Source: Planctomycetota bacterium (GTDB taxonomy: Bacteria; Planctomycetota; Planctomycetia; Pirellulales; PLA5). From it: a stretch of DNA of 64,000 bases. Location of the stretch: NCBI GenBank assembly GCA_003576845.1, contig QEVJ01000008.1:1-64000 (forward strand). The letters run 5' to 3'. Below the pieces are notes generated by a model. That model was not told the origin of the DNA. It worked only from the letters and a program-made list of their open reading frames with translations, and did no database searches. Of this stretch, positions 1 to 64,000 are shown in pieces (within the stretch, counting starts at the first letter, position 1; each line of letters opens with the position of its first letter). The translations under genes and the position numbers were made by a program.

Positions 1-18
1 GCCGCCAAGGCGGGGTAA
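1..18 (+). CDS. 3' end of an upstream gene (partial)
   Basis: The first 18 bases read Ala-Ala-Lys-Ala-Gly followed by TAA and end eight bases before the next start codon. This fits the tail of a co-oriented upstream gene. Because the next gene is Mur-ligase-like, a second Mur ligase (MurE or MurF) is a reasonable guess for what lies outside the window, but five residues cannot show it. Confidence 0.4.
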   Translation, partial: AAKAG

Positions 19-25
19 GAAACAC

Positions 26-1453
26 ATGACCGATTCCACCACGACCTGCTTTCCGCACGTGACCGACCTCGCCCTCGGCGCGCTCGCCGACGTCGTCGGC
101 GGTACGCTCCGCCTCGCGGCCATGCCCCCTCGCGACGGCGACATGGCGCCCGTCGAACGCATCGTCACCGACGTTCGCCACGCGCAGCGCGGCGACGTTT
201 ATTGGGCGATCCCCGGAAAATCCTGCGAAAACGGCTTCGATCCCGCGTCCGACTGCGCCTACGAAGCGCTCATGCGCGGCGCCGCCGGCGTCGTGGCGAA
301 CCATCGCGTCGAGCCGTTTGCCGGACGCTGGTCGATCGAAGTCGCCGACCCGGTCGTCGCCCTCTGGGAACTCGCTCGCTGGAAACGCGATCGGTTTTGC
401 GGACAGATGATCGCGCTCTGCGGCGATGAGACCGATTCGCTCGCTGCCGCACTCATCGACTGTGTGCTACGTTGCCACCTGACGGGCGCCGCTCCCAATT
501 CCAACGACGCACTGCACGACGAGCCGCGCGTGGCGCTACCCCTGGCCATGCTCAACGTCGATGCGGCCGACGATTACGCCATCGCGCCGCTAAACGCCGA
601 GAGCGCCGAACAAACCGACGCCGCCGCCCGACTTTGCCGACCGCAAGTCGTCGTCGCGATGGGCAGCGGTAACCCGGCGAGCGTCAAGCGGGCCGCATCG
701 CTCCTGTCCAGCGACGCCCATGCCATCGTTTGCGGCGACGAACCGGCTCTCCGCCGTTCGCTCGCGGGCATTTCCGCCAACGTCCGCACATTCGGCCGCG
801 GCGGCGATTGCGACTTTGCGGCCACAAACGTCGAATACGCCGCCGGATGCCTCCGCTGCGAGGTCGAGGGCGCGACGCTTTGTGTCCGCGTGTGGGGACG
901 GCATCATCTTCATGCCGTGCTCGCCGCGTATGCCGTCGGCCGCACGCTCGGCCTCGAACCGCACGAAATCGCCGCGGCGCTCGCCGCGTTCCTGCCGCCG
1001 CCCGACCGCAGTCAGGTGACGCAGTCCGATGGCCTGACGATCATTCACGAAGCGCCGCGCGGCGGAAAACCGTCGCTCGTGGCGCTGGAACTGCTCCGCG
1101 AAACGACGGCCCGCGGACGCCGCTTCGTGCTCTGCGGCGACGAGGACGCGGCGTGCGACGACGCCCGCGATCTGCGCAAGCGTTTCGGCGGCGACGTCGT
1201 GTGCCGCGCCGGCGCCGACCGCTTTGTTGCTTATGGCCGCGACGCCCGCGAGGTCGTCGCCGCCGCCCGCGACGCCGGTATGCCGCTCGGCCACGCCATT
1301 GCGTGCCGCGAACTCGAAGACGCCGCCCGCTACGTCGCCGAAGAATCCCAACCCGGCGACGTCCTCCTAATCAACGCCGCTCCCCGCGAAGCCGTCAAAA
1401 AAATCCTCGCGAGCCGCGCCCCCCCAGCCACGACATTACGCCGCGCCGCATAG
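26..1453 (+). CDS. Mur-ligase-like protein with degenerate ATP-binding loop
   Basis: The 475-residue protein follows the layout of MurE/MurF peptidoglycan ligases. An N-terminal part has the typical IVTDVRHAQRGDVYWAIPG pattern. A central part follows, then GRHHLHAVLAAYAVGRTLGL, matching the conserved GxHNxxNxLAA region, and a C-terminal Rossmann-like part with ALELLRE and a glycine-rich strand. The P-loop expected as TGSNGKTTT reads ALCGDETDSLAAA, so the lysine and threonine that bind ATP are missing. The later substrate loop with NxN is also altered, to PNSNDAL. It is probably a catalytically inactive paralogue, perhaps structural or regulatory in wall synthesis. It follows an upstream gene by a few bases and may be in a cell-wall operon that begins outside the window. 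The family call is fairly secure; the role is inference. Confidence 0.7.
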   Translation: MTDSTTTCFPHVTDLALGALADVVGGTLRLAAMPPRDGDMAPVERIVTDVRHAQRGDVYWAIPGKSCENGFDPASDCAYEALMRGAAGVVANHRVEPFAGRWSIEVADPVVALWELARWKRDRFCGQMIALCGDETDSLAAALIDCVLRCHLTGAAPNSNDALHDEPRVALPLAMLNVDAADDYAIAPLNAESAEQTDAAARLCRPQVVVAMGSGNPASVKRAASLLSSDAHAIVCGDEPALRRSLAGISANVRTFGRGGDCDFAATNVEYAAGCLRCEVEGATLCVRVWGRHHLHAVLAAYAVGRTLGLEPHEIAAALAAFLPPPDRSQVTQSDGLTIIHEAPRGGKPSLVALELLRETTARGRRFVLCGDEDAACDDARDLRKRFGGDVVCRAGADRFVAYGRDAREVVAAARDAGMPLGHAIACRELEDAARYVAEESQPGDVLLINAAPREAVKKILASRAPPATTLRRAA

Positions 1454-1467
1454 CGGCGAAGAGAGAT

Positions 1468-1567
1468 GGGAGTCAGGAGACAGAAGCCAGCAGCCAGGCG
1501 AGTTGTCGTCCTTATACCTTTGACCTTAGACCTTATTTGAGCTTTGAACCTTCAAACTTGAACCTTC
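1468..1567. repeat. heptad-periodic intergenic repeat
   Basis: The sequence has a clear 7-base period. The first part reads GGGAGTC, AGGAGAC, AGAAGCC, AGCAGCC, and the second reads CCTTTGA, CCTTAGA, CCTTATT and then TGA-type units. It begins about 15 bases after the stop of the Mur-ligase-like gene. The second part matches other copies before DUF1501, after the FHA kinase and before mutL. Confidence 0.65.
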
Positions 1568-1577
1568 CCCAAGGAGC

Positions 1578-1722
1578 CACTCCTGAAGTCCCCATCGCGA
1601 GCGTCTGGTTTGCGGGAACTTAGACGCCACCCTCCCTCCTGGGTTGGAGCAATAAGCTTGCCGTCTGGCGGTTACTGGGTCGACTGCCGCGGCAAGTGCT
1701 TCACGATGGGGCTTCACGACTG
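1578..1722 (+). ncRNA. candidate multi-branched structured RNA
   Basis: A long closing helix pairs 1578-1597 with 1704-1722: eight uninterrupted pairs, one bulge, five pairs, then more pairs with two mismatches. Inside it are three local hairpins: 1601-1606 with 1622-1627; a short one around 1627-1647; and 1657-1663 with 1690-1696, which continues inward as 1667-1672 with 1683-1688. Two strong hairpins follow directly, as expected for a terminated transcript. The hallmark sequences of 5S rRNA, SRP RNA, 6S RNA and common riboswitches were looked for and not recognised. The strand is inferred from the downstream hairpins. It could instead be a palindromic repeat element. Confidence 0.4.
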
Positions 1723-1760
1723 AGCGCCGGAGCGACGTCTCGCGTCGCTCCGGCCGCTCA
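1721..1760 (+). terminator. strong GC-rich hairpin, possible terminator
   Basis: CGGAGCGACG at 1728-1737 pairs perfectly with CGTCGCTCCG at 1743-1752 around a five-base loop. The helix extends outward through 1721-1726 with 1755-1760. No T-run follows directly, so it may act with the next hairpin. Confidence 0.45.
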
Positions 1761-1771
1761 GGGAACACGGC

Positions 1772-1811
1772 AAGGCCCGGCGCTCGTCCAAAAAAACGAA
1801 CGCCGGGCCTT
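1772..1811 (+). terminator. terminator-like hairpin
   Basis: AAGGCCCGGCG at 1772-1782 pairs perfectly with CGCCGGGCCTT at 1801-1811. The loop carries an A-run and a short inner TCG/CGA pairing. It ends the stretch with the RNA candidate and could stop transcription from either side. Confidence 0.45.
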
Positions 1812-1824
1812 CGTCATTTAGCCG

Positions 1825-2007
1825 CGTAGGGTGGATCGAGCGCCAGCGAGGACCACCGCGGACGGGCGCGAATGGTGAATGGTGAATGGCAAGACACAGC
1901 TTCTGCGTTCACAATTCACAATTCACCATTTCCCATTCACAATTCATACCGGCGCCAGTTCGCAGCCGAAGTCCCGGCGGGCCTCGCTAGCGCTCGACCC
2001 AGCCTAC
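1825..2007. repeat. nested inverted-repeat element, copy 1
   Basis: The left end at 1825-1857 is a GTAGGGTGG-type sequence and the right end at about 1976-2007 is the same sequence inverted. Between them, 1871-1948 holds two complementary arms of 7-base units: GGTGAAT-type on the left, ATTCACA/ATTCACC-type on the right. The whole can fold as one long interrupted hairpin. The element at 8234-8448 has the same architecture. Confidence 0.6.
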
Positions 2008-2134
2008 CTCGTCGGTTCTGATCGTAACGAACGCAACGATTCGACCGGCAATCGTTGCACCGAGGTCTTTCGCGGCCAAGCTACGCTTGCATGGACTGAT
2101 TGCCGGCCTCTCGCACCCAATCATTGCCGCGGCC

Positions 2135-2230
2135 ATGACCTGGGTCTTCTACACGCTGCTGATCATCGTCAACCTGGCCGCCGGCTACGCCCTCGGCCGC
2201 TGGTGGCTCCGCACCCGCGCCGCGGCATAA
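2135..2230 (+). CDS. possible small single-pass membrane protein
   Basis: An ATG opens a 31-residue frame with one hydrophobic helix (VFYTLLIIVNLAAGYALG) followed by a basic tail, RWWLRTRAAA, before TAA. That is a typical topology for a tiny membrane protein. A TTG at 2087 in the same frame would give 47 residues, and the frame stays open further upstream, so the piece could also be a remnant of a longer gene cut by repeat insertion. No strong ribosome site is visible and no family is recognised. Confidence 0.25.
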   Translation: MTWVFYTLLIIVNLAAGYALGRWWLRTRAAA

Positions 2231-2234
2231 CGGA

Positions 2235-2326
2235 CGTAGGGTGGGTCGAGCGCTAGCGAGGCCCACCACGAACGACACTCCACGCTGGCGTCTGGTGGGC
2301 CTCGCTATCGTTCGACCCGCGCTACG
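2235..2326. repeat. facing pair of GTAGGGTGGG repeats
   Basis: CGTAGGGTGGGTCGAGCG begins at 2235 and runs to GCCCACC at 2267. The same unit lies inverted at 2293-2326, with 25 bases between. There is no heptad core here. The right copy ends four bases before the stop codon of the leftward LRV-repeat gene. Confidence 0.6.
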
Positions 2327-2329
2327 AGA

Positions 2330-2740
2330 CTACTCGTTTGTAGAGGCGGCATCGCGTCGCACGCGATCATTCGCTCGTTCTCGAACAAACTCAGACGCGT
2401 GCAGCAATAACTTGGCGAGCGCTTCTGGCGGGAGTTTCGGGTGACAGGTCAACGCGGCACCGACCATGCTACTTGGGTCGCTTGCCATTTCGACAAGCAA
2501 ATCGGGCGGCGTGCGGCGCACACATGCTAGCTGCGAACGCACGATTTCATCCCCAATGGAAAAAAGGGCGCGAATGACGGCTTCGGGCGTCGTCTTGTTG
2601 TGGGAGACGGCGCGGTGCGCTTGCGGAAAACGCGCAACGATGTCGAGCCAGACTTCCTCCGTTGCCTCGTCATAAGGCGACGGTTCATACACGTCATCGC
2701 TTTCGAGCAAGGCGATGTAGTCTTCGGCTCGGCAAATCAT
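2330..2740 (-). CDS. LRV-type repeat protein
   Basis: This 136-residue acidic protein has no signal peptide. Its C-terminal two thirds carries three units of about 24 residues, seen as TPEAVIRALFSIGDEIVRSQ, TPPDLLVEMASDPSSMVGAA and LPPEALAKLLLHASEFVRER. They fit the leucine-rich-variant (LRV) pattern PPxLLxxLAxDxxxxVRxxVA. LRV and HEAT-like solenoids usually bind proteins. The gene is flanked on both sides by GTAGGGTGGG repeats, which suggests a small accessory cassette. No enzymatic motif is present, so the function is unknown. Confidence 0.6.
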   Translation of the reverse strand: MICRAEDYIALLESDDVYEPSPYDEATEEVWLDIVARFPQAHRAVSHNKTTPEAVIRALFSIGDEIVRSQLACVRRTPPDLLVEMASDPSSMVGAALTCHPKLPPEALAKLLLHASEFVRERANDRVRRDAASTNE

Positions 2741-2817
2741 GGTTTCTTGGAGCCAATGGTCGTTCGAAGTCAGGAAGTTCGTATTCCAGGAACGTGGGGA
2801 TCGTCCCAGTTGACTGC

Positions 2818-2850
2818 GGTGGGCCTCGCTATCGCTCGACCCACCCTACG
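2818..2850 (-). repeat. single GTAGGGTGGG repeat
   Basis: GGTGGGCCTCGCTATCGC followed by TCGACCCACCCTACG is a full inverted-orientation copy of the repeat at 2235. It lies between the stop of the esterase-like gene at 2865 and the start of the LRV-repeat gene. Confidence 0.6.
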
Positions 2851-2864
2851 AGAACCATCACTCA

Positions 2865-4163
2865 TCACTTGCCGCCAAAGTGTTTATCCGCAAAGTCGCA
2901 AAACACTTTCCAATCCTCGCGGGTCATCGAGTGCTTCCCTTCGCGGATGTAGTACCCGAGCTTGCCGTCGATGAGCTTGCCGAGCGGCGGCATTTTCGCG
3001 TCGTCCAAGTCGTCGGCGCCGTAGAGCTTGTAGACGGGTCGCGCCCCCTGTAAGACCTCGAACTGTCCCGACGGGTTCGCCCATTGGTCTTCGACGGCGT
3101 TCGACAGCAGCACCGGCCGCGGGGCCATCATTGCCACGAGACAGTGCTGGTCGAACGGCAGCCTTTCCGGCCGGTCGTTGAACTGTTTGAAGTTGCCACA
3201 GAACCAGTGCGGGAAGCTCGTGTTGATTCGCGTCACCGATTCGCCGACCGTGCCGCGGCTCGGCGCGGTGCCGCCGCAGCCGGCTTGATGCGGAATGGCC
3301 AGCGCGATCCGCTCGTCGAACGCACCAGCCAAGAGCGACGTCTTGCCGTTCCGCGAATGGCCCACGGCGGCGATGCGTTTGGCGTCGAGGTCCTTGTCGG
3401 TGACGAGATAGTCGACCGCCCGGCTCATCGCCCACGCCCAGGCGGCGATCGTGCCCCAGTCGTCGTCGTTGCGACGCTGCCCGTCGGGGACGAAATGGGG
3501 ATGCACGCCGTCGGAGAAGTCGTTCTTGTCGGGATCGACATCGGCCGTGTGGAACAGGGCGACGGCATAACCGCGGTCGATCGTCTGCTCGATCGCCCAC
3601 ATGTCGGTCTGCTTGCCGCGCGAGGCTTCGGTCGCGCGGTTGTTCTGCTGTCCCGCGCAACTGTCGTACACCCAAGCATCGGTGAGCGGAATATCCGCGT
3701 CGGGCAGCACGGCGAAGTTGCCGCAGAAGTTGATGCCCAGGAACACGGGCGCGGGGCCGGTCCGCTTGTTCGGCACGACGACCAGCAAGTTGATCTTGGG
3801 CAGCGTCTTGTGCCCCAGGTCGAGCGTCACCTGCCGCTTCGTCGCCTTGCCGCCGAAATACTCCTGGTCTTCGCGGTCGACCCGGCCCGTTACGGTGATC
3901 TTCTCTTTGGGAAAGTAGCCGTACATGTAGTGCTGAAACAACTGGGCAAGTTCCGGCTTCCGTTTGGCCTCCCAAGCCTCGCGCGAAGCGATCCGCTCGC
4001 CGCTGAGCATCACGAGCGGGTCGGGCAGTTGCTTGCTCGCCGGCAAGTCCGAAACCGGCGGGAACGAGTCGGCGGCAATCGCGGCAGGTATCGGCATCGT
4101 TGCAATTCCCCAAGCTATGAACATAATCGACGCAATCGACAAGCACGCCCGGTTGGTTTGCAT
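2865..4163 (-). CDS. secreted glucuronoyl-esterase-like (CE15-type) hydrolase
   Basis: From the ATG at 4163, with GGAG eight bases upstream, the protein is 432 residues. A cleavable signal peptide ends near AAIAADS at residue 31. The nucleophile motif GHSRNGK (Ser about 270) matches the GCSRxGK signature of family CE15 4-O-methyl-glucuronoyl methylesterases, which cut ester links between lignin and glucuronoxylan. A late histidine in GKHSMTRE (about 411) is a good candidate for the catalytic base. The conserved FLGINFCGN and ALFHTADVDPD segments also fit. It is probably exported to work on plant or algal polysaccharide. The open frame extends upstream of 4163, but that part is arginine-rich and unlike protein. 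The exact substrate is not known. Confidence 0.75.
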   Translation of the reverse strand: MQTNRACLSIASIMFIAWGIATMPIPAAIAADSFPPVSDLPASKQLPDPLVMLSGERIASREAWEAKRKPELAQLFQHYMYGYFPKEKITVTGRVDREDQEYFGGKATKRQVTLDLGHKTLPKINLLVVVPNKRTGPAPVFLGINFCGNFAVLPDADIPLTDAWVYDSCAGQQNNRATEASRGKQTDMWAIEQTIDRGYAVALFHTADVDPDKNDFSDGVHPHFVPDGQRRNDDDWGTIAAWAWAMSRAVDYLVTDKDLDAKRIAAVGHSRNGKTSLLAGAFDERIALAIPHQAGCGGTAPSRGTVGESVTRINTSFPHWFCGNFKQFNDRPERLPFDQHCLVAMMAPRPVLLSNAVEDQWANPSGQFEVLQGARPVYKLYGADDLDDAKMPPLGKLIDGKLGYYIREGKHSMTREDWKVFCDFADKHFGGK

Positions 4164-4431
4164 GGGAACCGTCTCCAATTCTCGGTATTCGCGGCTCGAA
4201 AAGATCGTCAGAACGCGACGAGTATAACACCGCCGGCGCGAGCCCAACAACGAGCCGGCAAGTCCACGCGGCGCATCGCCGAAAAACGAATGTGCGTCTG
4301 GCCCGATGCGGGCGTCCGCCGACCGTCTTGCAACGAAAGCTGGAAATGGCGCCGCCGCACGGCGATAATGCCGGGCGCGGTTAGTTCGTGCGCGCCGACG
4401 TGCGTCTCCAGCCGCCACCCGAGGGCGGTCC

Positions 4432-6318
4432 ATGACCGACGATTCGCCGAAATCCGAGCGCTCTCATTCGACGCAGCCCTCGCCCGCGCCGCCGGGATCG
4501 GATCGTGCCACGCCGCCCGGCAAACACGATTCGACCGTCGTGTGGCCCCGCGCGACGGATGCGAGTTCGTCAACGGCCGCAAGCAGTACCGGATCGCCGT
4601 CGATCGAGTCGATCGGCAAGTACCGCGTCATCGGTGCGCTCGACTCCGGCGGACAGGGCGACGTGTACCGTGCGCTACATCCGCAGTTGCAGAAAGAGCT
4701 GCTCATCAAAGTCGGCCGCCGCGAGCTGGCCGACGCCGGTGAAGAGCACGATCGCCTGATCGCCGAGGGCCGGATCCTCGCCGCGCTCGATCATCCGCAC
4801 CTTGCCCACGTCTACGATCTCGATTTCCACGAGCGCCGCCCGTTTCTGGTCATGGAGTACATTCGCGGCTGCAATTTGCGGCAGCACGCTGGCGGCGAAG
4901 CGATATCCTGGCGCGAAGCGGCGCGGCTTTGCAGCCAAACGGCCCGAGCGCTCGCGGCGGCCCACGCCCGCGGCGTGTTGCACCTCGACGTCAAACCGGA
5001 AAACATCATCGTCGACGAAAAGGGCGCGGCCCGGCTCATCGACTTCGGACTCGCCCGCTTGCGCCACGCTTGGAGCAACGACCCGACGCCTAGCGGAACC
5101 GTCAGCGGCACGATTCCGTTCATGGCCCCCGAACAGGCCCGCGGCGAGACCGACCGCCTCGACCGGCGAACCGACGTTTTCGCGCTCGGCGCCGTGTTGT
5201 ATTGGCTGTTGACGGGTAAGCCGCCGTTTGGAACGTCGCTCGCGCCGAATGCCCTTGTAGCCGCGCAGAATTGCACGTTCGATCGCAGTCTCGTGGAACG
5301 CTGCGGCGCTCGGCGGTCGCTCGTCGACATTTGTCTCAAAACGCTTTCCGCCGAGCCTTCAGACCGCTTCCCATCGGCCGATGCGCTCGCCGAGGCGCTG
5401 GAACGCACTCTCGTCCCCAACGCGCGGGCGTGGAAGATCGCCAGCATCAGTGTCGGCAATCTCGGCTGCGCGCTAACCATCACGGCCTGCACGCTGTTCG
5501 TTGCCGTGGGTTATGCGATTTGGGACCGTAACCTGCGCAGCGGGCATCGCGACGAAGTTGCCGTCGCCGCGCCGGCTTCAAAGCAGGGCGACGACCACAG
5601 CGCGAAGCCCGGCGAAGGGCATTCGTTCCCGGAATCGATGCCGCCGGACTCGGCCGTTCCTGCGCCGCCCGATTCGGTCCCGCCCGTGCCGTCGCCCGTC
5701 GAACCGCAAGCGACGCCCGATCTCGTGCGGTCCGCAAAGGTAACTCCCGGGCTGCGCGGCTATGTGATCCGCGGCAATTCGTCGACGGAACTGGTTGCAA
5801 ACGAGACGCCGGTCGCGGTACACGCCGAACGCCTGCGGTTCGAAGTCGAACTGCCCACCAGCGCAACGCCGGCGCTGTTCGTGTTCGACGGCCTTGGTAG
5901 CCTCGAACGCCATGAGATGCGGCGCGGCGCAAAGGTCTCAAACGTATCGCGCTGGACGTGGGAAGGCTCCTTGGCCCTCGACGGCGCCGAACAACGTTCG
6001 CCGTCGACGATCGTCGCCGTCGTGTGCGCCAAGCGAATCGACGTTCCTGCAGACGATCCGTCGTCCCATGCTCCGCCGGCTCTCGATGCCGTCCGCGAGC
6101 TGCTCGACCCGCGCGAGGCGTGGCCTTATCGGGCGGGGTCGTGGCTCGTCGCGTTCGACGCTGACGATCAAACGATTTCTCCGCCGCTTGCCCCGGACGA
6201 ACCGCCCGATGCGAGGGCGTTTCGCGACGCACTGCGAGGCCGTGCCAAGGCCGTTGCCGCAACGCTCGCCCGACGATTCCGATACGTCCGTGGGTTGGCG
6301 TTTCCCGTCGGGCCGTAA
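4432..6318 (+). CDS. transmembrane Ser/Thr protein kinase
   Basis: The 628-residue protein opens with a Ser/Pro-rich segment of about 60 residues. A PknB-type kinase domain follows: a glycine loop at about 70-77, the ATP-binding lysine in LLIKVG at about 93, catalytic HLDVKPEN at about 184-191 (HRD is HLD, but the aspartate is kept), DFG at 204-206 and MAPEQ at about 231. All catalytic residues are present, so it should be active. One membrane helix lies at about 337-363. A proline-rich linker and an exported C-terminal domain of roughly 200 residues without a recognised fold follow. Such receptor-like kinases are abundant in planctomycetes. No partner phosphatase lies beside it. Confidence 0.85.
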   Translation: MTDDSPKSERSHSTQPSPAPPGSDRATPPGKHDSTVVWPRATDASSSTAASSTGSPSIESIGKYRVIGALDSGGQGDVYRALHPQLQKELLIKVGRRELADAGEEHDRLIAEGRILAALDHPHLAHVYDLDFHERRPFLVMEYIRGCNLRQHAGGEAISWREAARLCSQTARALAAAHARGVLHLDVKPENIIVDEKGAARLIDFGLARLRHAWSNDPTPSGTVSGTIPFMAPEQARGETDRLDRRTDVFALGAVLYWLLTGKPPFGTSLAPNALVAAQNCTFDRSLVERCGARRSLVDICLKTLSAEPSDRFPSADALAEALERTLVPNARAWKIASISVGNLGCALTITACTLFVAVGYAIWDRNLRSGHRDEVAVAAPASKQGDDHSAKPGEGHSFPESMPPDSAVPAPPDSVPPVPSPVEPQATPDLVRSAKVTPGLRGYVIRGNSSTELVANETPVAVHAERLRFEVELPTSATPALFVFDGLGSLERHEMRRGAKVSNVSRWTWEGSLALDGAEQRSPSTIVAVVCAKRIDVPADDPSSHAPPALDAVRELLDPREAWPYRAGSWLVAFDADDQTISPPLAPDEPPDARAFRDALRGRAKAVAATLARRFRYVRGLAFPVGP

Positions 6319-6440
6319 TCTTTTTCGCAGACGCCACCCTACGAGCGCGGCGGGTACCGTTCTCAGGTGGCGACGGCCGCTCCGTACGTGCCGATTTAGA
6401 CTTGCCCGCAGGTAGGTAACGCCGATAGATTTCAGCATCC

Positions 6441-8219
6441 ATGACCGTCCTCCTTCAACTTCGCGACGCCTACAAACGCTACGGCTTGCAGCACTTGCTC
6501 GACGGCGCCGGCTTTACGATCAACGACACCGACAAGGTCGGGTTGATCGGCCGGAACGGGGCCGGCAAGTCGACGCTTTGCCGCATCCTTTTGGGCGAGG
6601 AAGAACTCGACGCCGGCGAGCTGTTTCGCCACAACCAGCTCCGCCTCGGCTACCTCAGGCAGCACGACCCGTTCTTGCCCGGCGAATCGGTCATGCAATT
6701 CCTGATGCGCGACAGCGGCCAGCCCGACTGGCGGTGCGGCGAGGTCGCCTGGCGATTCGAGTTTCCCGACGCCTCGCTAGCGCGGCCGGTGAGCGAGTTC
6801 TCCGGCGGTTGGCAGACGCGCGTGAAGCTCGCGGCGCTCCTGCTTCACGATCCGAACCTTTTGCTCCTCGACGAGCCAACCAACTTTCTCGACCTCCGCA
6901 CGCAGTTGCTCCTCGAGCGGTTCTTGAACGAGTTTCGCAGGGCCGTGCTCGTCGTGTCGCACGATCGCGCATTCTTGAAGGCCACTTGCACGCAAACGCT
7001 CGAATTGGCCCGCGGCCAGCTCACGATGTATCCCGGCAACGTCGACGCCTATCTCGCCAACCAGGCCGAGCGCCGCGAGCACGCCCTCCGCGTGAACGCG
7101 ACGATTGCGGCCAAGCGCAAGCACCTCGAAACGTTCATCGACAAGAACCGCGCCCGCGCGAGCACGGCGTCACAAGCCCGCAACAAGGCCAAGCAGCTCG
7201 AACGGCTCGAATTTCTCGACGTCGAGGAGTCGGAAAGCACGGTCCGCATTCGCTTGCCTGCGGTCGAGGTTCGCAAGGGTTCGGCCGTTCGCTGCGTCGA
7301 CGTGGCCATCGGTTATCCCGGCCACGTCGTCGCCAAGGACGTGAATCTCGATTTGCCGCACGGCAGCCGCACCGCGATCGTCGGCGACAACGGCCAAGGC
7401 AAGACGACGCTCCTGCGAACGCTGACGGATTCGCTCCCGCCGCTTGCAGGGGAGGTCCGCTGGGGCTTCGGCTGCGATATCGGCATCTACGCCCAGCACG
7501 TCTACACGACGCTGCCCGAGCACTGGACGGCCTACGAATACCTCCAGCACAAAGCCGTTGCCGACACGCGGCCGCAAACGATTCTCGACGTGGCCGGCAG
7601 CTTCCTGTTCCGCGGCGAGCACGTCGAAAAGAAGATCAGCGTGCTCTCCGGCGGCGAACGGGCGCGGCTTGTCCTCGCCGGCTTGCTACTCGCCCACCAT
7701 AACGTCCTCGTCCTCGACGAGCCGGGCAACCATCTCGACGTCGAAACGGTCGAGGCCCTCGCCGAAGCGCTGATCGAATACGAAGGCACGATCGTGTTCA
7801 CCAGCCACGACCGGCACTTCATGCACCGCGTCGCGACCGGCGTCGTCGAAGTCCGCGACGGCCGCGTGGCGAATTATCCGGGCGATTACGACAACTACGT
7901 CTATCGCGTCGGTAAGGAAATCGCCGACGCCGCCCGCGAGCACACGCCGCAAACCCGCGGTACGCCGAAGGGACACCACACGGTCGCTTCGCCCGCCGAC
8001 ACGGGCAAGTCAGAGGCTCAACTTCAGCGCGAGTGGAAAAAGGAAGTGTCGGCGCTCGAAAAGAAGATTGCCCGGCTCGACGAACAAAAGAAGAGCGTCC
8101 AAGCCCAACTCATGGAAGCGACCGACGCGGCCGCGGCCCAACGGCTGCACGACGAACTTTTGGCCCTAACGAGCGAACTCGACGCGGCTGAATGTCGCTG
8201 GTTGGATCTGCAGGGTTGA
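6441..8219 (+). CDS. ABC-F family ATPase (Uup-like)
   Basis: The 592-residue protein has two ABC ATPase domains and no membrane segments, as in the ABC-F family that acts on ribosomes. Domain 1 has Walker A GRNGAGKST (37-45), signature SGGW and LLLDEPTNFLD. A charged linker rich in Lys and Arg follows. Domain 2 has Walker A GDNGQGKTT, signature LSGGERARL and LVLDEPGNHLD. The C-terminal 80 residues are a charged coiled-coil like the DNA- or RNA-binding tail of Uup. Domain 2 carries DEPGNHLD rather than DEPTNHLD. It stands alone between unrelated genes. Assignment to ABC-F is firm, the subgroup less so. Confidence 0.85.
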   Translation: MTVLLQLRDAYKRYGLQHLLDGAGFTINDTDKVGLIGRNGAGKSTLCRILLGEEELDAGELFRHNQLRLGYLRQHDPFLPGESVMQFLMRDSGQPDWRCGEVAWRFEFPDASLARPVSEFSGGWQTRVKLAALLLHDPNLLLLDEPTNFLDLRTQLLLERFLNEFRRAVLVVSHDRAFLKATCTQTLELARGQLTMYPGNVDAYLANQAERREHALRVNATIAAKRKHLETFIDKNRARASTASQARNKAKQLERLEFLDVEESESTVRIRLPAVEVRKGSAVRCVDVAIGYPGHVVAKDVNLDLPHGSRTAIVGDNGQGKTTLLRTLTDSLPPLAGEVRWGFGCDIGIYAQHVYTTLPEHWTAYEYLQHKAVADTRPQTILDVAGSFLFRGEHVEKKISVLSGGERARLVLAGLLLAHHNVLVLDEPGNHLDVETVEALAEALIEYEGTIVFTSHDRHFMHRVATGVVEVRDGRVANYPGDYDNYVYRVGKEIADAAREHTPQTRGTPKGHHTVASPADTGKSEAQLQREWKKEVSALEKKIARLDEQKKSVQAQLMEATDAAAAQRLHDELLALTSELDAAECRWLDLQG

Positions 8220-8233
8220 GCTGTCCGAATGAT

Positions 8234-8448
8234 CGTAGGGTGGGTCGAACGATAGTGAGGCCCACCAGAGCGTCGGTTACGAGCCGGAACGCGCCGGCCG
8301 GAACAGCCGGAATTGAGAATGGTAAATGGTGAATCGTAATGTTGAATGCAGAAGCCGCGTTGCCATTCACAATTCACGATTCACAACTTTCCATTCACCA
8401 TTTCGCGCCGGTTCCGGCGGGCCTCGCTGTCGCTCGACCCACCCTACG
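8234..8448. repeat. nested inverted-repeat element, copy 2
   Basis: The outer ends are GTAGGGTGGG-type repeats facing each other at 8234-8266 and 8416-8448. Inside them are CCGGAACGCGCC-like and GCGCCGGTTCCGG-like segments, also roughly complementary. The core at 8311-8403 has two arms of 7-base units (AATGGTGAATCG type, then CATTCACAATTCACG type). It lies between the stop of the ABC-F gene and the 3' end of the thioredoxin-like gene, so it could act as a shared transcription end. Confidence 0.6.
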
Positions 8449-8475
8449 CGGCTCGGCCCACCCGACGCGCCCGAT

Positions 8476-9096
8476 TCACTTCGCCGCGAGCAGCTCCGCT
8501 ACGAGCTTGTCTACGTCGGCATACGTGAACGGCTCGGCTTCGCTGAACTTCTTGGCGACGCTGCCGTCGCGGTTGTGAACGATGACAACCGGGATCGAAC
8601 CGCCGAGGTCGAGCTTGCCGTCGGCGAACACGTCGTCGCTCGGCGTACTACTCAGAATGTTCACGACCTTCACCGCCTTCTTCTCCTTGAGAAATCCGAG
8701 CACCTTTGGGGTCACGTCTTCGGGTTTCTTGTTCTTCCCGCCCTCGAAGTCAACGGAGACCGAAATACACGCGACCTCGTCGGGATGTTTTTCGGAAAGC
8801 GCGACCAGCCCTGGAAACTCCTCCATGCACGGCGGGCAGGAGGTCGACCAGAAATCGACCACGACCAGCTTTTTGTCTTTATACGACGCGATTCGCTCGC
8901 GAATTTCTTCCAGGCTCAGGATTTCGAGCTTCACCATTCCCGCCGCGTCGCCGCCGCTCTTGTCCGACGATTCCGAGCCGCACCCGGCAATCGCCGCCAA
9001 CCACGCCGCGGCCCAAATACATGCCCCCAGCAACGCCGCCAGTCCGTTCAAGCATGGCAAGCAGCAGACTTTCGACCCAATACGAGCATCACTCAT
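8476..9096 (-). CDS. TlpA-like thioredoxin-fold lipoprotein
   Basis: The 206-residue protein begins with a long hydrophobic leader that ends in LAAIAGC, a lipobox with the lipidated Cys at about 39. The mature part has a thioredoxin-like fold: VVVDFWSTSCPPC places a CPPC redox pair at about 87-90, and a cis-Pro region follows in GGSIPVVIVH. This matches the TlpA/ResA group, membrane-anchored oxidoreductases that reduce disulphides outside the cytoplasm, for example during cytochrome c maturation. Several c-type cytochromes are encoded in the window, which makes that role plausible, but no cytochrome-maturation genes adjoin it. Confidence 0.8.
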   Translation of the reverse strand: MSDARIGSKVCCLPCLNGLAALLGACIWAAAWLAAIAGCGSESSDKSGGDAAGMVKLEILSLEEIRERIASYKDKKLVVVDFWSTSCPPCMEEFPGLVALSEKHPDEVACISVSVDFEGGKNKKPEDVTPKVLGFLKEKKAVKVVNILSSTPSDDVFADGKLDLGGSIPVVIVHNRDGSVAKKFSEAEPFTYADVDKLVAELLAAK

Positions 9097-9265
9097 GGAA
9101 ACTCCTCGACGTAGAAGCCTGCGGACAAATCAAATATGCAATCCAGTCCGCAATGTAACGGACCGCCCGTCGCGCGTCACGCGGCCAATTCATGCCGCGG
9201 GCGTTTCCGCGTAAAATGCGCGTCGCTGCCTTCACGTTCCCTGCAACTCGATCGTTCCAACGCCC

Positions 9266-10741
9266 ATGTCCTCGAACAATCACGCCGCCGCGCCCACCAC
9301 GATCGTCATCTTCGGCGCGTCCGGCGATTTGACCAGCCGCAAGCTGATTCCAGCACTTTACTCGCTCCACCGCAAGCAGCGACTGCCCGAGGGCACGAAG
9401 GTCGTCGGCGTCTCGCGCACGCCTTACACTCACGACGCCTGGCGGAACGAGCTGGCCGAGTCGACCGCCAAAGCGGCGGGCGAAGCGTTCGCGCCGAAGT
9501 CGTGGGCCGACTTCGCGCACGGCATTTTTTACGCACCTGGCGATATCACCGACGCCGAATCGTTCACGCACCTGCACCAATCGCTGGCCGAGATCGAAGG
9601 CGAGACCGCGCGCGGCCGCGTGTACTATCTCTCGACGGCTCCGCGATTCTACGAGCCGGCCATTCGCGCCCTCGGCCAGCACGGCATGGCCGACGAATCG
9701 CACGGCACGCGGCGAATCGTGATCGAAAAGCCGTTCGGCACGAACCAGGAAACGGCCCACCGGCTCAACGACATCGTGCACCACGTCTTCCACGAACGGC
9801 AGGTCTTTCGCATCGACCATTACCTGGGCAAGGAGACCGTGCAGAACCTTTTCGTGTTCCGTTTCGCCAACACGATCTTCGAGCCCATCTGGAACCGCAA
9901 TTACATCGACCACGTGCAGATCACCGTGGCGGAGGAGGTCGACGTCGGCCATCGCGGCGACTACTACGACACGGCCGGCGTGCTCCGCGACATGTTTCAG
10001 AATCACCTGCTGCAACTGCTCACGATCGCGGCGATGGAACCGCCCGTCCGCTTCGAGGCCGACGCCGTGCGAAACGAGAAGGTGAAAGTCCTCCGCGCGA
10101 TTCAACCGATGGCGGCCGAACAAGTCGCGGCGAGCTCCGTGCGCGGTCGGTATCGCGGTTATCTCGAAGCCAAACACGTCTCTCCCACGAGCCACACGGC
10201 GACGTTTGCTTCGCTGCGGCTCGACGTCGACAATTGGCGGTGGCAGGGCGTGCCGTTCTATCTCCGTAGCGGCAAGGCTATGTCCTGCCGCACGACACAG
10301 ATCGTCGTCCAGTTTCGCGAACCGCCGCACATGATGTTCGGCGACGGGCGCACGTCGCACTGCGACGCGAATCGGTTGGTGATTCAGGTCCAGCCCGCCG
10401 AAGGAATCCAGCTCCAACTGCAAACGAAAGTGCCAGACTCGGCGATGCAACTGCGGCTCACGGATCTCGACTTCCGCTTCCGCGGCCGCTTCACCGGCGA
10501 ACTGCCCGAAGCCTACGAGCGGCTGTTGCTCGACGCGATCGTCGGCGATGCGAGCCTGTTCGCCCGGGCAGACGAAGTGGAGCTCGCCTGGGGCATCATC
10601 GACCCGATCCTCGCCGCCTGGGAAGCGACGGGCGAACCGCCGCTCGCCGAGTACGAACCGGGCGTCTGGGGCCCGCACGAATCGACCGACTGGATGCAAC
10701 TCCAGGGCCGCTGCTGGTTCGACAACTGCCCGGTGCTGTAA
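9266..10741 (+). CDS. zwf: glucose-6-phosphate 1-dehydrogenase
   Basis: The enzyme oxidises glucose 6-phosphate to 6-phosphogluconolactone with NADP, the first step of the oxidative pentose phosphate pathway. At 491 residues it has the normal length. The coenzyme fingerprint IFGASGDLTSRK lies at about 15-26 and the active-site signature RIDHYLGKE at about 188-196, with IEKPFG before it. The cytoplasmic protein stands alone here, with no 6-phosphogluconolactonase or transaldolase beside it. No strong ribosome site precedes the ATG, but the fingerprint sits where expected from this start. Confidence 0.95.
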   Translation: MSSNNHAAAPTTIVIFGASGDLTSRKLIPALYSLHRKQRLPEGTKVVGVSRTPYTHDAWRNELAESTAKAAGEAFAPKSWADFAHGIFYAPGDITDAESFTHLHQSLAEIEGETARGRVYYLSTAPRFYEPAIRALGQHGMADESHGTRRIVIEKPFGTNQETAHRLNDIVHHVFHERQVFRIDHYLGKETVQNLFVFRFANTIFEPIWNRNYIDHVQITVAEEVDVGHRGDYYDTAGVLRDMFQNHLLQLLTIAAMEPPVRFEADAVRNEKVKVLRAIQPMAAEQVAASSVRGRYRGYLEAKHVSPTSHTATFASLRLDVDNWRWQGVPFYLRSGKAMSCRTTQIVVQFREPPHMMFGDGRTSHCDANRLVIQVQPAEGIQLQLQTKVPDSAMQLRLTDLDFRFRGRFTGELPEAYERLLLDAIVGDASLFARADEVELAWGIIDPILAAWEATGEPPLAEYEPGVWGPHESTDWMQLQGRCWFDNCPVL

Positions 10742-10784
10742 GCCGCCGCCAATCACTGCACCGATAGGCCTAGGTCAGACGTAG

Positions 10785-10848
10785 GTCAGGACAAGCGGGG
10801 TTAGAGGCAGCCCTCGGAAGGACCCAACACGCGCCGTCCTGACATTCC
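10785..10848. terminator. weak inverted repeat after zwf
   Basis: GTCAGGAC shortly after the zwf stop is matched by GTCCTGAC about 50 bases further on. Positions are approximate. With the convergent small gene downstream this may mark the shared transcript end, but the loop is long. Confidence 0.2.
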
Positions 10849-10875
10849 CGTTTCGACGCGCCGCCCGCTTCGGCG

Positions 10876-11139
10876 TCATTCCTTCCGCTTCAGCTTGGCG
10901 TCGTTCTCCTTGAGAAACGCCCGAAGATCGTCGGCGAAGTTCAACAGCCGCTCCCATTGTTCGACGTAGAGCGTGACCGGCATCCGCTGCAATCCGTAGA
11001 CGCTCACGGCGCCTTTTTCGCTGACCTTGCAGTAAAGCTGCCCGCGCTTCGGCTGTTCGAGCTGACCAAGCAGCTTCGAGGCCTCTTCGACGGAGATTTC
11101 CTTGGCGGCGAGTTTGGAGAGAATTTCGTCTTTGTTCAT
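10876..11139 (-). CDS. small SHOCT-like protein
   Basis: The 87-residue protein starts MNKDEILSKLAAKEISVEEA and continues SKLLGQL. This is the short helical pattern seen in SHOCT-type and DUF4097-leader domains, which mediate oligomerisation. The rest has a beta-like segment (GQLYCKVSEKGAVSVYG) and a charged helical tail ending in KLKRKE. No signal peptide or membrane helix is present. A heptad-repeat element lies directly upstream. The function is unknown. Confidence 0.65.
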   Translation of the reverse strand: MNKDEILSKLAAKEISVEEASKLLGQLEQPKRGQLYCKVSEKGAVSVYGLQRMPVTLYVEQWERLLNFADDLRAFLKENDAKLKRKE

Positions 11140-11151
11140 GATGGCGAGGAG

Positions 11152-11300
11152 GAAGGTTTAAGGCTTAAGTAAGAAGGTTGAAGCAAGGCTTAAGGTTCAA
11201 ATTTCCAAAGGTAAAAGCACCAGCGACCGAACGCGAGCATCGCCTTAAAGCTTAAGCCTTGTGTCTTGCTTAAGCCTTCATCCTTAAACCTTCGAGTTCT
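11152..11300. repeat. two-armed heptad element
   Basis: The left arm runs AAGGTTT, AAGGCTT, AAGTAAG, AAGGTTG with a four-base slip and then AAGGCTT, AAGGTTC. The right arm is complementary: CCTTAAA, GCTTAAG, CCTTGTG, later CCTTCAT, CCTTAAA, CCTTCGA. The arms can pair imperfectly over roughly 45 bases. The element fills the gap between the tetraheme gene's stop and the small SHOCT-like gene's start. Confidence 0.65.
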
Positions 11301-11301
11301 T

Positions 11302-12897
11302 TTAGTCTTTTCCTTTGTGCTCCACCCGCTTCCAATACTTCTCGAACGCTCCGGCTTTGTGGAATTCTGGGCTGTTTTCGAGGTCGTGGCATTTGACGCA
11401 GGTCCGCTCGGCGACGTCGAGCTTGAGCACCATCTCGGCGCGGAGCCTTTTCTTGGTTGCTTCATCGGCGTCGCCCTCTTCGGCGGCGACGTGTTTCGAG
11501 CCGGGACCGTGGCAGTTCTCGCAGCCGGAGCCGGTCAAATGCGGCGTTCCTTTTTCGCCCAAGCCCAAGTAGCCCGACGCAAAGGGTACGAACTTCTGCG
11601 GCTCCCAGCCGGTAACGTGACAGCTCAAACACTCGGCGTCGAAATGCCTTGCGATCTCCGACCGCTCGGGCGGATGCACGAGGCTTTCCGTCGCATGGGC
11701 GTGCGGCGTTTTCTCCCAAATCTCGAAGGCCGTCGCGTGGCAGTCGCCGCATTTGGCCGAACCGACGAACTGGCGGCGGCCGCTGTCGTCGATCGGCTTG
11801 ATGCCGTACGCATCGAGACCCTTCTCCCAGGCGCTCTTGAGTTCCTCTTGATAGGACGCCATCACCCTGACGATTTCCGGCGAATCCGCGAAGCGGTCGT
11901 CGAGCGGCACGAGTTGATAGCGGAACTTTACGCCGGCGGCCGTTTTATGAACGCCGATGACGCCCGCGTAGATTCCCTTGTGCCCGACTTCGACGAGCAT
12001 GGCCCCGCTCTTGAGTTGTTTGGGCCGCCGCAGCGGCTCGTCCGCGCCGCCCGACGTGGCCACGATGCCGAACTGCGGAAACTTCGCGGCCAGATCTTCG
12101 GTCTCTTTCATCGTGCCGTGGACGAGCAGCACCTGGACGTCGCATTTCGCCGCAGCCAGTTGCTTGTTTGCGCTCGCAAGCGCCGACGCGGCCGGCTTGA
12201 ACTTGATCTCGTCTCCTGGCACTTCGCGGTGCAGCGAATCGGCGAACACCGTGGTGACGCCGACCTTGAGCCCGCCGGCATCGAGCGTGCGATACGCCGG
12301 CAGCGCCGCTTCGTCGAACTCGAACAGCCCGACGTTCGCCGAAACGAACGGCGTACTCCCGTCGCCGCTGCCGACAACGGCCGTATACAGTTCACCCGTC
12401 GAAAGACGCAAATCGGCGGGCCCGAACGCCACGGCGCGATAGTTCATCGCCTTGTAAGCGTCGACCATCCGCTGAAACTTGATCTCGGCTTGCCGGCCCG
12501 TGTGCTTGACGCTTTGTCCGACGTCGACGGGGAGGACGTCGCACTTCCAGTCCGCGGCGAGTTGTTTGATGAGCGTGTGGCGGCGCATGAGTCCGCCTTT
12601 TTGATTGGCCAGTCCAGTGCAGCCGCACGGTTCGATGTGGCCTTCGAGCATCCCGCTGATGACGAGGGCGGCGGCGGGCGGCTCCCAGCCGACGAACAAC
12701 TCTTCGCGCGGGCGCTTGGGTTCGTCGGATTTGGCTGGCGTCGCCTTCGAATCCGCGGCTTGCGTTTCAGCGCCGCTTTCCTCGCCAACGGCGCGCAAAG
12801 GATTCGCATTTGGAGGAGCGCCGACGGCCGCTGCAATCAAGGCGGCAAACACGGCCACCGCCGCAGCCAGTTCGATTCGTTGCCGTCCAACTTTCAT
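11302..12897 (-). CDS. tetraheme cytochrome c with metallophosphatase-like domain
   Basis: The 531-residue protein has an N-terminal hydrophobic leader (about 8-26). A 5'-nucleotidase or metallophosphatase-like domain follows, with GHIEPCGCTGLANQKGGLMRR at about 86-106, a pattern typical of UshA-like proteins fused to multiheme cytochromes. The C-terminal part holds four heme c sites: CGDCH (383-387), CLSCH (423-427), CENCH (459-463) and CVKCH (500-504), resembling cytochrome c-554 modules. The protein is exported and probably carries electrons in the periplasm. The DUF1573 gene upstream is on the same strand, 69 bases away. Whether the N-terminal domain is catalytic is unclear. Confidence 0.8.
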   Translation of the reverse strand: MKVGRQRIELAAAVAVFAALIAAAVGAPPNANPLRAVGEESGAETQAADSKATPAKSDEPKRPREELFVGWEPPAAALVISGMLEGHIEPCGCTGLANQKGGLMRRHTLIKQLAADWKCDVLPVDVGQSVKHTGRQAEIKFQRMVDAYKAMNYRAVAFGPADLRLSTGELYTAVVGSGDGSTPFVSANVGLFEFDEAALPAYRTLDAGGLKVGVTTVFADSLHREVPGDEIKFKPAASALASANKQLAAAKCDVQVLLVHGTMKETEDLAAKFPQFGIVATSGGADEPLRRPKQLKSGAMLVEVGHKGIYAGVIGVHKTAAGVKFRYQLVPLDDRFADSPEIVRVMASYQEELKSAWEKGLDAYGIKPIDDSGRRQFVGSAKCGDCHATAFEIWEKTPHAHATESLVHPPERSEIARHFDAECLSCHVTGWEPQKFVPFASGYLGLGEKGTPHLTGSGCENCHGPGSKHVAAEEGDADEATKKRLRAEMVLKLDVAERTCVKCHDLENSPEFHKAGAFEKYWKRVEHKGKD

Positions 12898-12934
12898 CGA
12901 CCAAACCTCCCTGTATCAACTCGCCCCATTACCG

Positions 12935-12966
12935 CGTAGGGGGGGCCGAACGAAGTGAGGCCCACC
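12935..12966 (+). repeat. single GTAGGGTGGG-type repeat
   Basis: A diverged copy begins CGTAGGGGGGGCCGAACG and ends GAGGCCCACC, abutting the stop codon of the leftward DUF1573 gene. It lies in the short gap before the tetraheme gene. Confidence 0.55.
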
Positions 12967-14163
12967 TTACGGATTAATCCGCCATCGGACCGTAAACTCG
13001 ATTCGCCCCTGCATTGCGTGTCCCGTTTCCACGACGACTCGGCCTTGCGTTTCGGAACTGCTCGCGGCAACGTCCGGCGGCAATCGAACGGTTAGCCGCC
13101 GACTGCGGCTGCCGTCGTTGGCGTGGGCCGCGATAGGGTGAAACTCGGCGACGAGGCCCGGCGGCGTCACTTCGACGGCGCGCGGAACGTCCTGCTTCGA
13201 CCACGGACCGAACTCGACCAGGTCGATCATCCGCTCCGCGCCACGCTGCGGGTCGACCGAGCCGAGCATGAGGACATTCGTCCGCGGGCTGTAACCCGGG
13301 CCGCTCAAGTACACGTCGGGGCCGATTTCGCCCAACAACGTAATCTCCAAAGGCGCGATCCCAGCCCGATTCGTCGTCAACCGGATTGTCTGGCGAAACG
13401 GTCCCGGGGGCAACCCGGGTTTCACCGAGACCGCGACGCGACACCGCTCGGCCGCTTCTTCGTCAGGGGCCTCCTTCGTCCACGGCTCCGTGCGGACCTC
13501 AAAGTACTTCGCCGTCGCCGGATCGTCGAACTCCCACGCCGTCACCGCTAGCACCGCTTGTTCCGCGGCTTGCGAGGCAGCAGCCGAGCGGTAGGAAACG
13601 ATCGCTGTCTCGCGAGTCTTGGTCTGACTGGCGGCGACCGTGCCGAAATCGAGCACGTCGTCGCGCACGGCAATATCGGCCGCCAACTCGCCCTCGACGA
13701 CCAGCGTCACGCGCGGTTGCTCGGCGTCGTTCGTGTCGATGTCGGCCCATTGGCGATACGGCTCGCCGGGGCGGGCATCGGCCGGGGCGGACCATTCGAG
13801 CGTGACTTCGGCCGTTTCGCCCGGCGGAATCGCCTGCTCGGCGAGCGCCGCGAGCGTGCACACGCAACTGGTCTGCCGCCGGGCGAGCACCAGCGGAAAA
13901 TTGCCTTCGTTCGTCACGCGGAACGCGTACCGCATTTTGCGGCCGATGGGAAGCTCGCCGAACTCGAACGTGAGGGCATCGAAGGCCGCCTTCGCTCGCT
14001 TGCCCAGGGGCACTTGCCAGTAGTCGGGCTCGCCGTCCGCCGGAAACTGCAACGCGGCGAGCGGCGCGGCCGAATCGAACGATCCAACGTCCCACCACGC
14101 CCGAGCTACGCCCAGCGATAACCCGGCGGCAAGTGCGACGGCGATGTAGCGTCCGAGGGACAT
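12967..14163 (-). CDS. DUF1573-domain exported protein
   Basis: The 398-residue protein has a short N-terminal hydrophobic segment (IAVALAAGLSLGVA) that acts as signal or anchor. A DUF1573 immunoglobulin-like domain follows, with TFEFGELPIGRKMRYAF at about 65-81, TNEGNFPL, and the pair TSCVCT (Cys about 100 and 102) that marks the family, ending in PPGETAEVTLEW. A second beta-rich half has similar architecture. The family's function is not established; it is common in Bacteroidota and Planctomycetota surface proteomes. It is probably co-transcribed with the tetraheme protein downstream. Confidence 0.8.
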   Translation of the reverse strand: MSLGRYIAVALAAGLSLGVARAWWDVGSFDSAAPLAALQFPADGEPDYWQVPLGKRAKAAFDALTFEFGELPIGRKMRYAFRVTNEGNFPLVLARRQTSCVCTLAALAEQAIPPGETAEVTLEWSAPADARPGEPYRQWADIDTNDAEQPRVTLVVEGELAADIAVRDDVLDFGTVAASQTKTRETAIVSYRSAAASQAAEQAVLAVTAWEFDDPATAKYFEVRTEPWTKEAPDEEAAERCRVAVSVKPGLPPGPFRQTIRLTTNRAGIAPLEITLLGEIGPDVYLSGPGYSPRTNVLMLGSVDPQRGAERMIDLVEFGPWSKQDVPRAVEVTPPGLVAEFHPIAAHANDGSRSRRLTVRLPPDVAASSSETQGRVVVETGHAMQGRIEFTVRWRINP

Positions 14164-14539
14164 GGACGAGTGAGGAGCTTATGGCAACACATGGCGATTC
14201 GCGAACGCTGCGTCCTGAATTGTACCGAGAATCCGCAACTGGCGAATCGCGCCGGCAAAAGACACTGTAATGAATGCGCCATGAAATCGTCTCCATGGAA
14301 ATTGTCTCCATGATCCGTCTCCTGTGGGAGGCGATTAGGGGGACATTTCTAACGGTTGCTAACGACTGCGTATCGCGTGCTCAAGCCGGTTGCTGGATTG
14401 TGCTCCGTACATCCGGGATCGACGCGGGGTTCGCGACGGCCTAGAGGCGTCAGACGAACCAAACCCGCGATTGTCTGGCGGGTCGCTGTCCGGGATTGGC
14501 ATTTCCCGTTTGGGTCATTCTTCACGAAGGGGACATTCC
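14164..14539. promoter_or_regulatory. divergent intergenic region with repeated TCTCC motif
   Basis: No gene is seen. The region separates the leftward DUF1573 gene from the rightward proline-rich gene and should hold both promoters. TCTCCATG occurs at 14290-14297 and 14305-14312, with TCTCCTG at 14318-14324. These are direct repeats spaced 15 and 13 bases that could be a regulator site. No clear -35/-10 pair was identified. Confidence 0.3.
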
Positions 14540-15382
14540 ATGAGAAAGCGACTGAAGCTAACCCGCAAGAAGGAACTGGGGCTTGAATCCCTTGAGCTGC
14601 GCACGGTTTTGCAGGGCATTGGGATAGGGAATCCGTTTGACGGCATCCCGGAGCCCCCCTTCGAAACGCCGCCCGTCGACGCTCCGCCGGCGCCGCCGAC
14701 GAATGGCCGCCCCGTGATCGTGCACCCTCTCGGTGGTCCCGGCCGGCCCGACACGACGCCGCCCGATCCGCAGGTTCCGCCATTTGGCGAGCCGGCGCCG
14801 TCGGCACTGATCGTCGAGGTTCCGCCCGCGCCGCCGGAAGTAATCCCGCCGGTCGACCTGCCGGACCAGGTTCCGGACGACGTTCCGCCAGCCCCGCCGA
14901 CCAACGGTCGCCCGGTGATCGTGCATCCACTTGGCGGTCCCGGCCGGCCCGACACGACTCCGCCCGATCCACAGGTTCCGCCATTTGGCGAACCGGCGCC
15001 GTCGGCGCTAATCGTTGAGGTTCCTCCCGCGCCGCCGGAAGTAATCCCGCCGGTCGAGTTGCCGGACCAGGTTCCGGACGACGTTCCGCCGGCGCCGCCG
15101 ACCAACGGTCGCCCGGTGATCGTGCATCCGCTCGGCGGTCCTGGCCGGCCGGAAACGACGCCGCCGACACCCGTGGTTCCGCCATTCGGCGAACCGGCGC
15201 CATCGGCCGTGGTCATGCGGGCATCGCGGACGGCAAGCGCATCGTCGCTTTCGCCGCGAGCAGTTCGCGCCCGCGGCGCGGTCGATCCCGTCGCGGTGGA
15301 CGCGATTCATTCGCAGACGTCCGACGGTTCGGCATTGTCGGCCGCCCGCAACACGACCGCCCGCCGATCGCAGAGCAGATAG
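14540..15382 (+). CDS. proline-rich surface protein with 67-residue repeats
   Basis: The ATG at 14540 has AAGGGG just upstream and gives 280 residues. The first 20 (MRKRLKLTRKK, then LGLESLELRTVL) match the basic-then-LExLExR leader of planctomycete extracellular proteins. The body is three near-identical units starting at NGRPVIVHPLGGPGRP and continuing through VPPFGEPAPSALIVEVPPA, with an exact period of 67 residues (201 bases). The third unit is shortened. The tail is basic and serine-rich. The composition suggests an extended, non-enzymatic wall or spacer protein. It sits just before a CAP-domain surface protein on the same strand. Confidence 0.7.
   Translation: MRKRLKLTRKKELGLESLELRTVLQGIGIGNPFDGIPEPPFETPPVDAPPAPPTNGRPVIVHPLGGPGRPDTTPPDPQVPPFGEPAPSALIVEVPPAPPEVIPPVDLPDQVPDDVPPAPPTNGRPVIVHPLGGPGRPDTTPPDPQVPPFGEPAPSALIVEVPPAPPEVIPPVELPDQVPDDVPPAPPTNGRPVIVHPLGGPGRPETTPPTPVVPPFGEPAPSAVVMRASRTASASSLSPRAVRARGAVDPVAVDAIHSQTSDGSALSAARNTTARRSQSR
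14702..15220 (+). repeat. 201-base tandem repeats inside the proline-rich gene
   Basis: Units begin at 14702, 14903 and 15104 (each at the Asn codon of NGRPVIVHP), so the spacing is exactly 201 bases. Units one and two differ mainly at silent positions; the third is incomplete. This indicates recent duplication with the reading frame maintained. Confidence 0.85.
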
Positions 15383-15411
15383 CGGGATTCACCTAGACTT
15401 CCCAACGTTCG

Positions 15412-16689
15412 ATGAGCAGCACAACCTGGTGGCTTGCTTCCCGCCGCGCCGCGTTTTCGTGGCGCGGCCTTTCTTTCGCGCTCGCGCTTTTGTTGTTGCT
15501 TCTCGGCGAGTCCGCACAGGGCCGCGAACCGACGGCCGACGAGCAGCTCATGCTCGAGATGATCAATCGGATGCGGACCCGACCGCAGCAGGAACTCGAC
15601 TTGCTGGCGAATATCAACTACGGTGCGGCGGCGACGTTTGCCTCGCCAAGTTCCGACGATCCGAACGTCGCCGCGGCGCTAACCTTCTTCAATGTCCGCC
15701 CGGATATCCTCTCGACTCAGTGGGCGGCTTTGACGCCCGTGCAGCCGCTCGCTTGGAACGGGCAGCTTGGCGTGTCTTCCGCGACGTATTCGCAGGTGAT
15801 GATCGACGTCGACCAGCAGGGCCACAACCTCGATGCGCACGGCGACGACCTCGCGGCCCGATTGATCGCCTCGAATTATCTCTTCGTCGGCGGCGGCACA
15901 GCCGGCGAAAACGTGTTCGCCTTCGCGCGATCCGTCTTCCACGGCCACGCGGCGTTCGCCATCGACTGGGGCGCGACCGCTTCGGGCATTCAGGTTCCGC
16001 CGGGGCATCGCGATCTGATCGCCAACGGCGACATGCGCGAGATTGGCATCGGGATCCTCAACGATTCCGACTCGGCGACCGCCGTTGGTCCGCTCGTGAT
16101 GACGCAGCACTTCGCGGTCGACTATACCACCGACGCGTTCCTGACCGGCGTTGCGTTCGCCGACGCGAACGGCGACGCGTTCTACGCGCCGGGCGAAGGG
16201 CTTTCGGGCCTGGCCATCGTGGCGGTCGACACGTCGAGCGGAAACCGGTTCTCAACTTTGACCTGGGGTTCCGGAGGCTACACGCTAGAGCTCGCTCCCG
16301 GCACGTATGACGTCGTTGCTTCGGGTCCGAGCGTCGGGCAATTGACGTTCCCCGGCATCGTCGTGAACAGCCAGAACATCAAGCTCGACGTGATGCCATC
16401 GTCGACGCCATTGCCGGGCGATGCCAACATGGACGGCGTTGTGGACCGAGCCGACGCGGCACTTCTCTCGCAACACCTAGGAATCGAAAGCGGCGCGCTC
16501 TGGGGCGGCGGCGATTTCGACGGCAACGGATTCGTGGATCTCCAAGACCTGGCGATTCTCAGCCGCAACCTGTCGCCCGCTTCGAGCAGTGTGCCTTCCG
16601 CCGCAGCGGTTCCGGAGGCGCCAGCGGGCAGTTTAACGTTGCTGGCGGCCTTTACGCTTGTGGGTGTGGGCATCGCGCGACGGCGGTAA
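15412..16689 (+). CDS. CAP/SCP-domain protein with dockerin and PEP-CTERM-like tail
   Basis: The 425-residue protein has a signal peptide (LSFALALLLLLLGESAQG). A CAP (SCP/PR-1-like) domain follows, starting LMLEMINRMRTRP with a later GHNLDAHGDD and NVFAFARSVFHGHAAF. A small beta domain follows (GVAFADANGDAFYAPGEGL). A dockerin-like pair of calcium loops is at about 329-384 (GDANMDGVVDRADA and GDFDGNGFVDLQDL). The C-terminus, VPEAPAGSLTLLAAFTLVGV then basic IARRR, is a PEP-CTERM-type sorting tail for exosortase processing. It is probably delivered to the cell surface. The gene starts 30 bases after the proline-rich gene and may be co-transcribed with it. Confidence 0.8.
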   Translation: MSSTTWWLASRRAAFSWRGLSFALALLLLLLGESAQGREPTADEQLMLEMINRMRTRPQQELDLLANINYGAAATFASPSSDDPNVAAALTFFNVRPDILSTQWAALTPVQPLAWNGQLGVSSATYSQVMIDVDQQGHNLDAHGDDLAARLIASNYLFVGGGTAGENVFAFARSVFHGHAAFAIDWGATASGIQVPPGHRDLIANGDMREIGIGILNDSDSATAVGPLVMTQHFAVDYTTDAFLTGVAFADANGDAFYAPGEGLSGLAIVAVDTSSGNRFSTLTWGSGGYTLELAPGTYDVVASGPSVGQLTFPGIVVNSQNIKLDVMPSSTPLPGDANMDGVVDRADAALLSQHLGIESGALWGGGDFDGNGFVDLQDLAILSRNLSPASSSVPSAAAVPEAPAGSLTLLAAFTLVGVGIARRR

Positions 16690-16743
16690 CGGAAACGGCG
16701 CTGCCCGAACGGCGGGATGCTCTGGACTCGGCGCTCATGCGGC

Positions 16744-19089
16744 TTATCGGGAACGCCGCCGACCAGACGCCGAAGACTTGTCGGGCGCTGCTGGCGGAAC
16801 TGCCGTACCCATATCGACGCCAAGAACGGTATCGACGTGTTGGGGCGAAGGTCGGCGGGCGCGGGACGCCGCCAAACCCGGCGATTCATCGTGCGAGGAT
16901 CGGCGGCGACCCGGGGCGGCCTTCGCCAAGCCGGAGTTCGCCTCGGGGCCGGAGGAATCCGTCTTGGGAAGAGCAACCACGATCGCGGACGGCGCTTGCG
17001 TGCCCGTCGTCGAACCGCCTCCCGTGGTATTCGATGTCGTCAAATCCGGCAGCAACGCACGGCCCAGATTCGTAGCGACGGTGAGCAGGTCGGCGAGGTC
17101 AACGTCGCCGTCGCCGTCGAAATCGGCGAGCGACGGGAGTGTGTCGGCGAACTGGCCGAAGTCTCCGGCCACGACCGCTGCGTCGCCGCGATCGACGACG
17201 CCGCTGCCGTCGGCGTCGCCCGGCAACGGGTTCTCGGTAGGATCGACAAGACCGGGACCGACGTCGTCCGACAGAGCCGCCGCCGACAGCACATAGTCGA
17301 TCGGCAAGAACCCTTCGAGCGCGGCCGCATCGGGCTCAATGACGAACTCGAACGAGCCGGCGGGAAGCCAAACGTAATGTGTGGAGGTTGCGCCGGCTGG
17401 GGCTCGCACCGCCGCAATTGCCTGGCCGTCGGCGTCATGCATTTCCAAGCGCACCGCCGCATCCGTGGCACCGCCGTCGGGCCGCAGGTCGAAGCGATAG
17501 AGTAGCGTTCGCTCGGTATGCCACAGTTGAACGTCCCGCTGCGCCGGCGTCGCGAGCGTGCCCGAGCCGAGCGGCATCATATACGGATCTTCGCGGATGA
17601 AGTCGGTAACGAGCACGTAATTGCCGAGGCTGGAGCCGCCCGGGCCGCCGGCCGAGACGCTCAAATAGTACGCTTCGCCGAGGATCACGTCGGCCACGTC
17701 GAGCACGAGACGGCCATCCGCCTGAGGAACGGCCTGCTCGACGACCAAGTTGCCGTCTGCATCGTGCAAGGCGATCCGAAAATCGACGAGCCGGACGTCG
17801 AAGGTGTCGAGATAGACCGTCAGGCGGCGATCGCCCGTCTCCGACGCCACGATGCGATAAACGTCGATGTCTTCCGCCGCGCGAATCGCGCCCACGGCTT
17901 CGTAACGAGTGTCGGGAACGTAGCCGAACGGGGTTTCGAGCGTCGTCGCCGTCGCGAACGAATCGTTCTGGCCGACCTCTTCGTCCAAGTATCCAACAAC
18001 CGCGGGATACGATCGGGCTTGTCCGATCGCCGGCAACACAACGTTGGCCGGCGCGGGATCGGGCGCTCCACCGGGCACGGGCGCGGTCACCCCGTCGCCG
18101 CTGCGCACGCTCACCTCCAGGCGATAACCGCCGACGGCGAAAACGTCGCTTGACTTTGCCGCAACGCGGATCAGCATGTCGCCGCGGGGCGGCAGGAGCG
18201 GGACGGCAAGTTCGACGTTGTTCGCAAGCGGACCACCGGCGGCGGCCGACGCGACTTTCGTTCCGTCGCTGCGTAACACATCGACCGTGCCGACCAGGAA
18301 GCTCTCGCCCGCCGCGACGAGCCGCACGGACAACCGTCCGCCCTCGCCCAGCGCCGGAATGCGGTAATAGTCGACGTCGTCGGCGCGGTGGAGGTCGGCC
18401 GCGACCAAGGCGACGCCTGTGCCGACGTTCACGGTCGTGGCGGTCAGGTTACTGTCGTTGCCGCCGCTAGCGTCGTTCGCGTCGGGAGTTCGCTCTCCGT
18501 AGAGCGCCTGAATCGCGGCAATATCCGCCGCCGCGAGTCCGCTGCGTTCGCCGCGATAGTCCGTGTACATCACCGTATCGGGATCGTTCGTGTCGGCGAG
18601 TCCCAGCGCGTTGCCGGCTTCGTTGAGCAGCACGGAATACAGGTCGATTGCGGCGGATTGCAGCCCGGCGGCCAGCGAACTATTGAGAAACACGTCGCCC
18701 GACCAGCTTCCCGCCACGGCGCGATAGGGGACGGCGCTGGCAATCGCGCGGGCTTGCGGAAACGCGCCGAGGCGAATGTCGCCGAACCGCGGGTCGCCTT
18801 GAGCGAGTCCGGCGGCGCCGAAAGCCCGCCCCGTGTCGGGAACGAGTCCGATGTCGATGTTCGCAACGGCCGCCCACGTCTGAAACGCCCGCACGACGTC
18901 GGTTTGCCAGGCCGAAGCGGCGCGTTGGCGTCCGAGCGTGGCGAACAATTCGCTCGCGAAGAGCCCGATGCGCGTGGCGTCGGGCGCGAAGCTCAGAGTC
19001 AAGTCGCGCGGATTGGGCCACGGTCCCCCGACCGTCGCCAGCAAGGCACGGCTTTCGAGCAATTCGAGCTTCAAGCGGCGTTGTTTCAT
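16744..19089 (-). CDS. matrixin-like surface protein with inactivated zinc site and dockerin
   Basis: The 781-residue protein starts MKQRRLKLELLESRALLA, the planctomycete extracellular leader. Residues about 25-200 resemble a matrixin metalloprotease: exposed strands, then LLNEAGNALGLAD at about 154-166 and the Met-turn region DTVMY. The zinc motif HExxHxxGxxH reads NExxNxxGxxD, so all three histidines are replaced while Glu157 and Gly163 remain. Beta-sandwich pre-peptidase-like domains follow, then a dockerin pair at about 625-690 (GDADGSGVVDRGDA and DFDGDGDVDLADL). It starts 10 bases after the TPR kinase ends, so it is very likely in that operon. It is probably a non-catalytic binding protein. 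Confidence 0.75.
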   Translation of the reverse strand: MKQRRLKLELLESRALLATVGGPWPNPRDLTLSFAPDATRIGLFASELFATLGRQRAASAWQTDVVRAFQTWAAVANIDIGLVPDTGRAFGAAGLAQGDPRFGDIRLGAFPQARAIASAVPYRAVAGSWSGDVFLNSSLAAGLQSAAIDLYSVLLNEAGNALGLADTNDPDTVMYTDYRGERSGLAAADIAAIQALYGERTPDANDASGGNDSNLTATTVNVGTGVALVAADLHRADDVDYYRIPALGEGGRLSVRLVAAGESFLVGTVDVLRSDGTKVASAAAGGPLANNVELAVPLLPPRGDMLIRVAAKSSDVFAVGGYRLEVSVRSGDGVTAPVPGGAPDPAPANVVLPAIGQARSYPAVVGYLDEEVGQNDSFATATTLETPFGYVPDTRYEAVGAIRAAEDIDVYRIVASETGDRRLTVYLDTFDVRLVDFRIALHDADGNLVVEQAVPQADGRLVLDVADVILGEAYYLSVSAGGPGGSSLGNYVLVTDFIREDPYMMPLGSGTLATPAQRDVQLWHTERTLLYRFDLRPDGGATDAAVRLEMHDADGQAIAAVRAPAGATSTHYVWLPAGSFEFVIEPDAAALEGFLPIDYVLSAAALSDDVGPGLVDPTENPLPGDADGSGVVDRGDAAVVAGDFGQFADTLPSLADFDGDGDVDLADLLTVATNLGRALLPDLTTSNTTGGGSTTGTQAPSAIVVALPKTDSSGPEANSGLAKAAPGRRRSSHDESPGLAASRARRPSPQHVDTVLGVDMGTAVPPAAPDKSSASGRRRSR

Positions 19090-19099
19090 AGCCGGCGCC

Positions 19100-22000
19100 T
19101 CACTTTGACTTCGCCGTCGACGGTGGGGCGGCTACGAGCCGGGAAAAATCGCGATGCGTTCGAATCGGCGCCAGGTCCGGATCGCGGCGGGCAAGCTCGC
19201 GATCGAAGCCCAGGTGGACCGCAGCAAATAGCAGGCCGATCGCTTGCTCGGCATCGGCGCCGACGGTTCGCGACGCGAGCGAGTAGATGCACGCGGCCTG
19301 GTAATGGGCCTCCGGCCCGCGATCGAGCTTCAAACCGAGCCGCGCGTCGGCCAGCGCCGCTTCGCGGTCGCCTTCGCGGGCATACAGCACGCCGCGCCCC
19401 AGCACGGCCGGGGCGCAATCGGGATAGAACTCGATCGCCCGCGACAAGGCGTCGATCGCCCGCCGCGGCTCCCGCAAGTACTCGGCCAACACGTGGGCGC
19501 TGTCCCGCAATGCTTCGAGCGAGCGCGGATCGTGGCGGAGCGCCGCTTCGAACGCGGCCAGCGCGTTGCGTGGTTCGGCGGGCAGCAAATACACGCCGCG
19601 GGCGACCCAACCCTCCGCGTCCTGCGGATCGCGCGACATGGCCGTTCGTTCGTCGCGGGCCGCGAGATCGGCGTGTCCCGCCCGACGATGCATCCGCGCT
19701 CGCAAGTGGTAGAAACGGGTCCGTTCCGGCTCCAAAGCAATCGCCCGGTCGAGATCACCGATCGCCGCGTCCAGGTCGCCCAATTGATGATGGGCGAGGG
19801 CGCGATTGACCAGTGCCGCCGTTGCCGTCGGCGGCGCGTCGTCGAGTTCGAGCGCCCTGTCGAAGTCGGCCTTTGCCGCGCGGTATTGTTGCTGTCGAGA
19901 TCGCGCGACCCCGCGTTGCACGTACGCCGGCGCCAAATCGGGCTTGAGCACGACGCAGGCCGTGTAGCAGGCGACGGCCTCGGCGTTGTGACGTTGCGCT
20001 TCTTCGGCGCGTCCGCGCAGCATCCAATACCGCACTTGCTGGGGTTGTTGCGAAGTCGCGGACGTCAGCAACTCGACTGCGGCCGAAAACCGTCCCTGAG
20101 CGTATTCCGATCGCGCGCGGCGGTAAATCGCGTGGGTCGAATCGCCGGTCGAGGTCGCGTCGTCGGTGTTTCCTGAGGGCGGAACCGTGTCTGCCACCGG
20201 GGTTTTCGCAGTGGCACCTTCGGCGGCAAGGGCCGCGCGAAGCTCGGCCAATTCTTTGCTCAACAACGCGCGATCCTCGTCGCCGAGGAGTGCCGCGTCG
20301 CCACCGAGGTCATGTTTGCCGCCAGCGATCGTTCCCGGTTGGTACGTCGCGAGCGCCTGCAACGCCAATTCGCGCCCGCGGCGCCGATCGGGCGAACTCG
20401 GATCGGCGGTCGTTAGCAGGAACTGAGCATGGAGACTATCGTCGATGAACGACGCGAGGGCCTCGCGGGCTCGATTCTGCGCGATGCTGCGCTCCGCGCT
20501 CCACCAGAACGCGGCGACGACGGCGATCGCCACCGCGGCAGCACAAGCCACCGCCGTCGCGCCCGTCGCACGAGGATGCCGCCGCCGCCATTTTCGCAAG
20601 CGTTCGCGGAAGGACGGATTGCCGGCATGCCACAGCGGCAGGTCCTCGAGTTGCCGCCGCAGGTCTTCGGCTAGGTCGGCGGCCGAGACATACCGCTCGG
20701 CCGGTTCGACCGCCAGGCACTTCGCGACAATGGCCCTCACCGCTGGCGAAACGCCGCATTTCGCGAGCGCCGCGGGCGAAGGCCCCGCCGCATTCGCCGC
20801 GAGCGCCCGGTGCAATGCATCATCGGTCGCTCCCGCGCCGGTGTCGAACGGCGTCTCGCCCGTCAACATTTCATACATCACGACGCCGAGCGAATAGACA
20901 TCGGCAGCCGGTCCGACGGCGATGCGCTCGCCGCGGAGGGCGCGGATTTGCTCCGGCGCCATATAGGGCAGCGTTCCGCCCAGTACGACGGACGCCGTGT
21001 CTTCGCCGGCCCCGCGCCATCCCGCGAGGTTGAAGTCGAGCAGCATCGGCTCGCCGTCGTCGCGGAGCAGGATGTTCGCCGGCTTGAGGTCGCGATGCAA
21101 CACGCCGCGCTCGTGAGCGTGCTGCAAGCCCGCGGCCAAACGCGAACACAACCACAGGACGGCCTCGACGTACGAGTAGCGTTCGAGGCGTTGCGAACCG
21201 CCCGGTGGGCCGATTCGGCCGACATTCTGCGCGCTGTCCGGAGCGAGAAGAGCATCGGTCAGCGACGCGGCCGTGGAAGGCGCAACCGACGTGCGCGCGG
21301 ACGTCGCAAAATTGCCGATTGTGCTGACGAGTTCTTCGCCCGATTTCGGCAACTGTCCGCCGGACTTCGACGCGCCTAGCACGGCCGCGAGCGTCGCGCC
21401 GCCAAAATACGGCATGCACAGGGCATGGAGCGAACCGCGGCGATGTTGCGAATAGATCGGAACGATGTTCGTATGTTGAAGCTGGGCGATCGCCTGGGCC
21501 TCGCCGGGAAAGCGATCCGAAAGCTTCAGCACGACTTGCCGGTTCGCCAATTCCGCCTGCCGTGCGAGAAACACGCGGGCAAATGCGCCGCGGCCTAATT
21601 CAGCGAGCAACTCGAATCCCGCGAAGAATTGTCCGGCACAGGGCCACTTCATCGCGGCGTCGTCGGAGACTTGCGTCAAGCAGACGTCGCTGCCGACGGC
21701 GGAGACTCGGCAGGACGAAAACGCGCCGGCGAGATGCGATTCCCGGTTGCCGCTTTCCACCGGCCATTCTCCGACGTCGATCCCAAACCGCGCGGCGTAG
21801 TCCGCGGGCGTTGCCGCCTCGCCGCAGAGCACGCGTTGGCGATATTCCTCGAACGCGATGGAAGCGAGCGCTTCCGGCGACGCGGCAATCTCCGGATACC
21901 GCCGCAGAATCGCCTCGACCCGCGGCCTCAAGCCCGAACGCCAGCCGTGCTCCAGGTCGATCCGCACGATCTCGACGAGCACGGCGAGAAACGCTTCGTG

Positions 22001-22120
22001 GCCACGCGGCGGGAGGAAGTCCTCCAGGTCGCACGACTCGTTCGCGACGAGCGCCGATTCGTACGCGTCGACCCAATCGGCGATCCGGCGACGCGGCGGT
22101 GTGGCGGATGCGTGGATCAT
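19100..22120 (-). CDS. transmembrane Ser/Thr kinase with TPR repeats
   Basis: From the ATG at 22120 the protein is 1006 residues; an in-frame TTG at 22147 would add nine. An N-terminal helical part of about 150 residues is typical of planctomycete kinases of this type. The kinase has a GRGAFA glycine loop, the lysine in VVLKLS (about 199), catalytic HRDLKPAN (342-349) and MAPEQ. DFG is changed to DFN (362-364). A Ser/Ala-rich insert of about 60 residues (250-311) sits between the hinge and the catalytic loop. One membrane helix (519-541) and a large C-terminal region of TPR-like helices (about 660-950) follow. An ECF sigma factor lies 45 bases upstream and the matrixin-like gene 10 bases downstream. 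Confidence 0.85.
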   Translation of the reverse strand: MIHASATPPRRRIADWVDAYESALVANESCDLEDFLPPRGHEAFLAVLVEIVRIDLEHGWRSGLRPRVEAILRRYPEIAASPEALASIAFEEYRQRVLCGEAATPADYAARFGIDVGEWPVESGNRESHLAGAFSSCRVSAVGSDVCLTQVSDDAAMKWPCAGQFFAGFELLAELGRGAFARVFLARQAELANRQVVLKLSDRFPGEAQAIAQLQHTNIVPIYSQHRRGSLHALCMPYFGGATLAAVLGASKSGGQLPKSGEELVSTIGNFATSARTSVAPSTAASLTDALLAPDSAQNVGRIGPPGGSQRLERYSYVEAVLWLCSRLAAGLQHAHERGVLHRDLKPANILLRDDGEPMLLDFNLAGWRGAGEDTASVVLGGTLPYMAPEQIRALRGERIAVGPAADVYSLGVVMYEMLTGETPFDTGAGATDDALHRALAANAAGPSPAALAKCGVSPAVRAIVAKCLAVEPAERYVSAADLAEDLRRQLEDLPLWHAGNPSFRERLRKWRRRHPRATGATAVACAAAVAIAVVAAFWWSAERSIAQNRAREALASFIDDSLHAQFLLTTADPSSPDRRRGRELALQALATYQPGTIAGGKHDLGGDAALLGDEDRALLSKELAELRAALAAEGATAKTPVADTVPPSGNTDDATSTGDSTHAIYRRARSEYAQGRFSAAVELLTSATSQQPQQVRYWMLRGRAEEAQRHNAEAVACYTACVVLKPDLAPAYVQRGVARSRQQQYRAAKADFDRALELDDAPPTATAALVNRALAHHQLGDLDAAIGDLDRAIALEPERTRFYHLRARMHRRAGHADLAARDERTAMSRDPQDAEGWVARGVYLLPAEPRNALAAFEAALRHDPRSLEALRDSAHVLAEYLREPRRAIDALSRAIEFYPDCAPAVLGRGVLYAREGDREAALADARLGLKLDRGPEAHYQAACIYSLASRTVGADAEQAIGLLFAAVHLGFDRELARRDPDLAPIRTHRDFSRLVAAPPSTAKSK

Positions 22121-22165
22121 GGCCCCGTTGTCGATTCGTCGCAGCAACGTATTGCGTCCGATCGC

Positions 22166-22720
22166 CTATTCCATTGCGCGGGTAAGGTCACTGCGAAATT
22201 CTTGCAACACGCGTTCGACCGTGCGCCGCGAACGCGCAACGCGGATGGCGATCTGTTCGATCTCGTATCCCTCGATGCGTAACTCGACGATCCGACGTTC
22301 GATTTCGCTGTAATCCAGTACGATTTCGTCGATCGACATCTTCAACTCAGAGGCCAACTGCTCGGCGACGTTCGTTGCCGCGTCGACGACGGCCACGGTC
22401 TTGCGGGCGTCGCGTTTGGCGGCCAGATGCTTGGCGCGGACGTGGTTCAGTTTGTGGCGCGTGATCGCCGAGAGCAACTGCCAGAGTTCGCCGCTGGGGG
22501 GCGCTCGATACAACCCCGCTCGGGCCTGGCGGAAGAAGCTGCCCAGGGCCGACTGCACGATGTCCTCGACGTCGACGCGCGCCGCCAGCGCCGGATCGAG
22601 GCGTTTCTTCGCCAGCCCGCGCAGCCGCCGCGAGTAGCGGTCGTGCAACTCCGCCGCGGCGTTCGCATCGCCGGTGCGAAAGCGTCGCATCAGGGATTGG
22701 TCGCTCGGTTGCGAGGCCAT
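22166..22720 (-). CDS. ECF-type RNA polymerase sigma factor
   Basis: The 184-residue protein has a region 2 with GDANAAAELHDRYSRRLRGL, then VDVEDIVQSALGSFFRQ. A region 4 helix-turn-helix lies near the C-terminus (IERRIVELRIEGYEIEQIA then SRRTVERVLQEF). The length and layout fit the extracytoplasmic-function group. Planctomycetes have ECF subgroups encoded beside Ser/Thr kinases, and here the kinase gene follows on the same strand. The sigma factor is therefore likely controlled by, or in the same pathway as, that kinase. No separate anti-sigma factor is seen. Confidence 0.85.
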   Translation of the reverse strand: MASQPSDQSLMRRFRTGDANAAAELHDRYSRRLRGLAKKRLDPALAARVDVEDIVQSALGSFFRQARAGLYRAPPSGELWQLLSAITRHKLNHVRAKHLAAKRDARKTVAVVDAATNVAEQLASELKMSIDEIVLDYSEIERRIVELRIEGYEIEQIAIRVARSRRTVERVLQEFRSDLTRAME

Positions 22721-22915
22721 AGTCGATCGCGCGGCGGCGGAACACTGGTCGGTCGCGTAACCCGTAAAACAACCCGTATTGTAACACGCCGGCGCTGCGA
22801 GAGTGAACTCGCTGGCCCCCTATTCGCCGGGAAATACGGTGGACGGCCGGCGATCGGCGGGCAAACGTGGTTTCCCCATTTCGGCGGCCAAAAGTTGGCT
22901 GCCTTCGCGACGTTC

Positions 22916-24835
22916 TCACGGATCGGCGAATGCAACCCGCACGATGGCACTGGGTGGAAGCACCAACGATGTTGCTCCGTTTGCCGCGTCGGCCGCGAAC
23001 GGTGGCGCCGATGCCGCGGCGCCGGAGTTTTCGCCGACCAGTGTCCCAGCGCCTTTCGGCTTTCCTAGGCCCTTGAGCGTCACGGTTTGCGGATGCCCCG
23101 TGAGGTTGGCGACCAGCACGAGCCATTCTCCCGCAGATCGCAAGGCCAGGCCGACGACGGCGAGGGCATCCGACGAATCCAGCGGTCGGACCTGCCCCTC
23201 GGCGCTTTCGGCCATCTCGCGAAAGACGTGGTAGACGGGAAAAACGTCGCCGGCGGCGGCGGGAAAGCCAGCCGGCCGCTTTGTGCCCGGCTCGGCATCC
23301 ATTACGCCCTTCCACCCGACCGTTTCGAAGTACGTCGCGCTGTCGGTCCCGGCGCCGGCAAGAGAACTCAAGCTGCCGAGCGTCCACGCCGCGATGAGTT
23401 TCGACGATTGCCGCGCGTCGACATCGGCGGGCAGCGCATTTGTCGCCGGCGCGACGGATGGATCGGCGAGCGGCGGCCGCAACGTGATCGGGCCAACCGC
23501 CAGCAGACGCTTGCCGAGGAACTGCCGGGCACTCGATACCGTTTCCGCATGGATCGGCAGCGTTTCGACGATCGAGGCGTCGTCGAAAGCATGTATCTGC
23601 GGGTTGATCGGATAGGCGACAAGATCGAGCCTATCGACGCTGGGCCGGTCGCGATTGAGGTCGACGAAGTTCGCGCCGCGGGTCGCGCCGACGCGCGCTT
23701 TGCCGCGGACCTCGCGCAATGCCTCGGCCGCGACGTGAAACTGCCGCCAATCGGTCACGTGGACCAGGTACGCCGCGACGTTGGGCGTTGCCTTGGCGAG
23801 TTCGGCAGTCAATCGCTGCAATTCCGCCTCCGGTTTGTCGCCGAGCCGAATACCGACGTGCAGCGGGACATTCAGCGCTTTGCCCTGGCGATCTGCCTGG
23901 CGAAGTTTCACTGCAAAGGTATCGCTGGCCAGGTCGAGATCCACGCGCACGTGATCAAGGCGCAATTCCTTGAGCCGCTCGATTTGTCGCGGCGATAGCT
24001 CACTCGATTCGCTGGAAACCTGCAGCCCGATCTTCGGCAACCGGCTTTCCGCCTTGCCGAGCGCGAGCACGACGCGGCGATCGCCGGTCGGCGACGGGGC
24101 GGCGCCTTCGACGCGGAGGCGAACCTTGTGGGAGATTCTCGTTCCCTTGTCGACCTTTACGGGAAACGGCAGTTCCAGCGGCGTGCAGTAGGTCTTGAAC
24201 GAGGCGTCGGTCCAGTTGCGTTGATCTTCCATCTCGAAGACGTCGCCCTCCATCTCGACCTGTGCCCAAAGCTTGTCGGCAATCTCGTGCGAGATCGCCC
24301 GAATCTCCTTCGCGGGCTGGTGCGGCGCGATGTGCGTCGGAAACGCTCCTTGCGACTCGCGGCCGTCGACGTGTCGGATTCTCCATGCTTTGCCCGCGGC
24401 GGACGCGGGGTGCAAGACGCATAACCCGATCCGATTGCGGAGGAACGTCGTATGCGCGATGCCGTCGAACGAGAATTCGACTTCGCCCGCGCGCGTACCG
24501 AGGATCTTGCCTTGCCAACGGAAGTCGATGTCGCCCTCGCGGCATTCGGCGTCGAAGGTTACGGTGAAACGATCGCCGCCGTCGTCGACGCGGACGTTCG
24601 AGACTCTCGGCCGTACCGTTCCCCAATTGCGGTCGCGTACCGGGGCGTTGACGCCGCGCAGAATCTCGTGCGACCCGACTTTGACGTATCGCAGCATCGC
24701 GTTGTCCGCGTCGAATTGCAGCGACACCGGCCCGGCCCGCAGCGGAATCGGCTCGGCCGCGCCCGCCAACGCGCCGATCATCAACAGCGAGACGATCGAA
24801 ACGACGGCCGCTCGATGCGAGTTCAGTGTCTTCAT
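22916..24835 (-). CDS. exported D-apionate-lactonase-like protein
   Basis: From the ATG at 24835, with GGAG about eight bases upstream, the protein is 639 residues with a signal peptide ending near GALAGAAEP. The N-terminal half (LRAGPVSLQFDADNAMLRYV, NWGTVRPRVSNV, GDIDFRWQGKI, RNRIGLCVLHP, GDVFEMEDQRNWTDASFKTY) matches what I recall of the D-apionate lactonase (ApnL) family, which hydrolyses the lactone of the plant branched sugar acid D-apionate. The second half is TIM-barrel-like. Known relatives are mostly cytoplasmic, so export would be unusual. No apiose catabolic genes are adjacent. The family call is from memory of the sequence pattern. Confidence 0.55.
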   Translation of the reverse strand: MKTLNSHRAAVVSIVSLLMIGALAGAAEPIPLRAGPVSLQFDADNAMLRYVKVGSHEILRGVNAPVRDRNWGTVRPRVSNVRVDDGGDRFTVTFDAECREGDIDFRWQGKILGTRAGEVEFSFDGIAHTTFLRNRIGLCVLHPASAAGKAWRIRHVDGRESQGAFPTHIAPHQPAKEIRAISHEIADKLWAQVEMEGDVFEMEDQRNWTDASFKTYCTPLELPFPVKVDKGTRISHKVRLRVEGAAPSPTGDRRVVLALGKAESRLPKIGLQVSSESSELSPRQIERLKELRLDHVRVDLDLASDTFAVKLRQADRQGKALNVPLHVGIRLGDKPEAELQRLTAELAKATPNVAAYLVHVTDWRQFHVAAEALREVRGKARVGATRGANFVDLNRDRPSVDRLDLVAYPINPQIHAFDDASIVETLPIHAETVSSARQFLGKRLLAVGPITLRPPLADPSVAPATNALPADVDARQSSKLIAAWTLGSLSSLAGAGTDSATYFETVGWKGVMDAEPGTKRPAGFPAAAGDVFPVYHVFREMAESAEGQVRPLDSSDALAVVGLALRSAGEWLVLVANLTGHPQTVTLKGLGKPKGAGTLVGENSGAAASAPPFAADAANGATSLVLPPSAIVRVAFADP

Positions 24836-24871
24836 GGCGCGCTCCAGGTGCAGCCTCAACCTTGATAATTC

Positions 24872-24961
24872 GGGTGCCACTGCTGGCTTGTCCAGCAGTG
24901 AGCTTTGTCGATTGACGTTGCCTCGCGAATCGCACTGCTGGACAAGCCAGCAGTGGCACCC
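24872..24961. repeat. perfect 29-base inverted repeat with nested palindromes
   Basis: The left arm at 24872-24900 and the right arm at 24933-24961 are exact reverse complements separated by 32 bases. Each arm is itself a hairpin: CACTGCTGG and CCAGCAGTG around a five-base CTTGT or ACAAG loop. It lies between the rsgA stop and the lactonase-like gene, both leftward, and could end rsgA transcription. Confidence 0.8.
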
Positions 24962-24987
24962 CGTCCTTCAAATTGGCCGCGCGCGCC

Positions 24988-26124
24988 TCACGCCTCGTCC
25001 CCTTCGCGCACCTGACAATAGCTCTCGTACCGCCGCGCGTCCAACTGCCCGTCGGCCACGGCGTCTTTCACGGCGCAGGCGGCTTCGTGAATGTGAGTGC
25101 AGTCGGGAAACGCGCAGAGATTCTCGAACGGCCGCAGGTCGCGGTAGAAGCCCGAAACTTCCTCCGGAATCACGTCCCAGAGCTGGAACTGCCGAATGCC
25201 GGGCGTGTCGACGACGTATCCTCCGGCGGCGAGTGGAATCAGCCGCGCCGCCGTCGTCGTGTGTTTGCCTTTTTGCGTTTCCTCGCTGATTTCGCCGATC
25301 TTCAGGCCAAGTCCCGGCTCGGCGGCGTTGAGCAGCGACGACTTGCCCACGCCGCTTTGGCCGCAGATCACCGTCGCCGCGCCGCATAACCGGCGTCGCA
25401 GCCGCTCGACGCCGAAACCGGTCGTCGCCGACAAGAGGAGCACGTCGTAGCCGAGTTGGGCATAGACGCCGACGAGCGGCTGTAACTCGGTCGCGTCGAT
25501 GAGATCGACTTTGTTGATGCAGACGATCGGCCGGATGCGGTTCTTCTCGGCCGTGAGCAGGAACCGGTCAATCAGGTTCGGTTTCAAGTACGGCTCGGCC
25601 GCGCTACCGACGATGGCCAGTTGATCGACGTTGGCGACGAGCACGTGCTGGCGGCCGCGAAACGTGCGGCTAAGCGAGTTTCGCCGCGGTTCGATCCGCT
25701 CGATGATGCCTTCGGTCGCCCCGGCGTTGGCCGGACGCACTGCGACGCGGTCGCCGGCCGCGACGACGTTTCGCTGCTCCGTAAGGAGCGTCTTGAGGAG
25801 TCGCCGCGTGGCGCAGCGATACTCGCGGCCGTCGTCGCCCGCCACCGTGCTGGTCAGGCCGTGGACCGACAGCACGCGCCCCGCCACGCACTCGCTCGCG
25901 TCCACGTCGCGGAGCACGTCCAGACCGGCATCCGCGTCTGTTTCGATGCCGACCACCGTCCGCCGCCGCGTCAATTCGCCCTTGCCGCTGAGCCGTTCCT
26001 CGCGTGCGATCTTGTCTTCGTCGAGCGCCTCGCCCGCGTACTTTCGGGTCCAGTCCGTCGGCCTCGCCCGCGGCGTGCGGTTCTTCTTGAACTCCGTGCG
26101 GATTTTTTTCTTTTTGGATGCCAA
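24988..26124 (-). CDS. rsgA: ribosome small subunit-dependent GTPase A
   Basis: RsgA (YjeQ) is a GTPase that checks late maturation of the 30S subunit. The 378-residue protein has an N-terminal OB-fold region. A circularly permuted GTPase domain follows, with G4 INKVDLID before the G1 loop GQSGVGKSSL, then GKHTTTAA and G3 DTPGIRQF. A C-terminal zinc knuckle has CAFPDCTHIHEAAC. The N-terminus is very lysine-rich (KKKKIRTEFKKNR). The apparent start is a TTG at 26124, one base after the DUF309 stop, which points to translational coupling. Identification is firm; the exact start is not. Confidence 0.92.
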   Translation of the reverse strand: MASKKKKIRTEFKKNRTPRARPTDWTRKYAGEALDEDKIAREERLSGKGELTRRRTVVGIETDADAGLDVLRDVDASECVAGRVLSVHGLTSTVAGDDGREYRCATRRLLKTLLTEQRNVVAAGDRVAVRPANAGATEGIIERIEPRRNSLSRTFRGRQHVLVANVDQLAIVGSAAEPYLKPNLIDRFLLTAEKNRIRPIVCINKVDLIDATELQPLVGVYAQLGYDVLLLSATTGFGVERLRRRLCGAATVICGQSGVGKSSLLNAAEPGLGLKIGEISEETQKGKHTTTAARLIPLAAGGYVVDTPGIRQFQLWDVIPEEVSGFYRDLRPFENLCAFPDCTHIHEAACAVKDAVADGQLDARRYESYCQVREGDEA

Positions 26125-26125
26125 G

Positions 26126-26506
26126 TTACGACGCCGCCTCGACCAGATGAATCTCCGGGATCAACTCCGGATCGACCTCGATTTGCGGGTACTCTTCAGT
26201 GCTCGAGAGGATGTCGGCGAAGCAGCGTTCCATTTCGACGAACAGCTTGTCGAGGTCGATGCCCTCACACCGCGGGCGGTACGGTTCGAGGTACGCCCGT
26301 GAGCTATGATAGAGCTTCTTCGCCCCGCGGATGTTGCCGTTGCCGAAATGATGGAGCGCGACCGCAACCTGGATCAGTCCCTGATAGAACTTGCGCAGCG
26401 GCCCCTGATAGTCGGTCCACAAATCCTCCCAAACTTCATGGGCCTCGAAAAAATCGCACACGTTGAAGTGCTCGATGCCTTGGAGGTAGAGCGGGTCGTA
26501 GGGCAT
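26126..26506 (-). CDS. DUF309 protein
   Basis: The ATG at 26506 gives 126 residues matching the DUF309 family: FNVCDFFEAHEVWEDLW, then RKFYQGLIQVAVALHHFGNG and NIRGAKKLYHSSRAYLEPY. The conserved HEVWE and QGLIQ-A-HH features are all present. It is a helical cytoplasmic protein. The fold resembles small helical metalloproteins, but the function is not established. Its stop lies one base before the start of rsgA on the same strand, so the two are very likely co-transcribed. Confidence 0.8.
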   Translation of the reverse strand: MPYDPLYLQGIEHFNVCDFFEAHEVWEDLWTDYQGPLRKFYQGLIQVAVALHHFGNGNIRGAKKLYHSSRAYLEPYRPRCEGIDLDKLFVEMERCFADILSSTEEYPQIEVDPELIPEIHLVEAAS

Positions 26507-26513
26507 GAGGCCA

Positions 26514-26548
26514 GGGGGCGGGATTCGGGATTCGGGAGAACTGGGTTT
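26514..26548. repeat. short heptad repeat
   Basis: GGGCGGG, ATTCGGG, ATTCGGG followed by AGAACTGGG shows a 7-base period. It lies just upstream of the DUF309 start, in the gap between the divergent DUF309 and nth genes. Confidence 0.4.
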
Positions 26549-26742
26549 GGCGGCGTGAATTATAGCGCTGCGGGCGAAAGACCGCCAACGCATCGGCAGA
26601 CGTTGCTGGCAGTTCGCGATTTCCGCCGCGCGGGGATCCGATACTTGACATCTCATTGGCTCGGCGGGGACAATTCTCGGCGGCGGATGGTTGGGAATCC
26701 GCCTTTTCTGGCACATCTGGGTTCGACGCGAGCAGGGACGCC

Positions 26743-27495
26743 ATGGCGCCGCGAGGCATGAAGACGGCCACACGCAAACCGGCGAAGGCCAGGACCGCCA
26801 CAGCCGTCGTCGCGAAGTCCGCGATCAAGCCGCCCGCGTCCTTGGCGGAGCGAAAGCGGCAAGCCGCCCGGGTCGTCGAGCGACTCGCCGCGGCCTATCC
26901 CGACGCCGAATGCGCGTTGCAATTCACCAATCCTCTCGAACTGCTCGTCGCGACGATCCTGTCCGCCCAGTGCACCGACGTGCGGGTGAACATGGTCACG
27001 CCCGACTTGTTTCGCCGATACCCGTCGGCCGCCGCCTTTGCCGATGCCGAGCCAGCCGAACTCGAAAAGGCGATCCAAAGCACGGGTTTTTTCCGCAACA
27101 AAGCGAAGAACATTCAGGCCTGCTGCCGGGAATTGGCCGCGCACCACGGCGGCGAGGTGCCGCGCAATCTGGAAACGCTCGTAAGGCTGCCCGGCGTCGG
27201 CCGCAAGACCGCCAGCGTCGTGCTCGGCACGGCCTTCGGCATCGCCTCGGGCGTGGTGGTCGACACGCACGTCACGCGGCTCAGCCAGCGACTCGGCCTA
27301 ACCAAGGCCAAGGACGCCACGAAGATCGAACACGACCTGATGGCGGTTTTGCCGCGTGAAGAATGGATCGATTTCAGTCACCGCATGATCCACCACGGCC
27401 GTCAGGTGTGCATCGCCCGCAAACCGAAGTGCCCCGAGTGCTCGATGCTCAGCATTTGCCCCCGCGTCGGAGTCACGAGTACGAGCGCCGATTAA
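26743..27495 (+). CDS. nth: endonuclease III
   Basis: Nth is a DNA glycosylase/AP lyase that removes oxidised pyrimidines in base excision repair. From the ATG at 26743, with AGGGA upstream, it has 250 residues. A basic Ala/Lys tail of about 30 residues precedes the core. The helix-hairpin-helix RLPGVGRKTASVVLG carries the catalytic lysine at about 155, and VVDTHV the catalytic aspartate at about 174. The 4Fe-4S cluster ligands follow the C-x6-C-x2-C-x5-C pattern in CIARKPKCPECSMLSIC. All key residues are present. A further in-frame ATG at 26758 is an alternative start. Confidence 0.92.
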   Translation: MAPRGMKTATRKPAKARTATAVVAKSAIKPPASLAERKRQAARVVERLAAAYPDAECALQFTNPLELLVATILSAQCTDVRVNMVTPDLFRRYPSAAAFADAEPAELEKAIQSTGFFRNKAKNIQACCRELAAHHGGEVPRNLETLVRLPGVGRKTASVVLGTAFGIASGVVVDTHVTRLSQRLGLTKAKDATKIEHDLMAVLPREEWIDFSHRMIHHGRQVCIARKPKCPECSMLSICPRVGVTSTSAD

Positions 27496-27538
27496 CAACA
27501 CCCCGTGGCAGGGGTCGGGATACCACAACAGGGGGATT

Positions 27539-27580
27539 ATCCTCAATCCTCAATCCTCGATCCTCAATCCTCAATCCTCA
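27539..27580 (+). repeat. six tandem ATCCTCA heptamers
   Basis: Six consecutive 7-base units read ATCCTCA, the third being ATCCTCG, ending six bases before the dcd ATG. The array fills the place where a ribosome-binding site would normally lie. Confidence 0.85.
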
Positions 27581-27586
27581 CCCGCC

Positions 27587-28165
27587 ATGATCCTCTCCGG
27601 CCGAGAAATCCGCCGCCGTTTAGGCCGCGACATCGCGATCGATCCGTTCGACGAGTCGCGGCTCAACCCCAACAGCTACAACCTCTCGCTGCACAACGAG
27701 TTGATGGTGTACGAAGAGGTCGTGCTCGACATGCGGCGGTCGAACCGTGTGCGGCGGATCGAGATTCCGCCGGAGGGCCTGGTTGTCGGCCCCAATCAGC
27801 TTTATCTCGGCCGGACCGCCGAGCGGACCGAGACGCACAACCTCGTGCCGATGATCGAGGGCCGATCGAGCGTCGGCCGGCTGGGGCTGTTCGTCCACGT
27901 GACCGCGGGCTTCGGCGACGTCGGGTTTTGCGGCTACTGGACGCTCGAAATGTTTGCGGTCCAGCCGGTGCGAATCTATCCTGGCGTGCCGATTTGCCAG
28001 ATCTTCTACCACGAAATCGCCGGCGAACACGACGACTACGATAGCGACAAGTATCAACACAACCGCGACATTCAGCCGAGCATGCTTTTCAAAGAACTCT
28101 GTCCCAATCGCGAGCCGGAGCCGCAAATGCGCTTGCCGTTCGGGATCGAGCCGGCGGGGAGATAG
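27587..28165 (+). CDS. dcd: dCTP deaminase
   Basis: Dcd converts dCTP to dUTP for thymidylate synthesis. The 192-residue protein has the normal length and motifs: MILSGREIRRRL at the start, RLNPNSYNLSL, EGRSSVGRLGLFVHVTAGFG (the signature region with the conserved Arg, Ser and catalytic Glu neighbourhood), and a C-terminal CQIFYHE with YQHNRDIQPS. It is expected to be a cytoplasmic trimer. Members of this family may be monofunctional or carry dUTPase activity, which cannot be told here. No Shine-Dalgarno sequence is visible because the start is preceded by heptad repeats. Confidence 0.93.
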   Translation: MILSGREIRRRLGRDIAIDPFDESRLNPNSYNLSLHNELMVYEEVVLDMRRSNRVRRIEIPPEGLVVGPNQLYLGRTAERTETHNLVPMIEGRSSVGRLGLFVHVTAGFGDVGFCGYWTLEMFAVQPVRIYPGVPICQIFYHEIAGEHDDYDSDKYQHNRDIQPSMLFKELCPNREPEPQMRLPFGIEPAGR

Positions 28166-28275
28166 GGGCTGGGGGCTGAGGAACGGACGCGCGAGGATAC
28201 GAGGCGAATCTCACGCCCACACCAGCAATCCTGCGACTTCCTCTCCGCCCACTTTCCACTGCCCAATGCCCGCTG
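28166..28275. repeat. heptad-periodic stretch after dcd
   Basis: GGGGCTG, GGGGCTG and AGGAACG begin just after the dcd stop. CCACTTT, CCACTGC, CCAATGC, CCGCTGC lie near the other end, before the stop of the leftward small gene. The arms are of opposite purine/pyrimidine bias, as in the other two-armed elements, but more degenerate. Confidence 0.4.
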
Positions 28276-28279
28276 CTCC

Positions 28280-28558
28280 CTACGTCAGCGAGTACTGGCA
28301 GCCGTTCGGCTCGATTTGGAGCAACTGGCCACCCTTGATCGTCTTGGCCATCCCGGCTTGGGCGGTTACTGCCATCGCTTGCGTGCCGTCCGCGAACGTA
28401 ATCGTGACGCCGATGACGTCGTCGCCGCCGATCTTGATGGATGTCTTCCCGACGGATTTCACCGTCTTGCCGATGAGCGTTGCGGGGGATGCGGCACATT
28501 TGCTGGCCCCGGGGACGCTGGTGGCGCCGTTGATCGAGCTGGCGATGGCGTGGTGCAT
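28280..28558 (-). CDS. small conserved-looking hypothetical protein
   Basis: The 92-residue protein starts at an ATG preceded by AGAGG at good spacing, which supports it as real. It opens MHHAIASSINGATSVPGASK and has a beta-rich core (LIGKTVKSVGKTSIKIGG then VIGVTITFADGTQAMAVTAQ). No signal peptide, membrane helix or known motif is recognised. It converges on dcd. The function is unknown. Confidence 0.55.
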   Translation of the reverse strand: MHHAIASSINGATSVPGASKCAASPATLIGKTVKSVGKTSIKIGGDDVIGVTITFADGTQAMAVTAQAGMAKTIKGGQLLQIEPNGCQYSLT

Positions 28559-28951
28559 GGCTTGGACCTCTCGTTAATGAAATGGCGTGGGAAAGGCCGT
28601 GCGAATGCGAGCGAATGCATGTCGCGTGGCGTTATATGAGCGAGGCGCCGGCGGTCGCGTTACCCCGCGGCCCATGTCGCATGCTCTACAAGGTAAATAC
28701 GATTGCCGCCGGCGGGCTGTGACGGGCTGGTGCGGCAAAAATCCGGCGAATCTTGCCAAGATTCCCGGCCGGGCGTCGAATGTGTCGAAGTGGCGGATTG
28801 TCGGATCGGTGCGGCGCCGTCCGCTGTAGCGAAAAAGCGACCAATTGCGGCCCAAGTCCTGAAACCGCCCACCCCGCCGCTTGGTATGCTTGAACGAAAC
28901 GAATGCCTGAATTGCTAAGCCCGACGGCCCACCCCTAACGGAGCGCCCGCC
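28559..28951. other. intergenic region, nothing identified
   Basis: These 393 bases separate the leftward small gene from the rightward secreted-protein gene and should hold both promoters. No repeat, RNA fold or credible frame was recognised. Confidence 0.4.
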
Positions 28952-30808
28952 ATGTTCCTCGCTTCGCCGCGTGCCCAAAAATTTCGCCCCCGTCCGTGGT
29001 TGATCGCCGCACTCCTTGTTGCGGCCGCGTTTGCGGACTCTGTTGCCTCACCCGTTCGGGCCGACGAACCGGCCGACGCCCTTGCCGCCGCCGCGGAGAA
29101 GAAAACCGCGGCCGAGCTGCTCCCCGCGGGAACGATCCTCTACGCCGAAGTTTCCAAACCGGGCGAACTGGTCGACGCGCTGTTGAATCATCCGCTGCGA
29201 AAGCGCATCGAGGCGCTCGATGCCTACCGCGCGCTCGTGCTCAGCAAGCCGTACCTGAAATTCACGTTCGGCGTGTCGGTGGCCGAGACGGCGCTCGGTA
29301 TGAAATGGGACGAGGCGGTCAAGACGCTCGCCGGCGGCGGCGTCCATTTGGGAATCGATGCCCATACCCAAGGCGGCGTCGTGCTGATCCGCGCGACCGA
29401 CGCCCAGAAGCTCGCCGAAGTCCGCGACAAACTGCTCGCTTTTGCCCGTGGGGATGCGAAGAAGAAAGGCCAAGGCGATCCGATCCAGGAGATCGACTAC
29501 CGCGGCGCGAAGGCGTTCAAGCTCGGCGATGGCTACGCGGCGACGCTCGGACCGTGGCTGATGCTCACCAACAAAGCCGAAACCGGCAAGCTCGTCATCG
29601 ATCGCGTCGCCGATCCCAAGGAAACGTCGCTCGGCGGCAAGATGGAGTTCTTGTCCGCCCGCAACGGCGTCGGCGAAAAATGCGCCGCGTGGGCCTATGT
29701 CGACGTGGCGACGCTTCGCAGCGCCGGACTCCTGGCGAAGGTGCTGCAAGACAAAACCGACAACCCCGGCGCGGAGCTGATCGCCGGGGGCGTACTGTCG
29801 ACGATCGGCGAAACGCCCTACGCGACACTTGCCGTGCACCTCGACGACCAACAACTGCGGCTCGTCGCCTCCGCGCCGCACGATCCGAGGTGGGTCAAAA
29901 AGCCGCGCGAGTTTTATTTCGGTCCCAACGGCAAAGGCGCCGCGCCGATCGCCCTGCATCCCGAGCACACGGCCCTCTCCCTCACGACGTATCGCGACCT
30001 CGGCGCGATGTGGATGGCCGCGCCGGAGCTGTTCGACGAAAAGGGCAACGCCGGGCTGAGTCAAGCCGACAGCAACCTGTCGACGTTTTTCTCCGGAAAG
30101 GAGTTCGGCCGCGAAATCCTCGGCGCGTTTGCTCCCGAGTGGCAAGTCGTGCTGGCTCGCCAGGGTTTTGCCACCACGTCGGGCGGCGTGCCGGACATCA
30201 AGCTGCCGGCCGGAGCGATCGTGTTCCGCATGAAAGAACCGGAAAAGATGCAGCGGCAACTCAAGGTGTCGTTCCAGAGCATCGTCGGATTCTTGAACAT
30301 CATCGGCGGGCAAAACGGCCTTCCGCAGTTGGAGCAGAACACCGAACGCCTCGCGAGCGGAACCGTCATTTCGGCCGAGTACATGCTCGACGACGATGCG
30401 CAGCGCAACAACGGCAAGATTTACCACAACTTCTCGCCGACCGTCGCGGTAGTGGGCGATCGGTTCATCATTGCCAGCACAAAGCAGTTCGCCGCCACGC
30501 TCGTCGACGCGGCCAGCACGCCGGGCTCGACCGGCGAGTCGCCATCGAAAACCGCCGCGCCCACAAACACGGCTCTCGAAATCGACGCCGCGGTGGTTCA
30601 CAAACTGCTCGACGACAACCGCGCGCAACTCGTCGCCCAAAACATGCTCGAAAAAGGCCACGCCAAGGAGCAAGCCGAAGCGGAAATCGGCACGGCGCTC
30701 GAGGTGCTGTCCTGGTTCGACAAAGCGTCGCTGCGGCTTGCCACGCCCAGCGACCGCGTCGATCTCGAACTCGCCGTGCGATTCAAGCCGGCGGAAAGCG
30801 CCAAGTAA
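28952..30808 (+). CDS. exported DUF3352-like protein
   Basis: The 618-residue protein has a signal peptide (WLIAALLVAAAFADSVASPV, cleavage near RADEP). A long alpha/beta region follows, with AELLPAGTILYAEVSKPGEL, later LRLVASAPHDPRW and repeated beta strands. The opening 'P-x-x-T-I-L-Y-A-E-V' pattern and overall layout resemble the DUF3352 family of exported proteins found in planctomycetes and cyanobacteria. No catalytic motif or heme site is visible. The neighbouring DUF1800 and DUF1501 genes are co-oriented, but a heptad element separates them. The function is unknown. Confidence 0.6.
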   Translation: MFLASPRAQKFRPRPWLIAALLVAAAFADSVASPVRADEPADALAAAAEKKTAAELLPAGTILYAEVSKPGELVDALLNHPLRKRIEALDAYRALVLSKPYLKFTFGVSVAETALGMKWDEAVKTLAGGGVHLGIDAHTQGGVVLIRATDAQKLAEVRDKLLAFARGDAKKKGQGDPIQEIDYRGAKAFKLGDGYAATLGPWLMLTNKAETGKLVIDRVADPKETSLGGKMEFLSARNGVGEKCAAWAYVDVATLRSAGLLAKVLQDKTDNPGAELIAGGVLSTIGETPYATLAVHLDDQQLRLVASAPHDPRWVKKPREFYFGPNGKGAAPIALHPEHTALSLTTYRDLGAMWMAAPELFDEKGNAGLSQADSNLSTFFSGKEFGREILGAFAPEWQVVLARQGFATTSGGVPDIKLPAGAIVFRMKEPEKMQRQLKVSFQSIVGFLNIIGGQNGLPQLEQNTERLASGTVISAEYMLDDDAQRNNGKIYHNFSPTVAVVGDRFIIASTKQFAATLVDAASTPGSTGESPSKTAAPTNTALEIDAAVVHKLLDDNRAQLVAQNMLEKGHAKEQAEAEIGTALEVLSWFDKASLRLATPSDRVDLELAVRFKPAESAK

Positions 30809-30824
30809 CGAGGAGCGTTTCGAA

Positions 30825-30926
30825 ACGTGAATCGTGAGTTGTGAATGGAAAATGGTGAATGGTAAGCTGCGGCGCGCCTCGTCGCATTCACAATTCACCA
30901 TTCACCATTTTCAATTCACAATTCTA
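30825..30926. repeat. two-armed heptad element (ATTCACC family)
   Basis: The left arm reads GTGAATC, GTGAGTT, GTGAATG, GAAAATG, GTGAATG. After a GC-rich centre the right arm reads CATTCAC, AATTCAC, CATTCAC, CATTTTC, AATTCAC. The arms are complementary in a slipped register. The sequence is the same family as the cores at 1871 and 8311, but without the outer GTAGGGTGGG ends. It sits upstream of the DUF1800 gene. Confidence 0.7.
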
Positions 30927-30970
30927 TCCCCAATCACTCGCGTTCTCTCACTTCACCCCGGACTTCGGCC

Positions 30971-32326
30971 ATGAACCTCAACACCGTCGATCCCGCGTGG
31001 GCCTGGTCCGCCTTCGAGCCGTCGGGCGAGTCGCCGTGGAACCGCGCCGCGGCGGCGCATTTGTTCCGCCGCGTCGGTTTCGGCGCGAGTAGCCGCGAAT
31101 TGGACGAAGCGGTCGCCCGTCCGCCGGACGAGGTCGCTCGCCAATTGGTCCGCGGCGAAAGGGCCAGCCCCAGCGTCGCCCGCGACTTCGAGGCGCTCGC
31201 CGACACGGTCGCCGCGTCGAACAATCCCGAGGGCCTCGCCGCGTGGTGGCTGCATCGAATGCTGCACACGACCGATCCCGCGCTCGAAAAGTTCACGCTT
31301 TTCTGGCACGGCCATTTTGCGACGAGCGCCGCGAAGGTTCGCGAAGCCGACCTGATGCTCGCGCAGAACCGCATGTTTCGCACGCGCGCCTGCGGGCCGT
31401 TCGAGAAGCTCGTGCAAGCCGTGTCGCGCGATCCGGCGATGTTGCTGTATCTCGACTCCGCGACGAATCGCAAAGTCCGGCCCAACGAGAATTATGCCCG
31501 CGAGGTGATGGAGTTGTTCTGCCTAGGTCTCGACAATTACACCGAGCGCGACATTCAACAGACGGCCCGCGCGTTCACAGGTTGGGAAGTCCGCAACGGC
31601 AAGTTCAAGTTCAACGCCTTTCAGCACGACACGCGCGAGAAGACGATCTTCGGCCAGCGGGGCAACTTCGACGGCGACGAGGCCGTACGGATCATTCTGG
31701 CCCAGCCGGCCGCCGCGCGGTTCATCGCCCTGAAGCTTTTCCGGTTCTACGTCTGCGACGAGCCGGCGCCGCGACCGGAACTCGTCGAGCCGCTCGCTAC
31801 CATGCTCCGGGAGAACGATTTCCAGATCGGCCCCGTCGTCGAACGCATTGCCGGCAGCCAGTTGTTCTTTTCCCGGCTCGCGCGCGGCCGCAAGGTTCGC
31901 GGACCGGTCGATCTGGCGATGAACGTGCTCAAAGCGCTCGAAACCACGACGAACACCAAGCGGCTGTTCTCCGACCTCTCCGCGCTCGGCCAAGGCGTGC
32001 TTTACCCGCCGAATGTAAAGGGCTGGGACGGCGGCCGCGCGTGGCTCAATTCGTCGACGCTGCTCGGCCGAGCGAATCTCGTCCGCCGGCTCGTGGACGA
32101 CTCCAAAGATCGCTTCGCCGGCGGCGATCTCGCGGCGCTCGTCGAAAAACACGCCAACTCGCCCACCCAGGCCGTCGATTGGCTAGCCGAGTTGTTGCTC
32201 GCCGCGCCGATCGGCGATGAAGCCCGCAACACGCTCGCCGAGGTCGCCCAAAACAAAGACAAGCCGCGCGGTTGCGCCAATCTCGTCCACGCACTCGCAA
32301 CGCTGCCGGAATTTCAGTTGGGCTAA
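30971..32326 (+). CDS. DUF1800 protein
   Basis: The 451-residue protein matches DUF1800: AAAAHLFRRVGFGASSRELD near the start, then WWLHRMLHTTDPALEKFTLF with WHGHFATS, and RPNENYAREVMELFCLGLDN in the middle. No clear signal peptide is present. DUF1800 genes are regularly paired with DUF1501 genes in planctomycetes and other bacteria, as here. The pair is thought to act in an exported complex, but its reaction is not established. The DUF1501 gene follows after 117 bases that hold a heptad element. Confidence 0.85.
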   Translation: MNLNTVDPAWAWSAFEPSGESPWNRAAAAHLFRRVGFGASSRELDEAVARPPDEVARQLVRGERASPSVARDFEALADTVAASNNPEGLAAWWLHRMLHTTDPALEKFTLFWHGHFATSAAKVREADLMLAQNRMFRTRACGPFEKLVQAVSRDPAMLLYLDSATNRKVRPNENYAREVMELFCLGLDNYTERDIQQTARAFTGWEVRNGKFKFNAFQHDTREKTIFGQRGNFDGDEAVRIILAQPAAARFIALKLFRFYVCDEPAPRPELVEPLATMLRENDFQIGPVVERIAGSQLFFSRLARGRKVRGPVDLAMNVLKALETTTNTKRLFSDLSALGQGVLYPPNVKGWDGGRAWLNSSTLLGRANLVRRLVDDSKDRFAGGDLAALVEKHANSPTQAVDWLAELLLAAPIGDEARNTLAEVAQNKDKPRGCANLVHALATLPEFQLG

Positions 32327-32340
32327 CAGCCGACGACGTA

Positions 32341-32436
32341 GGGAGACAGGGAACAGGAGACGTTTTGCTACCGACCTTGAGCCTTAAGCCTTTAACCTTA
32401 TTTGAGCCTTCGAGACTTAAGCCTTAAACCTTCCGA
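32341..32436 (+). repeat. heptad element before the DUF1501 gene
   Basis: A short GGAGACA, GGGAACA, GGAGACG part is followed by CCTTGAG, CCTTAAG, CCTTTAA, CCTTATT and further units. It ends a few bases before the ATG at 32444. The CCTT arm is closely similar to those at 1510, 53660 and 58670. Confidence 0.65.
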
Positions 32437-32443
32437 GGCCCTC

Positions 32444-33682
32444 ATGTCCACCCGCCGCGATTTCCTCAAAGCCGCCCTCGGCTCGTCCGCCGTCGTCGCG
32501 CTCGGCGCTGCGGCCCCGCGGTTCCTCGTCGAGGCCGCCGCGCGCGAGTCGAACGCCCAGGGCGAGACGGTCCTCGTCGTCGTCCAGCTTTCTGGCGGCA
32601 ACGACGGCATCAACACGGTCGTCCCCTACGGCGACGACGTGTATTACCGGAACCGCTTCACGCTGGCCCTCGAGAAGGACAAGCTCCACAAGCTCGACGA
32701 CTATCACGGCTTGCATCCGTCGCTCGGTGGCTTTGCGAAGCTGGTCGACGAACGCCGCCTGGCGATCGTGCAAGGTGTGGGCTATGCCAATCCGAACCGC
32801 TCGCACTTCGAGTCCATGGACATCTGGCACACGGCCCGCCGCGAGCCGCAAGGCCGGTCGGTCGGCTGGCTCGGCCGCTATCTCGACGCGGCGGCGAAGG
32901 CCCGCGACGCAAGCGCCCCGGCGTCGGACCTGTCCGCGTTGCACCTGGGCGGCGGCCAGTACCCGCTCGCGCTGGCCGCGCTCGATGTCGTGGCGCCGTC
33001 GATTCGGTCCGTCGATCAGTTCAAGCTGCAAGACGGCGGCGACCGGCGGCTTCGCGAGGCGATCGAGAAGCTCTCCGCGACCGCCCGGCCCGGCGACGAC
33101 GACTTGCTGTCGTTCGTCCAATCGAGCACGGCGGCGGCCTTGGCGTCGAGTCGGCGGCTGCAAGATGCGCTCGGCAAGTATTCGCCCGCCGCCAAGTATC
33201 CTGGCACGAAGCTCGCCCAATCGCTGTCGACGGTCGCCCAACTCATCGACGCGGGCATGGCGACGCGAATCTATTACGTGTCGCTCGACGGTTTCGACAC
33301 GCACAGCGAACAGAAGGATGCCCACGCCTCGCTGCTCGCCGAACTCGGCGACGCGGTGAAGGCGTTCGTCGACGACCTTGCCGGGCACCACCACGCCGAC
33401 CGCGTGCTCGTGATGAGCTTCAGCGAGTTCGGCCGTCGCGTCCGCGAAAACGCCAGCCGCGGCACCGACCACGGCGCGGCCGCCCCGATGTTCCTCGCCG
33501 GCGGTAAGGTGAAGCCGGGACTCGTCGGCAAGCACCCGAGCATGACCGACCTCGACGACGGCGACCTCAAGCACCATACCGACTTCCGCCAGGTGTACGC
33601 GGCGGTGCTGAAGAACTGGCTCGGCTGGTCTCCCGCCGAAATCCTCGGCGGCGAGTACGCGCCCGCGGACGTGCTCGCGTAA
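32444..33682 (+). CDS. DUF1501 protein with Tat signal
   Basis: The ATG at 32444 gives 412 residues. The N-terminus MSTRRDFLKAALGSSAVVAL has the twin-arginine RRDFLK motif and ends near AAAPRF, so the protein is exported folded by the Tat system. The body has VVVQLSGGNDGINTVVPYG, GLHPSLGGFAKLV and VMSFSEFGRRVREN with DHGAAAPMF. These are the signature segments of DUF1501, a family related to the alkaline-phosphatase/sulfatase fold. It is the usual partner of the DUF1800 gene just upstream. The substrate is not known. Confidence 0.88.
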   Translation: MSTRRDFLKAALGSSAVVALGAAAPRFLVEAAARESNAQGETVLVVVQLSGGNDGINTVVPYGDDVYYRNRFTLALEKDKLHKLDDYHGLHPSLGGFAKLVDERRLAIVQGVGYANPNRSHFESMDIWHTARREPQGRSVGWLGRYLDAAAKARDASAPASDLSALHLGGGQYPLALAALDVVAPSIRSVDQFKLQDGGDRRLREAIEKLSATARPGDDDLLSFVQSSTAAALASSRRLQDALGKYSPAAKYPGTKLAQSLSTVAQLIDAGMATRIYYVSLDGFDTHSEQKDAHASLLAELGDAVKAFVDDLAGHHHADRVLVMSFSEFGRRVRENASRGTDHGAAAPMFLAGGKVKPGLVGKHPSMTDLDDGDLKHHTDFRQVYAAVLKNWLGWSPAEILGGEYAPADVLA

Positions 33683-33706
33683 CCGTCATTGCGTTCGATC
33701 GAACCG

Positions 33707-33979
33707 ATGCCGCAAACATTCCTCGGAGTTGCTCTGGCTCTGGTTGCAGTGGCAGTCGCGAGCGCGTTCTTGCTTTACGGGCGCGGGCCGCGCGTCCGCG
33801 GCGGGGTCTTTTGCGTCGCGTCGCTGTTCGCCGCGCTGCTCCCGGGCGTGCTCGCTTGGTACGCTTGGGCCGAAAGCCGCTCTCTCGCTTGGACTGCCGC
33901 CTACGCCGCCGTCGGTGTCGCCGCGCTGGCCGTGTGCCTCCGCTTTGGCCGCAAAACCGCCCGCCGTTCCGCCGCCTGA
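33707..33979 (+). CDS. small membrane protein
   Basis: The ATG at 33707 gives 90 residues with three hydrophobic segments (LGVALALVAVAVASAFLLYG, VFCVASLFAALLPGVLAWYA and TAAYAAVGVAALAVCLRFG) and a short basic tail. The gene begins 24 bases after the DUF1501 stop and may be co-transcribed with it. No family is recognised. A TTG at 33689 is an alternative start. Confidence 0.5.
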   Translation: MPQTFLGVALALVAVAVASAFLLYGRGPRVRGGVFCVASLFAALLPGVLAWYAWAESRSLAWTAAYAAVGVAALAVCLRFGRKTARRSAA

Positions 33980-34234
33980 CAGATCGCGCCGCAACCACCC
34001 GCCGCCGTCGCCCGACGAGATCGAGCGGCTCTTGCGAATCGCGCCGAAATAACGGCATCGAGAACTTTCCGCCGCCGCAGTGAGCCGCGGTGGGCCGTGA
34101 GACGGGGTGTCGCGCCGCGGTGCGAGAATGAGGCCGGATTCGGAGTCGAACCGAACAGAACGTGTCTTGTCGTTCTCGACGGGTTTGCAGCCCGCGGGGA
34201 GCCCCGCTCCCTCGACCGGCCAGATGATGGCGCT

Positions 34235-34945
34235 TCAGGACATCGCGCCCGCGTTCGATTTCCACACCGACCACGTCCAGTGACGATCCGACGTTGCCTG
34301 CACGCTCTCCGCCGCAAATCCGAGCTCCGCCACGAGTCCTCGAATTTCCGCGAGCGTCAGCGCCGCGTGCAGCGATTCGGCGAACATTCGCCGCTGGTGC
34401 TCGTTCGCGCCGGCCGCGTACGTGTCGACGAGTCCGTCAAGCGTCGCTCGGTCCGCCGGCCGCATCAGGTCCCGAAAGAAGAGCAATCCGCCGGGCGCGG
34501 CCACGCGGATAGCTTCGGCGAGCACGGTCCGCGGCTGGGGAATGTGGTGCACGATGCTGTTCGAAATCACCGCGTCGAACGTCCCGTCGGAATAAGGTAG
34601 GCGCTTAGCGTCGGCCCGTTCGAGCGTGATCCGCGACGCGAGCCCGGCCCGCGCAACGTTGCTGGCCGCCACGACGAGCATTTCCGCGGCGGCATCCACG
34701 GCGACGACCCTCATGTCGACGGCTCGCCGGCAAAGCTCGATCGGAATCTGCGCCGTCCCCGCGCCCAGGTCGAGGACGAAAAGCCTCGCGAGCTCGCCCA
34801 CCGCCGAGCCGCGCCGGCTATTGGACAGCGCCGAGAACAGATCGTCCACGAACACCCGATTCACCGCCCTATGGTCCATCGCGTCGTAATCGCGAGCCTC
34901 TAGGGCGGTATCCATCACTTCGGGTTCAAGAATCCGGTCGAGCAT
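34235..34945 (-). CDS. class I SAM-dependent methyltransferase
   Basis: The 236-residue protein has a Rossmann-type methyltransferase core: motif I FVLDLGAGTAQIPIEL at about 56-71, an acidic strand end VVAVDAAAEML, then RADAKRLPYSDGTFDAVIS and NSIVHHIPQPRTVLAEAIRV with a following glycine-rich turn. This is the Methyltransf_11/25 pattern, which binds S-adenosylmethionine. The C-terminal helical part may define the substrate. It stands alone, so the methyl acceptor cannot be inferred. Confidence 0.85.
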   Translation of the reverse strand: MLDRILEPEVMDTALEARDYDAMDHRAVNRVFVDDLFSALSNSRRGSAVGELARLFVLDLGAGTAQIPIELCRRAVDMRVVAVDAAAEMLVVAASNVARAGLASRITLERADAKRLPYSDGTFDAVISNSIVHHIPQPRTVLAEAIRVAAPGGLLFFRDLMRPADRATLDGLVDTYAAGANEHQRRMFAESLHAALTLAEIRGLVAELGFAAESVQATSDRHWTWSVWKSNAGAMS

Positions 34946-35139
34946 GGCGAGCCTCCAAGGGAGTATCGCTGGACAAGGCTTTCCGCCGAATTATAGCAGG
35001 GGCCGTCCCGCGGCACGCGGTCGGCGGAAATCACCCGGGAATAACCTCCTCGCGAATTAGCGAATCTTTCGCTTGGTCCGCGGATAGTCGATCGCGTATC
35101 GTGAATCACGGAGAGCCGGAACAGAACGGGAGAATAACG

Positions 35140-35925
35140 ATGAACGCGCTAGCAGGCATTGCACTTTCCATCCTCGCGGCGTCCGCGCCCCCGGCCGATA
35201 CCGGAGCGTCCACCGCGGGCAATCGCTCGGCGATCGACCTTCGCCAGTCGGTCGAACGTCTGGTCGCCGCCGAAGCCGCGGCAAAGAACTCGGCCGATCG
35301 GGTCGCTGCCCTGCGCGAAATCGTTTCGCTCTCCCGCGAAATTGCCGCGCATCCCACGCTCGGCAAGCACGCCACCGCGTCGCTACAGAATCGCCTTATC
35401 GGGCGACTTAAGCGGGCCGCCGCCGAACTGAGGGCCGACGCGAAACCGGTTGCCGCCAAGGCCCCGGTGACGATTGCGGCGCATCCAGCGGACGCCGCCC
35501 TCCTCGCGCAACGCGGCGGCGGTTTGCCGGTCGAGGCGGTCCGAAGCGCCGACCATGCCGAAGCGCTCGCCGAGTTGTTCGAGGGTACCGTCGCACCCGA
35601 GTCGTGGGAGAAAGTCGGCGGTCCCGGCGTCATCCGCGTCTTTCCCGGCAACCGCGGCGACGGCGGCGCGGGCGGTCTCTTCGCCCAGGTCCAAGGCCAG
35701 GGCAACAATTCTGGCGGAGGCCGCGCCCCGCTGGCGCTCGACAATGATCGAAGCCAGGAACTCATCGACTTGATCCAAGAAGTCGTCGCCCCGCAATCGT
35801 GGGATGTAAACGGCGGCGTCGGCGCGGCGGTGTTCTTCAAGAACAAGAATGCCCTCGTCGTCCGCCAGACCCAAGACGTCCACGAAGGGCTGTTCGACGT
35901 GGTCAATCGGTTGCAGCGCAACTGA
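35140..35925 (+). CDS. exported protein with secretin-STN-like C-terminal motif
   Basis: The ATG at 35140 has GGGAG eight bases upstream and gives 261 residues with a short signal peptide (MNALAGIALSILAASAPPAD). The middle is helical and Ala/Arg-rich. Two related segments occur: VAPESWEKVGGPGVIRVFPG and, near the end, VAPQSWDVNGGVGAAVFFKN followed by ALVVRQTQDVHEGLFDVVNR. This repeated VxPxSWxxxGGxGxI plus LxVxQTxxVHxxI pattern recurs in planctomycete secretin-like N-terminal domains. The function is unknown. Confidence 0.6.
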   Translation: MNALAGIALSILAASAPPADTGASTAGNRSAIDLRQSVERLVAAEAAAKNSADRVAALREIVSLSREIAAHPTLGKHATASLQNRLIGRLKRAAAELRADAKPVAAKAPVTIAAHPADAALLAQRGGGLPVEAVRSADHAEALAELFEGTVAPESWEKVGGPGVIRVFPGNRGDGGAGGLFAQVQGQGNNSGGGRAPLALDNDRSQELIDLIQEVVAPQSWDVNGGVGAAVFFKNKNALVVRQTQDVHEGLFDVVNRLQRN

Positions 35926-35977
35926 TGGTGACAGCGAATTGCGGCCCGCCGTCGAATGGCGTTTGGGCGTTGGACCG

Positions 35978-37705
35978 TCAAAGGTGCTTCGCGATCGTGG
36001 CGAGCAACGCGCCGCGGTCGATCGGTTTGGCTGCGTAATCGGTGCATCCCGCGTCGAGGCATTTCTGGCGGTCGCCGCTCATCGCGTTTGCGGTCAGGGC
36101 TATGATCGGCCGATCGAATCCGTGCGCGCGCAATCGTCGGGTCGCTTCGTATCCGTCGCAGACGGGCATTTGCATGTCCATCAGGACGACGTCGAACGCC
36201 GCCGGCCCGCTTGGATCGTCTTTGGCGGCGGCGAGCACCGTTTCGACGGCAAGCTGGCCGTTCTCGACGATAGTCACGTCCGCGCCGGCCTTCCGGAGGA
36301 TAAACGAGATCAGCCGCTGGTTGTCGACGCCGTCTTCCGCGAGCATGAGCCGGCACCTCAACGTAGAGTGTCCCGAGGGCGTCGGTTGCGGCGATTGCGA
36401 CGGCGCATCGTGCCGAAGCGTGCTCGCCGCATGATCGCCATAGGCGGTCACGGTCGCGGCGGCTTCGTCGACAACGGCCGGGGCATCGATCGTGAGCCGA
36501 AACGTGCTGCCGACCCCGGCCCGGCTTGAGACCGTGAGATCGCCGCCCATCAGGCGTGCGAGCAGCCGCGCGATGGTCAAACCCAGGCCGGTTCCGCCGA
36601 ATCGCCGGGTGGTCGAGGAGTCGGCTTGCGTAAACGGATTGAACAGCCGCTCCATCTGATCGCTCGTCATGCCGATGCCCGAATCGACGACGGCGATCTC
36701 GAGCAGACTGGCCTGGGCGTCGGCGCGGCGCACTTCGACGCGTACCGATCCGGACTCGGTAAACTTGAGGGCATTGCCGACGAGGTTGATGAGAATCTGC
36801 TTGAGGCGCGTCGGATCAGTGAGAACGACCCTCGGCACGTCGGGTTGGATTTCGAATCGAAGCGACAGTCCTTTATCCCGCGCACGACCGCGAAGCAGTG
36901 CATCAACTTCGCCGACCAGCCGGCGGATTTCGTGCGCGATCGACTCGACGGTCATCTTGCCGGCTTCGATCTTCGAGATGTCCAGGATATCGTTGATGAT
37001 CGTCAGGAGGTGCTCCCCGTTGATCTTGATCGTGCGGAGCCATTCTCCCGCCGTACCCGCGGCGCCGAATTCGTCGAGCAGCAAGTCCGTATAGCCCAGA
37101 ATCGCCGTCATCGGCGTACGAATCTCGTGGCTCATGTTAGCCAGAAACGCGCTCTTCGTGCGATTGGCGAACTCGGCCTCCTCGCGGGCGAACTGGGCCT
37201 CGAAATTGGCCAGTTCGACGGTGATCGCGTATTGTTCAAGTTGCGTTTGGGCCGCGGTGGCAGCGTCGTTCGAAGCCACAAGACGCTGCTCGTTCTCCGC
37301 CAGGGCTTGCTGGGCTTGCTTTTGCCCCGCAATATCAACCGCGACCGCGACATAGCATCCTTGGCGCCCGTCGGAGTCTCCACACGGCGCGACTTGCACG
37401 CGGAACCATCGCATTGCCCCATCGCAGCGAATGAGCCGCAGTTCGATCTGACCCACTCCGCAGCATGGTAGCGTTTGACCGCAGAATTCGCGCCACCTGA
37501 AGCGGTCTTCTTCGCGGAGCGTGCGGTCCCAGGCGGCGTCGAAAGCCTCGCCTTCGGCGGGGGAAACGTAAGCTCTCCACTCGAAGTTGACTCGGTCGAT
37601 CTCGCCGGATCGGCCGATCGTCCAGAGCATCAGTGGCGCCGCCTCAATGATGGTGGCGGACTGATCCCGAACCGAGCGCGCAACATCTAGACTAGCGACT
37701 GTCAT
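35978..37705 (-). CDS. hybrid sensor histidine kinase with receiver domain
   Basis: From the ATG at 37705 the protein is 575 residues; a TTG at 37810 would add 35. A PAS-like sensor part ([20 protein letters not shown] onward) is followed by a short coiled stretch. The HisKA box is [20 protein letters not shown], with the phosphorylated His in SHEIRTP. A HATPase domain follows ([38 protein letters not shown]). The C-terminal receiver has acidic AEDGVDN, the phospho-acceptor [13 protein letters not shown] and AKP near the end. No membrane helices are seen, so it probably senses a cytoplasmic signal. No response regulator lies beside it. Confidence 0.88.
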
Positions 37706-38023
37706 GGCATCGCTTATGGGAACGGCGAAAACGGCGTGATGCGTCCACGAATCGCAGGTGCGGATCTCGCGGAAGAAACGAGTTCCAAGATCGTTGCTGG
37801 GGCTATGCAAGAATAGCTCACCCTACTGCGCGGGAGTGCAAAAAATGCGCCAGTCCGCACCACCGCCACAGCAAGCTTCGACAGCGCACTACATCAAGGA
37901 AAGCAAGCGCCGGAAATACGGACGTGCATCGAATGCGTAACGGCCGGCAATAACGACTTAATTGAGTGACGCGGCAACCCTACCCGTGGATTACCGCAAA
38001 GTCATTTTTGCCAACTAGCGCGC
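37706..38023. other. intergenic region, nothing identified
   Basis: These roughly 320 bases lie between the DUF1080 stop and the hybrid kinase start, both leftward. The kinase promoter is expected here. No repeat or fold was recognised. If the TTG at 37810 is used, the gap is shorter. Confidence 0.35.
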
Positions 38024-38866
38024 CTATCGGTCGTCAATCTCGGGAGGCGAGTCGGGTTCTTTGACCGTCGTCACTGCGATGTTCTTCACCGCCCCAGTCG
38101 TGCGCCATGTGGCGATGCCGAGCGGCTTGGATTCCTCGACTTCGAGGCGAATCGACAGTTGGCGGTCGCCGACGGTAAGGTCGACGACCTTTTCCTTGTC
38201 GAGCCAAGCTTCGATTTTCTTCTCGGTCACGCGAACGCGGACTTTGTACCACTTGCCGGACTCGAACTCTTTGTAGGAACTCGTCGCGTTTTCCGACGCG
38301 TCGTGGCCGTCGACGCTGGAAAGCCCGACGACGCCGCCACCCCAGCCGCCGAGGATCAGCGTGCACGGCCACACTTCGTCCTTCTTCTCCTTGTCGCGGC
38401 GCGGATGATCGGCCGCGGGCTGGACCGGGAAGGTGAGGCCGCAGAAGAAGTCGCTCCCGTCGACGCGCATCGCTTCGAGCGACAGTTCGTAGTTCGTCGT
38501 CGGAAACTTGCCCTTGTACGTGATGCCGCTGCACCCTTCGCCGAAACCGATGACGATCCGCCCGTCTTCGACCTTCACCCGGCCCTGCGTCGGAAACCCG
38601 CTCTCCTTCCAATCGCCGAGCGACTTGCCGTCGAACAGCGAGCGGGGTTTTGATTCGTCCTTTGTGCCCGGCTGGGCGACCTCCGCCTCGTCATCTTTCG
38701 CCTTCTCAACGTTCGCCTTGTCCGGTTTCGCCGTCGGTTTGTCGGACGCCTTGGGTGCCGCGGACGGCGTTTCATCCGCTACGGCGAACCAGCCAAATGA
38801 CACGGTCGCCGCAAGCACGAGGCCGAAATAGCGAAACCGAACGATCGTGGCGCTGCGATGGGACAT
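38024..38866 (-). CDS. DUF1080 exported carbohydrate-domain protein
   Basis: The 280-residue protein has a signal peptide (FGLVLAATVSFGWFAVADE) and a charged Lys/Glu linker to about residue 70. A DUF1080 domain follows: SLFDGKSLGDWKESG, then GRIVIGFGEGCSGI, FPTTNYELSLEAMRVDG and GKWYKVRVRVTEKKIEAWLD. The domain has a concanavalin-like fold and includes 3-keto-glycoside hydrolases. The gene is the last of a leftward run with the pentaheme PA14 protein (46 bases upstream) and a DUF3500 gene, suggesting a shared polysaccharide-related role. Confidence 0.82.
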   Translation of the reverse strand: MSHRSATIVRFRYFGLVLAATVSFGWFAVADETPSAAPKASDKPTAKPDKANVEKAKDDEAEVAQPGTKDESKPRSLFDGKSLGDWKESGFPTQGRVKVEDGRIVIGFGEGCSGITYKGKFPTTNYELSLEAMRVDGSDFFCGLTFPVQPAADHPRRDKEKKDEVWPCTLILGGWGGGVVGLSSVDGHDASENATSSYKEFESGKWYKVRVRVTEKKIEAWLDKEKVVDLTVGDRQLSIRLEVEESKPLGIATWRTTGAVKNIAVTTVKEPDSPPEIDDR

Positions 38867-38912
38867 GGTTCACCTGGAGTTGCAATCTCGGACCTGTAAA
38901 CTGCCAACCTGC

Positions 38913-41810
38913 TTACCACACGTATCTTACGACGACATTCGCCTTGCCGTGGTCGAACGGAATCGGCACGAGAAGCTCACTTAGCTCCAAGCGCCGAATC
39001 AGCGGCTCGACGGCAGTGGTCGTTTCGAAGCGAAGCGTCATTCGGCCGTCGACCGAATACCCGCCGTCGGTTTGCTTTTCGATTTTGTCGCCGACGGCGG
39101 CCCGGAAGTAAATGTTGATCGGTTCGCCCGGCGCGGTCAATGTCAGGCGGCGTGCGAGTACGACGCCGTCGGCGCCCACTTCGTCGGACGGAAGATCCTC
39201 GACTCGAATCGCACCGAAGTCGTAGCGAAACGCGGGCCGGCGGTCCGCATCGAGCCGGTAGCCGTGGAACCTATAGCCGGCCGCGCTGCCGGTTTCCTTC
39301 GGCCAGGGCGTGTTCTCGCGATCCGCGAGCACGGCCAGCGGCGAACCTTCGACGAGCCGCAACACGTCGTCGCCGAGCGGGGCGACGTTGCCCGCGCCGC
39401 GGTCCTGCCAATGCCGCGAGGCATCGAGAAACCGGCCCTTCCAAATGAGCGCAAGCCGTAGGGCGTTGGGATCGAAGGCAAGGTTCACCTGCTCCGGATA
39501 GCCAACGGCGATCCCGCGCGGACCCGCAATGTCCAGAAACCCGCGATACACGACCGGCTCGCCGCCGACGATTAACTCCAAGCTTTGCCGAACGACGCCG
39601 TCGGGAATCCGCGCTTTGCGCCCGTCGGCGAGGTACGTCAGCACGGCGTTGAGCTGGCGGTGCGTGTCGCCGTCGAGAATTTCCGGCCGCGTGCTCTTGC
39701 CCGCCGGCCAGGCTTGCGGCATCCGCGTGCCGGGGCGCAAGGCTTGCGGGTCCAGCAAGTAGCGGTGCAGCCACTCGCGCCGCAGCCGTTCGCCCATGAT
39801 CGCCAGGTCCATCGCCTGAATACCGCTCGATTTGTGCCCGTTGAACATGTGGCACGAGATGCACGTGAGTCCGCCCTTGCCGACGAGCTTCCAACCGGCG
39901 TGCCGGGCCTGGTTGGGTGCGTCGGCGACCTTTGGCAGCGCGAACTCGCGGCGATCGACGGCGAGCAAATCGGCGGCGAGCGTGCCGAGGTTCGCCGCGC
40001 CGAAGTGCGGCATGTGAGCGTACATGTAAGGGCGTGCGACCGCGCCGCCGGCGAGCACCGCATCGAGCGCCTTGTCTTGCAGCTTGTCGCCCACTCCGCC
40101 GAGCAACGGCGGCAAGCGACCTTCGTCGCCCAGGTCCTTGTCGTCGGCGGTAAAGAACTCGTTGCGCGCGGCGGGGACGCCGCCGATGCCGTCCCGCGCG
40201 TGGCAGGCGTAACAGTTGAGCGTCTGCATCGTGCGATGCACGCGCGCGGCGGCGGTCTCCGCGACCAGCTTGCTCTGGCGAATCGCGGCCAGCGCGGCGG
40301 CGAGGGCGCTTCGCTGTGCGGCGCTCAGGCGATAGTCGGGTACTTCGCCGACGGGCGGGTCGGCGAGACAGCCGCGGCCCGCATCAAGGTTCGCGAGCGG
40401 CGGCGCGGCGATTCTGGAAACGATCTGCTCGAAGCCGGGGCCAAGCGGATGGCACGACGCACAGCCAACGTTGGCGAAAAGCGCTTTGCCCTTGGCGACG
40501 AGTTGCTCGTCCAACTCGAACTTCGGCCGATTCGTCACCGGCTTGTCCGTCGCGGAAAGGACGCTGGCCGGAACGGGTTTGCGCTCGATGCCGGGTCCGG
40601 AGTATTCGAGGTTCAGCACTTCTTCGCCGCCGTTTTCGAAGTATTCGACGCGGATCGCGTGCAAACCGGGCGGCAGGCGAACGCGGCCGTCCTTGGTCGA
40701 CGGACTGTGAACGCCGCCGTGGTCGATCACCACGCGGTCGTCGATCGAGAGCCGAGAACCGTCGTCGGACGTGAGCCAGAATCGGTAACGCCCTTCCTCG
40801 GCGATGTTCAGAAAACCGTCGAACCGCAGGCCAAAGCCATCCTTGCGGCGCTCGGGACCGAGACCGAACGACGACGCATTACCGGTAGACACGGGCGCGA
40901 GGCGGTCGAAGTCGGGAATGTCGTTCCAGTTGCCTTCGTAATACGCATACTTCAGCGGCGCGGGAGCGTCCGTGTCTTTGAGCAGGTAGTTGGCCAGGTC
41001 GTCGGCTTGGGCGGCGGTGAGGGCCATGTGCGGCATCCGGCCCGACGGCCGCACGGCAAGCGGATCGCGGAGGAAGGCAGCCAGGCCGGCGATCGAGTAT
41101 TTCCGTTCGAGCTTACCCAGCGGAACCGACGGCCCGAGCGGCTCGTCGAGGTCGACGGAGAGCGCCCTCCGCGGAGCATGGCAGGCGACGCAGCCGACCG
41201 AGTGAAACAGCGTCTCGCCGCGGGCGATCGCCGTGCCGTCCGGCGCGGAAAGCGCGAACGTAGATTTGCGAATCGACATCAGGTAGTGCGTCAGTGCTTC
41301 GGCCGCGCGACCGCGCTGAGCCTCGGGCAGCGTCGCGAGCACGGCCGGCATCGTCGTGCCGGGCTTGGTCGCATAAGGGTCGTAGATGTATTGCCCGACG
41401 TGCTCGATGTCCGCCCGACCGGCGACGTCACCCAAGAGCGGCGCTTGCTTGGGCGAGATCAATGACTTGGCCTGTCCTTCGGCGGCGTGGCACGAGGTGC
41501 AATTCAGATCGCCGAGCAATAACAAGCCGAGCGCCACGCGATCGGCGCCCGCATCCGCATTGAAGCGCTCGAACGGGGCGACGATCGGGCGATCAGGAAT
41601 GGCCCCGACCTCGCCCGTCGTCGGATTCGGCCGGCGGTCGGCTTCGGAGACTTCCGCTTTTGCGTCCTCGTCGCCATCGCCGGCAACCGCATCCTCCGCC
41701 GCACGCGCGCCGACGCTCCGTACGATCAAGCCGAGTGCAACTATCGCAATGGTCCAAACCAACTGCGAGCGCACGATGCGCGCGTCGCGACTCTGTGACG
41801 TCCAAAACAT
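38913..41810 (-). CDS. large multi-heme cytochrome c protein with PA14 domain
   Basis: From the ATG at 41810 the protein is 965 residues; an upstream start at 41876 would add 22. A hydrophobic leader lies near LVWTIAIVALGLIVRSVGAR. Five CxxCH heme c sites occur: CTSCH, CVACH, CASCH, CYACH and CISCH. Between the second and third is a PA14-like carbohydrate-binding domain (GLRFDGFLNIAEEGRYRFWL then SDDGSRLSIDDRVVIDHGG). This is the planctomycete-specific large-cytochrome layout, thought to be exported and linked to sugar oxidation. It lies between DUF3500 and DUF1080 genes on the same strand. The electron partner is unknown. Confidence 0.82.
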   Translation of the reverse strand: MFWTSQSRDARIVRSQLVWTIAIVALGLIVRSVGARAAEDAVAGDGDEDAKAEVSEADRRPNPTTGEVGAIPDRPIVAPFERFNADAGADRVALGLLLLGDLNCTSCHAAEGQAKSLISPKQAPLLGDVAGRADIEHVGQYIYDPYATKPGTTMPAVLATLPEAQRGRAAEALTHYLMSIRKSTFALSAPDGTAIARGETLFHSVGCVACHAPRRALSVDLDEPLGPSVPLGKLERKYSIAGLAAFLRDPLAVRPSGRMPHMALTAAQADDLANYLLKDTDAPAPLKYAYYEGNWNDIPDFDRLAPVSTGNASSFGLGPERRKDGFGLRFDGFLNIAEEGRYRFWLTSDDGSRLSIDDRVVIDHGGVHSPSTKDGRVRLPPGLHAIRVEYFENGGEEVLNLEYSGPGIERKPVPASVLSATDKPVTNRPKFELDEQLVAKGKALFANVGCASCHPLGPGFEQIVSRIAAPPLANLDAGRGCLADPPVGEVPDYRLSAAQRSALAAALAAIRQSKLVAETAAARVHRTMQTLNCYACHARDGIGGVPAARNEFFTADDKDLGDEGRLPPLLGGVGDKLQDKALDAVLAGGAVARPYMYAHMPHFGAANLGTLAADLLAVDRREFALPKVADAPNQARHAGWKLVGKGGLTCISCHMFNGHKSSGIQAMDLAIMGERLRREWLHRYLLDPQALRPGTRMPQAWPAGKSTRPEILDGDTHRQLNAVLTYLADGRKARIPDGVVRQSLELIVGGEPVVYRGFLDIAGPRGIAVGYPEQVNLAFDPNALRLALIWKGRFLDASRHWQDRGAGNVAPLGDDVLRLVEGSPLAVLADRENTPWPKETGSAAGYRFHGYRLDADRRPAFRYDFGAIRVEDLPSDEVGADGVVLARRLTLTAPGEPINIYFRAAVGDKIEKQTDGGYSVDGRMTLRFETTTAVEPLIRRLELSELLVPIPFDHGKANVVVRYVW

Positions 41811-41898
41811 GTGCGAACTCGGCAGGCGTATGAGGCAGGAATGACGAGCAGCGATTGAGGCAGGCGCAAACGGCAAGAAGCCTGGAAAGCCCCGATCC

Positions 41899-42954
41899 CT
41901 ATTCCTTCACCGGAATCGCAAAATCGCCCGCCGTGTCGCGCCACACGGAATGGATGTGGTTGGCGGGATTGCCGGCGGAGTCGGGCTGGGTATTGACGAA
42001 TTCGATCTGGAACGTCGGGCCTTCGACGCGATAGTAGTGGCCCATGCCAGATTCCATCGCGCCGGCCCATGCGAACTGCACGTTGTCGAACCCAGCCTTG
42101 TCGATCGCGGCAAGCCGCGCTTCGGCGATGGCGGCCGGCATCGCCTGAGCGTAAACGTCGACCAGCTTGCGAAGCGTTTCTTGCTGTTCCTTCGAGAGAT
42201 CCTTGGCGGCCACTCCAACCGGCTTTTCTTGCCGCGGCTGAGGCGTCCCCGCGCCGCGAATGTCGCCGGGGGCCTTCTTGTCGATCAGAGCCACGGCCAG
42301 GTGCTCTTTCGAGAGCGAATTGACGAGCTTGAAGCCGAGATCTTCCTCGGCGGCGAGCACGCGCGTCCCCTTCTTGGGACCGGCCGCGTAATCGCCCTTG
42401 ATCGTGGCCGGGTTCGCTCCTAGAAACTGCGGCGTCGTACCGACGAGCTCGTTCTTATCGACCACGAAATTCAGCGACAGGTGATGTCCCTCGACGGAGA
42501 GTCCCCATTTGCCGTCGGCCGTGGGTTTGCCGAACAGAGTGAAGTAATAACGCTCCGGATCGCGAATCGGCGACCCCGTGCGCGTCTTTTCGAGTTCGTG
42601 CAGCAGGGCTTCAAGCTGCATGATCGTCGTCGATTTGTCGTAGCCGGCCTGACTGAGGGCGGAACGCAACAGCGCGTGGGCCGCCTTGCGCTGTTCCTCG
42701 CTCATGTTCTTGACTTGCAGGCCCTTGCGCTCGGCCATGGGAATAAAATGCCAGCCGACGCGCTTGGGGCTATCGAAGTCGAGGACGGTGGTCGCCCGTT
42801 GCTCGTCGGAGAGTGTCGCGACGAACTTTTCGGCGGCGGCCGTCATGCCGACGCCCGGATTGTCGCGGTTGACGAACGCGAAGCCGGCCGAAACGGCGAG
42901 GAGCGCGGTGAGAACGGCGAATCGCTGCGTCGTTTTTTTGGAAAGCGTTTTCAT
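41899..42954 (-). CDS. DUF3500 exported protein
   Basis: The 351-residue protein has a signal-like leader (FAVLTALLAVSAGFAFVN). The body matches DUF3500: VGWHFIPMAERKGLQVKNMS, then YYFTLFGKPTADGKWGLSVE with GHHLSLNF, and a late HIHSVWRDTAGDF. The family's function is not established. It is the first gene of a leftward run with the pentaheme and DUF1080 genes, 88 bases before the former. Confidence 0.82.
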   Translation of the reverse strand: MKTLSKKTTQRFAVLTALLAVSAGFAFVNRDNPGVGMTAAAEKFVATLSDEQRATTVLDFDSPKRVGWHFIPMAERKGLQVKNMSEEQRKAAHALLRSALSQAGYDKSTTIMQLEALLHELEKTRTGSPIRDPERYYFTLFGKPTADGKWGLSVEGHHLSLNFVVDKNELVGTTPQFLGANPATIKGDYAAGPKKGTRVLAAEEDLGFKLVNSLSKEHLAVALIDKKAPGDIRGAGTPQPRQEKPVGVAAKDLSKEQQETLRKLVDVYAQAMPAAIAEARLAAIDKAGFDNVQFAWAGAMESGMGHYYRVEGPTFQIEFVNTQPDSAGNPANHIHSVWRDTAGDFAIPVKE

Positions 42955-43129
42955 TGGGATAAGGCGGGATCAAAAGGCGGGGTCGCCGCAACGGAGAGGC
43001 GGCAACGATGCGGGGTGGAAGGACGAATCAAGCGTCGCGGAAAAGTATAGCTGGACCGGCGAGGAATTACCAACTTTGCCCGACGGCCCATTGACCCGCC
43101 CGGACTGCATTTTCCCGGGGGCAACCGCC

Positions 43130-43158
43130 TCGACCGACGCCCAGGGATTGGCTAGAAT
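43130..43158 (+). promoter_or_regulatory. candidate sigma-70 promoter for rplU
   Basis: TCGACC at 43130-43135 and TAGAAT at 43153-43158 are separated by 17 bases, a standard spacing. This places the transcript start near 43165, leaving a leader of about 85 bases before the L21 start codon. Confidence 0.4.
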
Positions 43159-43192
43159 CACGGTTTCCCAAAAATACGATGACCCTAGCTAG

Positions 43193-43225
43193 GGCAAGCG
43201 GCGCCGCGTGGTGTGCGCTCTTGCC
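43193..43225 (+). promoter_or_regulatory. hairpin in the rplU leader
   Basis: GGCAA at 43193-43197 pairs with TTGCC at 43221-43225, and GCG next to it pairs with CGC at 43216-43218 after a two-base bulge. It ends 24 bases before the rplU ATG. Ribosomal protein operons often have autoregulatory leaders, and an L21 leader is known in some bacteria; similarity to that leader was not established here. Confidence 0.3.
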
Positions 43226-43249
43226 GACGAGAATCCGAAAGGCGATTTC

Positions 43250-43564
43250 ATGTACGCGATCATCGACCAGGACGGACGCCAATATCAGGTCGCTGCCGGC
43301 GACGTGCTCAAGATCGACCTTCGCGACGACGCACCCGGTTCGGAGATCCGGTTCGACCGCGTGTTGGCGATTTGCGACGGTCCGGCGACAAAAATCGGGC
43401 AGCCCCACGTGACGGGGGCCGTGGTTCACGCCCAAGTGCTCGGCAAAAAGCCGGAAAAGAAGCTCGTCGTCCAGAAGCTTCGTCGCCGCAAGAACTCGCG
43501 CCGCAAGACGGGCCACCGCCAGTGGATGACTGAGGTCAAGATCACGGCGATCGAAGCGTCGTAA
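43250..43564 (+). CDS. rplU: 50S ribosomal protein L21
   Basis: The ATG at 43250, with AAAGG upstream, gives 104 residues, the normal L21 length. The sequence [20 protein letters not shown] and the basic [16 protein letters not shown] near the end, followed by [11 protein letters not shown], are diagnostic. L21 binds 23S rRNA in the large subunit. It is usually followed by rpmA (L27), which is absent here: the next gene encodes a DnaJ-type protein. Confidence 0.95.
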
Positions 43565-43712
43565 TTCGCCGCCCGGTCTATCGCGATTCGCTCGCGGCGC
43601 GACTCGCTCGGTTGGCTTTGCCGCGGTCGCGCGGTATCGTTCTAAGAGCGACCTGTTCGCATGCCGCGCCGAACGCATGTCGGCGCTGGTGCGAGTTCCA
43701 CGCGTGCGGCTT

Positions 43713-44666
43713 ATGGACGAAGACTATTACAGCATTCTGGGCGTGCCGCGGTCGGCTTCGCAGGCCGATATCCAGAAGGCCTATCGCCAACTCGCCCGTA
43801 AGTATCACCCCGACGTCAATCCCGACGACGGCTCGGCCAAAACCAAGTTTCAGCAGGTTCAGCGGGCGTTCGAGGTGCTCAACGACGCCAAAAAGCGGGA
43901 GATGTACGACCGCTACGGCAGCGGCTTCGAGCAGGCCGGTCAGGGTGGACCGCAAGGCGGGCCCTTTCAGTGGCGGACGACATCCGGCGGCGGCGGACCG
44001 GAAGGCTTCGACTTTAGCCAAATGTTCGGCGAAAGCGGCGGCGGATTTGCCGATATCTTTCGTAAATTCGCCGGTGGCGCGGCGGCGGGACCAAGCGCCG
44101 CCGGGAGAACCGCGCCCCGCCGCGGGGCCGACCTGCACCACGAACTCACCGTCCCGTTCGCCACCGCCGTCAAAGGGGGCGAGGTGGAATTCGCCGTCCT
44201 CCGCGAAGACGGAAAGCAAGAGACCATCCGGGCGAAAGTGCCGGCCGGCATCGAAGACGGCAAGCGAATTCGCCTTCGCGGGCAAGGCGGCGCCGCGCCG
44301 CGACGCGGTCAACCGGGCGACATCATCATGACGATCCACGTTGCCCCGCACCCGTGCTACACGAGGCGCGGCAATCACCTCGACGTCAAGGTTCCCGTCA
44401 CACTGGCCGAAGCGGCTCTCGGGGCCAAGGTCGACTTACCCACGCCCGACGGCGTCGTGACGCTTACCGTGCCTCCCGGCTCGTCGAGCGGCAAGCGGCT
44501 GCGGCTCAAAGGACGCGGTATCGCGGCGAAAGGCGAGCCGCCGGGCGATTTGTACGCCGAACTGCAAATCGTCCTGCCCGAGAAACTCGACGAAGCGTCG
44601 CTCGACCTGATCCGCAAGCTGGCGCCGCTGGGACCGGATCGTCCGCGCCGCGACCTCGCGTGGTAG
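43713..44666 (+). CDS. DnaJ-type co-chaperone (CbpA-like)
   Basis: From the ATG at 43713 the protein is 317 residues; an ATG at 43677 is in frame. The J-domain ([20 protein letters not shown] then [10 protein letters not shown]) has the HPD motif that stimulates DnaK. A Gly/Phe/Gln-rich segment follows, then two beta-barrel substrate domains ([20 protein letters not shown], and [13 protein letters not shown] with [20 protein letters not shown]). The CxxCxGxG zinc region of DnaJ is missing, so this is a type II, CbpA-like protein. It lies between rplU and rnpA on the same strand. Confidence 0.88.
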
Positions 44667-44693
44667 TTCGAACGTTCGGCAGCGGAGCCGTGC

Positions 44694-45116
44694 ATGGCCG
44701 AGAGACCGCGACCGTCGCCGCCAAAGTCGCCGGATACCGGAACGAAGGTAGACCAGCGGTTTCTCGCCAAATACCGGCTGCGCAGCCCGGACGACTTTCG
44801 CCGCGCGTACGATCTTCGCTGTTGCGTCTCCGACTCGCGGCTCGTCGTATACGCTCTTAGAAACGACCTGGGCCACCCACGGATCGGCCTGTCGGTGTCG
44901 CGGAAGGTGGGCGGCGCCGTCGTCCGCAATCGTTGCCGCCGGCTATTGCGCGAAGCGTTTCGCTCCGTGCGCACCCGTTTGCCGCAGAACGTCGACCTAG
45001 TGCTGATTCCGCGTCTGGGCTGGACCGACGGGCTGGCCGGGTTGCAGGAATCGCTGGTCGCACTTGCTGGCCGCGCCGCACGCAAGCTCGAACGCGGGGA
45101 AAGGCGCCGGCCATGA
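44694..45116 (+). CDS. rnpA: ribonuclease P protein component
   Basis: RnpA is the protein subunit of RNase P, which matures tRNA 5' ends. The 140-residue protein has the family core FLAKYRLRSPDDFRRAYDLR, then IGLSVSRKVGGAVVRNRCRR and LLREAFR, with the conserved RNR-basic RNA-binding helix. It carries an N-terminal extension of about 20 residues relative to shorter homologues. Its stop overlaps the yidD start by four bases (ATGA). The usual upstream rpmH is not here; the gene follows the DnaJ-type gene by 27 bases. Confidence 0.93.
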   Translation: MAERPRPSPPKSPDTGTKVDQRFLAKYRLRSPDDFRRAYDLRCCVSDSRLVVYALRNDLGHPRIGLSVSRKVGGAVVRNRCRRLLREAFRSVRTRLPQNVDLVLIPRLGWTDGLAGLQESLVALAGRAARKLERGERRRP

Positions 45117-45355
45117 CGAAAGTGCTCGACGGCCTGAGCCGCTTCGTCGGCGAACTGCTGATCGTGCCGGTACGCGCCTACCAATGGACGCTCAGCCCGA
45201 TCTTCGGTCGGCAGTGCCGCTTTGAGCCGACGTGCAGCCACTACTTCATCGGGGCGGTTCGGAAGTATGGTCCGGCGCGGGGCACGTGGCGGGGATTCAA
45301 GCGGATTCTCCGCTGCCACCCGTTCCATCGCGGACCGTGGTACGATCCGCCGTAG
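45113..45355 (+). CDS. yidD: membrane protein insertion efficiency factor YidD
   Basis: The 80-residue protein has the YidD core: PVRAYQWTLSPIFGRQCRFE, PTCSHYFIGAVRKYG and RGFKRILRCHPFHRGPWYDP, with the conserved cysteines. It is thought to aid insertion of membrane proteins with YidC. Its start overlaps the rnpA stop by four bases, the standard rnpA-yidD coupling. yidC does not follow; a leftward DUF4956 gene converges on it. Confidence 0.93.
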   Translation: MTKVLDGLSRFVGELLIVPVRAYQWTLSPIFGRQCRFEPTCSHYFIGAVRKYGPARGTWRGFKRILRCHPFHRGPWYDPP

Positions 45356-45366
45356 ACTGGCTGGCG

Positions 45367-46062
45367 TTACATCTCCGACTCGTCCTCGCGGTGATACAGC
45401 GAGACGTGCGCGACCCCTTCGGTCGATTCCAGTTCGGCCAACAGGTCGCTGCTCTTCGCCGGGTTGCGCAAGAGCAGCCGGTACGAAAGATCCAACAATT
45501 CCTCGGTCAGGTTCCGCTGGCTCGCGAGCTGCACCTTGAAGCTGTGACGCTTGAGAATCGGGTTGAGCATCGCCACGCTCGCGGCATCGCCGGCCAGGTG
45601 GAGCGAGAGCACCACGTCGAACCGCTGCCGGGCGCCGAGCGAGGTGAGCCGCAGGTAAAGCACGACCGCGGCGACGAAAAACGTGCCGATCACGGCGATG
45701 CTGTACTTCTGAGTGCCGACGGCCATGCCCATGATGATCGCCCACAGGACGAACGTCGCGTCGCGGGTGTCCTTGAGGACGTTTCTAAACCGCACGAGGG
45801 CGAACACCGCCATCAAGCCGAAGGCGATATAGACGTTGTTCGACATCAGCAGCATGACCAGCGCGACGAGCACCGACATCACCACGAGCGACGCCGTGTA
45901 CGACTGCGAATAGCTCATGCCGTGGTGGGTCCACATGTAGACCCAGGCGATGATGTGGGCGAGGCAGAACGTCAGGCTGAGCGTCATCAGCACGACGGGG
46001 AGCGTGATGCCGCCCGCGCTGGCGTCCGTTACGAACATCAACTGATCGAGAAAGTTGCCCAT
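45367..46062 (-). CDS. DUF4956 membrane protein
   Basis: The 231-residue protein has four to five membrane helices in its first 135 residues (for example VVMSVLVALVMLLMSNNVYI and IAVIGTFFVAAVVLYLRL). The conserved cytoplasmic motif ALVRFRNVLKDTRDATFVLW lies between helices and is the DUF4956 hallmark. A soluble C-terminal domain of about 90 residues follows, resembling an ACT-like or SpoIIIE-like regulatory fold. DUF4956 genes are widely linked with VTC-domain genes, as here (4 bases upstream). Its role in polyphosphate or surface assembly is not settled. Confidence 0.85.
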   Translation of the reverse strand: MGNFLDQLMFVTDASAGGITLPVVLMTLSLTFCLAHIIAWVYMWTHHGMSYSQSYTASLVVMSVLVALVMLLMSNNVYIAFGLMAVFALVRFRNVLKDTRDATFVLWAIIMGMAVGTQKYSIAVIGTFFVAAVVLYLRLTSLGARQRFDVVLSLHLAGDAASVAMLNPILKRHSFKVQLASQRNLTEELLDLSYRLLLRNPAKSSDLLAELESTEGVAHVSLYHREDESEM

Positions 46063-46066
46063 GGCG

Positions 46067-46849
46067 CTATGCGAGTTCGTAAGGGTGGGTCTTCATCTTG
46101 CGGCCCAGGTAACGCAGCGGCGAACCGTCCAGAACAGAGACGCACTCGACGTACTTGGGCATGGTCGTGCGGCGAAGATTGAAAATCTGCACGCAGTCGT
46201 GCATCCATTTCGGAAAACGGTCGGTGAATTTCAGTTCCAGCACCACGCCGTCGACTTGCGGCCGGGCCCACTTCTCCAAGTCCGCGACGCTGAGCGTCCC
46301 GTTGTAGCCGCCCGCCATGATCCGGCGGTCGAACGTCACGCGGTATAGATTGCTGTCGGGCGGTTCGTAGGCCTCGCGTAGGTACGACGTGTATGCGGCG
46401 GGTTGGGCGCGGATCGAATCGCGCAAATCGCAAAAGTTGTAAAGCGCCTTGTAGTTCTTGTCGTCGCCTTTGATCAAATCGCTTCGCTTGGGCCAATCTC
46501 CGGCCAGCAGGTTCGGCACCGACGATTTCCACACCCCGGCCCGTTGCTTCAAGATCACGTCGTTCATCCGCCGCTTGATCTCGAAGAACACGGGCGAGTC
46601 GGGCTGGTCGTCGTAAAACCGGATTCGGAGCTTGTAGCGGTTCTTATCTCCCGTGATCGTCGCCCGGCACAGTTTCAGGTCGGGACTGTCCAAATACAGG
46701 CTGTGTACGGAGTAGCCAAAGCCTTCGTTGGGGTTGGTATGTTCATCAGGGTCGAGGTAGTTCATGACGAAGTCACGAACGCGGATCGCCTGCTCCTCCG
46801 GAATGATGTACTTGAGTTCATACCGGCTCTGCTGCATCTTGAAGCTCAT
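46067..46849 (-). CDS. VTC-domain protein (polyphosphate polymerase-like)
   Basis: The 260-residue protein has a VTC-type triphosphate-tunnel fold: RYELKYIIPEEQAIRVRDFV at the start, then VHSLYLDSPDL, KNRYKLRIRFYDDQPDSPVF with FEIKRR, and a late VVLELKFTDRFPKWM. The basic residues of alternating strands that bind phosphate in yeast Vtc4 are present. Bacterial members are of uncertain activity and are typically encoded with DUF4956 and CotH or lamin-tail proteins, as in this cluster. It is followed by the DUF4956 gene after four bases. Confidence 0.85.
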   Translation of the reverse strand: MSFKMQQSRYELKYIIPEEQAIRVRDFVMNYLDPDEHTNPNEGFGYSVHSLYLDSPDLKLCRATITGDKNRYKLRIRFYDDQPDSPVFFEIKRRMNDVILKQRAGVWKSSVPNLLAGDWPKRSDLIKGDDKNYKALYNFCDLRDSIRAQPAAYTSYLREAYEPPDSNLYRVTFDRRIMAGGYNGTLSVADLEKWARPQVDGVVLELKFTDRFPKWMHDCVQIFNLRRTTMPKYVECVSVLDGSPLRYLGRKMKTHPYELA

Positions 46850-47000
46850 TCCGTCGACCTTCCCTTCAGCGAGCCGCGAGGTGGGACAGGCTTCCCGCTC
46901 TCTGCACGCCAGGTGCGAGAAAAACGGAAAACTTGCGAAATATCCATGATAATTGACATTCGACGGGTCCGCAAATCACCCATTTTGCGTAGCCAGCCAG

Positions 47001-47027
47001 GCCTCGCGTCGCCGCGCGAGGCGTGCC
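47001..47027 (-). terminator. GC-rich hairpin between VTC and lamin-tail genes
   Basis: GCCTCGCG pairs with CGCGAGGC a few bases further on, downstream of the lamin-tail gene stop. It may attenuate transcription into the VTC gene. Positions are approximate and no T-run follows. Confidence 0.3.
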
Positions 47028-47108
47028 CGCTTCCTCGCCAAGGGCCCGCGCAAGGCCTTGAGATCGAGGAGAATTCAACCCGAGCCGCGTAATTGGGTTT
47101 CGGGAGCG

Positions 47109-50100
47109 CTATGGGGCGCGGACCGTCCGGCGGGCTCGGAGCGCGGTTGCCCCTTCGCTTGGATCGCCACTCGAACCGACCAGCAGCGAATCCGCCAGCA
47201 CGCGGTCCACGGCCGCCGCCCGCGCGATCGCGCGCACGGCCGCCGCGGGCCGCCGGCTCGTGCGATTGGCCTGGGCGACGATGCCGTCCGGGGCCGCCGG
47301 GCTGCTGGGCGTTCCCGCGGGCAGCGTGCGGTCGCCGATGTTCCGCGCCGCGATCGAGTCGACGACGTTGATGTGGCCCGAGGTATTCAAATCGCGTCGG
47401 ACGTCGTAGGAACCGGTTCCCGGCGCGGTGAACATTGCCAGCCGCACGTCCATCCGATCGTCCTGCTGCACGTCGCCGTCGCCATCGACGTCGCCGGGCA
47501 GCACGTTCACGCGGAAATTGAAGTCGCCCCCCGCCGTGCCGTTGCCGGAATTGCCGGTCGTGACGCCGTCGGTCCATTCGCCGTCGAGCATTTGGCCCGA
47601 GGCGTTCACGCGGGCATCGTCGAGCTTGATGAGCAGCTTGTCGCCCGTGATCGGCGTGTTGACGGTCCAGGTGTACGTGAACCCGGACGGGTTCGTCGGC
47701 GTGGGCGAGATGCTATAGCTGGCCGTATTGACCCCGCTGATTGCCAGCGCACTGTTCGAGATCGTCACCGCCCTGTCGAACGTAATGCTGACCTGGTTGA
47801 CGCCGCTCCAGGGCAGGGCGAGCGTTTGATTTGCCCCCTTGGGCACCGTATACCCTTGAACCGGCGATCCGCCGGTCGTTACCGCGTTCTTAAACGCCGT
47901 GCTCCACGTCGTGCCCGACAGGATGACGCTCGTCACTTTGGGCGGCGCGGCGGGCGTGCCGATCGAGCCGGGCGTCGGCGTGGCGCCGGTCCAACTCGTC
48001 GAAAAGTCGCCGAACGCCGTCGAATTCATTCGGGTGAGCGATTGTCCCGCGCCATCGGGAGTCGTCGGCCACGGCGCGGCGTCGTCGTACGTCACGCGAT
48101 CGACCATGACGTTCGGCGTGAACTCTTCTCCGTCCAGCACGGTCGTCGGAGACAGGTCCGGTTTCTCAAGGACCAGCACGCCGCCGTCGTCGGGAATGGT
48201 CTGGAATCCGATAAACGGGCCGACCAGCGGGGTTGACGGGGTCAGCCCCCAACGGGTGCGAAATGCCGCGGCCTTGGTCGTGTCGGCCGGATCAAAACTC
48301 ACTAGCAACAGCGTCCCCAGCGGCGGAATCGAATGCGCCGACGTGAAGTCGAAGTCCACGGAACCCCGCAGCCGCCAGCCCTCCGGCTGATTGTCCACCC
48401 AGCAAATCGTCTGCTCCGGAGCGCCGGGGCAGGGCGACGTCTGTTGCCGCGGACCGAGATTCGTCGTGATCGCGTTGCGGTTCTGAAGCTCGATGAACTC
48501 GAAGTCGTTGGGATTCGCGCCCGACGGGTTGTACATCACCTCGGAGATGACGACCTCGAACGTTCGCGGACCGCTGTTTGCGCCGTCGGTATACGCGATG
48601 CCGGGCGGCGGATTCGTGTTGAACTGGCTGATCGTCCGCGTCTGCATCGGGAAAAGCTGCCCGGATCCGTTCGGCCAGCGCCCCTGCGACACGCCGCCGG
48701 ACAAGACCTCGTCGCCAAACGTCGCCGGAACTTCGATATCGTCGACGAAGCTCTCGGGCAAACCGAGAAACGGGTCCGACTTGAGCAGGTACAGGTGATC
48801 GCCTTCCGCTGCGTCGATGTTGAAGTTGAGCGGCGTCGGGATGCACTCCTGCGGGTTTGCCAGCACGCAGCGGTCGAACGTGATGTATTCGCCCGGCTGG
48901 AGCGTGATGTCCGGCAAGAACGTCCAGTGCGTTCCGTCGGTGATTGAATCGGTGATGACCCATTCCAACAGGTTCACGGGCGACGCCGAAACGTTGAACA
49001 GTTCGACCGCGTCGGAATAGTTCGGATCGGTGTGCGATTGCACCTCGTTAATGACGATCGTCGAGGCGACGGGACCGACCCCGGCCACCCCGGGCGAACC
49101 GTGAAACTCGGTGCTCGCCCGCCAGTTGGCTGAATTGTTCAGGTACGCGCTCGTGTTGGTGACGCCGGTCGGAATCGCTGCGGGATTGATGACTTCGAGC
49201 GACGAGCCGTTGCCCGCCGCCCGGTTCGGCCAGCCGCCGCGGTCGTTGTACGTGAACTCCAGGTATGTATTGCCGATGTCGTCGACGAGCGCGAGGCTCT
49301 CGCCGCCGTTATTGAGACTGCCGACCCACGGTCCGATCAAGCGGACATCGCCAAGCGCCAGCCCGTAGCGGGCCAGGAACCGATCCCGCTCAGCGGACGC
49401 GATCGCCGGGTCGAACGCGACGAGCACGATCCGCTCGTCCGCGGCAATTGTGGTATTAAGCGGGAAGCGATACGAAACGCCCTGGTCGATGCCCGAATGG
49501 GACAGGTTCTTCGCCGCCCCCGTCGTGTTCAGGATTTCCACGAACTCGAGATGATTCGACGACAGCGGGTTTCCCTGATCGTCGAAGGCGTCCGGCAGCG
49601 GGTTGTACATCACCTCCGTGACGACGATTCCTTCTAGCGGCGACGTCGTCGAAACGGGCGAATAGCTTCCCGGAGTCGGCAGCGCCCCGCGCCACGAATG
49701 CGGCAGGTCGCCCACGTTCGTCGCCACGACCCGGTTGAGCGAATACATCATCGTCGGCGCGGCCTGCGGAATGCCCCCGGCCGGTCCCTCGGGCCAGGGC
49801 GAGTCGTCGTCGAAGTTGACCGAGTCGACCAGCACCCGCGTCGTCGTCGCGCCGTCGACATAGGGCGCCAGCAGCGTCAACCGCTCGCCGTTGTTGCTCA
49901 GGTTCGACGTAAACGGCCCGTAGAGCGGCACCGATGCGCTGATTCCATACGTGCTGCGGAATGTCGCCGCCAGCGTCGGCGAAGCCGTCGGGTTGAATGC
50001 CACGACGACCGCGGCCGACTGAGCCGGAATGTTGGCCAAAGGCGCCGTCGACGGGAATGTATACCCCACGCCGTCGATCATCCAACCCGTCGTTCCGCCG

Positions 50101-51371
50101 ACCGTCACGCTTTGGTTCGTCGTGTTGAACAGTTCGATGAAGTTAAGGTTGATGTTCTCCGGCGTCCGCTTGTACATGATCTCGCTGATCACGATGTCGG
50201 ACTGGGCGTGGGCGGAGTTGGCCGCGCCGAACGTCTGGCTGGCCAGCGGCAGGAAACTTCCCGTTAAATTCGGCGCGCGGCCGATCGACTGCGAGGTTCG
50301 CGTAGCGTCGAACGTGATCGAGTCCTCGTAGTACCGCACGCCCGTCGAATCCTTGGAAACCAAGAACACCGAGCCGCCGCTAGAACCGAGCGCAAAGGCG
50401 TTCGGATTCGTCGCCGAGTTCGCGTTGAACAGCGTTTCGTCAACCGTGTAGTAGCCGCCGGGCTGGAGGATCGTGCCGTTGGGAACGAAATAGGCATGAA
50501 GGAAGCTGTTAGCCCCTACGTCGTCGTTTTCGTTGTCCGTCAGCATCCAGCCGCTGATGTCCACCGGGTCGCCCGAAATGTTGGCGATTTCGATCGTGTC
50601 GCGTTCGCTGATCGTGTTGTTCGAGTTGGCCAGCACCTCATTGACCACGACCCGCGTTTCATATTCTTCCAGGCCCAATTGCCCCGGATTGCCCCAATAT
50701 TCGACGCTGCCGCGCCAATTGCCCCCGTCGGCGTAAGCCAGATTGGCAGCGTTAGCATTGATGGCGTTGGCGATCAAGCTTGGATCGTCGAACATGAGCG
50801 TGGTCCCGCCGCCATCGGGTCGTCCAGGGTAGTCGCCGCCGTCGTCGTAGACGGCGGAGATCACCGTCGCCAGGTTAATCCCCGGAGCGGACAAACGCAC
50901 CGACGAAGGCGCGGAGCCGATCGTGCTCGAATTCAACAACTCGCCCACGTACGTCGCGATAACCTTCGTGTTGATTTGCGGGTCGTACTGCGCATAGCGG
51001 GTTTGGATGGCCGTCGAGTTGCGGACGACTAAACCGTACTCACCAGGCTCCAGGATAAAGCTGGGAAGAGTCACATTGAACGTCTGCGTCGTCCCACCGT
51101 TGCCGCCGCGGCCTTGGATATTGACACCCTGCAATTGGAGCGGCGTATTGCCCGCGTTATACAGCTCGACGAATTCATAATTGTCGTTGTCCGTTGCCCC
51201 GGCCGCTTCGTGCGGCGGGTTGTAGTTGATCTCCGTGATCACCAGGGGATTGTTCGCCAGCACTTCGCGGGCTTCGAGACGTTCGAGTTGCAGCGAACGC
51301 CGCGATGCGGTTCGCCGCTTGCGCGGCTTGGGTAGACGATGTTGCCCACGATCCCACGAAGACTTCGCCAT
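47109..51371 (-). CDS. giant lamin-tail-domain surface protein with dockerin
   Basis: The 1420-residue protein begins with a basic stretch and the leader RRSLQLERLEAREVLA, as in other planctomycete extracellular proteins. At least six lamin-tail (LTD) domains follow, each opening like VVNEVLANSN, VISEIMYKRT, VVTEVMYNPL, VINEVQSHTD or VISEVMYNPS and continuing with FIELFNTT or VELYNAG patterns. A beta domain and a dockerin-like part (GDVDGDGDVQQDDRMDVRLA) lie near the C-terminus, ending in an Ala/Arg-rich tail. LTD domains are beta-sandwiches found in exported bacterial proteins, often with CotH; no CotH domain is seen. It heads a leftward run with the VTC and DUF4956 genes. Confidence 0.82.
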   Translation of the reverse strand: MAKSSWDRGQHRLPKPRKRRTASRRSLQLERLEAREVLANNPLVITEINYNPPHEAAGATDNDNYEFVELYNAGNTPLQLQGVNIQGRGGNGGTTQTFNVTLPSFILEPGEYGLVVRNSTAIQTRYAQYDPQINTKVIATYVGELLNSSTIGSAPSSVRLSAPGINLATVISAVYDDGGDYPGRPDGGGTTLMFDDPSLIANAINANAANLAYADGGNWRGSVEYWGNPGQLGLEEYETRVVVNEVLANSNNTISERDTIEIANISGDPVDISGWMLTDNENDDVGANSFLHAYFVPNGTILQPGGYYTVDETLFNANSATNPNAFALGSSGGSVFLVSKDSTGVRYYEDSITFDATRTSQSIGRAPNLTGSFLPLASQTFGAANSAHAQSDIVISEIMYKRTPENINLNFIELFNTTNQSVTVGGTTGWMIDGVGYTFPSTAPLANIPAQSAAVVVAFNPTASPTLAATFRSTYGISASVPLYGPFTSNLSNNGERLTLLAPYVDGATTTRVLVDSVNFDDDSPWPEGPAGGIPQAAPTMMYSLNRVVATNVGDLPHSWRGALPTPGSYSPVSTTSPLEGIVVTEVMYNPLPDAFDDQGNPLSSNHLEFVEILNTTGAAKNLSHSGIDQGVSYRFPLNTTIAADERIVLVAFDPAIASAERDRFLARYGLALGDVRLIGPWVGSLNNGGESLALVDDIGNTYLEFTYNDRGGWPNRAAGNGSSLEVINPAAIPTGVTNTSAYLNNSANWRASTEFHGSPGVAGVGPVASTIVINEVQSHTDPNYSDAVELFNVSASPVNLLEWVITDSITDGTHWTFLPDITLQPGEYITFDRCVLANPQECIPTPLNFNIDAAEGDHLYLLKSDPFLGLPESFVDDIEVPATFGDEVLSGGVSQGRWPNGSGQLFPMQTRTISQFNTNPPPGIAYTDGANSGPRTFEVVISEVMYNPSGANPNDFEFIELQNRNAITTNLGPRQQTSPCPGAPEQTICWVDNQPEGWRLRGSVDFDFTSAHSIPPLGTLLLVSFDPADTTKAAAFRTRWGLTPSTPLVGPFIGFQTIPDDGGVLVLEKPDLSPTTVLDGEEFTPNVMVDRVTYDDAAPWPTTPDGAGQSLTRMNSTAFGDFSTSWTGATPTPGSIGTPAAPPKVTSVILSGTTWSTAFKNAVTTGGSPVQGYTVPKGANQTLALPWSGVNQVSITFDRAVTISNSALAISGVNTASYSISPTPTNPSGFTYTWTVNTPITGDKLLIKLDDARVNASGQMLDGEWTDGVTTGNSGNGTAGGDFNFRVNVLPGDVDGDGDVQQDDRMDVRLAMFTAPGTGSYDVRRDLNTSGHINVVDSIAARNIGDRTLPAGTPSSPAAPDGIVAQANRTSRRPAAAVRAIARAAAVDRVLADSLLVGSSGDPSEGATALRARRTVRAP

Positions 51372-51868
51372 CTTTCGTCACCAGTTCCTTGAAAGTGAAT
51401 TCCCGCCGTGCGCGCCGCGGCGCACGAATCCTTCGATATCGCAGTGTGTTGATTCGCGGTCGCGACGCCGGGCCCACCGAAGCCTCACGGTTCCGCCCGC
51501 CTGGCACGTAACTCTGTCTGAATGTCGCGGCCGCGCCACGCGAGACCGTTTGCCGACGACTCGCCGACCGTCCCACAGACCGCGCAACCTCCCACGAGGG
51601 CCACCGCCGTTGGGCCTACCCGGGCGAAAATCGCGACATTACCGGCCGAAAAGGCAGCGCAGACGTGAAATCCCTGGACCTGGAGGCGCATAGGCGAACG
51701 TTCTTGCCGCAGGCGGCGCCACCCGACACGCACAGCCAACCGGCATTCTGTCATCGTGCCTGGAATGACCGGCAAAGTCAAGATTTTCGTCAGGGGTGTA
51801 TGAGAAATCGCCGCCGAAAACACCCGGCAAGGGGGCACTCTACCGGGCGGCCTACCGTACCTTACACG

Positions 51869-53584
51869 CTAGGCGACCGGCGCGTCGGCCTGGTCGTCTT
51901 CTCGCGGCGCGGTGATGCTTGCGTCAACGGCAAGGGCGGGCCATTCGAGAATGAACCGGCTGCCCCGGCCGACTTCGCTTTCCACGCGAATATCCCCGCC
52001 GTGCTCGCGGAGGATTTTCTTGCTCACGGGCAGGCCCAAACCCGTTCCGCGGCCGCCCTTGCGCGACACGAACAGGCCGAACATCTTGTCGATGTCCTCT
52101 GCCGGGATGCCGCGGCCGTTGTCGGCGACCACGACCCGGACCGTCTCGCCGGAGGGGTCGAGTTCGGTCGACACGACGACGCAGCCATTCTCGACGCAGT
52201 CGCATGCGTCGATGGCGTTGGTCACGACGTTGAGAATCGCCCGGTGCAGCCCATCGGGATCGAACCGCAGCGTCGCAATCGCCTCCGCCGGCTTGAAAGC
52301 CAACTCGACACCCAAATCGGCCGCCCGGACTTGCATGAGCTCGACCACGTCTGCGGCGATCGCGTTGATATCCGACGGCACCAGGTCCGGCTCGCGTTCC
52401 TTGCTGAACGTGAGCATGTCCATCACGAGGTGCGAGATTTTCTGCTGGTTCTTCTGCACGATATCCCAGCCTTTGGCGATGACGTCCCGTTCGTTCTCCT
52501 TGAGGCCCTCTTCGATCAGGTAGCTGCCTCCGCTGATGCCTTGGAGGATGTTCTTGATGTGGTGCGACAGCGTGGCGATCATCTGGCCCACCGCCGCCAG
52601 CCGCTCGGCCTGCACCATTGCCGAGTAATAGCTCGTGTCCTCGACCGCCAGCGCCGCCTGATGGGCGATGGCGATCATCAGCTTCAAGTGCTCTTCGCGG
52701 AACGTCTTGGTCCGCGTCGCGGCGAGCATCCGGTCGGCGGGAATCGTCGTGTCGATATAGATCGCGCCGACCACGTCGTACCGGCCCTGCATCGGCACGC
52801 AAATCGCCTCGCGAACGCCCGTGTGCAAAATGCTGCGGGCCGAGTCCCACCGCTCGTCCTCGCGGGCGTTGCTGGTGAGCACACCTTCGTTCCGTTGCCG
52901 GACGTAATCGAGAATCGTGCGGCTGATCGAGATTTTCTCCCGCGACGTGTCGCCTTTCCGCGTCCGGTGAGCCCGCGGCGTCAGTTCCTTCGTATGCGGA
53001 TCGACGAGCATGATGCAGCCGCGGCTCGCCTCGACCCACTCGAAGATCAGGTCCAGGATTCTGGCCAGAAGCTGGTCGATGTCCAGCGTGTGGCTGACGG
53101 CCAGCGCCGTGCGATACATGACCTGGAGGTTGCTTCTGGCCCGCGCGATCCACGGGCTTTCGTCCGTGCCCAACAGCGGCGGGGCGAGGATGCTGCTCCC
53201 TTCCTCCTGGCTCATCGTGCGGACGATCTGCGATTCGTGCTCGGCCAAGAGCGGGCCGACGATGTCGATCTTCGTTGCCAGGTCGTCGCGCTCTTCGGCG
53301 GGCGCGGTGAACAGAAGCGTCGTCGCGCCGATCTGCACCTGATCGCCAGTGGCGAGTTCCTGGCTGAGAATCCGCCGGCTGTTGATGAACGTGCCGTTCG
53401 AGCTGCCCGCGTCCGAGAGGATGAACCGGTCGTTGTGGCGGCGGACCTCGGCGTGGCGGCGGGAGACTTCGCTGTCGTGAAGCTGGATCGTGGCCGTCGT
53501 GTCGCGGCCGAGCGTCATCGCGCCCTGGTCCAGCTCGAACCGCATCCCCTGATCGGCGCCTTTGATGACGAACAGCGAAGCCAC
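51869..53584 (-). CDS. FHA-GAF sensor histidine kinase
   Basis: The 571-residue protein opens with a forkhead-associated domain (LGRDTTATIQLHDSEVSRRH then SDAGSSNGTFIN), which binds phosphothreonine. A GAF domain follows at about 150-310. The histidine kinase part has AAVGQMIATLSHHIKNILQG, with His in SHHIKN, and a HATPase domain with NVVTNAIDA, VADNGRGI and KGGRGTGLGLPVSKKI. It is soluble. The FHA domain suggests it reads Ser/Thr-kinase phosphorylation, linking the two systems. A stand-alone receiver gene lies just upstream on the same strand, past a heptad element. Confidence 0.88.
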   Translation of the reverse strand: MASLFVIKGADQGMRFELDQGAMTLGRDTTATIQLHDSEVSRRHAEVRRHNDRFILSDAGSSNGTFINSRRILSQELATGDQVQIGATTLLFTAPAEERDDLATKIDIVGPLLAEHESQIVRTMSQEEGSSILAPPLLGTDESPWIARARSNLQVMYRTALAVSHTLDIDQLLARILDLIFEWVEASRGCIMLVDPHTKELTPRAHRTRKGDTSREKISISRTILDYVRQRNEGVLTSNAREDERWDSARSILHTGVREAICVPMQGRYDVVGAIYIDTTIPADRMLAATRTKTFREEHLKLMIAIAHQAALAVEDTSYYSAMVQAERLAAVGQMIATLSHHIKNILQGISGGSYLIEEGLKENERDVIAKGWDIVQKNQQKISHLVMDMLTFSKEREPDLVPSDINAIAADVVELMQVRAADLGVELAFKPAEAIATLRFDPDGLHRAILNVVTNAIDACDCVENGCVVVSTELDPSGETVRVVVADNGRGIPAEDIDKMFGLFVSRKGGRGTGLGLPVSKKILREHGGDIRVESEVGRGSRFILEWPALAVDASITAPREDDQADAPVA

Positions 53585-53600
53585 GGATGCACCGGGGGTG

Positions 53601-53706
53601 AAGGTTCAAGGTTCAAGTCTCAAGTCTCAAATAAGGCTCAAGGCATCCGGTTCAACCTCGAACCTTTTGCCTTATTTGAACCTTGAAACTTAAGACTTGA
53701 AACTTC
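53601..53706. repeat. two-armed heptad element between receiver and FHA kinase genes
   Basis: The left arm reads AAGGTTC, AAGGTTC, AAGTCTC, AAGTCTC with a four-base slip. The right arm reads CTTATTT, GAACCTT, GAAACTT, AAGACTT, GAAACTT. The arms are complementary. The left side begins 16 bases before the FHA kinase start. Confidence 0.7.
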
Positions 53707-53711
53707 GGCCC

Positions 53712-54155
53712 TCATGCCGCTCGGCGTTCCGCCAGCAGCTCTTCGATTGTATGAACGAGCCGCCCGTAGAGATAGGGTTTTTGGACGTAGCGGGCCCCGC
53801 CGGCGCACGCGCCGCGCCGCACGCTGCCGAGCAGAATCAATGCCGGCGGGTTTGCCGGCGACGTCGACTCGAACGATCGTTCGGACGCCTCCGCCACGCT
53901 CTCGGCGCACGCCTCACCTTGGCCTTGCAGTGCTGGCGCAAGCTCGCTGTCGAGAACGACGACGTCGGGGTGAAACTCGCGGGCCAGGCGAATTCCGTCC
54001 TCGCGCCGCGCTGCCGACGCGATTCGCACACCCCGGCGCGAGAGCACGGTTTCGAGCACTTCCCGCGTTTCGTCCAGCGGATCGACGACGAGCACCCGCT
54101 GCGTGTTTGTATCCTGTTGGCTCTGCACGTTTCCCGCGCCTCCGTATGCGAGCAT
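53712..54155 (-). CDS. stand-alone receiver-domain protein
   Basis: From the ATG at 54155 the protein is 147 residues. The receiver fold is visible: TQRVLVVDPLDETREVLETV (acidic pocket), the probable phospho-acceptor Asp in FHPDVVVLDSELA and KPYLYGRLV near the C-terminus. A poorly conserved Ser/Ala/Glu-rich segment sits where helix 4 is expected. No output domain follows. It is probably the cognate receiver of the FHA-GAF kinase downstream on the same strand. Confidence 0.7.
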   Translation of the reverse strand: MLAYGGAGNVQSQQDTNTQRVLVVDPLDETREVLETVLSRRGVRIASAARREDGIRLAREFHPDVVVLDSELAPALQGQGEACAESVAEASERSFESTSPANPPALILLGSVRRGACAGGARYVQKPYLYGRLVHTIEELLAERRAA

Positions 54156-54393
54156 GAATCGACCGACGGTCCGTATCTCGCCCGGCGGAACGCGGCGCGG
54201 GAATTCCGCTCCTGCCGTGCGAAGGGTGCGTAGCGTATCGCCCCCTGCTTGGGCTGTCAAAACCGATTTCTGCTTGACGGCGCTCGGCGACAGTCTGAGA
54301 ATAGAGAGTCCCCGCACGGCCGGCCCAACCCCTCCGTTCTGGCCGTCCCGTCCACCGCACTTTGCCCGAACCTCCCGCCTTTCGAGGAATCGC

Positions 54394-56679
54394 ATGTCGC
54401 GTCACATCCGCACCGCCAGCCGCGCTGGCGCAACGTCCTGGGGACATGCCGCCATTGGGTTCGCCCTGCTGGCCGCAACCGGGGCCTTTCTGGCGTCCCG
54501 CCCGCAAACCGCTCGGGCCGACGACACGGCGGTTGCGACGGCGAAGGGCTCGGTTGCCAAGGATGCCGACGCCAAGGATGCCGCTGCGAACAACGCCGCC
54601 CTGGTCGAGGAGCGGCTGTTCTCGTCGGTCAAATACCTCGCGTCGGACGAACTCGAAGGCCGAGGAATCGGCACCAAGGGACTCGATGCGGCCGCGTTCT
54701 TTCTCGCCGCCGAGTTCACGAAGCTCGGCCTGCGAACGGACGCAGTCGAAGGCACGCCGTTCCAAAACTTCAAGATCAGCCTTCGCACGCAACTCGGGCC
54801 CAAGGAGTCCAACCGGCTTGCGTTCGTCGTGCCCAAGGGCGAGGCTGACAAGACCGAAACGGTCGACCTGGAGCTGGGCAAATCGTTCACGCCGCTGGCC
54901 GTGGGCGGTTCCGCCAAGTTCGATTTGCCGCTCGTGTTCGCCGGCTACGGCATTACCGCCAAAGACGAAGGCTACGACGATTACGCCGGGATCGACGTGA
55001 AGGACAAGGCCGTCGTCATCCTCCGACACAACCCGCAAGTCGATCAGCCCGGTGGACTTTTCACCACCGGCCACGGTCCGTCGCGGCACGCGACCTTCGA
55101 CACGAAGATTTCCAACGCCTATCAGCACGGAGCCGCGCTGGTCATCCTGGTCAACGGTTCGGCCGAAATCGAAAAGCAAATCGCGGGTCACCAGAGGCGC
55201 TGGCTCGAATCGACCGACAAGCTCGCCGCCGCGCACGCGGAGTTCAAGAAGATCGAGAACCCGACCAGCGAACAGCTCGCGAAGCACCGCGAAGAAACGA
55301 CGAAGCTCTCTGACGAAATCAAGAAGTATGCCCAGCGCTGGCAGGACGCGACCGACCCGCTGCTCGAATTCGAGCGGGCCGGCAGCGACAACAACGGCCG
55401 CAAAATACCGGTCGTGTTCTGTACGCGGGCGGCCGCGGACCGGGTCATCAAGGCGGCACTCGGCAAAGACTTAGCGACGATCGAACGCGAGATCGACGCA
55501 GGCGCGCCGGCCGCCGCCAGCGTGACAGGCACCGAGGGAGGCCAGAAGGCTACAAGCGACGCGAGTGTGTCGACGCCGCCCGTCGCCACCGAACCGGCGG
55601 AAGCGAAACCGGACGACGGCAATTCGAAAAAGCTTCCCAAGCCCACGCCGAGAAGCGCGGCCTTGGGCGTTTGCCGGGCGGTTGGCGAAACGGCGGTTAC
55701 GCGCGAGGACGCGAGCGTCAAGAACGTCATTGCAGTGCTCGACGGCGAAGGTCCGCTGGCCGACGAAACGGTGGTCATCGGGGCGCACTACGACCACCTC
55801 GGCCGCGGCGGCTCCGGCTCGCTCGCCCGCGGCAGCACCGACATCCACAACGGCGCGGACGACAACGCCTCCGGCACGGCGGCCTTGCTCGAAGTTGCTC
55901 GCTCGCTCGCGACCGAGAAAAACGAAGGTCCACGGCGGCGGATCGTGTTCATGGCATTTTCGGCCGAAGAACGCGGCCTCATCGGCAGCGCCTACTACGT
56001 CAACAATCCCGTGTTCCCGCTCGAAAAGACCGTCGCCATGCTCAATATGGACATGGTCGGCCGCGTGTCGGACAACAAGCTGATCGTCCAAGGCGCCGAC
56101 ACGGCCGACGAATTCAAGGCCTGGGTCGAAAAGGCGAACGAGACGGCTCTCTTCAAGCTGACGCATCAGCCAGGCGGATTCGGGCCGAGCGACCACGCCT
56201 CGTTCTACCCCAAGAGAATTCCAGTGATGCACTTCTTTACCGGCCTGCACTCCGACTATCACCGTCCCAGCGACGACTACGACAAAGTCGACGTGGCCGG
56301 CATGAGGAAAGTGGTCGAAATGGTCACCTACGTCGCGACGCAAGTCGCCGAGAAGCCCGAACGGCCCACGTTTCGCGAAGGCAAGCAACCGGCCCCGCGG
56401 CGCGGCGGCGGCGACCGGCCGTACTTCGGCAGCATTCCGGATTTCGGCGAACCGGTCGACGGCCTCAAGATTTCCGGCGTGACGAAAGACGGCCCGGCGG
56501 CAAAGGGCGGCCTCCAGGGCGGCGACATCATCACGATGCTCGGCGACAACAAGATCGGTAATCTCGAAGACTTCGACGCCGCCCTGCGAAAGTTCAAAGC
56601 CGGGGACAAGATCTCCGTCGCCGTCAAACGCAAGGACGAAGCGCTCAAGCTCGAAGTAACGGTCGAAGAGCCGCGGTAG
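54394..56679 (+). CDS. exported M28-family peptidase with PA and PDZ domains
   Basis: From the ATG at 54394, with GAGGA upstream, the protein is 761 residues with a signal peptide (IGFALLAATGAFLASRPQTA). A protease-associated segment lies at about 150-400 (FAGYGITAKDEGYDDYAGID). The M28 zinc-aminopeptidase core follows: VVIGAHYDHLGRGG, IHNGADDNASGTAALLEVAR, FMAFSAEERGLIGS, LNMDMVGR and HSDYHRPSDDYD, giving the His, Asp, Glu, Asp and His ligands. A C-terminal PDZ domain has SGVTKDGPAAKGGLQGGDII. It should be an active, exported aminopeptidase. It is divergent from the receiver gene. Confidence 0.9.
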   Translation: MSRHIRTASRAGATSWGHAAIGFALLAATGAFLASRPQTARADDTAVATAKGSVAKDADAKDAAANNAALVEERLFSSVKYLASDELEGRGIGTKGLDAAAFFLAAEFTKLGLRTDAVEGTPFQNFKISLRTQLGPKESNRLAFVVPKGEADKTETVDLELGKSFTPLAVGGSAKFDLPLVFAGYGITAKDEGYDDYAGIDVKDKAVVILRHNPQVDQPGGLFTTGHGPSRHATFDTKISNAYQHGAALVILVNGSAEIEKQIAGHQRRWLESTDKLAAAHAEFKKIENPTSEQLAKHREETTKLSDEIKKYAQRWQDATDPLLEFERAGSDNNGRKIPVVFCTRAAADRVIKAALGKDLATIEREIDAGAPAAASVTGTEGGQKATSDASVSTPPVATEPAEAKPDDGNSKKLPKPTPRSAALGVCRAVGETAVTREDASVKNVIAVLDGEGPLADETVVIGAHYDHLGRGGSGSLARGSTDIHNGADDNASGTAALLEVARSLATEKNEGPRRRIVFMAFSAEERGLIGSAYYVNNPVFPLEKTVAMLNMDMVGRVSDNKLIVQGADTADEFKAWVEKANETALFKLTHQPGGFGPSDHASFYPKRIPVMHFFTGLHSDYHRPSDDYDKVDVAGMRKVVEMVTYVATQVAEKPERPTFREGKQPAPRRGGGDRPYFGSIPDFGEPVDGLKISGVTKDGPAAKGGLQGGDIITMLGDNKIGNLEDFDAALRKFKAGDKISVAVKRKDEALKLEVTVEEPR

Positions 56680-56715
56680 TTCATTGAGCTCGACTTGCGC
56701 TAGTTCCGACAACAC

Positions 56716-57099
56716 ATGGTGACGTTCACGAAGTACGATCCCAGAAACGAGGACTGGTCGCCGCAAGGCGCGTTGTTCGTTCGCGGATCGTGGACCGTCG
56801 AGTCGCGAGAGGAGGCGCTGGCTCGTGCGCCCGATTTAGCAATCCGATTCTTTGGCGAAATCTTTCGTCTTTACCCGAACTTGGCGAACGACGCCACGTT
56901 TTTGCGGTGGTCGGAACAGGCCGAAGACGTTTTCGCAATATTCGCCAAACCCGATAGTGGCTTTGGTGTTCAGGTCGACTGCGTTCTTGGGTACTTGATC
57001 GTGTGGGGAGAGGGCGGCCAAGCGGAGTATGGTCACTGGCATGAAGATCCCGTGACACCCGCTCTAGACCACGTGCACCGCTTGGTGTCTGGCGGTTAG
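56716..57099 (+). CDS. hypothetical acidic protein
   Basis: The 127-residue protein starts MVTFTKYDPRNEDWSPQGAL and continues through VRGSWTVESREEALARAPDL. It is rich in aromatic and acidic residues (FLRWSEQAEDVFAIF, GEGGQAEYGHWHEDP), with no signal peptide or membrane helix. The composition recalls small immunity-type proteins, but no family is recognised and no toxin lies beside it. It follows the M28 gene by 36 bases. Confidence 0.5.
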   Translation: MVTFTKYDPRNEDWSPQGALFVRGSWTVESREEALARAPDLAIRFFGEIFRLYPNLANDATFLRWSEQAEDVFAIFAKPDSGFGVQVDCVLGYLIVWGEGGQAEYGHWHEDPVTPALDHVHRLVSGG

Positions 57100-57195
57100 T
57101 CGCCGGAACCGTGAGCCTTTTATCCTTCCGCGAGACGTAGCCTCCCGCCAGCGAACCACTCCCGTTACGCGCTCGCGCGCGGTATCATCGCCGCC

Positions 57196-58605
57196 ATGCC
57201 CGAACAGCCAGGCGACGCGGCCGCCGCCGCCGCCAGCGCGGCGCCGCTCGACGTGCTGGTGATCGACAACGACAAGGACCACGCCCAGGCCGTGGCCGAA
57301 AGCCTCGCGCGGATCGGCTATCGCTGTACCGTCGCTACCAGCGGTCCGGAAGGGGCCAAATTGCTCGACGATCGGGCTTTCGACATCATCATCACCGACC
57401 TGATGATGGCGGGCGTCGACGGCCTCGAAATCCTCCGCCGCGCCAAGGAAAACCTGGCCGACGTCGAGGTGATTCTGATCACCGGCCATGCTTCGATCAG
57501 TTCCGCCGTCGCCGCGATGCAGCAGGGGGCTTTCCACTACCTCGAAAAATCCGGCATCGCCGAACTGCGCGCCGTTACCAACAGCGCCGCCGAAAAGGTC
57601 CGCCTCAAGCGGGCGAATCTCGAACTCAACCGCCGGCTCGATGAAAAGTTCGGCTTCGAGGGCGTCGTCGGCGCAAGCCCCCAGATGAACGACGTCATCG
57701 AGCGGCTCAAGCGCATCGCTCCGACCGACGCCACCGTCCTGATCCAAGGCGAAACGGGCACCGGCAAGGAACTCGTCGCTCAGGCCCTCCACCAAAACAG
57801 CCCTCGCAAGAAAAAAGCGTTCGTCGCCCTTAACTGCGCCGCGCTCAGCGAGAACATCCTCGAAAGCGAGTTGTTCGGCCACGTCAAAGGGGCTTTCACC
57901 GACGCTTCGGCCGATCGCGTCGGCAAGTTCGAATTTGCCCACGGCGGCACGATGTTCCTGGACGAGGTCGGCGACATGCCGCTGCCCACGCAGATCAAGC
58001 TCCTGCGCGTGCTCGAAAACGGCGAGATCACGCGCGTGGGGTCGAACGATCCGATCAAAGTCAACGTCCGCATCGTCTCGGCCACCAACCGCAATCTTGA
58101 AGACGCGATCGAAGCCGGCACGTTTCGCAGCGACCTGTACCATCGGCTCAAGGTCGTCACGATCCGCTTGCCGCGGTTGGCCGAGCGGTCGCAGGACATT
58201 CCGCTTTTGATCGACCATTTTACGAAGCAGTTCGCCAAGCGGCACAACAAGCACGTCCGCGGCATGTCGACCGCCGCCCGGCGGAAGTTCGTCGCCTACC
58301 CGTGGCCGGGCAACGTCCGCGAGCTGAGGAACTTCGTCGAGAGCATGGTCGTGGTCGACTACGATGGGCTGCTCGACGTGGACGACTTGCCGAGCGAGCT
58401 TTCCGACGCGAGCGACGCCGTGCAAACGCCGATCGCCGCCCAACAGGGCCTCGCCAGTCTCGTCGGCCGCCCGCTCGACGAACTCGAACGCCTGTTCATC
58501 CTCGAAACGCTCAACGCCGCCGCCGGCAACCGCGAAGAAGCCGCGAAGATGCTCGGCATCGGCGAGCGGACGCTGTATCGTAAGATCAAAGACTACGGGG
58601 TGTAA
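57196..58605 (+). CDS. NtrC-family sigma-54-dependent response regulator
   Basis: The 469-residue protein has a receiver ([10 protein letters not shown], acceptor Asp at about 68 in TDLMM, Lys at about 118). An AAA+ domain follows, with Walker A GETGTGKE (185-192), [13 protein letters not shown] and Walker [13 protein letters not shown]-terminal Fis-type helix-turn-helix reads [16 protein letters not shown]. It should activate sigma-54 promoters after phosphorylation. The loop that contacts sigma-54 is GAFTDA instead of GAFTGA (232-237). No partner kinase is adjacent, although the FHA-GAF kinase lies 3.6 kb away. Confidence 0.9.
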
Positions 58606-58716
58606 GTCTCAAGTCTCAAGGTTCAAATATGGCATGAGGCTTAAGCGTCAATGCAAAGCTCGGGCCGCCATTTATGCCTTAAGCCTTATTTGAGCCTTGA
58701 GACTTGAAGCTTCGAC
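58604..58716. repeat. two-armed heptad element overlapping the regulator stop
   Basis: AAGTCTC, AAGTCTC, AAGGTTC begin at 58604, inside the TAA stop of the NtrC-type gene. After a centre of about 50 bases the other arm reads GCCTTAA, GCCTTAT, TTGAGCC, TTGAGAC, TTGAAGC. It ends upstream of mutL. Confidence 0.7.
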
Positions 58717-58791
58717 CTTTCGCCCCCGGCAACCTCAGGACCACCGCCAGCGCCGCGAAGGCGTTCTATCTCGACAAGGACGGTAAGCACC

Positions 58792-60780
58792 ATGCCTCGG
58801 ATTCGGCAGCTCTCGCAGAGTGTCATCAACAAGATCGCCGCGGGCGAGGTCATCGAGCGGCCGGCGAGCGTCGTCAAGGAGTTGATGGAGAACGCCGTCG
58901 ACTCCGGCGCGACGCGGATCGACGTGGCGATCGAACAAGGCGGTTCAGCCCTGGTGCGCGTCGTCGATAACGGCTGCGGGATCGCGGCCGACGAACTAAC
59001 GCTGGCCGTTGCCGCGCACGCGACCAGCAAGATCGCCGACGCCGACGACCTGTTCCGCGTCGCCACGCTCGGTTTCCGCGGCGAGGCGCTGGCGTCCATC
59101 GCGGAAGTGAGTCAACTCGCCATGCGCAGCCGCACGAGCGAAGACGCCGCGGGCGCCGAGGTCGAAGTCAACGGCGGACTCGTCCGCGGCCCTGCGCCGT
59201 GCGGAGCGGCGGTCGGGACGCAGATCGAAGTCCGCAACCTATTCTTCAACACGCCCGTCCGCCGCAAATTCCTCAAGAGCACGCAAACCGAAGCCGGGCA
59301 CGCGAGCGAAGCCTTCACCCGCATCGCGCTCGCCCATGCCGGCATCCACTTTACGCTCCGCCACAACGACCGGCTGCTATTCGATCTGCCGCCGACCGCC
59401 GAGCTTCGCGGCCGCATCGCGGCGCTGTTCGGCCAGGAATTGGCCGATCGCCTGATCGACGTCGACAATCGCGACGGCGACGTTCGGCTTTGGGGCTACG
59501 TCGCCGATCCCAGCGAGAGCCGCGCCAACAACCGCACGCAATACCTGTTCCTCAACGGCCGGCACATCCGCGACCGGTCGCTCCAGCACGCGCTCGGCGA
59601 AGCCTACCGCGGTTTGCTGCTTACCGGCCGATTTCCCGTCGCGATGTTGCACCTGTCGATGCCGGCCGAGCTGATCGACGTCAACGTCCATCCGACGAAG
59701 CTCGAAGTCCGCTTTGCGGACGGCGGGCGACTCTACAGTCAGTTGCTGGGCACGCTGCGGGCGCGGTTCTTGTCGACCGATTTGACCGCCAGGGGAAACG
59801 CGAGCCGCGCCGAAGCCGGCGTTTCCGAGACCGAAGAGTTCGCCGCAACCGTCGACCGCGACGACTTCGATGCGGCCGCCGTCGCCCGGCGGCAAGCCGA
59901 ACTCGTCGATTGGGCGAAAGGCAAACTGGCCGAAGCAACCGCCCAACGCGAATTTGCCGGGGCGCTCGGCTTTGGCATGGGCAACGGTCGGGACGCCGCC
60001 GTCGCCGCAGGCCCGCCGAGATTCGACCGCGCCGATTTTTTCCGGCCTCATGCGCCGTTGGAAGTCCACCGCCTCGATCGCACGGCCGGCGCGGGCGACT
60101 TTCCCGACGAGGAGCCCGAACCCGAGGGCCTCGCAGAGTTCGAACGGGCGACGGCCGACGAGCCCGCGCCGGCCCGGCCGGATTCGCTCGCGTCGGCGTA
60201 CCGCCTCGACGCGCCGCACGCCTTGCAAATCCACAATCGTTACATCGTGACCGAGAGTCCCGAGGGCGTGGTCGTCATCGACCAACACGCGCTGCACGAG
60301 CGCATACTCTACGAACAACTCCGCGCGAAGGTGCTCGCCGGCGCGGTCGAGTCGCAGCAACTACTCGTGCCGGAGCCGGTCGACCTGACGCCGGCCGAAG
60401 CGGCGGCGGTTCTCGATCGCGCGGAATTGCTCGCCGACCTGGGCATTCGCGTCGCGCCGTTCGGCGGCGGGACGATCATCGTGTCGAGCTATCCGGCGAT
60501 GCTCGCGAACCTCAGCCCCGCCGAATTGTTGCGCGATGTCGTCGACCGCATTTCCACCGAAGGCAAGACGCTCGAACGGCGCGATCTCGTGGACGAGCTC
60601 TTGCACATGATCGCCTGCAAAGCCGCGATCAAGGCCGGCGACCGTCTCACGCACGACGAGATCACGGCTCTGCTTGCCGCGCGGCATCTGGCCGAGGACG
60701 CTCATCACTGTCCGCACGGCCGCCCCACCGCACTAGTTTTCACCCGCGAAGAGTTGGATCGCCAGTTCAAGCGGACATAA
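58792..60780 (+). CDS. mutL: DNA mismatch repair protein MutL
   Basis: MutL links mismatch recognition by MutS to strand removal. The 662-residue protein has the GHKL ATPase signatures IAAGEVIERPASVVKELMEN, VDNGCGI, HATSKI and GFRGEAL. The C-terminal part carries the metal-dependent endonuclease motif DQHALHERILYE, which fits DQHAx2Ex4E, plus ACKAAIKAG and CPHGRP near the end. It is therefore the nicking type of MutL, used by bacteria without MutH-directed repair. mutS is not in the window. The linker is long and Glu/Ala-rich. A heptad element precedes it. Confidence 0.95.
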   Translation: MPRIRQLSQSVINKIAAGEVIERPASVVKELMENAVDSGATRIDVAIEQGGSALVRVVDNGCGIAADELTLAVAAHATSKIADADDLFRVATLGFRGEALASIAEVSQLAMRSRTSEDAAGAEVEVNGGLVRGPAPCGAAVGTQIEVRNLFFNTPVRRKFLKSTQTEAGHASEAFTRIALAHAGIHFTLRHNDRLLFDLPPTAELRGRIAALFGQELADRLIDVDNRDGDVRLWGYVADPSESRANNRTQYLFLNGRHIRDRSLQHALGEAYRGLLLTGRFPVAMLHLSMPAELIDVNVHPTKLEVRFADGGRLYSQLLGTLRARFLSTDLTARGNASRAEAGVSETEEFAATVDRDDFDAAAVARRQAELVDWAKGKLAEATAQREFAGALGFGMGNGRDAAVAAGPPRFDRADFFRPHAPLEVHRLDRTAGAGDFPDEEPEPEGLAEFERATADEPAPARPDSLASAYRLDAPHALQIHNRYIVTESPEGVVVIDQHALHERILYEQLRAKVLAGAVESQQLLVPEPVDLTPAEAAAVLDRAELLADLGIRVAPFGGGTIIVSSYPAMLANLSPAELLRDVVDRISTEGKTLERRDLVDELLHMIACKAAIKAGDRLTHDEITALLAARHLAEDAHHCPHGRPTALVFTREELDRQFKRT

Positions 60781-60781
60781 A

Positions 60782-60837
60782 TGCAAATCGGCCCAAACCG
60801 ACGTAACTGCCGACGGCGGACGAGCGGCGGATTTGCA
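60782..60837. terminator. inverted repeat between convergent mutL and lipoprotein genes
   Basis: TGCAAATC at 60782-60789 is matched by GATTTGCA at 60830-60837 with a GC-rich centre. Lying between convergent genes it could act as a two-way terminator. No T-run is present. Confidence 0.3.
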
Positions 60838-60850
60838 CGGCGATCGTCTC

Positions 60851-61306
60851 TCAATCCCACCACAGATAGATCTGCGGCGCGGCCGCGACGTCCGGCGAGT
60901 CGAACCCTTCGCGCCGTAATTCGGCTCGGCATAGGTCCACGACGGACTTTCTCAATTCCGGGTCGCTTGGCAACGTCACCACGAGCGCGTCGGCATACGG
61001 TCCACCCTCTCCCATCACCGTTTCCTCATCGTCCCTAATCGTATCGTTAGGCACGACCACCTTCGCGGCGCCGGCGGCGTACAGAGCCTCAACGTATTTC
61101 ACGGCATTCTCGGTCTCCAGAAACCGGTTGGATGCGAGCGCAGCTTCATTCCCGTTCGACTTGAGCCAGGCGAGCGCCTCGGGGCCATCCATGACGACGT
61201 GTTCATCGGCCTGCTGCGTCTCGCCGATGGCGTCGAGGAAACGCTGGTCCACGCAACCCGAAAAGATCAGCACCGCGGCGGCGAAAAACATCCAATGGCG
61301 CGACAT
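60851..61306 (-). CDS. small hypothetical lipoprotein
   Basis: The ATG at 61306 gives 151 residues with a leader ending in LIFSGC, a lipobox with Cys at about 18. The mature part is acidic and mixed alpha/beta (ALAWLKSNGNEAALASNRF, GGPYADALVVTLPSD). No family is recognised. It converges on mutL. It may be membrane-anchored, but its role is unknown. Confidence 0.6.
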   Translation of the reverse strand: MSRHWMFFAAAVLIFSGCVDQRFLDAIGETQQADEHVVMDGPEALAWLKSNGNEAALASNRFLETENAVKYVEALYAAGAAKVVVPNDTIRDDEETVMGEGGPYADALVVTLPSDPELRKSVVDLCRAELRREGFDSPDVAAAPQIYLWWD

Positions 61307-61677
61307 TGCCGGAAACCTCACCGAATGGAGTGCGGCAGCTCGTGCCGAGGCGAACCGTTCGCTTGCGTGCCGAGCCCAGACGTAGGAAAGCCTACGCCGC
61401 AAACGCGGAGGCGGTGGTTCGACGTCGACGCGTCGCCGAAAGAACGTTGCCAACTCGCCTCAGGACGGCAAGATGCCAAATCGCAACGCGCCAAAAAGAA
61501 ACAGGGGGCGTCGTTACGACCGCCGGCCCTTGCTCGCCAAGTTCGCCGAACGGGTCGCACGCGAAGGGACGCACGGCTGCTTTACGAGCCGTTTTTTGCC
61601 CTCTCGCGCGGCCGCAACGGCACTTTGCCGCCGCGGCTCCAACGCCCCCAACTACCGCGCAGACTCGAAGGCGCCTT
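61307..61677. other. intergenic region, nothing identified
   Basis: These 371 bases lie between the lipoprotein start and the hsp20 stop, both leftward. Open frames are arginine-rich and look like shadows of GC-rich DNA. No repeat or fold was recognised. Confidence 0.4.
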
Positions 61678-62127
61678 TCACGCCTTCACTGGGATCTCCT
61701 TCCGCACTGCTTCCGGCATTTTGGCGATCGTGACGTGGAGCACGCCGTCTTTGAACACCGCCTCCACTTTCTCCCGATCCGCGCCGGTGGGCAGAGGAAC
61801 CAAGCGGCGGAACTCACCGTGCCGCCGTTCGACCCGATGGAAGGTCTTCCCCTTCTCCTCCTTCTCTTCCTTCTTCTCGCCCGTAATCCACAAACCGTTC
61901 TCCAGCATTTCGACGTGGAAGTCTTCGGCTTTCACGCCCGGAAGCTCGACGGTCACTTCGACCATCTTCTCCGTCTCGGCGACGTCGACTTTAGGAGTGA
62001 ATTTCGTCATTTCACCCCAACCTTCGGTTTCGCCGAAGAACCGGTTCATCATGCGGCCGAAATCGTCGTCGACATCGGCCAGCATCCGCGGAAACCGCGT
62101 CGTCCATGGAACCAATTCGCGAAACAT
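61678..62127 (-). CDS. Hsp20/alpha-crystallin small heat-shock protein
   Basis: From the ATG at 62127, with AGGAGG at ideal spacing, the protein is 149 residues. The alpha-crystallin domain spans about 40-135 (FTPKVDVAETEKMVEVTVEL, PGVKAEDFHVEMLENGLWIT, EGKGKTFHRVERRHGEFRRL region and FKDGVLHVTI). A C-terminal KEIPVKA carries the I-x-V-type anchor used for oligomer assembly. It holds unfolding proteins without ATP. The small charged protein upstream may share its transcript. Confidence 0.9.
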   Translation of the reverse strand: MFRELVPWTTRFPRMLADVDDDFGRMMNRFFGETEGWGEMTKFTPKVDVAETEKMVEVTVELPGVKAEDFHVEMLENGLWITGEKKEEKEEKGKTFHRVERRHGEFRRLVPLPTGADREKVEAVFKDGVLHVTIAKMPEAVRKEIPVKA

Positions 62128-62130
62128 AGC

Positions 62131-62200
62131 ACACCTCCTGCCGGACACTGCCGGCGCCTTTCCCTCGCCGCCGGCCTTACGCAAACCGGTCGGCGGCGAA
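62131..62200 (-). promoter_or_regulatory. structured hsp20 leader with strong Shine-Dalgarno site
   Basis: Read on the minus strand, CGCCGCCG pairs with CGGCGGCG in one hairpin. A second short hairpin, GCCGG with CCGGC, ends directly before the AGGAGGTGT ribosome site at 62131-62139. Many small heat-shock genes have RNA thermometers in this place, but the ribosome site here is not itself clearly paired. Confidence 0.3.
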
Positions 62201-62307
62201 CCTTTCCGATTTCAATACGCTCCTTTCTCTATTGTTTGTTACGCAATTCACGAACCGTTGGTTCGCTCGCCCGCACTGCCGAACTCGCTGCAGATTGGGA
62301 ACCTCAC

Positions 62308-62502
62308 TCAGCAAACCTCCTCGAGTACCAACGGCCTGAGCCGATCGACCAGCCGCAACAGAGCGGCCTGTTCGGCCAACAATTCGTCGTGTCGCTTGTC
62401 GGTCAAGCAATGCCGAATTAGCGGCCCCATTCCCAACAGTCGCTCCTCCACGACTTCCTGGAGCAAGCGACGTTCGTCTTCTTCGAGTTCAATGATCAAC
62501 AT
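62308..62502 (-). CDS. small charged coiled-coil-like protein
   Basis: The 64-residue protein reads MLIIELEEDERRLLQEVVEE and continues through GPLIRHCLTDKRHDELLAEQ. It is helical, very Glu/Leu/Arg-rich and likely coiled. It lies 180 bases upstream of hsp20 on the same strand. No family is recognised. The short length makes it less certain. Confidence 0.5.
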   Translation of the reverse strand: MLIIELEEDERRLLQEVVEERLLGMGPLIRHCLTDKRHDELLAEQAALLRLVDRLRPLVLEEVC

Positions 62503-62957
62503 AAGGCACCTGTCGTTTGGGCCGATTCGGAACGCTTGTTTGGACGTTGGCGACTATTGCGCCGCCTGCGTGGATACAGGGCAAACGCTGCGCCAATCGG
62601 CGGTAATTTGCCGGCAGGAGAGCGAGCGTCGAAATCCGCGGGCGCAAAGCGCTTTCGCGCCTTTTGTCGTGGGGTTTCCCGACGCGGCGTTCGGCGGTTC
62701 GCGTGCGGACGTGCGCGCCCCCAGTCTCTTGCCGCACACCACGGTACCCGCAATTATTCGGGAACGGACGCTTTCGGACGCACGGCGCTCGTGCAGCCGA
62801 CGTCCACGCCGGGCGAGACGGCGCCGACGCGCCACGGCGTTATCGCGGTAGCCAAAATGAAGTATCCTTGTGCGAAAACGCCCATCGCCCGCGCGAGGCC
62901 ATGCAGTGGTCTACGCGCCGATCCCGCCATGAGGCTCGCTAACCCCCGCCCGCCGAC
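62503..62957. other. intergenic region, nothing identified
   Basis: These 455 bases lie between the small leftward gene and the rightward membrane-protein gene and should hold both promoters. Frames here are arginine-rich and lack recognisable protein features. No repeat was recognised. Confidence 0.4.
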
Positions 62958-63395
62958 ATGACCCGCACCGCCGTCAATTTCCTCCTCGATACGCTGCTGT
63001 TGCTTTTCTTTTCGAGTTTGGTTTGGGTCGCCGCGACGTTGCAGTTCGTGTTTCCGCCCGGGCCGGAAGCCGACGGCTGGCGGCTTTGGGGCTGTGGATA
63101 CGCCGAATGGGCCAATGTCCAGTTCGCCTTGATTGCCATTCTGCTCGCGGGCGTCGTGCTGCACGTCATGCTCCATTGGACGTGGGTCTGCGGCGTCGTG
63201 GCCAGCCGGTATGGCCGCGAGAAGAAGGGCAAAGTCGACGACGGCGTGCGCACGCTCTACGGCGTCGGCCTGTTGATTGCCATTCTGCACGTCATCGGCA
63301 TCGCGTTGACCGCGGCGACGCTAACGATCGAGGATCCGGCGCAGGTCGAATCGTCGAACGCCGCCGCCGATTCTGTGCGAGCATCCGCGGACTAA
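62958..63395 (+). CDS. DUF4405-like membrane protein
   Basis: The 145-residue protein has three to four hydrophobic segments (NFLLDTLLLLFFSSLVWVAA, FALIAILLAGVVLHVMLHWT, LLIAILHVIGIALTAATL). The histidines in VVLHVMLHWTWV fit the DUF4405 pattern, whose members resemble small b-type cytochrome membrane domains. A basic loop, RYGREKKGKVDDGVRTLYG, is cytoplasmic. It converges on the partial exporter gene. The family call is tentative. Confidence 0.55.
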   Translation: MTRTAVNFLLDTLLLLFFSSLVWVAATLQFVFPPGPEADGWRLWGCGYAEWANVQFALIAILLAGVVLHVMLHWTWVCGVVASRYGREKKGKVDDGVRTLYGVGLLIAILHVIGIALTAATLTIEDPAQVESSNAAADSVRASAD

Positions 63396-63410
63396 AGAAT
63401 CCGGCGCGCC

Positions 63411-64000
63411 TCAGCGGCACCAAGGCCCCGCTTCGTCGGTAGCCGATTGCGACGCATTTGCGCCGTGCCGCATCCACGCGGCCGCCGCCACTTCGCCGCC
63501 GCCGATCACCGCGGCTCCGCGGGCGATGCAGACCACGCCGGCGAGCATCACGCACCAGCTTGCCAGATAGATCAGCCGCGCGCGAGTGAGACCGCGGAGC
63601 AACGATGCACCGCAACCGGCGGCGACCATGACGGGCGCGGTTCCCAGGGCGAACGTCGCCATGATCGCGGCGCCGCGGAGCATATCGGCCGTGCCGGCGG
63701 ACATGGCCAGCATGCCATACAGCAGGCCGCAGGGAAGAAATGCCGTCGCCACGCCGGAGAGAAACGCTCCCGACAGCCGCTGCGCGCGGAATAGCGGCGC
63801 GAAGACCAATGCCGCCAGACACGGCGACGCCGGCTTGCCGGCCCCGCGGCGAATCCACCCAGCAGACAAAGCGCCCTGGTAGACGAGCACCAACCCCGCC
63901 GCCAGCGAAAGAAACGCGGGTGCCCAGACCAGACTGGGGAACAGGGCCGCAAGCCGCCAACCCGCGTAGCCCACCATCGCGCCGAGCACCGCATAGGTTG
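63411..64000 (-). CDS. TauE/SafE (UreH-like) transmembrane protein, partial
   Basis: The gene runs off the right edge of the window, so its start is not seen. The visible 195 or so residues hold five membrane helices. The diagnostic SGVATAFLPCGLLYGMLAMS matches the GFLPCGLxYG signature of the SafE/TauE or UreH-type family, and a later GTAPVMVAAGCGASLLRGL fits the second half. Such proteins export sulfite or move metals. They often lie near cytochrome-oxidase assembly genes, which would be outside this window. Confidence 0.75.
   Translation of the reverse strand, partial: TYAVLGAMVGYAGWRLAALFPSLVWAPAFLSLAAGLVLVYQGALSAGWIRRGAGKPASPCLAALVFAPLFRAQRLSGAFLSGVATAFLPCGLLYGMLAMSAGTADMLRGAAIMATFALGTAPVMVAAGCGASLLRGLTRARLIYLASWCVMLAGVVCIARGAAVIGGGEVAAAAWMRHGANASQSATDEAGPWCR

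Follow-up and report, generated by a model that had tools for sequence, protein, structure and literature searches.

A matrixin-like exported protein with all three zinc histidines replaced, encoded beside an ECF sigma factor and a Ser/Thr kinase gene in a planctomycete

The window, that is, the whole stretch of 64,000 nucleotides of planctomycete DNA analysed here, contains a gene for a matrixin-like protein in which every histidine of the zinc site is replaced, and it thereby raises the question of whether such a protein is a protease with a dead site, the product of an error, or the bearer of a site retained for another task. The reading that we favour, to which we give a probability of roughly 60%, is that of an exported matrixin-fold protein that is no longer a classical zinc protease. 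It would belong to a planctomycete family often encoded by the third gene of an ECF sigma factor/transmembrane kinase/matrixin operon. The zinc site of this family has changed repeatedly, and in a coupled manner, between His/His/His and His/Asn/Asp; in the window protein, it has gone on to Asn/Asn/Asp, with the Glu being kept as in every member seen.

The window gene and its predicted fold

The features of the locus are compiled in Table 1. Loss of the zinc histidines with Glu157, Gly163 and the Met-turn left intact, as claimed by the original prediction, was confirmed on the complete reading frame. The motif read from it is LLNEAGNALGLADTNDPDTVMY, with residues 156–166 being NEAGNALGLAD, followed by TNDPDTVMY; the site of active proteases, HExxHxxGxxH, is absent, its histidine positions being occupied by Asn156, Asn160 and Asp166, and Glu157, Gly163 and Met174 of the Met-turn are retained. 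The site codons are AAC, GAA, AAC and GAC, in agreement with the AAC and GAC reported earlier, but the accompanying argument that these lie one base from histidine codons is uninformative, as the same is true of every Asn and Asp codon. Since no canonical zinc ligand is left, the window protein has likely lost zinc and classical proteolysis, as far as can be judged from its sequence.

Table 1. Features of the matrixin-like gene and of the two adjoining genes (window coordinates).
Feature	Position	Strand	Remarks
Matrixin-like exported protein, 781 aa	16744..19089	(-)	ATG at 19089, stop at 16744
Planctomycete extracellular signature, N-terminal, residues 1–18	19036..19089	(-)	Pfam Planc_extracel 14.8 bits, below cut-off 25.5
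Matrixin-fold domain, residues 1–206	18472..19089	(-)	Pfam and predicted model
NExxNxxGxxD site, residues 156–166, replacing HExxHxxGxxH	18592..18624	(-)	Sequence and codons
Met174 of the Met-turn, retained	18568..18570	(-)	
Beta-sandwich region (predicted), C-terminal, residues 201–640	17170..18489	(-)	
Candidate dockerin-type repeat, residues 623–675	17065..17223	(-)	Pfam 21.4 bits, slightly under cut-off 22.9
Ser/Thr kinase with TPR tail	19100..22147	(-)	Ends 10 bases before the matrixin gene; TTG start according to the ORF tool
ECF-type sigma factor, acidic DVED kept	22166..22720	(-)	Ends 18 bases before the kinase ORF

The Pfam Peptidase_M10 profile matched residues 144–198 with 32.6 bits, above its cut-off of 24, and no NCBIfam profile matched the protein at E 0.01. 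There is no propeptide ahead of the catalytic domain, and E12 and R14 of the N-terminal signature are nearly invariant in a 63-row alignment. An AlphaFold2 model of residues 1–206, computed with 62 relatives, reached a mean pLDDT of 91.6 and a pTM of 0.86. When compared by VIA-align, this model matched MMP-1 (1hfc) with a Z-score of 19.9 (1.8 Å over 145 residues, 24% identity) and karilysin (2xs4) with a Z-score of 19.4, and the profile of the 63-row alignment matched MMP sequences from the PDB at E 4.9e-19. The matrixin fold is thus predicted to be intact despite the loss of the zinc histidines. Residues 201–640 were modelled as beta-sandwiches (mean pLDDT 80.5, pTM 0.50), and the hits of a fold search with the C-terminal region were generic beta-sandwiches (query TM-scores 0.15–0.22), including the collagen-binding tandem of ColG (5iku). 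Among the C-terminal regions of 33 family members, Pfam PPC was found in eight and Por_Secre_tail in nine, but no Pfam domain matched that of the window protein.

Site states and their history in the family

Relatives were collected from four overlapping genome samples and from a scan of named genomes, of which 80 loci were kept. In the four samples, matches were obtained in 16 of 57 relatives at E 1e-3, in 56 of 396 genomes of the order at 1e-15, in 132 of 397 genomes of the class at 1e-30 (with 30 loci and 100 further ones taken among the matches listed) and in 20 of 95 genomes of the family of G510 at 1e-55. Filtering by score, length and occupancy of the site columns, together with the discarding of substrings, left 216 of the 236 distinct domain sequences, and clustering at 90% left 196. 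Site states were taken from the profile alignment and the motif spacing; MAFFT misplaced the third site in eight rows.

With the site abbreviated to its five characteristic letters (HEHGH for HExxHxxGxxH), the common states among the 216 sequences were HEHGH (89), HENGD (44), HEHGD (17), HEHGE (15), QEHGN (13) and HEHGG (11), followed by HEHGN (5), HELGE (4), HEHGS (4), NENGD (3), QEHGH (3), HEHGP (2) and six singletons; these frequencies are biased toward the Asn and Gln types, as five Asn-type sequences and one Gln-type sequence made up the seed of the search profile. The position of Glu157 was Glu in all 216. Asn at site 2 was invariably paired with Asp at site 3 (47/47), Leu at site 2 occurred only with Glu at site 3 (5/5), and Gln at site 1 was accompanied by Asn at site 3 in 14 of 18 cases. 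A second and a third coupled state were observed in this way, QExxHxxGxxN (13 sequences) and HExxLxxGxxE (four, plus one HELSE), with L089, L091, L104, L207 and L287 as examples. One HELGE member, L097, lies on a contig labelled Spartobacteria (Verrucomicrobiota) and is either from outside the Planctomycetes or mis-binned.

The triple state NENGD was borne by the window protein and by two sequences of family f23, L232 (genome G510) and L257 (G637), which read LNEAGNIFGLADTNDP where the window protein reads LNEAGNALGLADTNDP; their domains are 49% and 48% identical to that of the window, respectively, and both have Arg at the Met-turn place. One of the HENGD sequences, L114, belongs to a named strain, Bythopirellula polymerisocia Pla144. 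Alignment with orthologues, which had been proposed as the means of deciding between a fixed Asn/Asn/Asp and intact histidines, gave a mixed answer. The single other genome sampled from the window's family contained no orthologue, only intact-site members at 43% and 38% identity, and the paralogues in the window genome are intact as well; the top-scoring relative, L022 (50% identity), already reads HEAGNILGLAD, i.e., HExxNxxGxxD, and the nearest row by plain identity over the tree columns, L082 (52%), is of the form HExxHxxGxxL.

The history of the site was followed on a quick tree of the 196 sequences, from which the site columns had been removed, and on a careful tree restricted to the operon-type clade, for which 76 of its 153 rows were picked by identity, the long row L185 being omitted. 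HENGD requires five changes, of which at least three are forced by starred branches in the quick tree and all five in the careful tree. A single origin of the Asn/Asp state was rejected on the latter tree, on which the 17 Asn-type rows could not be placed in a single clade (delta lnL 131, p-AU 4.9e-5). Since the Asn-type rows do not form one clade, the Asn/Asp pair evidently arose or flipped repeatedly, at the level of the sequences compared. The window protein lies within a starred clade of nine rows (99/91), all of which have Asn and Asp at sites 2 and 3 and of which the others are HENGD; given this position, its change at site 1 most likely came after those at sites 2 and 3. For NENGD, two changes are forced by starred branches in the careful tree, yet a single origin was not rejected (p-AU 0.431) and the placement of L232 is poorly supported (72/35). 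These results did not bear out the earlier view of the change as recent-looking, as the whole nine-row clade carries Asn/Asp and the triple state is also present in a second family. At site 3, 24 changes between His and non-His were counted on the tree, with D, E, G, N, S, P, L and T as the alternative states. A phylogeny-aware test of the coupling between Asn at site 2 and Asp at site 3 yielded three starred independent pairs, with a mean of 2.8 in the same direction and none in the opposite one, which is too few for significance.

Nested within a group of HExxNxxGxxD proteins, one sequence (L065; G110:C69:6499-7119) carries an intact HEHGH and groups with L038 at 98/96. It differs from the surrounding Asn-type rows at sites 2 and 3 together, and reversal, lateral exchange and separate gains are possible origins of its state.

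Conservation around the replaced histidines was also analysed. Six columns of the 63-row alignment are invariant, Glu157 among them, and the Glu was kept in each of four site classes (42/42 in the Asn-type, 83/83, 51/51 and 15/15). This constancy spans a summed branch length of 15.7 changes per column in the pure Asn-type groups, whose lowest pairwise identity is 29%. Among close Asn-type pairs, dN/dS ranged from 0.037 to 0.187 in the 15 of 25 listed pairs in which dS was estimable, with dS above 1 in several, and the value for L232/L257, the other two NENGD genes, was 0.167; at sequence level, these relatives are under purifying selection. A site in decay should drift, which the Asn-type site, with the exception of the Met-turn, does not; it thus appears to be a retained, selected site. 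No fixed His, Cys or acidic residue other than site 3, which could act as a substitute metal ligand, was present among the 18 columns differing most between Asn-type and intact rows, the nearest approach being a Glu at residue 63 in 23 of 42 Asn-type rows.

The sigma factor, kinase and matrixin gene set

In the window, the sigma factor gene adjoins a Ser/Thr kinase gene, the arrangement by which STPK-linked ECF systems are recognised. The kinase has a hydrophobic stretch (residues 529–547) between the kinase domain and the TPR repeats, and in planctomycete kinases of this architecture the TPR part is predicted to be mostly periplasmic, according to PMC11032199. The window kinase reads DFN instead of DFG, as do 101 of the 107 adjacent kinases read, with the Lys being kept in 95/95; at Asn-type loci, HGD, HSD or HND frequently takes the place of HRD (18/35).

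Upstream regions were scanned at the 181 of 216 loci with at least 2 kb of upstream sequence, 102 of which had at least 4.5 kb; the window locus is too short and stands outside these counts. At the 4.5 kb threshold, 25 of 30 Asn-type loci and 14 of 38 intact ones showed the sigma–kinase–matrixin order, as did 8/22 third-site-only, 4/10 Gln-type and 1/2 Leu-type loci. At the two other NENGD loci (L345, L346), a kinase gene was present and no sigma factor gene was detected in about 6 kb, and three HENGD loci of family f21 (L383–L385) had no adjacent kinase. Two clades make up the quick tree, a larger one of 153 rows, with an adjacent kinase at 97 of 131 testable loci, and a smaller one of 43, with such a kinase at 1 of 33. 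All Asn-type rows belong to the larger clade, in which the operon was found in 13/21 intact and 23/27 Asn-type members; hence, it is the setting usual in this clade rather than something that marks the lost site, and the link between the two may be one of ancestry alone. The operon as a cause of zinc-site loss was likewise unsupported, given that intact members carry it too. Moreover, the window genome itself contains three such sets, the window's own and two with an intact-site matrixin (C161, C162).

In EcfP-type sigma factors, the acidic DAED is missing and phosphorylation restores the charge, as described in PMC8103513. A switch of this kind was not supported here: the window sigma factor reads DVED, and among 55 sigma factors of in-order operons the motif starts with Asp or Glu in 51 and ends with Asp in all 55.

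Competing readings and relation to known systems

Three other explanations were weighed against the favoured one. On the first of these, the protein is a plain pseudoprotease whose dead site is merely tolerated and whose domain serves as a structural or adhesive scaffold. The lability of site 3 across the family, with its 24 changes, speaks in its favour, and so does the frequent loss of the Met-turn Met, which is replaced by Leu in 18 and Arg in two of the 44 HENGD sequences and by Arg in two of the three NENGD ones. Decay, however, would not be expected to lead several lineages to an identical pair, nor does it fit a Glu present in 216/216 sequences and an Asn160 that never occurs without Asp166; we therefore regard this explanation as rather unlikely, albeit one to be taken seriously. 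An error of sequencing or assembly, or a recent private mutation, is extremely improbable. Although the genome is a draft of 289 contigs and the only other sampled genome of its family lacks an orthologue, the triple state was found in two further genomes and the Asn/Asp double in 44 other distinct sequences, the reading frame is open over 781 codons, and the relatives are under purifying selection.

A hydrolase with a changed metal would keep the Glu as its base and use His/Asn/Asp or Asn/Asn/Asp, together with the Glu, to hold calcium, magnesium, manganese or iron. The all-oxygen or mixed ligand set, the invariant Glu and the coupled replacement, as well as the further coupled sets of Leu with Glu and of Gln with Asn, are in line with this idea, but no precedent for HEXXN, NEXXN or HEXXNXXGXXD was found in the open-licence literature and the predicted structure model contains no metal, and we consider it improbable. 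The preferred reading, by contrast with decay, is of a site that looks re-purposed rather than freshly broken, with an old, repeated and tightly conserved pattern. The intact predicted fold, the purifying selection and the beta-sandwich tail agree with the original prediction of a pseudoprotease used for binding, which, however, overlooks the invariant Glu, the Asn–Asp coupling and the sigma/kinase operon.

Under the favoured reading, the sigma factor, kinase and matrixin genes would form one transcript, which may be driven by its own sigma factor, and the kinase would sense an outside signal through its TPR part and control the sigma factor. The exported matrixin-fold protein could act as a co-sensor or binding partner, with the outer TPR segment of the kinase as one possible contact, or as a secreted output. 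The Asn-type protein might then bind rather than cut, or use a zinc-independent site, the kept Glu-Asn-Asp constellation being still functional and holding a metal with a preference for oxygen, a peptide or some other ligand. As a bolder and, in our view, doubtful extension, Planctomycetes may have evolved several times a second working metzincin site, Asn/Asp and finally Asn/Asn/Asp around the invariant Glu, with another metal or a bound ligand instead of zinc, built into a three-gene sigma/kinase/exported-matrixin unit in which zinc and non-zinc modules are interchangeable. If the favoured reading is right, a single bacterial family would provide a natural series leading from an intact to a fully replaced zinc site; the transitions along it would be repeated ones, and one genome would contain matching gene sets. 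Three questions would then become testable: how a protease turns into a module for binding or signalling, whether a change in one metal ligand requires a change in another, and which role the third gene plays in planctomycete sigma/kinase operons.

With regard to known systems, inactive ADAM proteases keep the metzincin fold with a broken zinc site and are used for binding, and they often lose the Glu too, a loss never seen in the 216 sequences of this matrixin family. Matrixins and MMPs of family M10, such as MMP-1 and karilysin, share with the window protein the predicted fold, the Glu, the Gly and the Met-turn Met, whereas the window protein has its three zinc histidines replaced, lacks a propeptide, and carries predicted C-terminal beta-sandwiches and a putative dockerin-like repeat. 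Asp-zincins have HEXXHXXGXXD, with homologues in which the third ligand is replaced, often by Glu (PMC3890501). Asp at the third ligand position is common to them and the window protein, but the Asn-type of this family also lacks the second His and the window protein the first, so that HEXXHXXGXXD is not matched. As to the gene set, EcfP/PknT (PMC8103513) and EcfK/PknS (PMC13147305) are described as STPK-regulated ECF sigma systems with the sigma factor gene beside a Ser/Thr kinase gene; here, in contrast, the motif of the sigma factors at the place of DAED has stayed acidic, and the set includes a third gene, for an exported protein of matrixin type. In the open-licence literature, no paper was found that contained HEXXN, NEXXN or HEXXNXXGXXD as a word or that combined planctomycetes, matrixin and dockerin, nor, as far as titles and the beginnings of abstracts reveal, one that had the matrixin family or the HEXXN site as its topic. 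The fold and the sigma/kinase pairing are already known, and no account was found of zinc ligands being replaced repeatedly and in a coupled manner around an invariant Glu, or of the position of the third gene.

Two observations concern the neighbouring sequence. A CAP-domain-like protein with a dockerin repeat, its CAP match being slightly under the Pfam cut-off, is encoded at 15412–16689, convergent with the matrixin gene. Finally, a tandem repeat at 14677–15207, with 2.6 copies of a 201-base unit, lies inside a Pro-rich ORF at 14390–15382(+).
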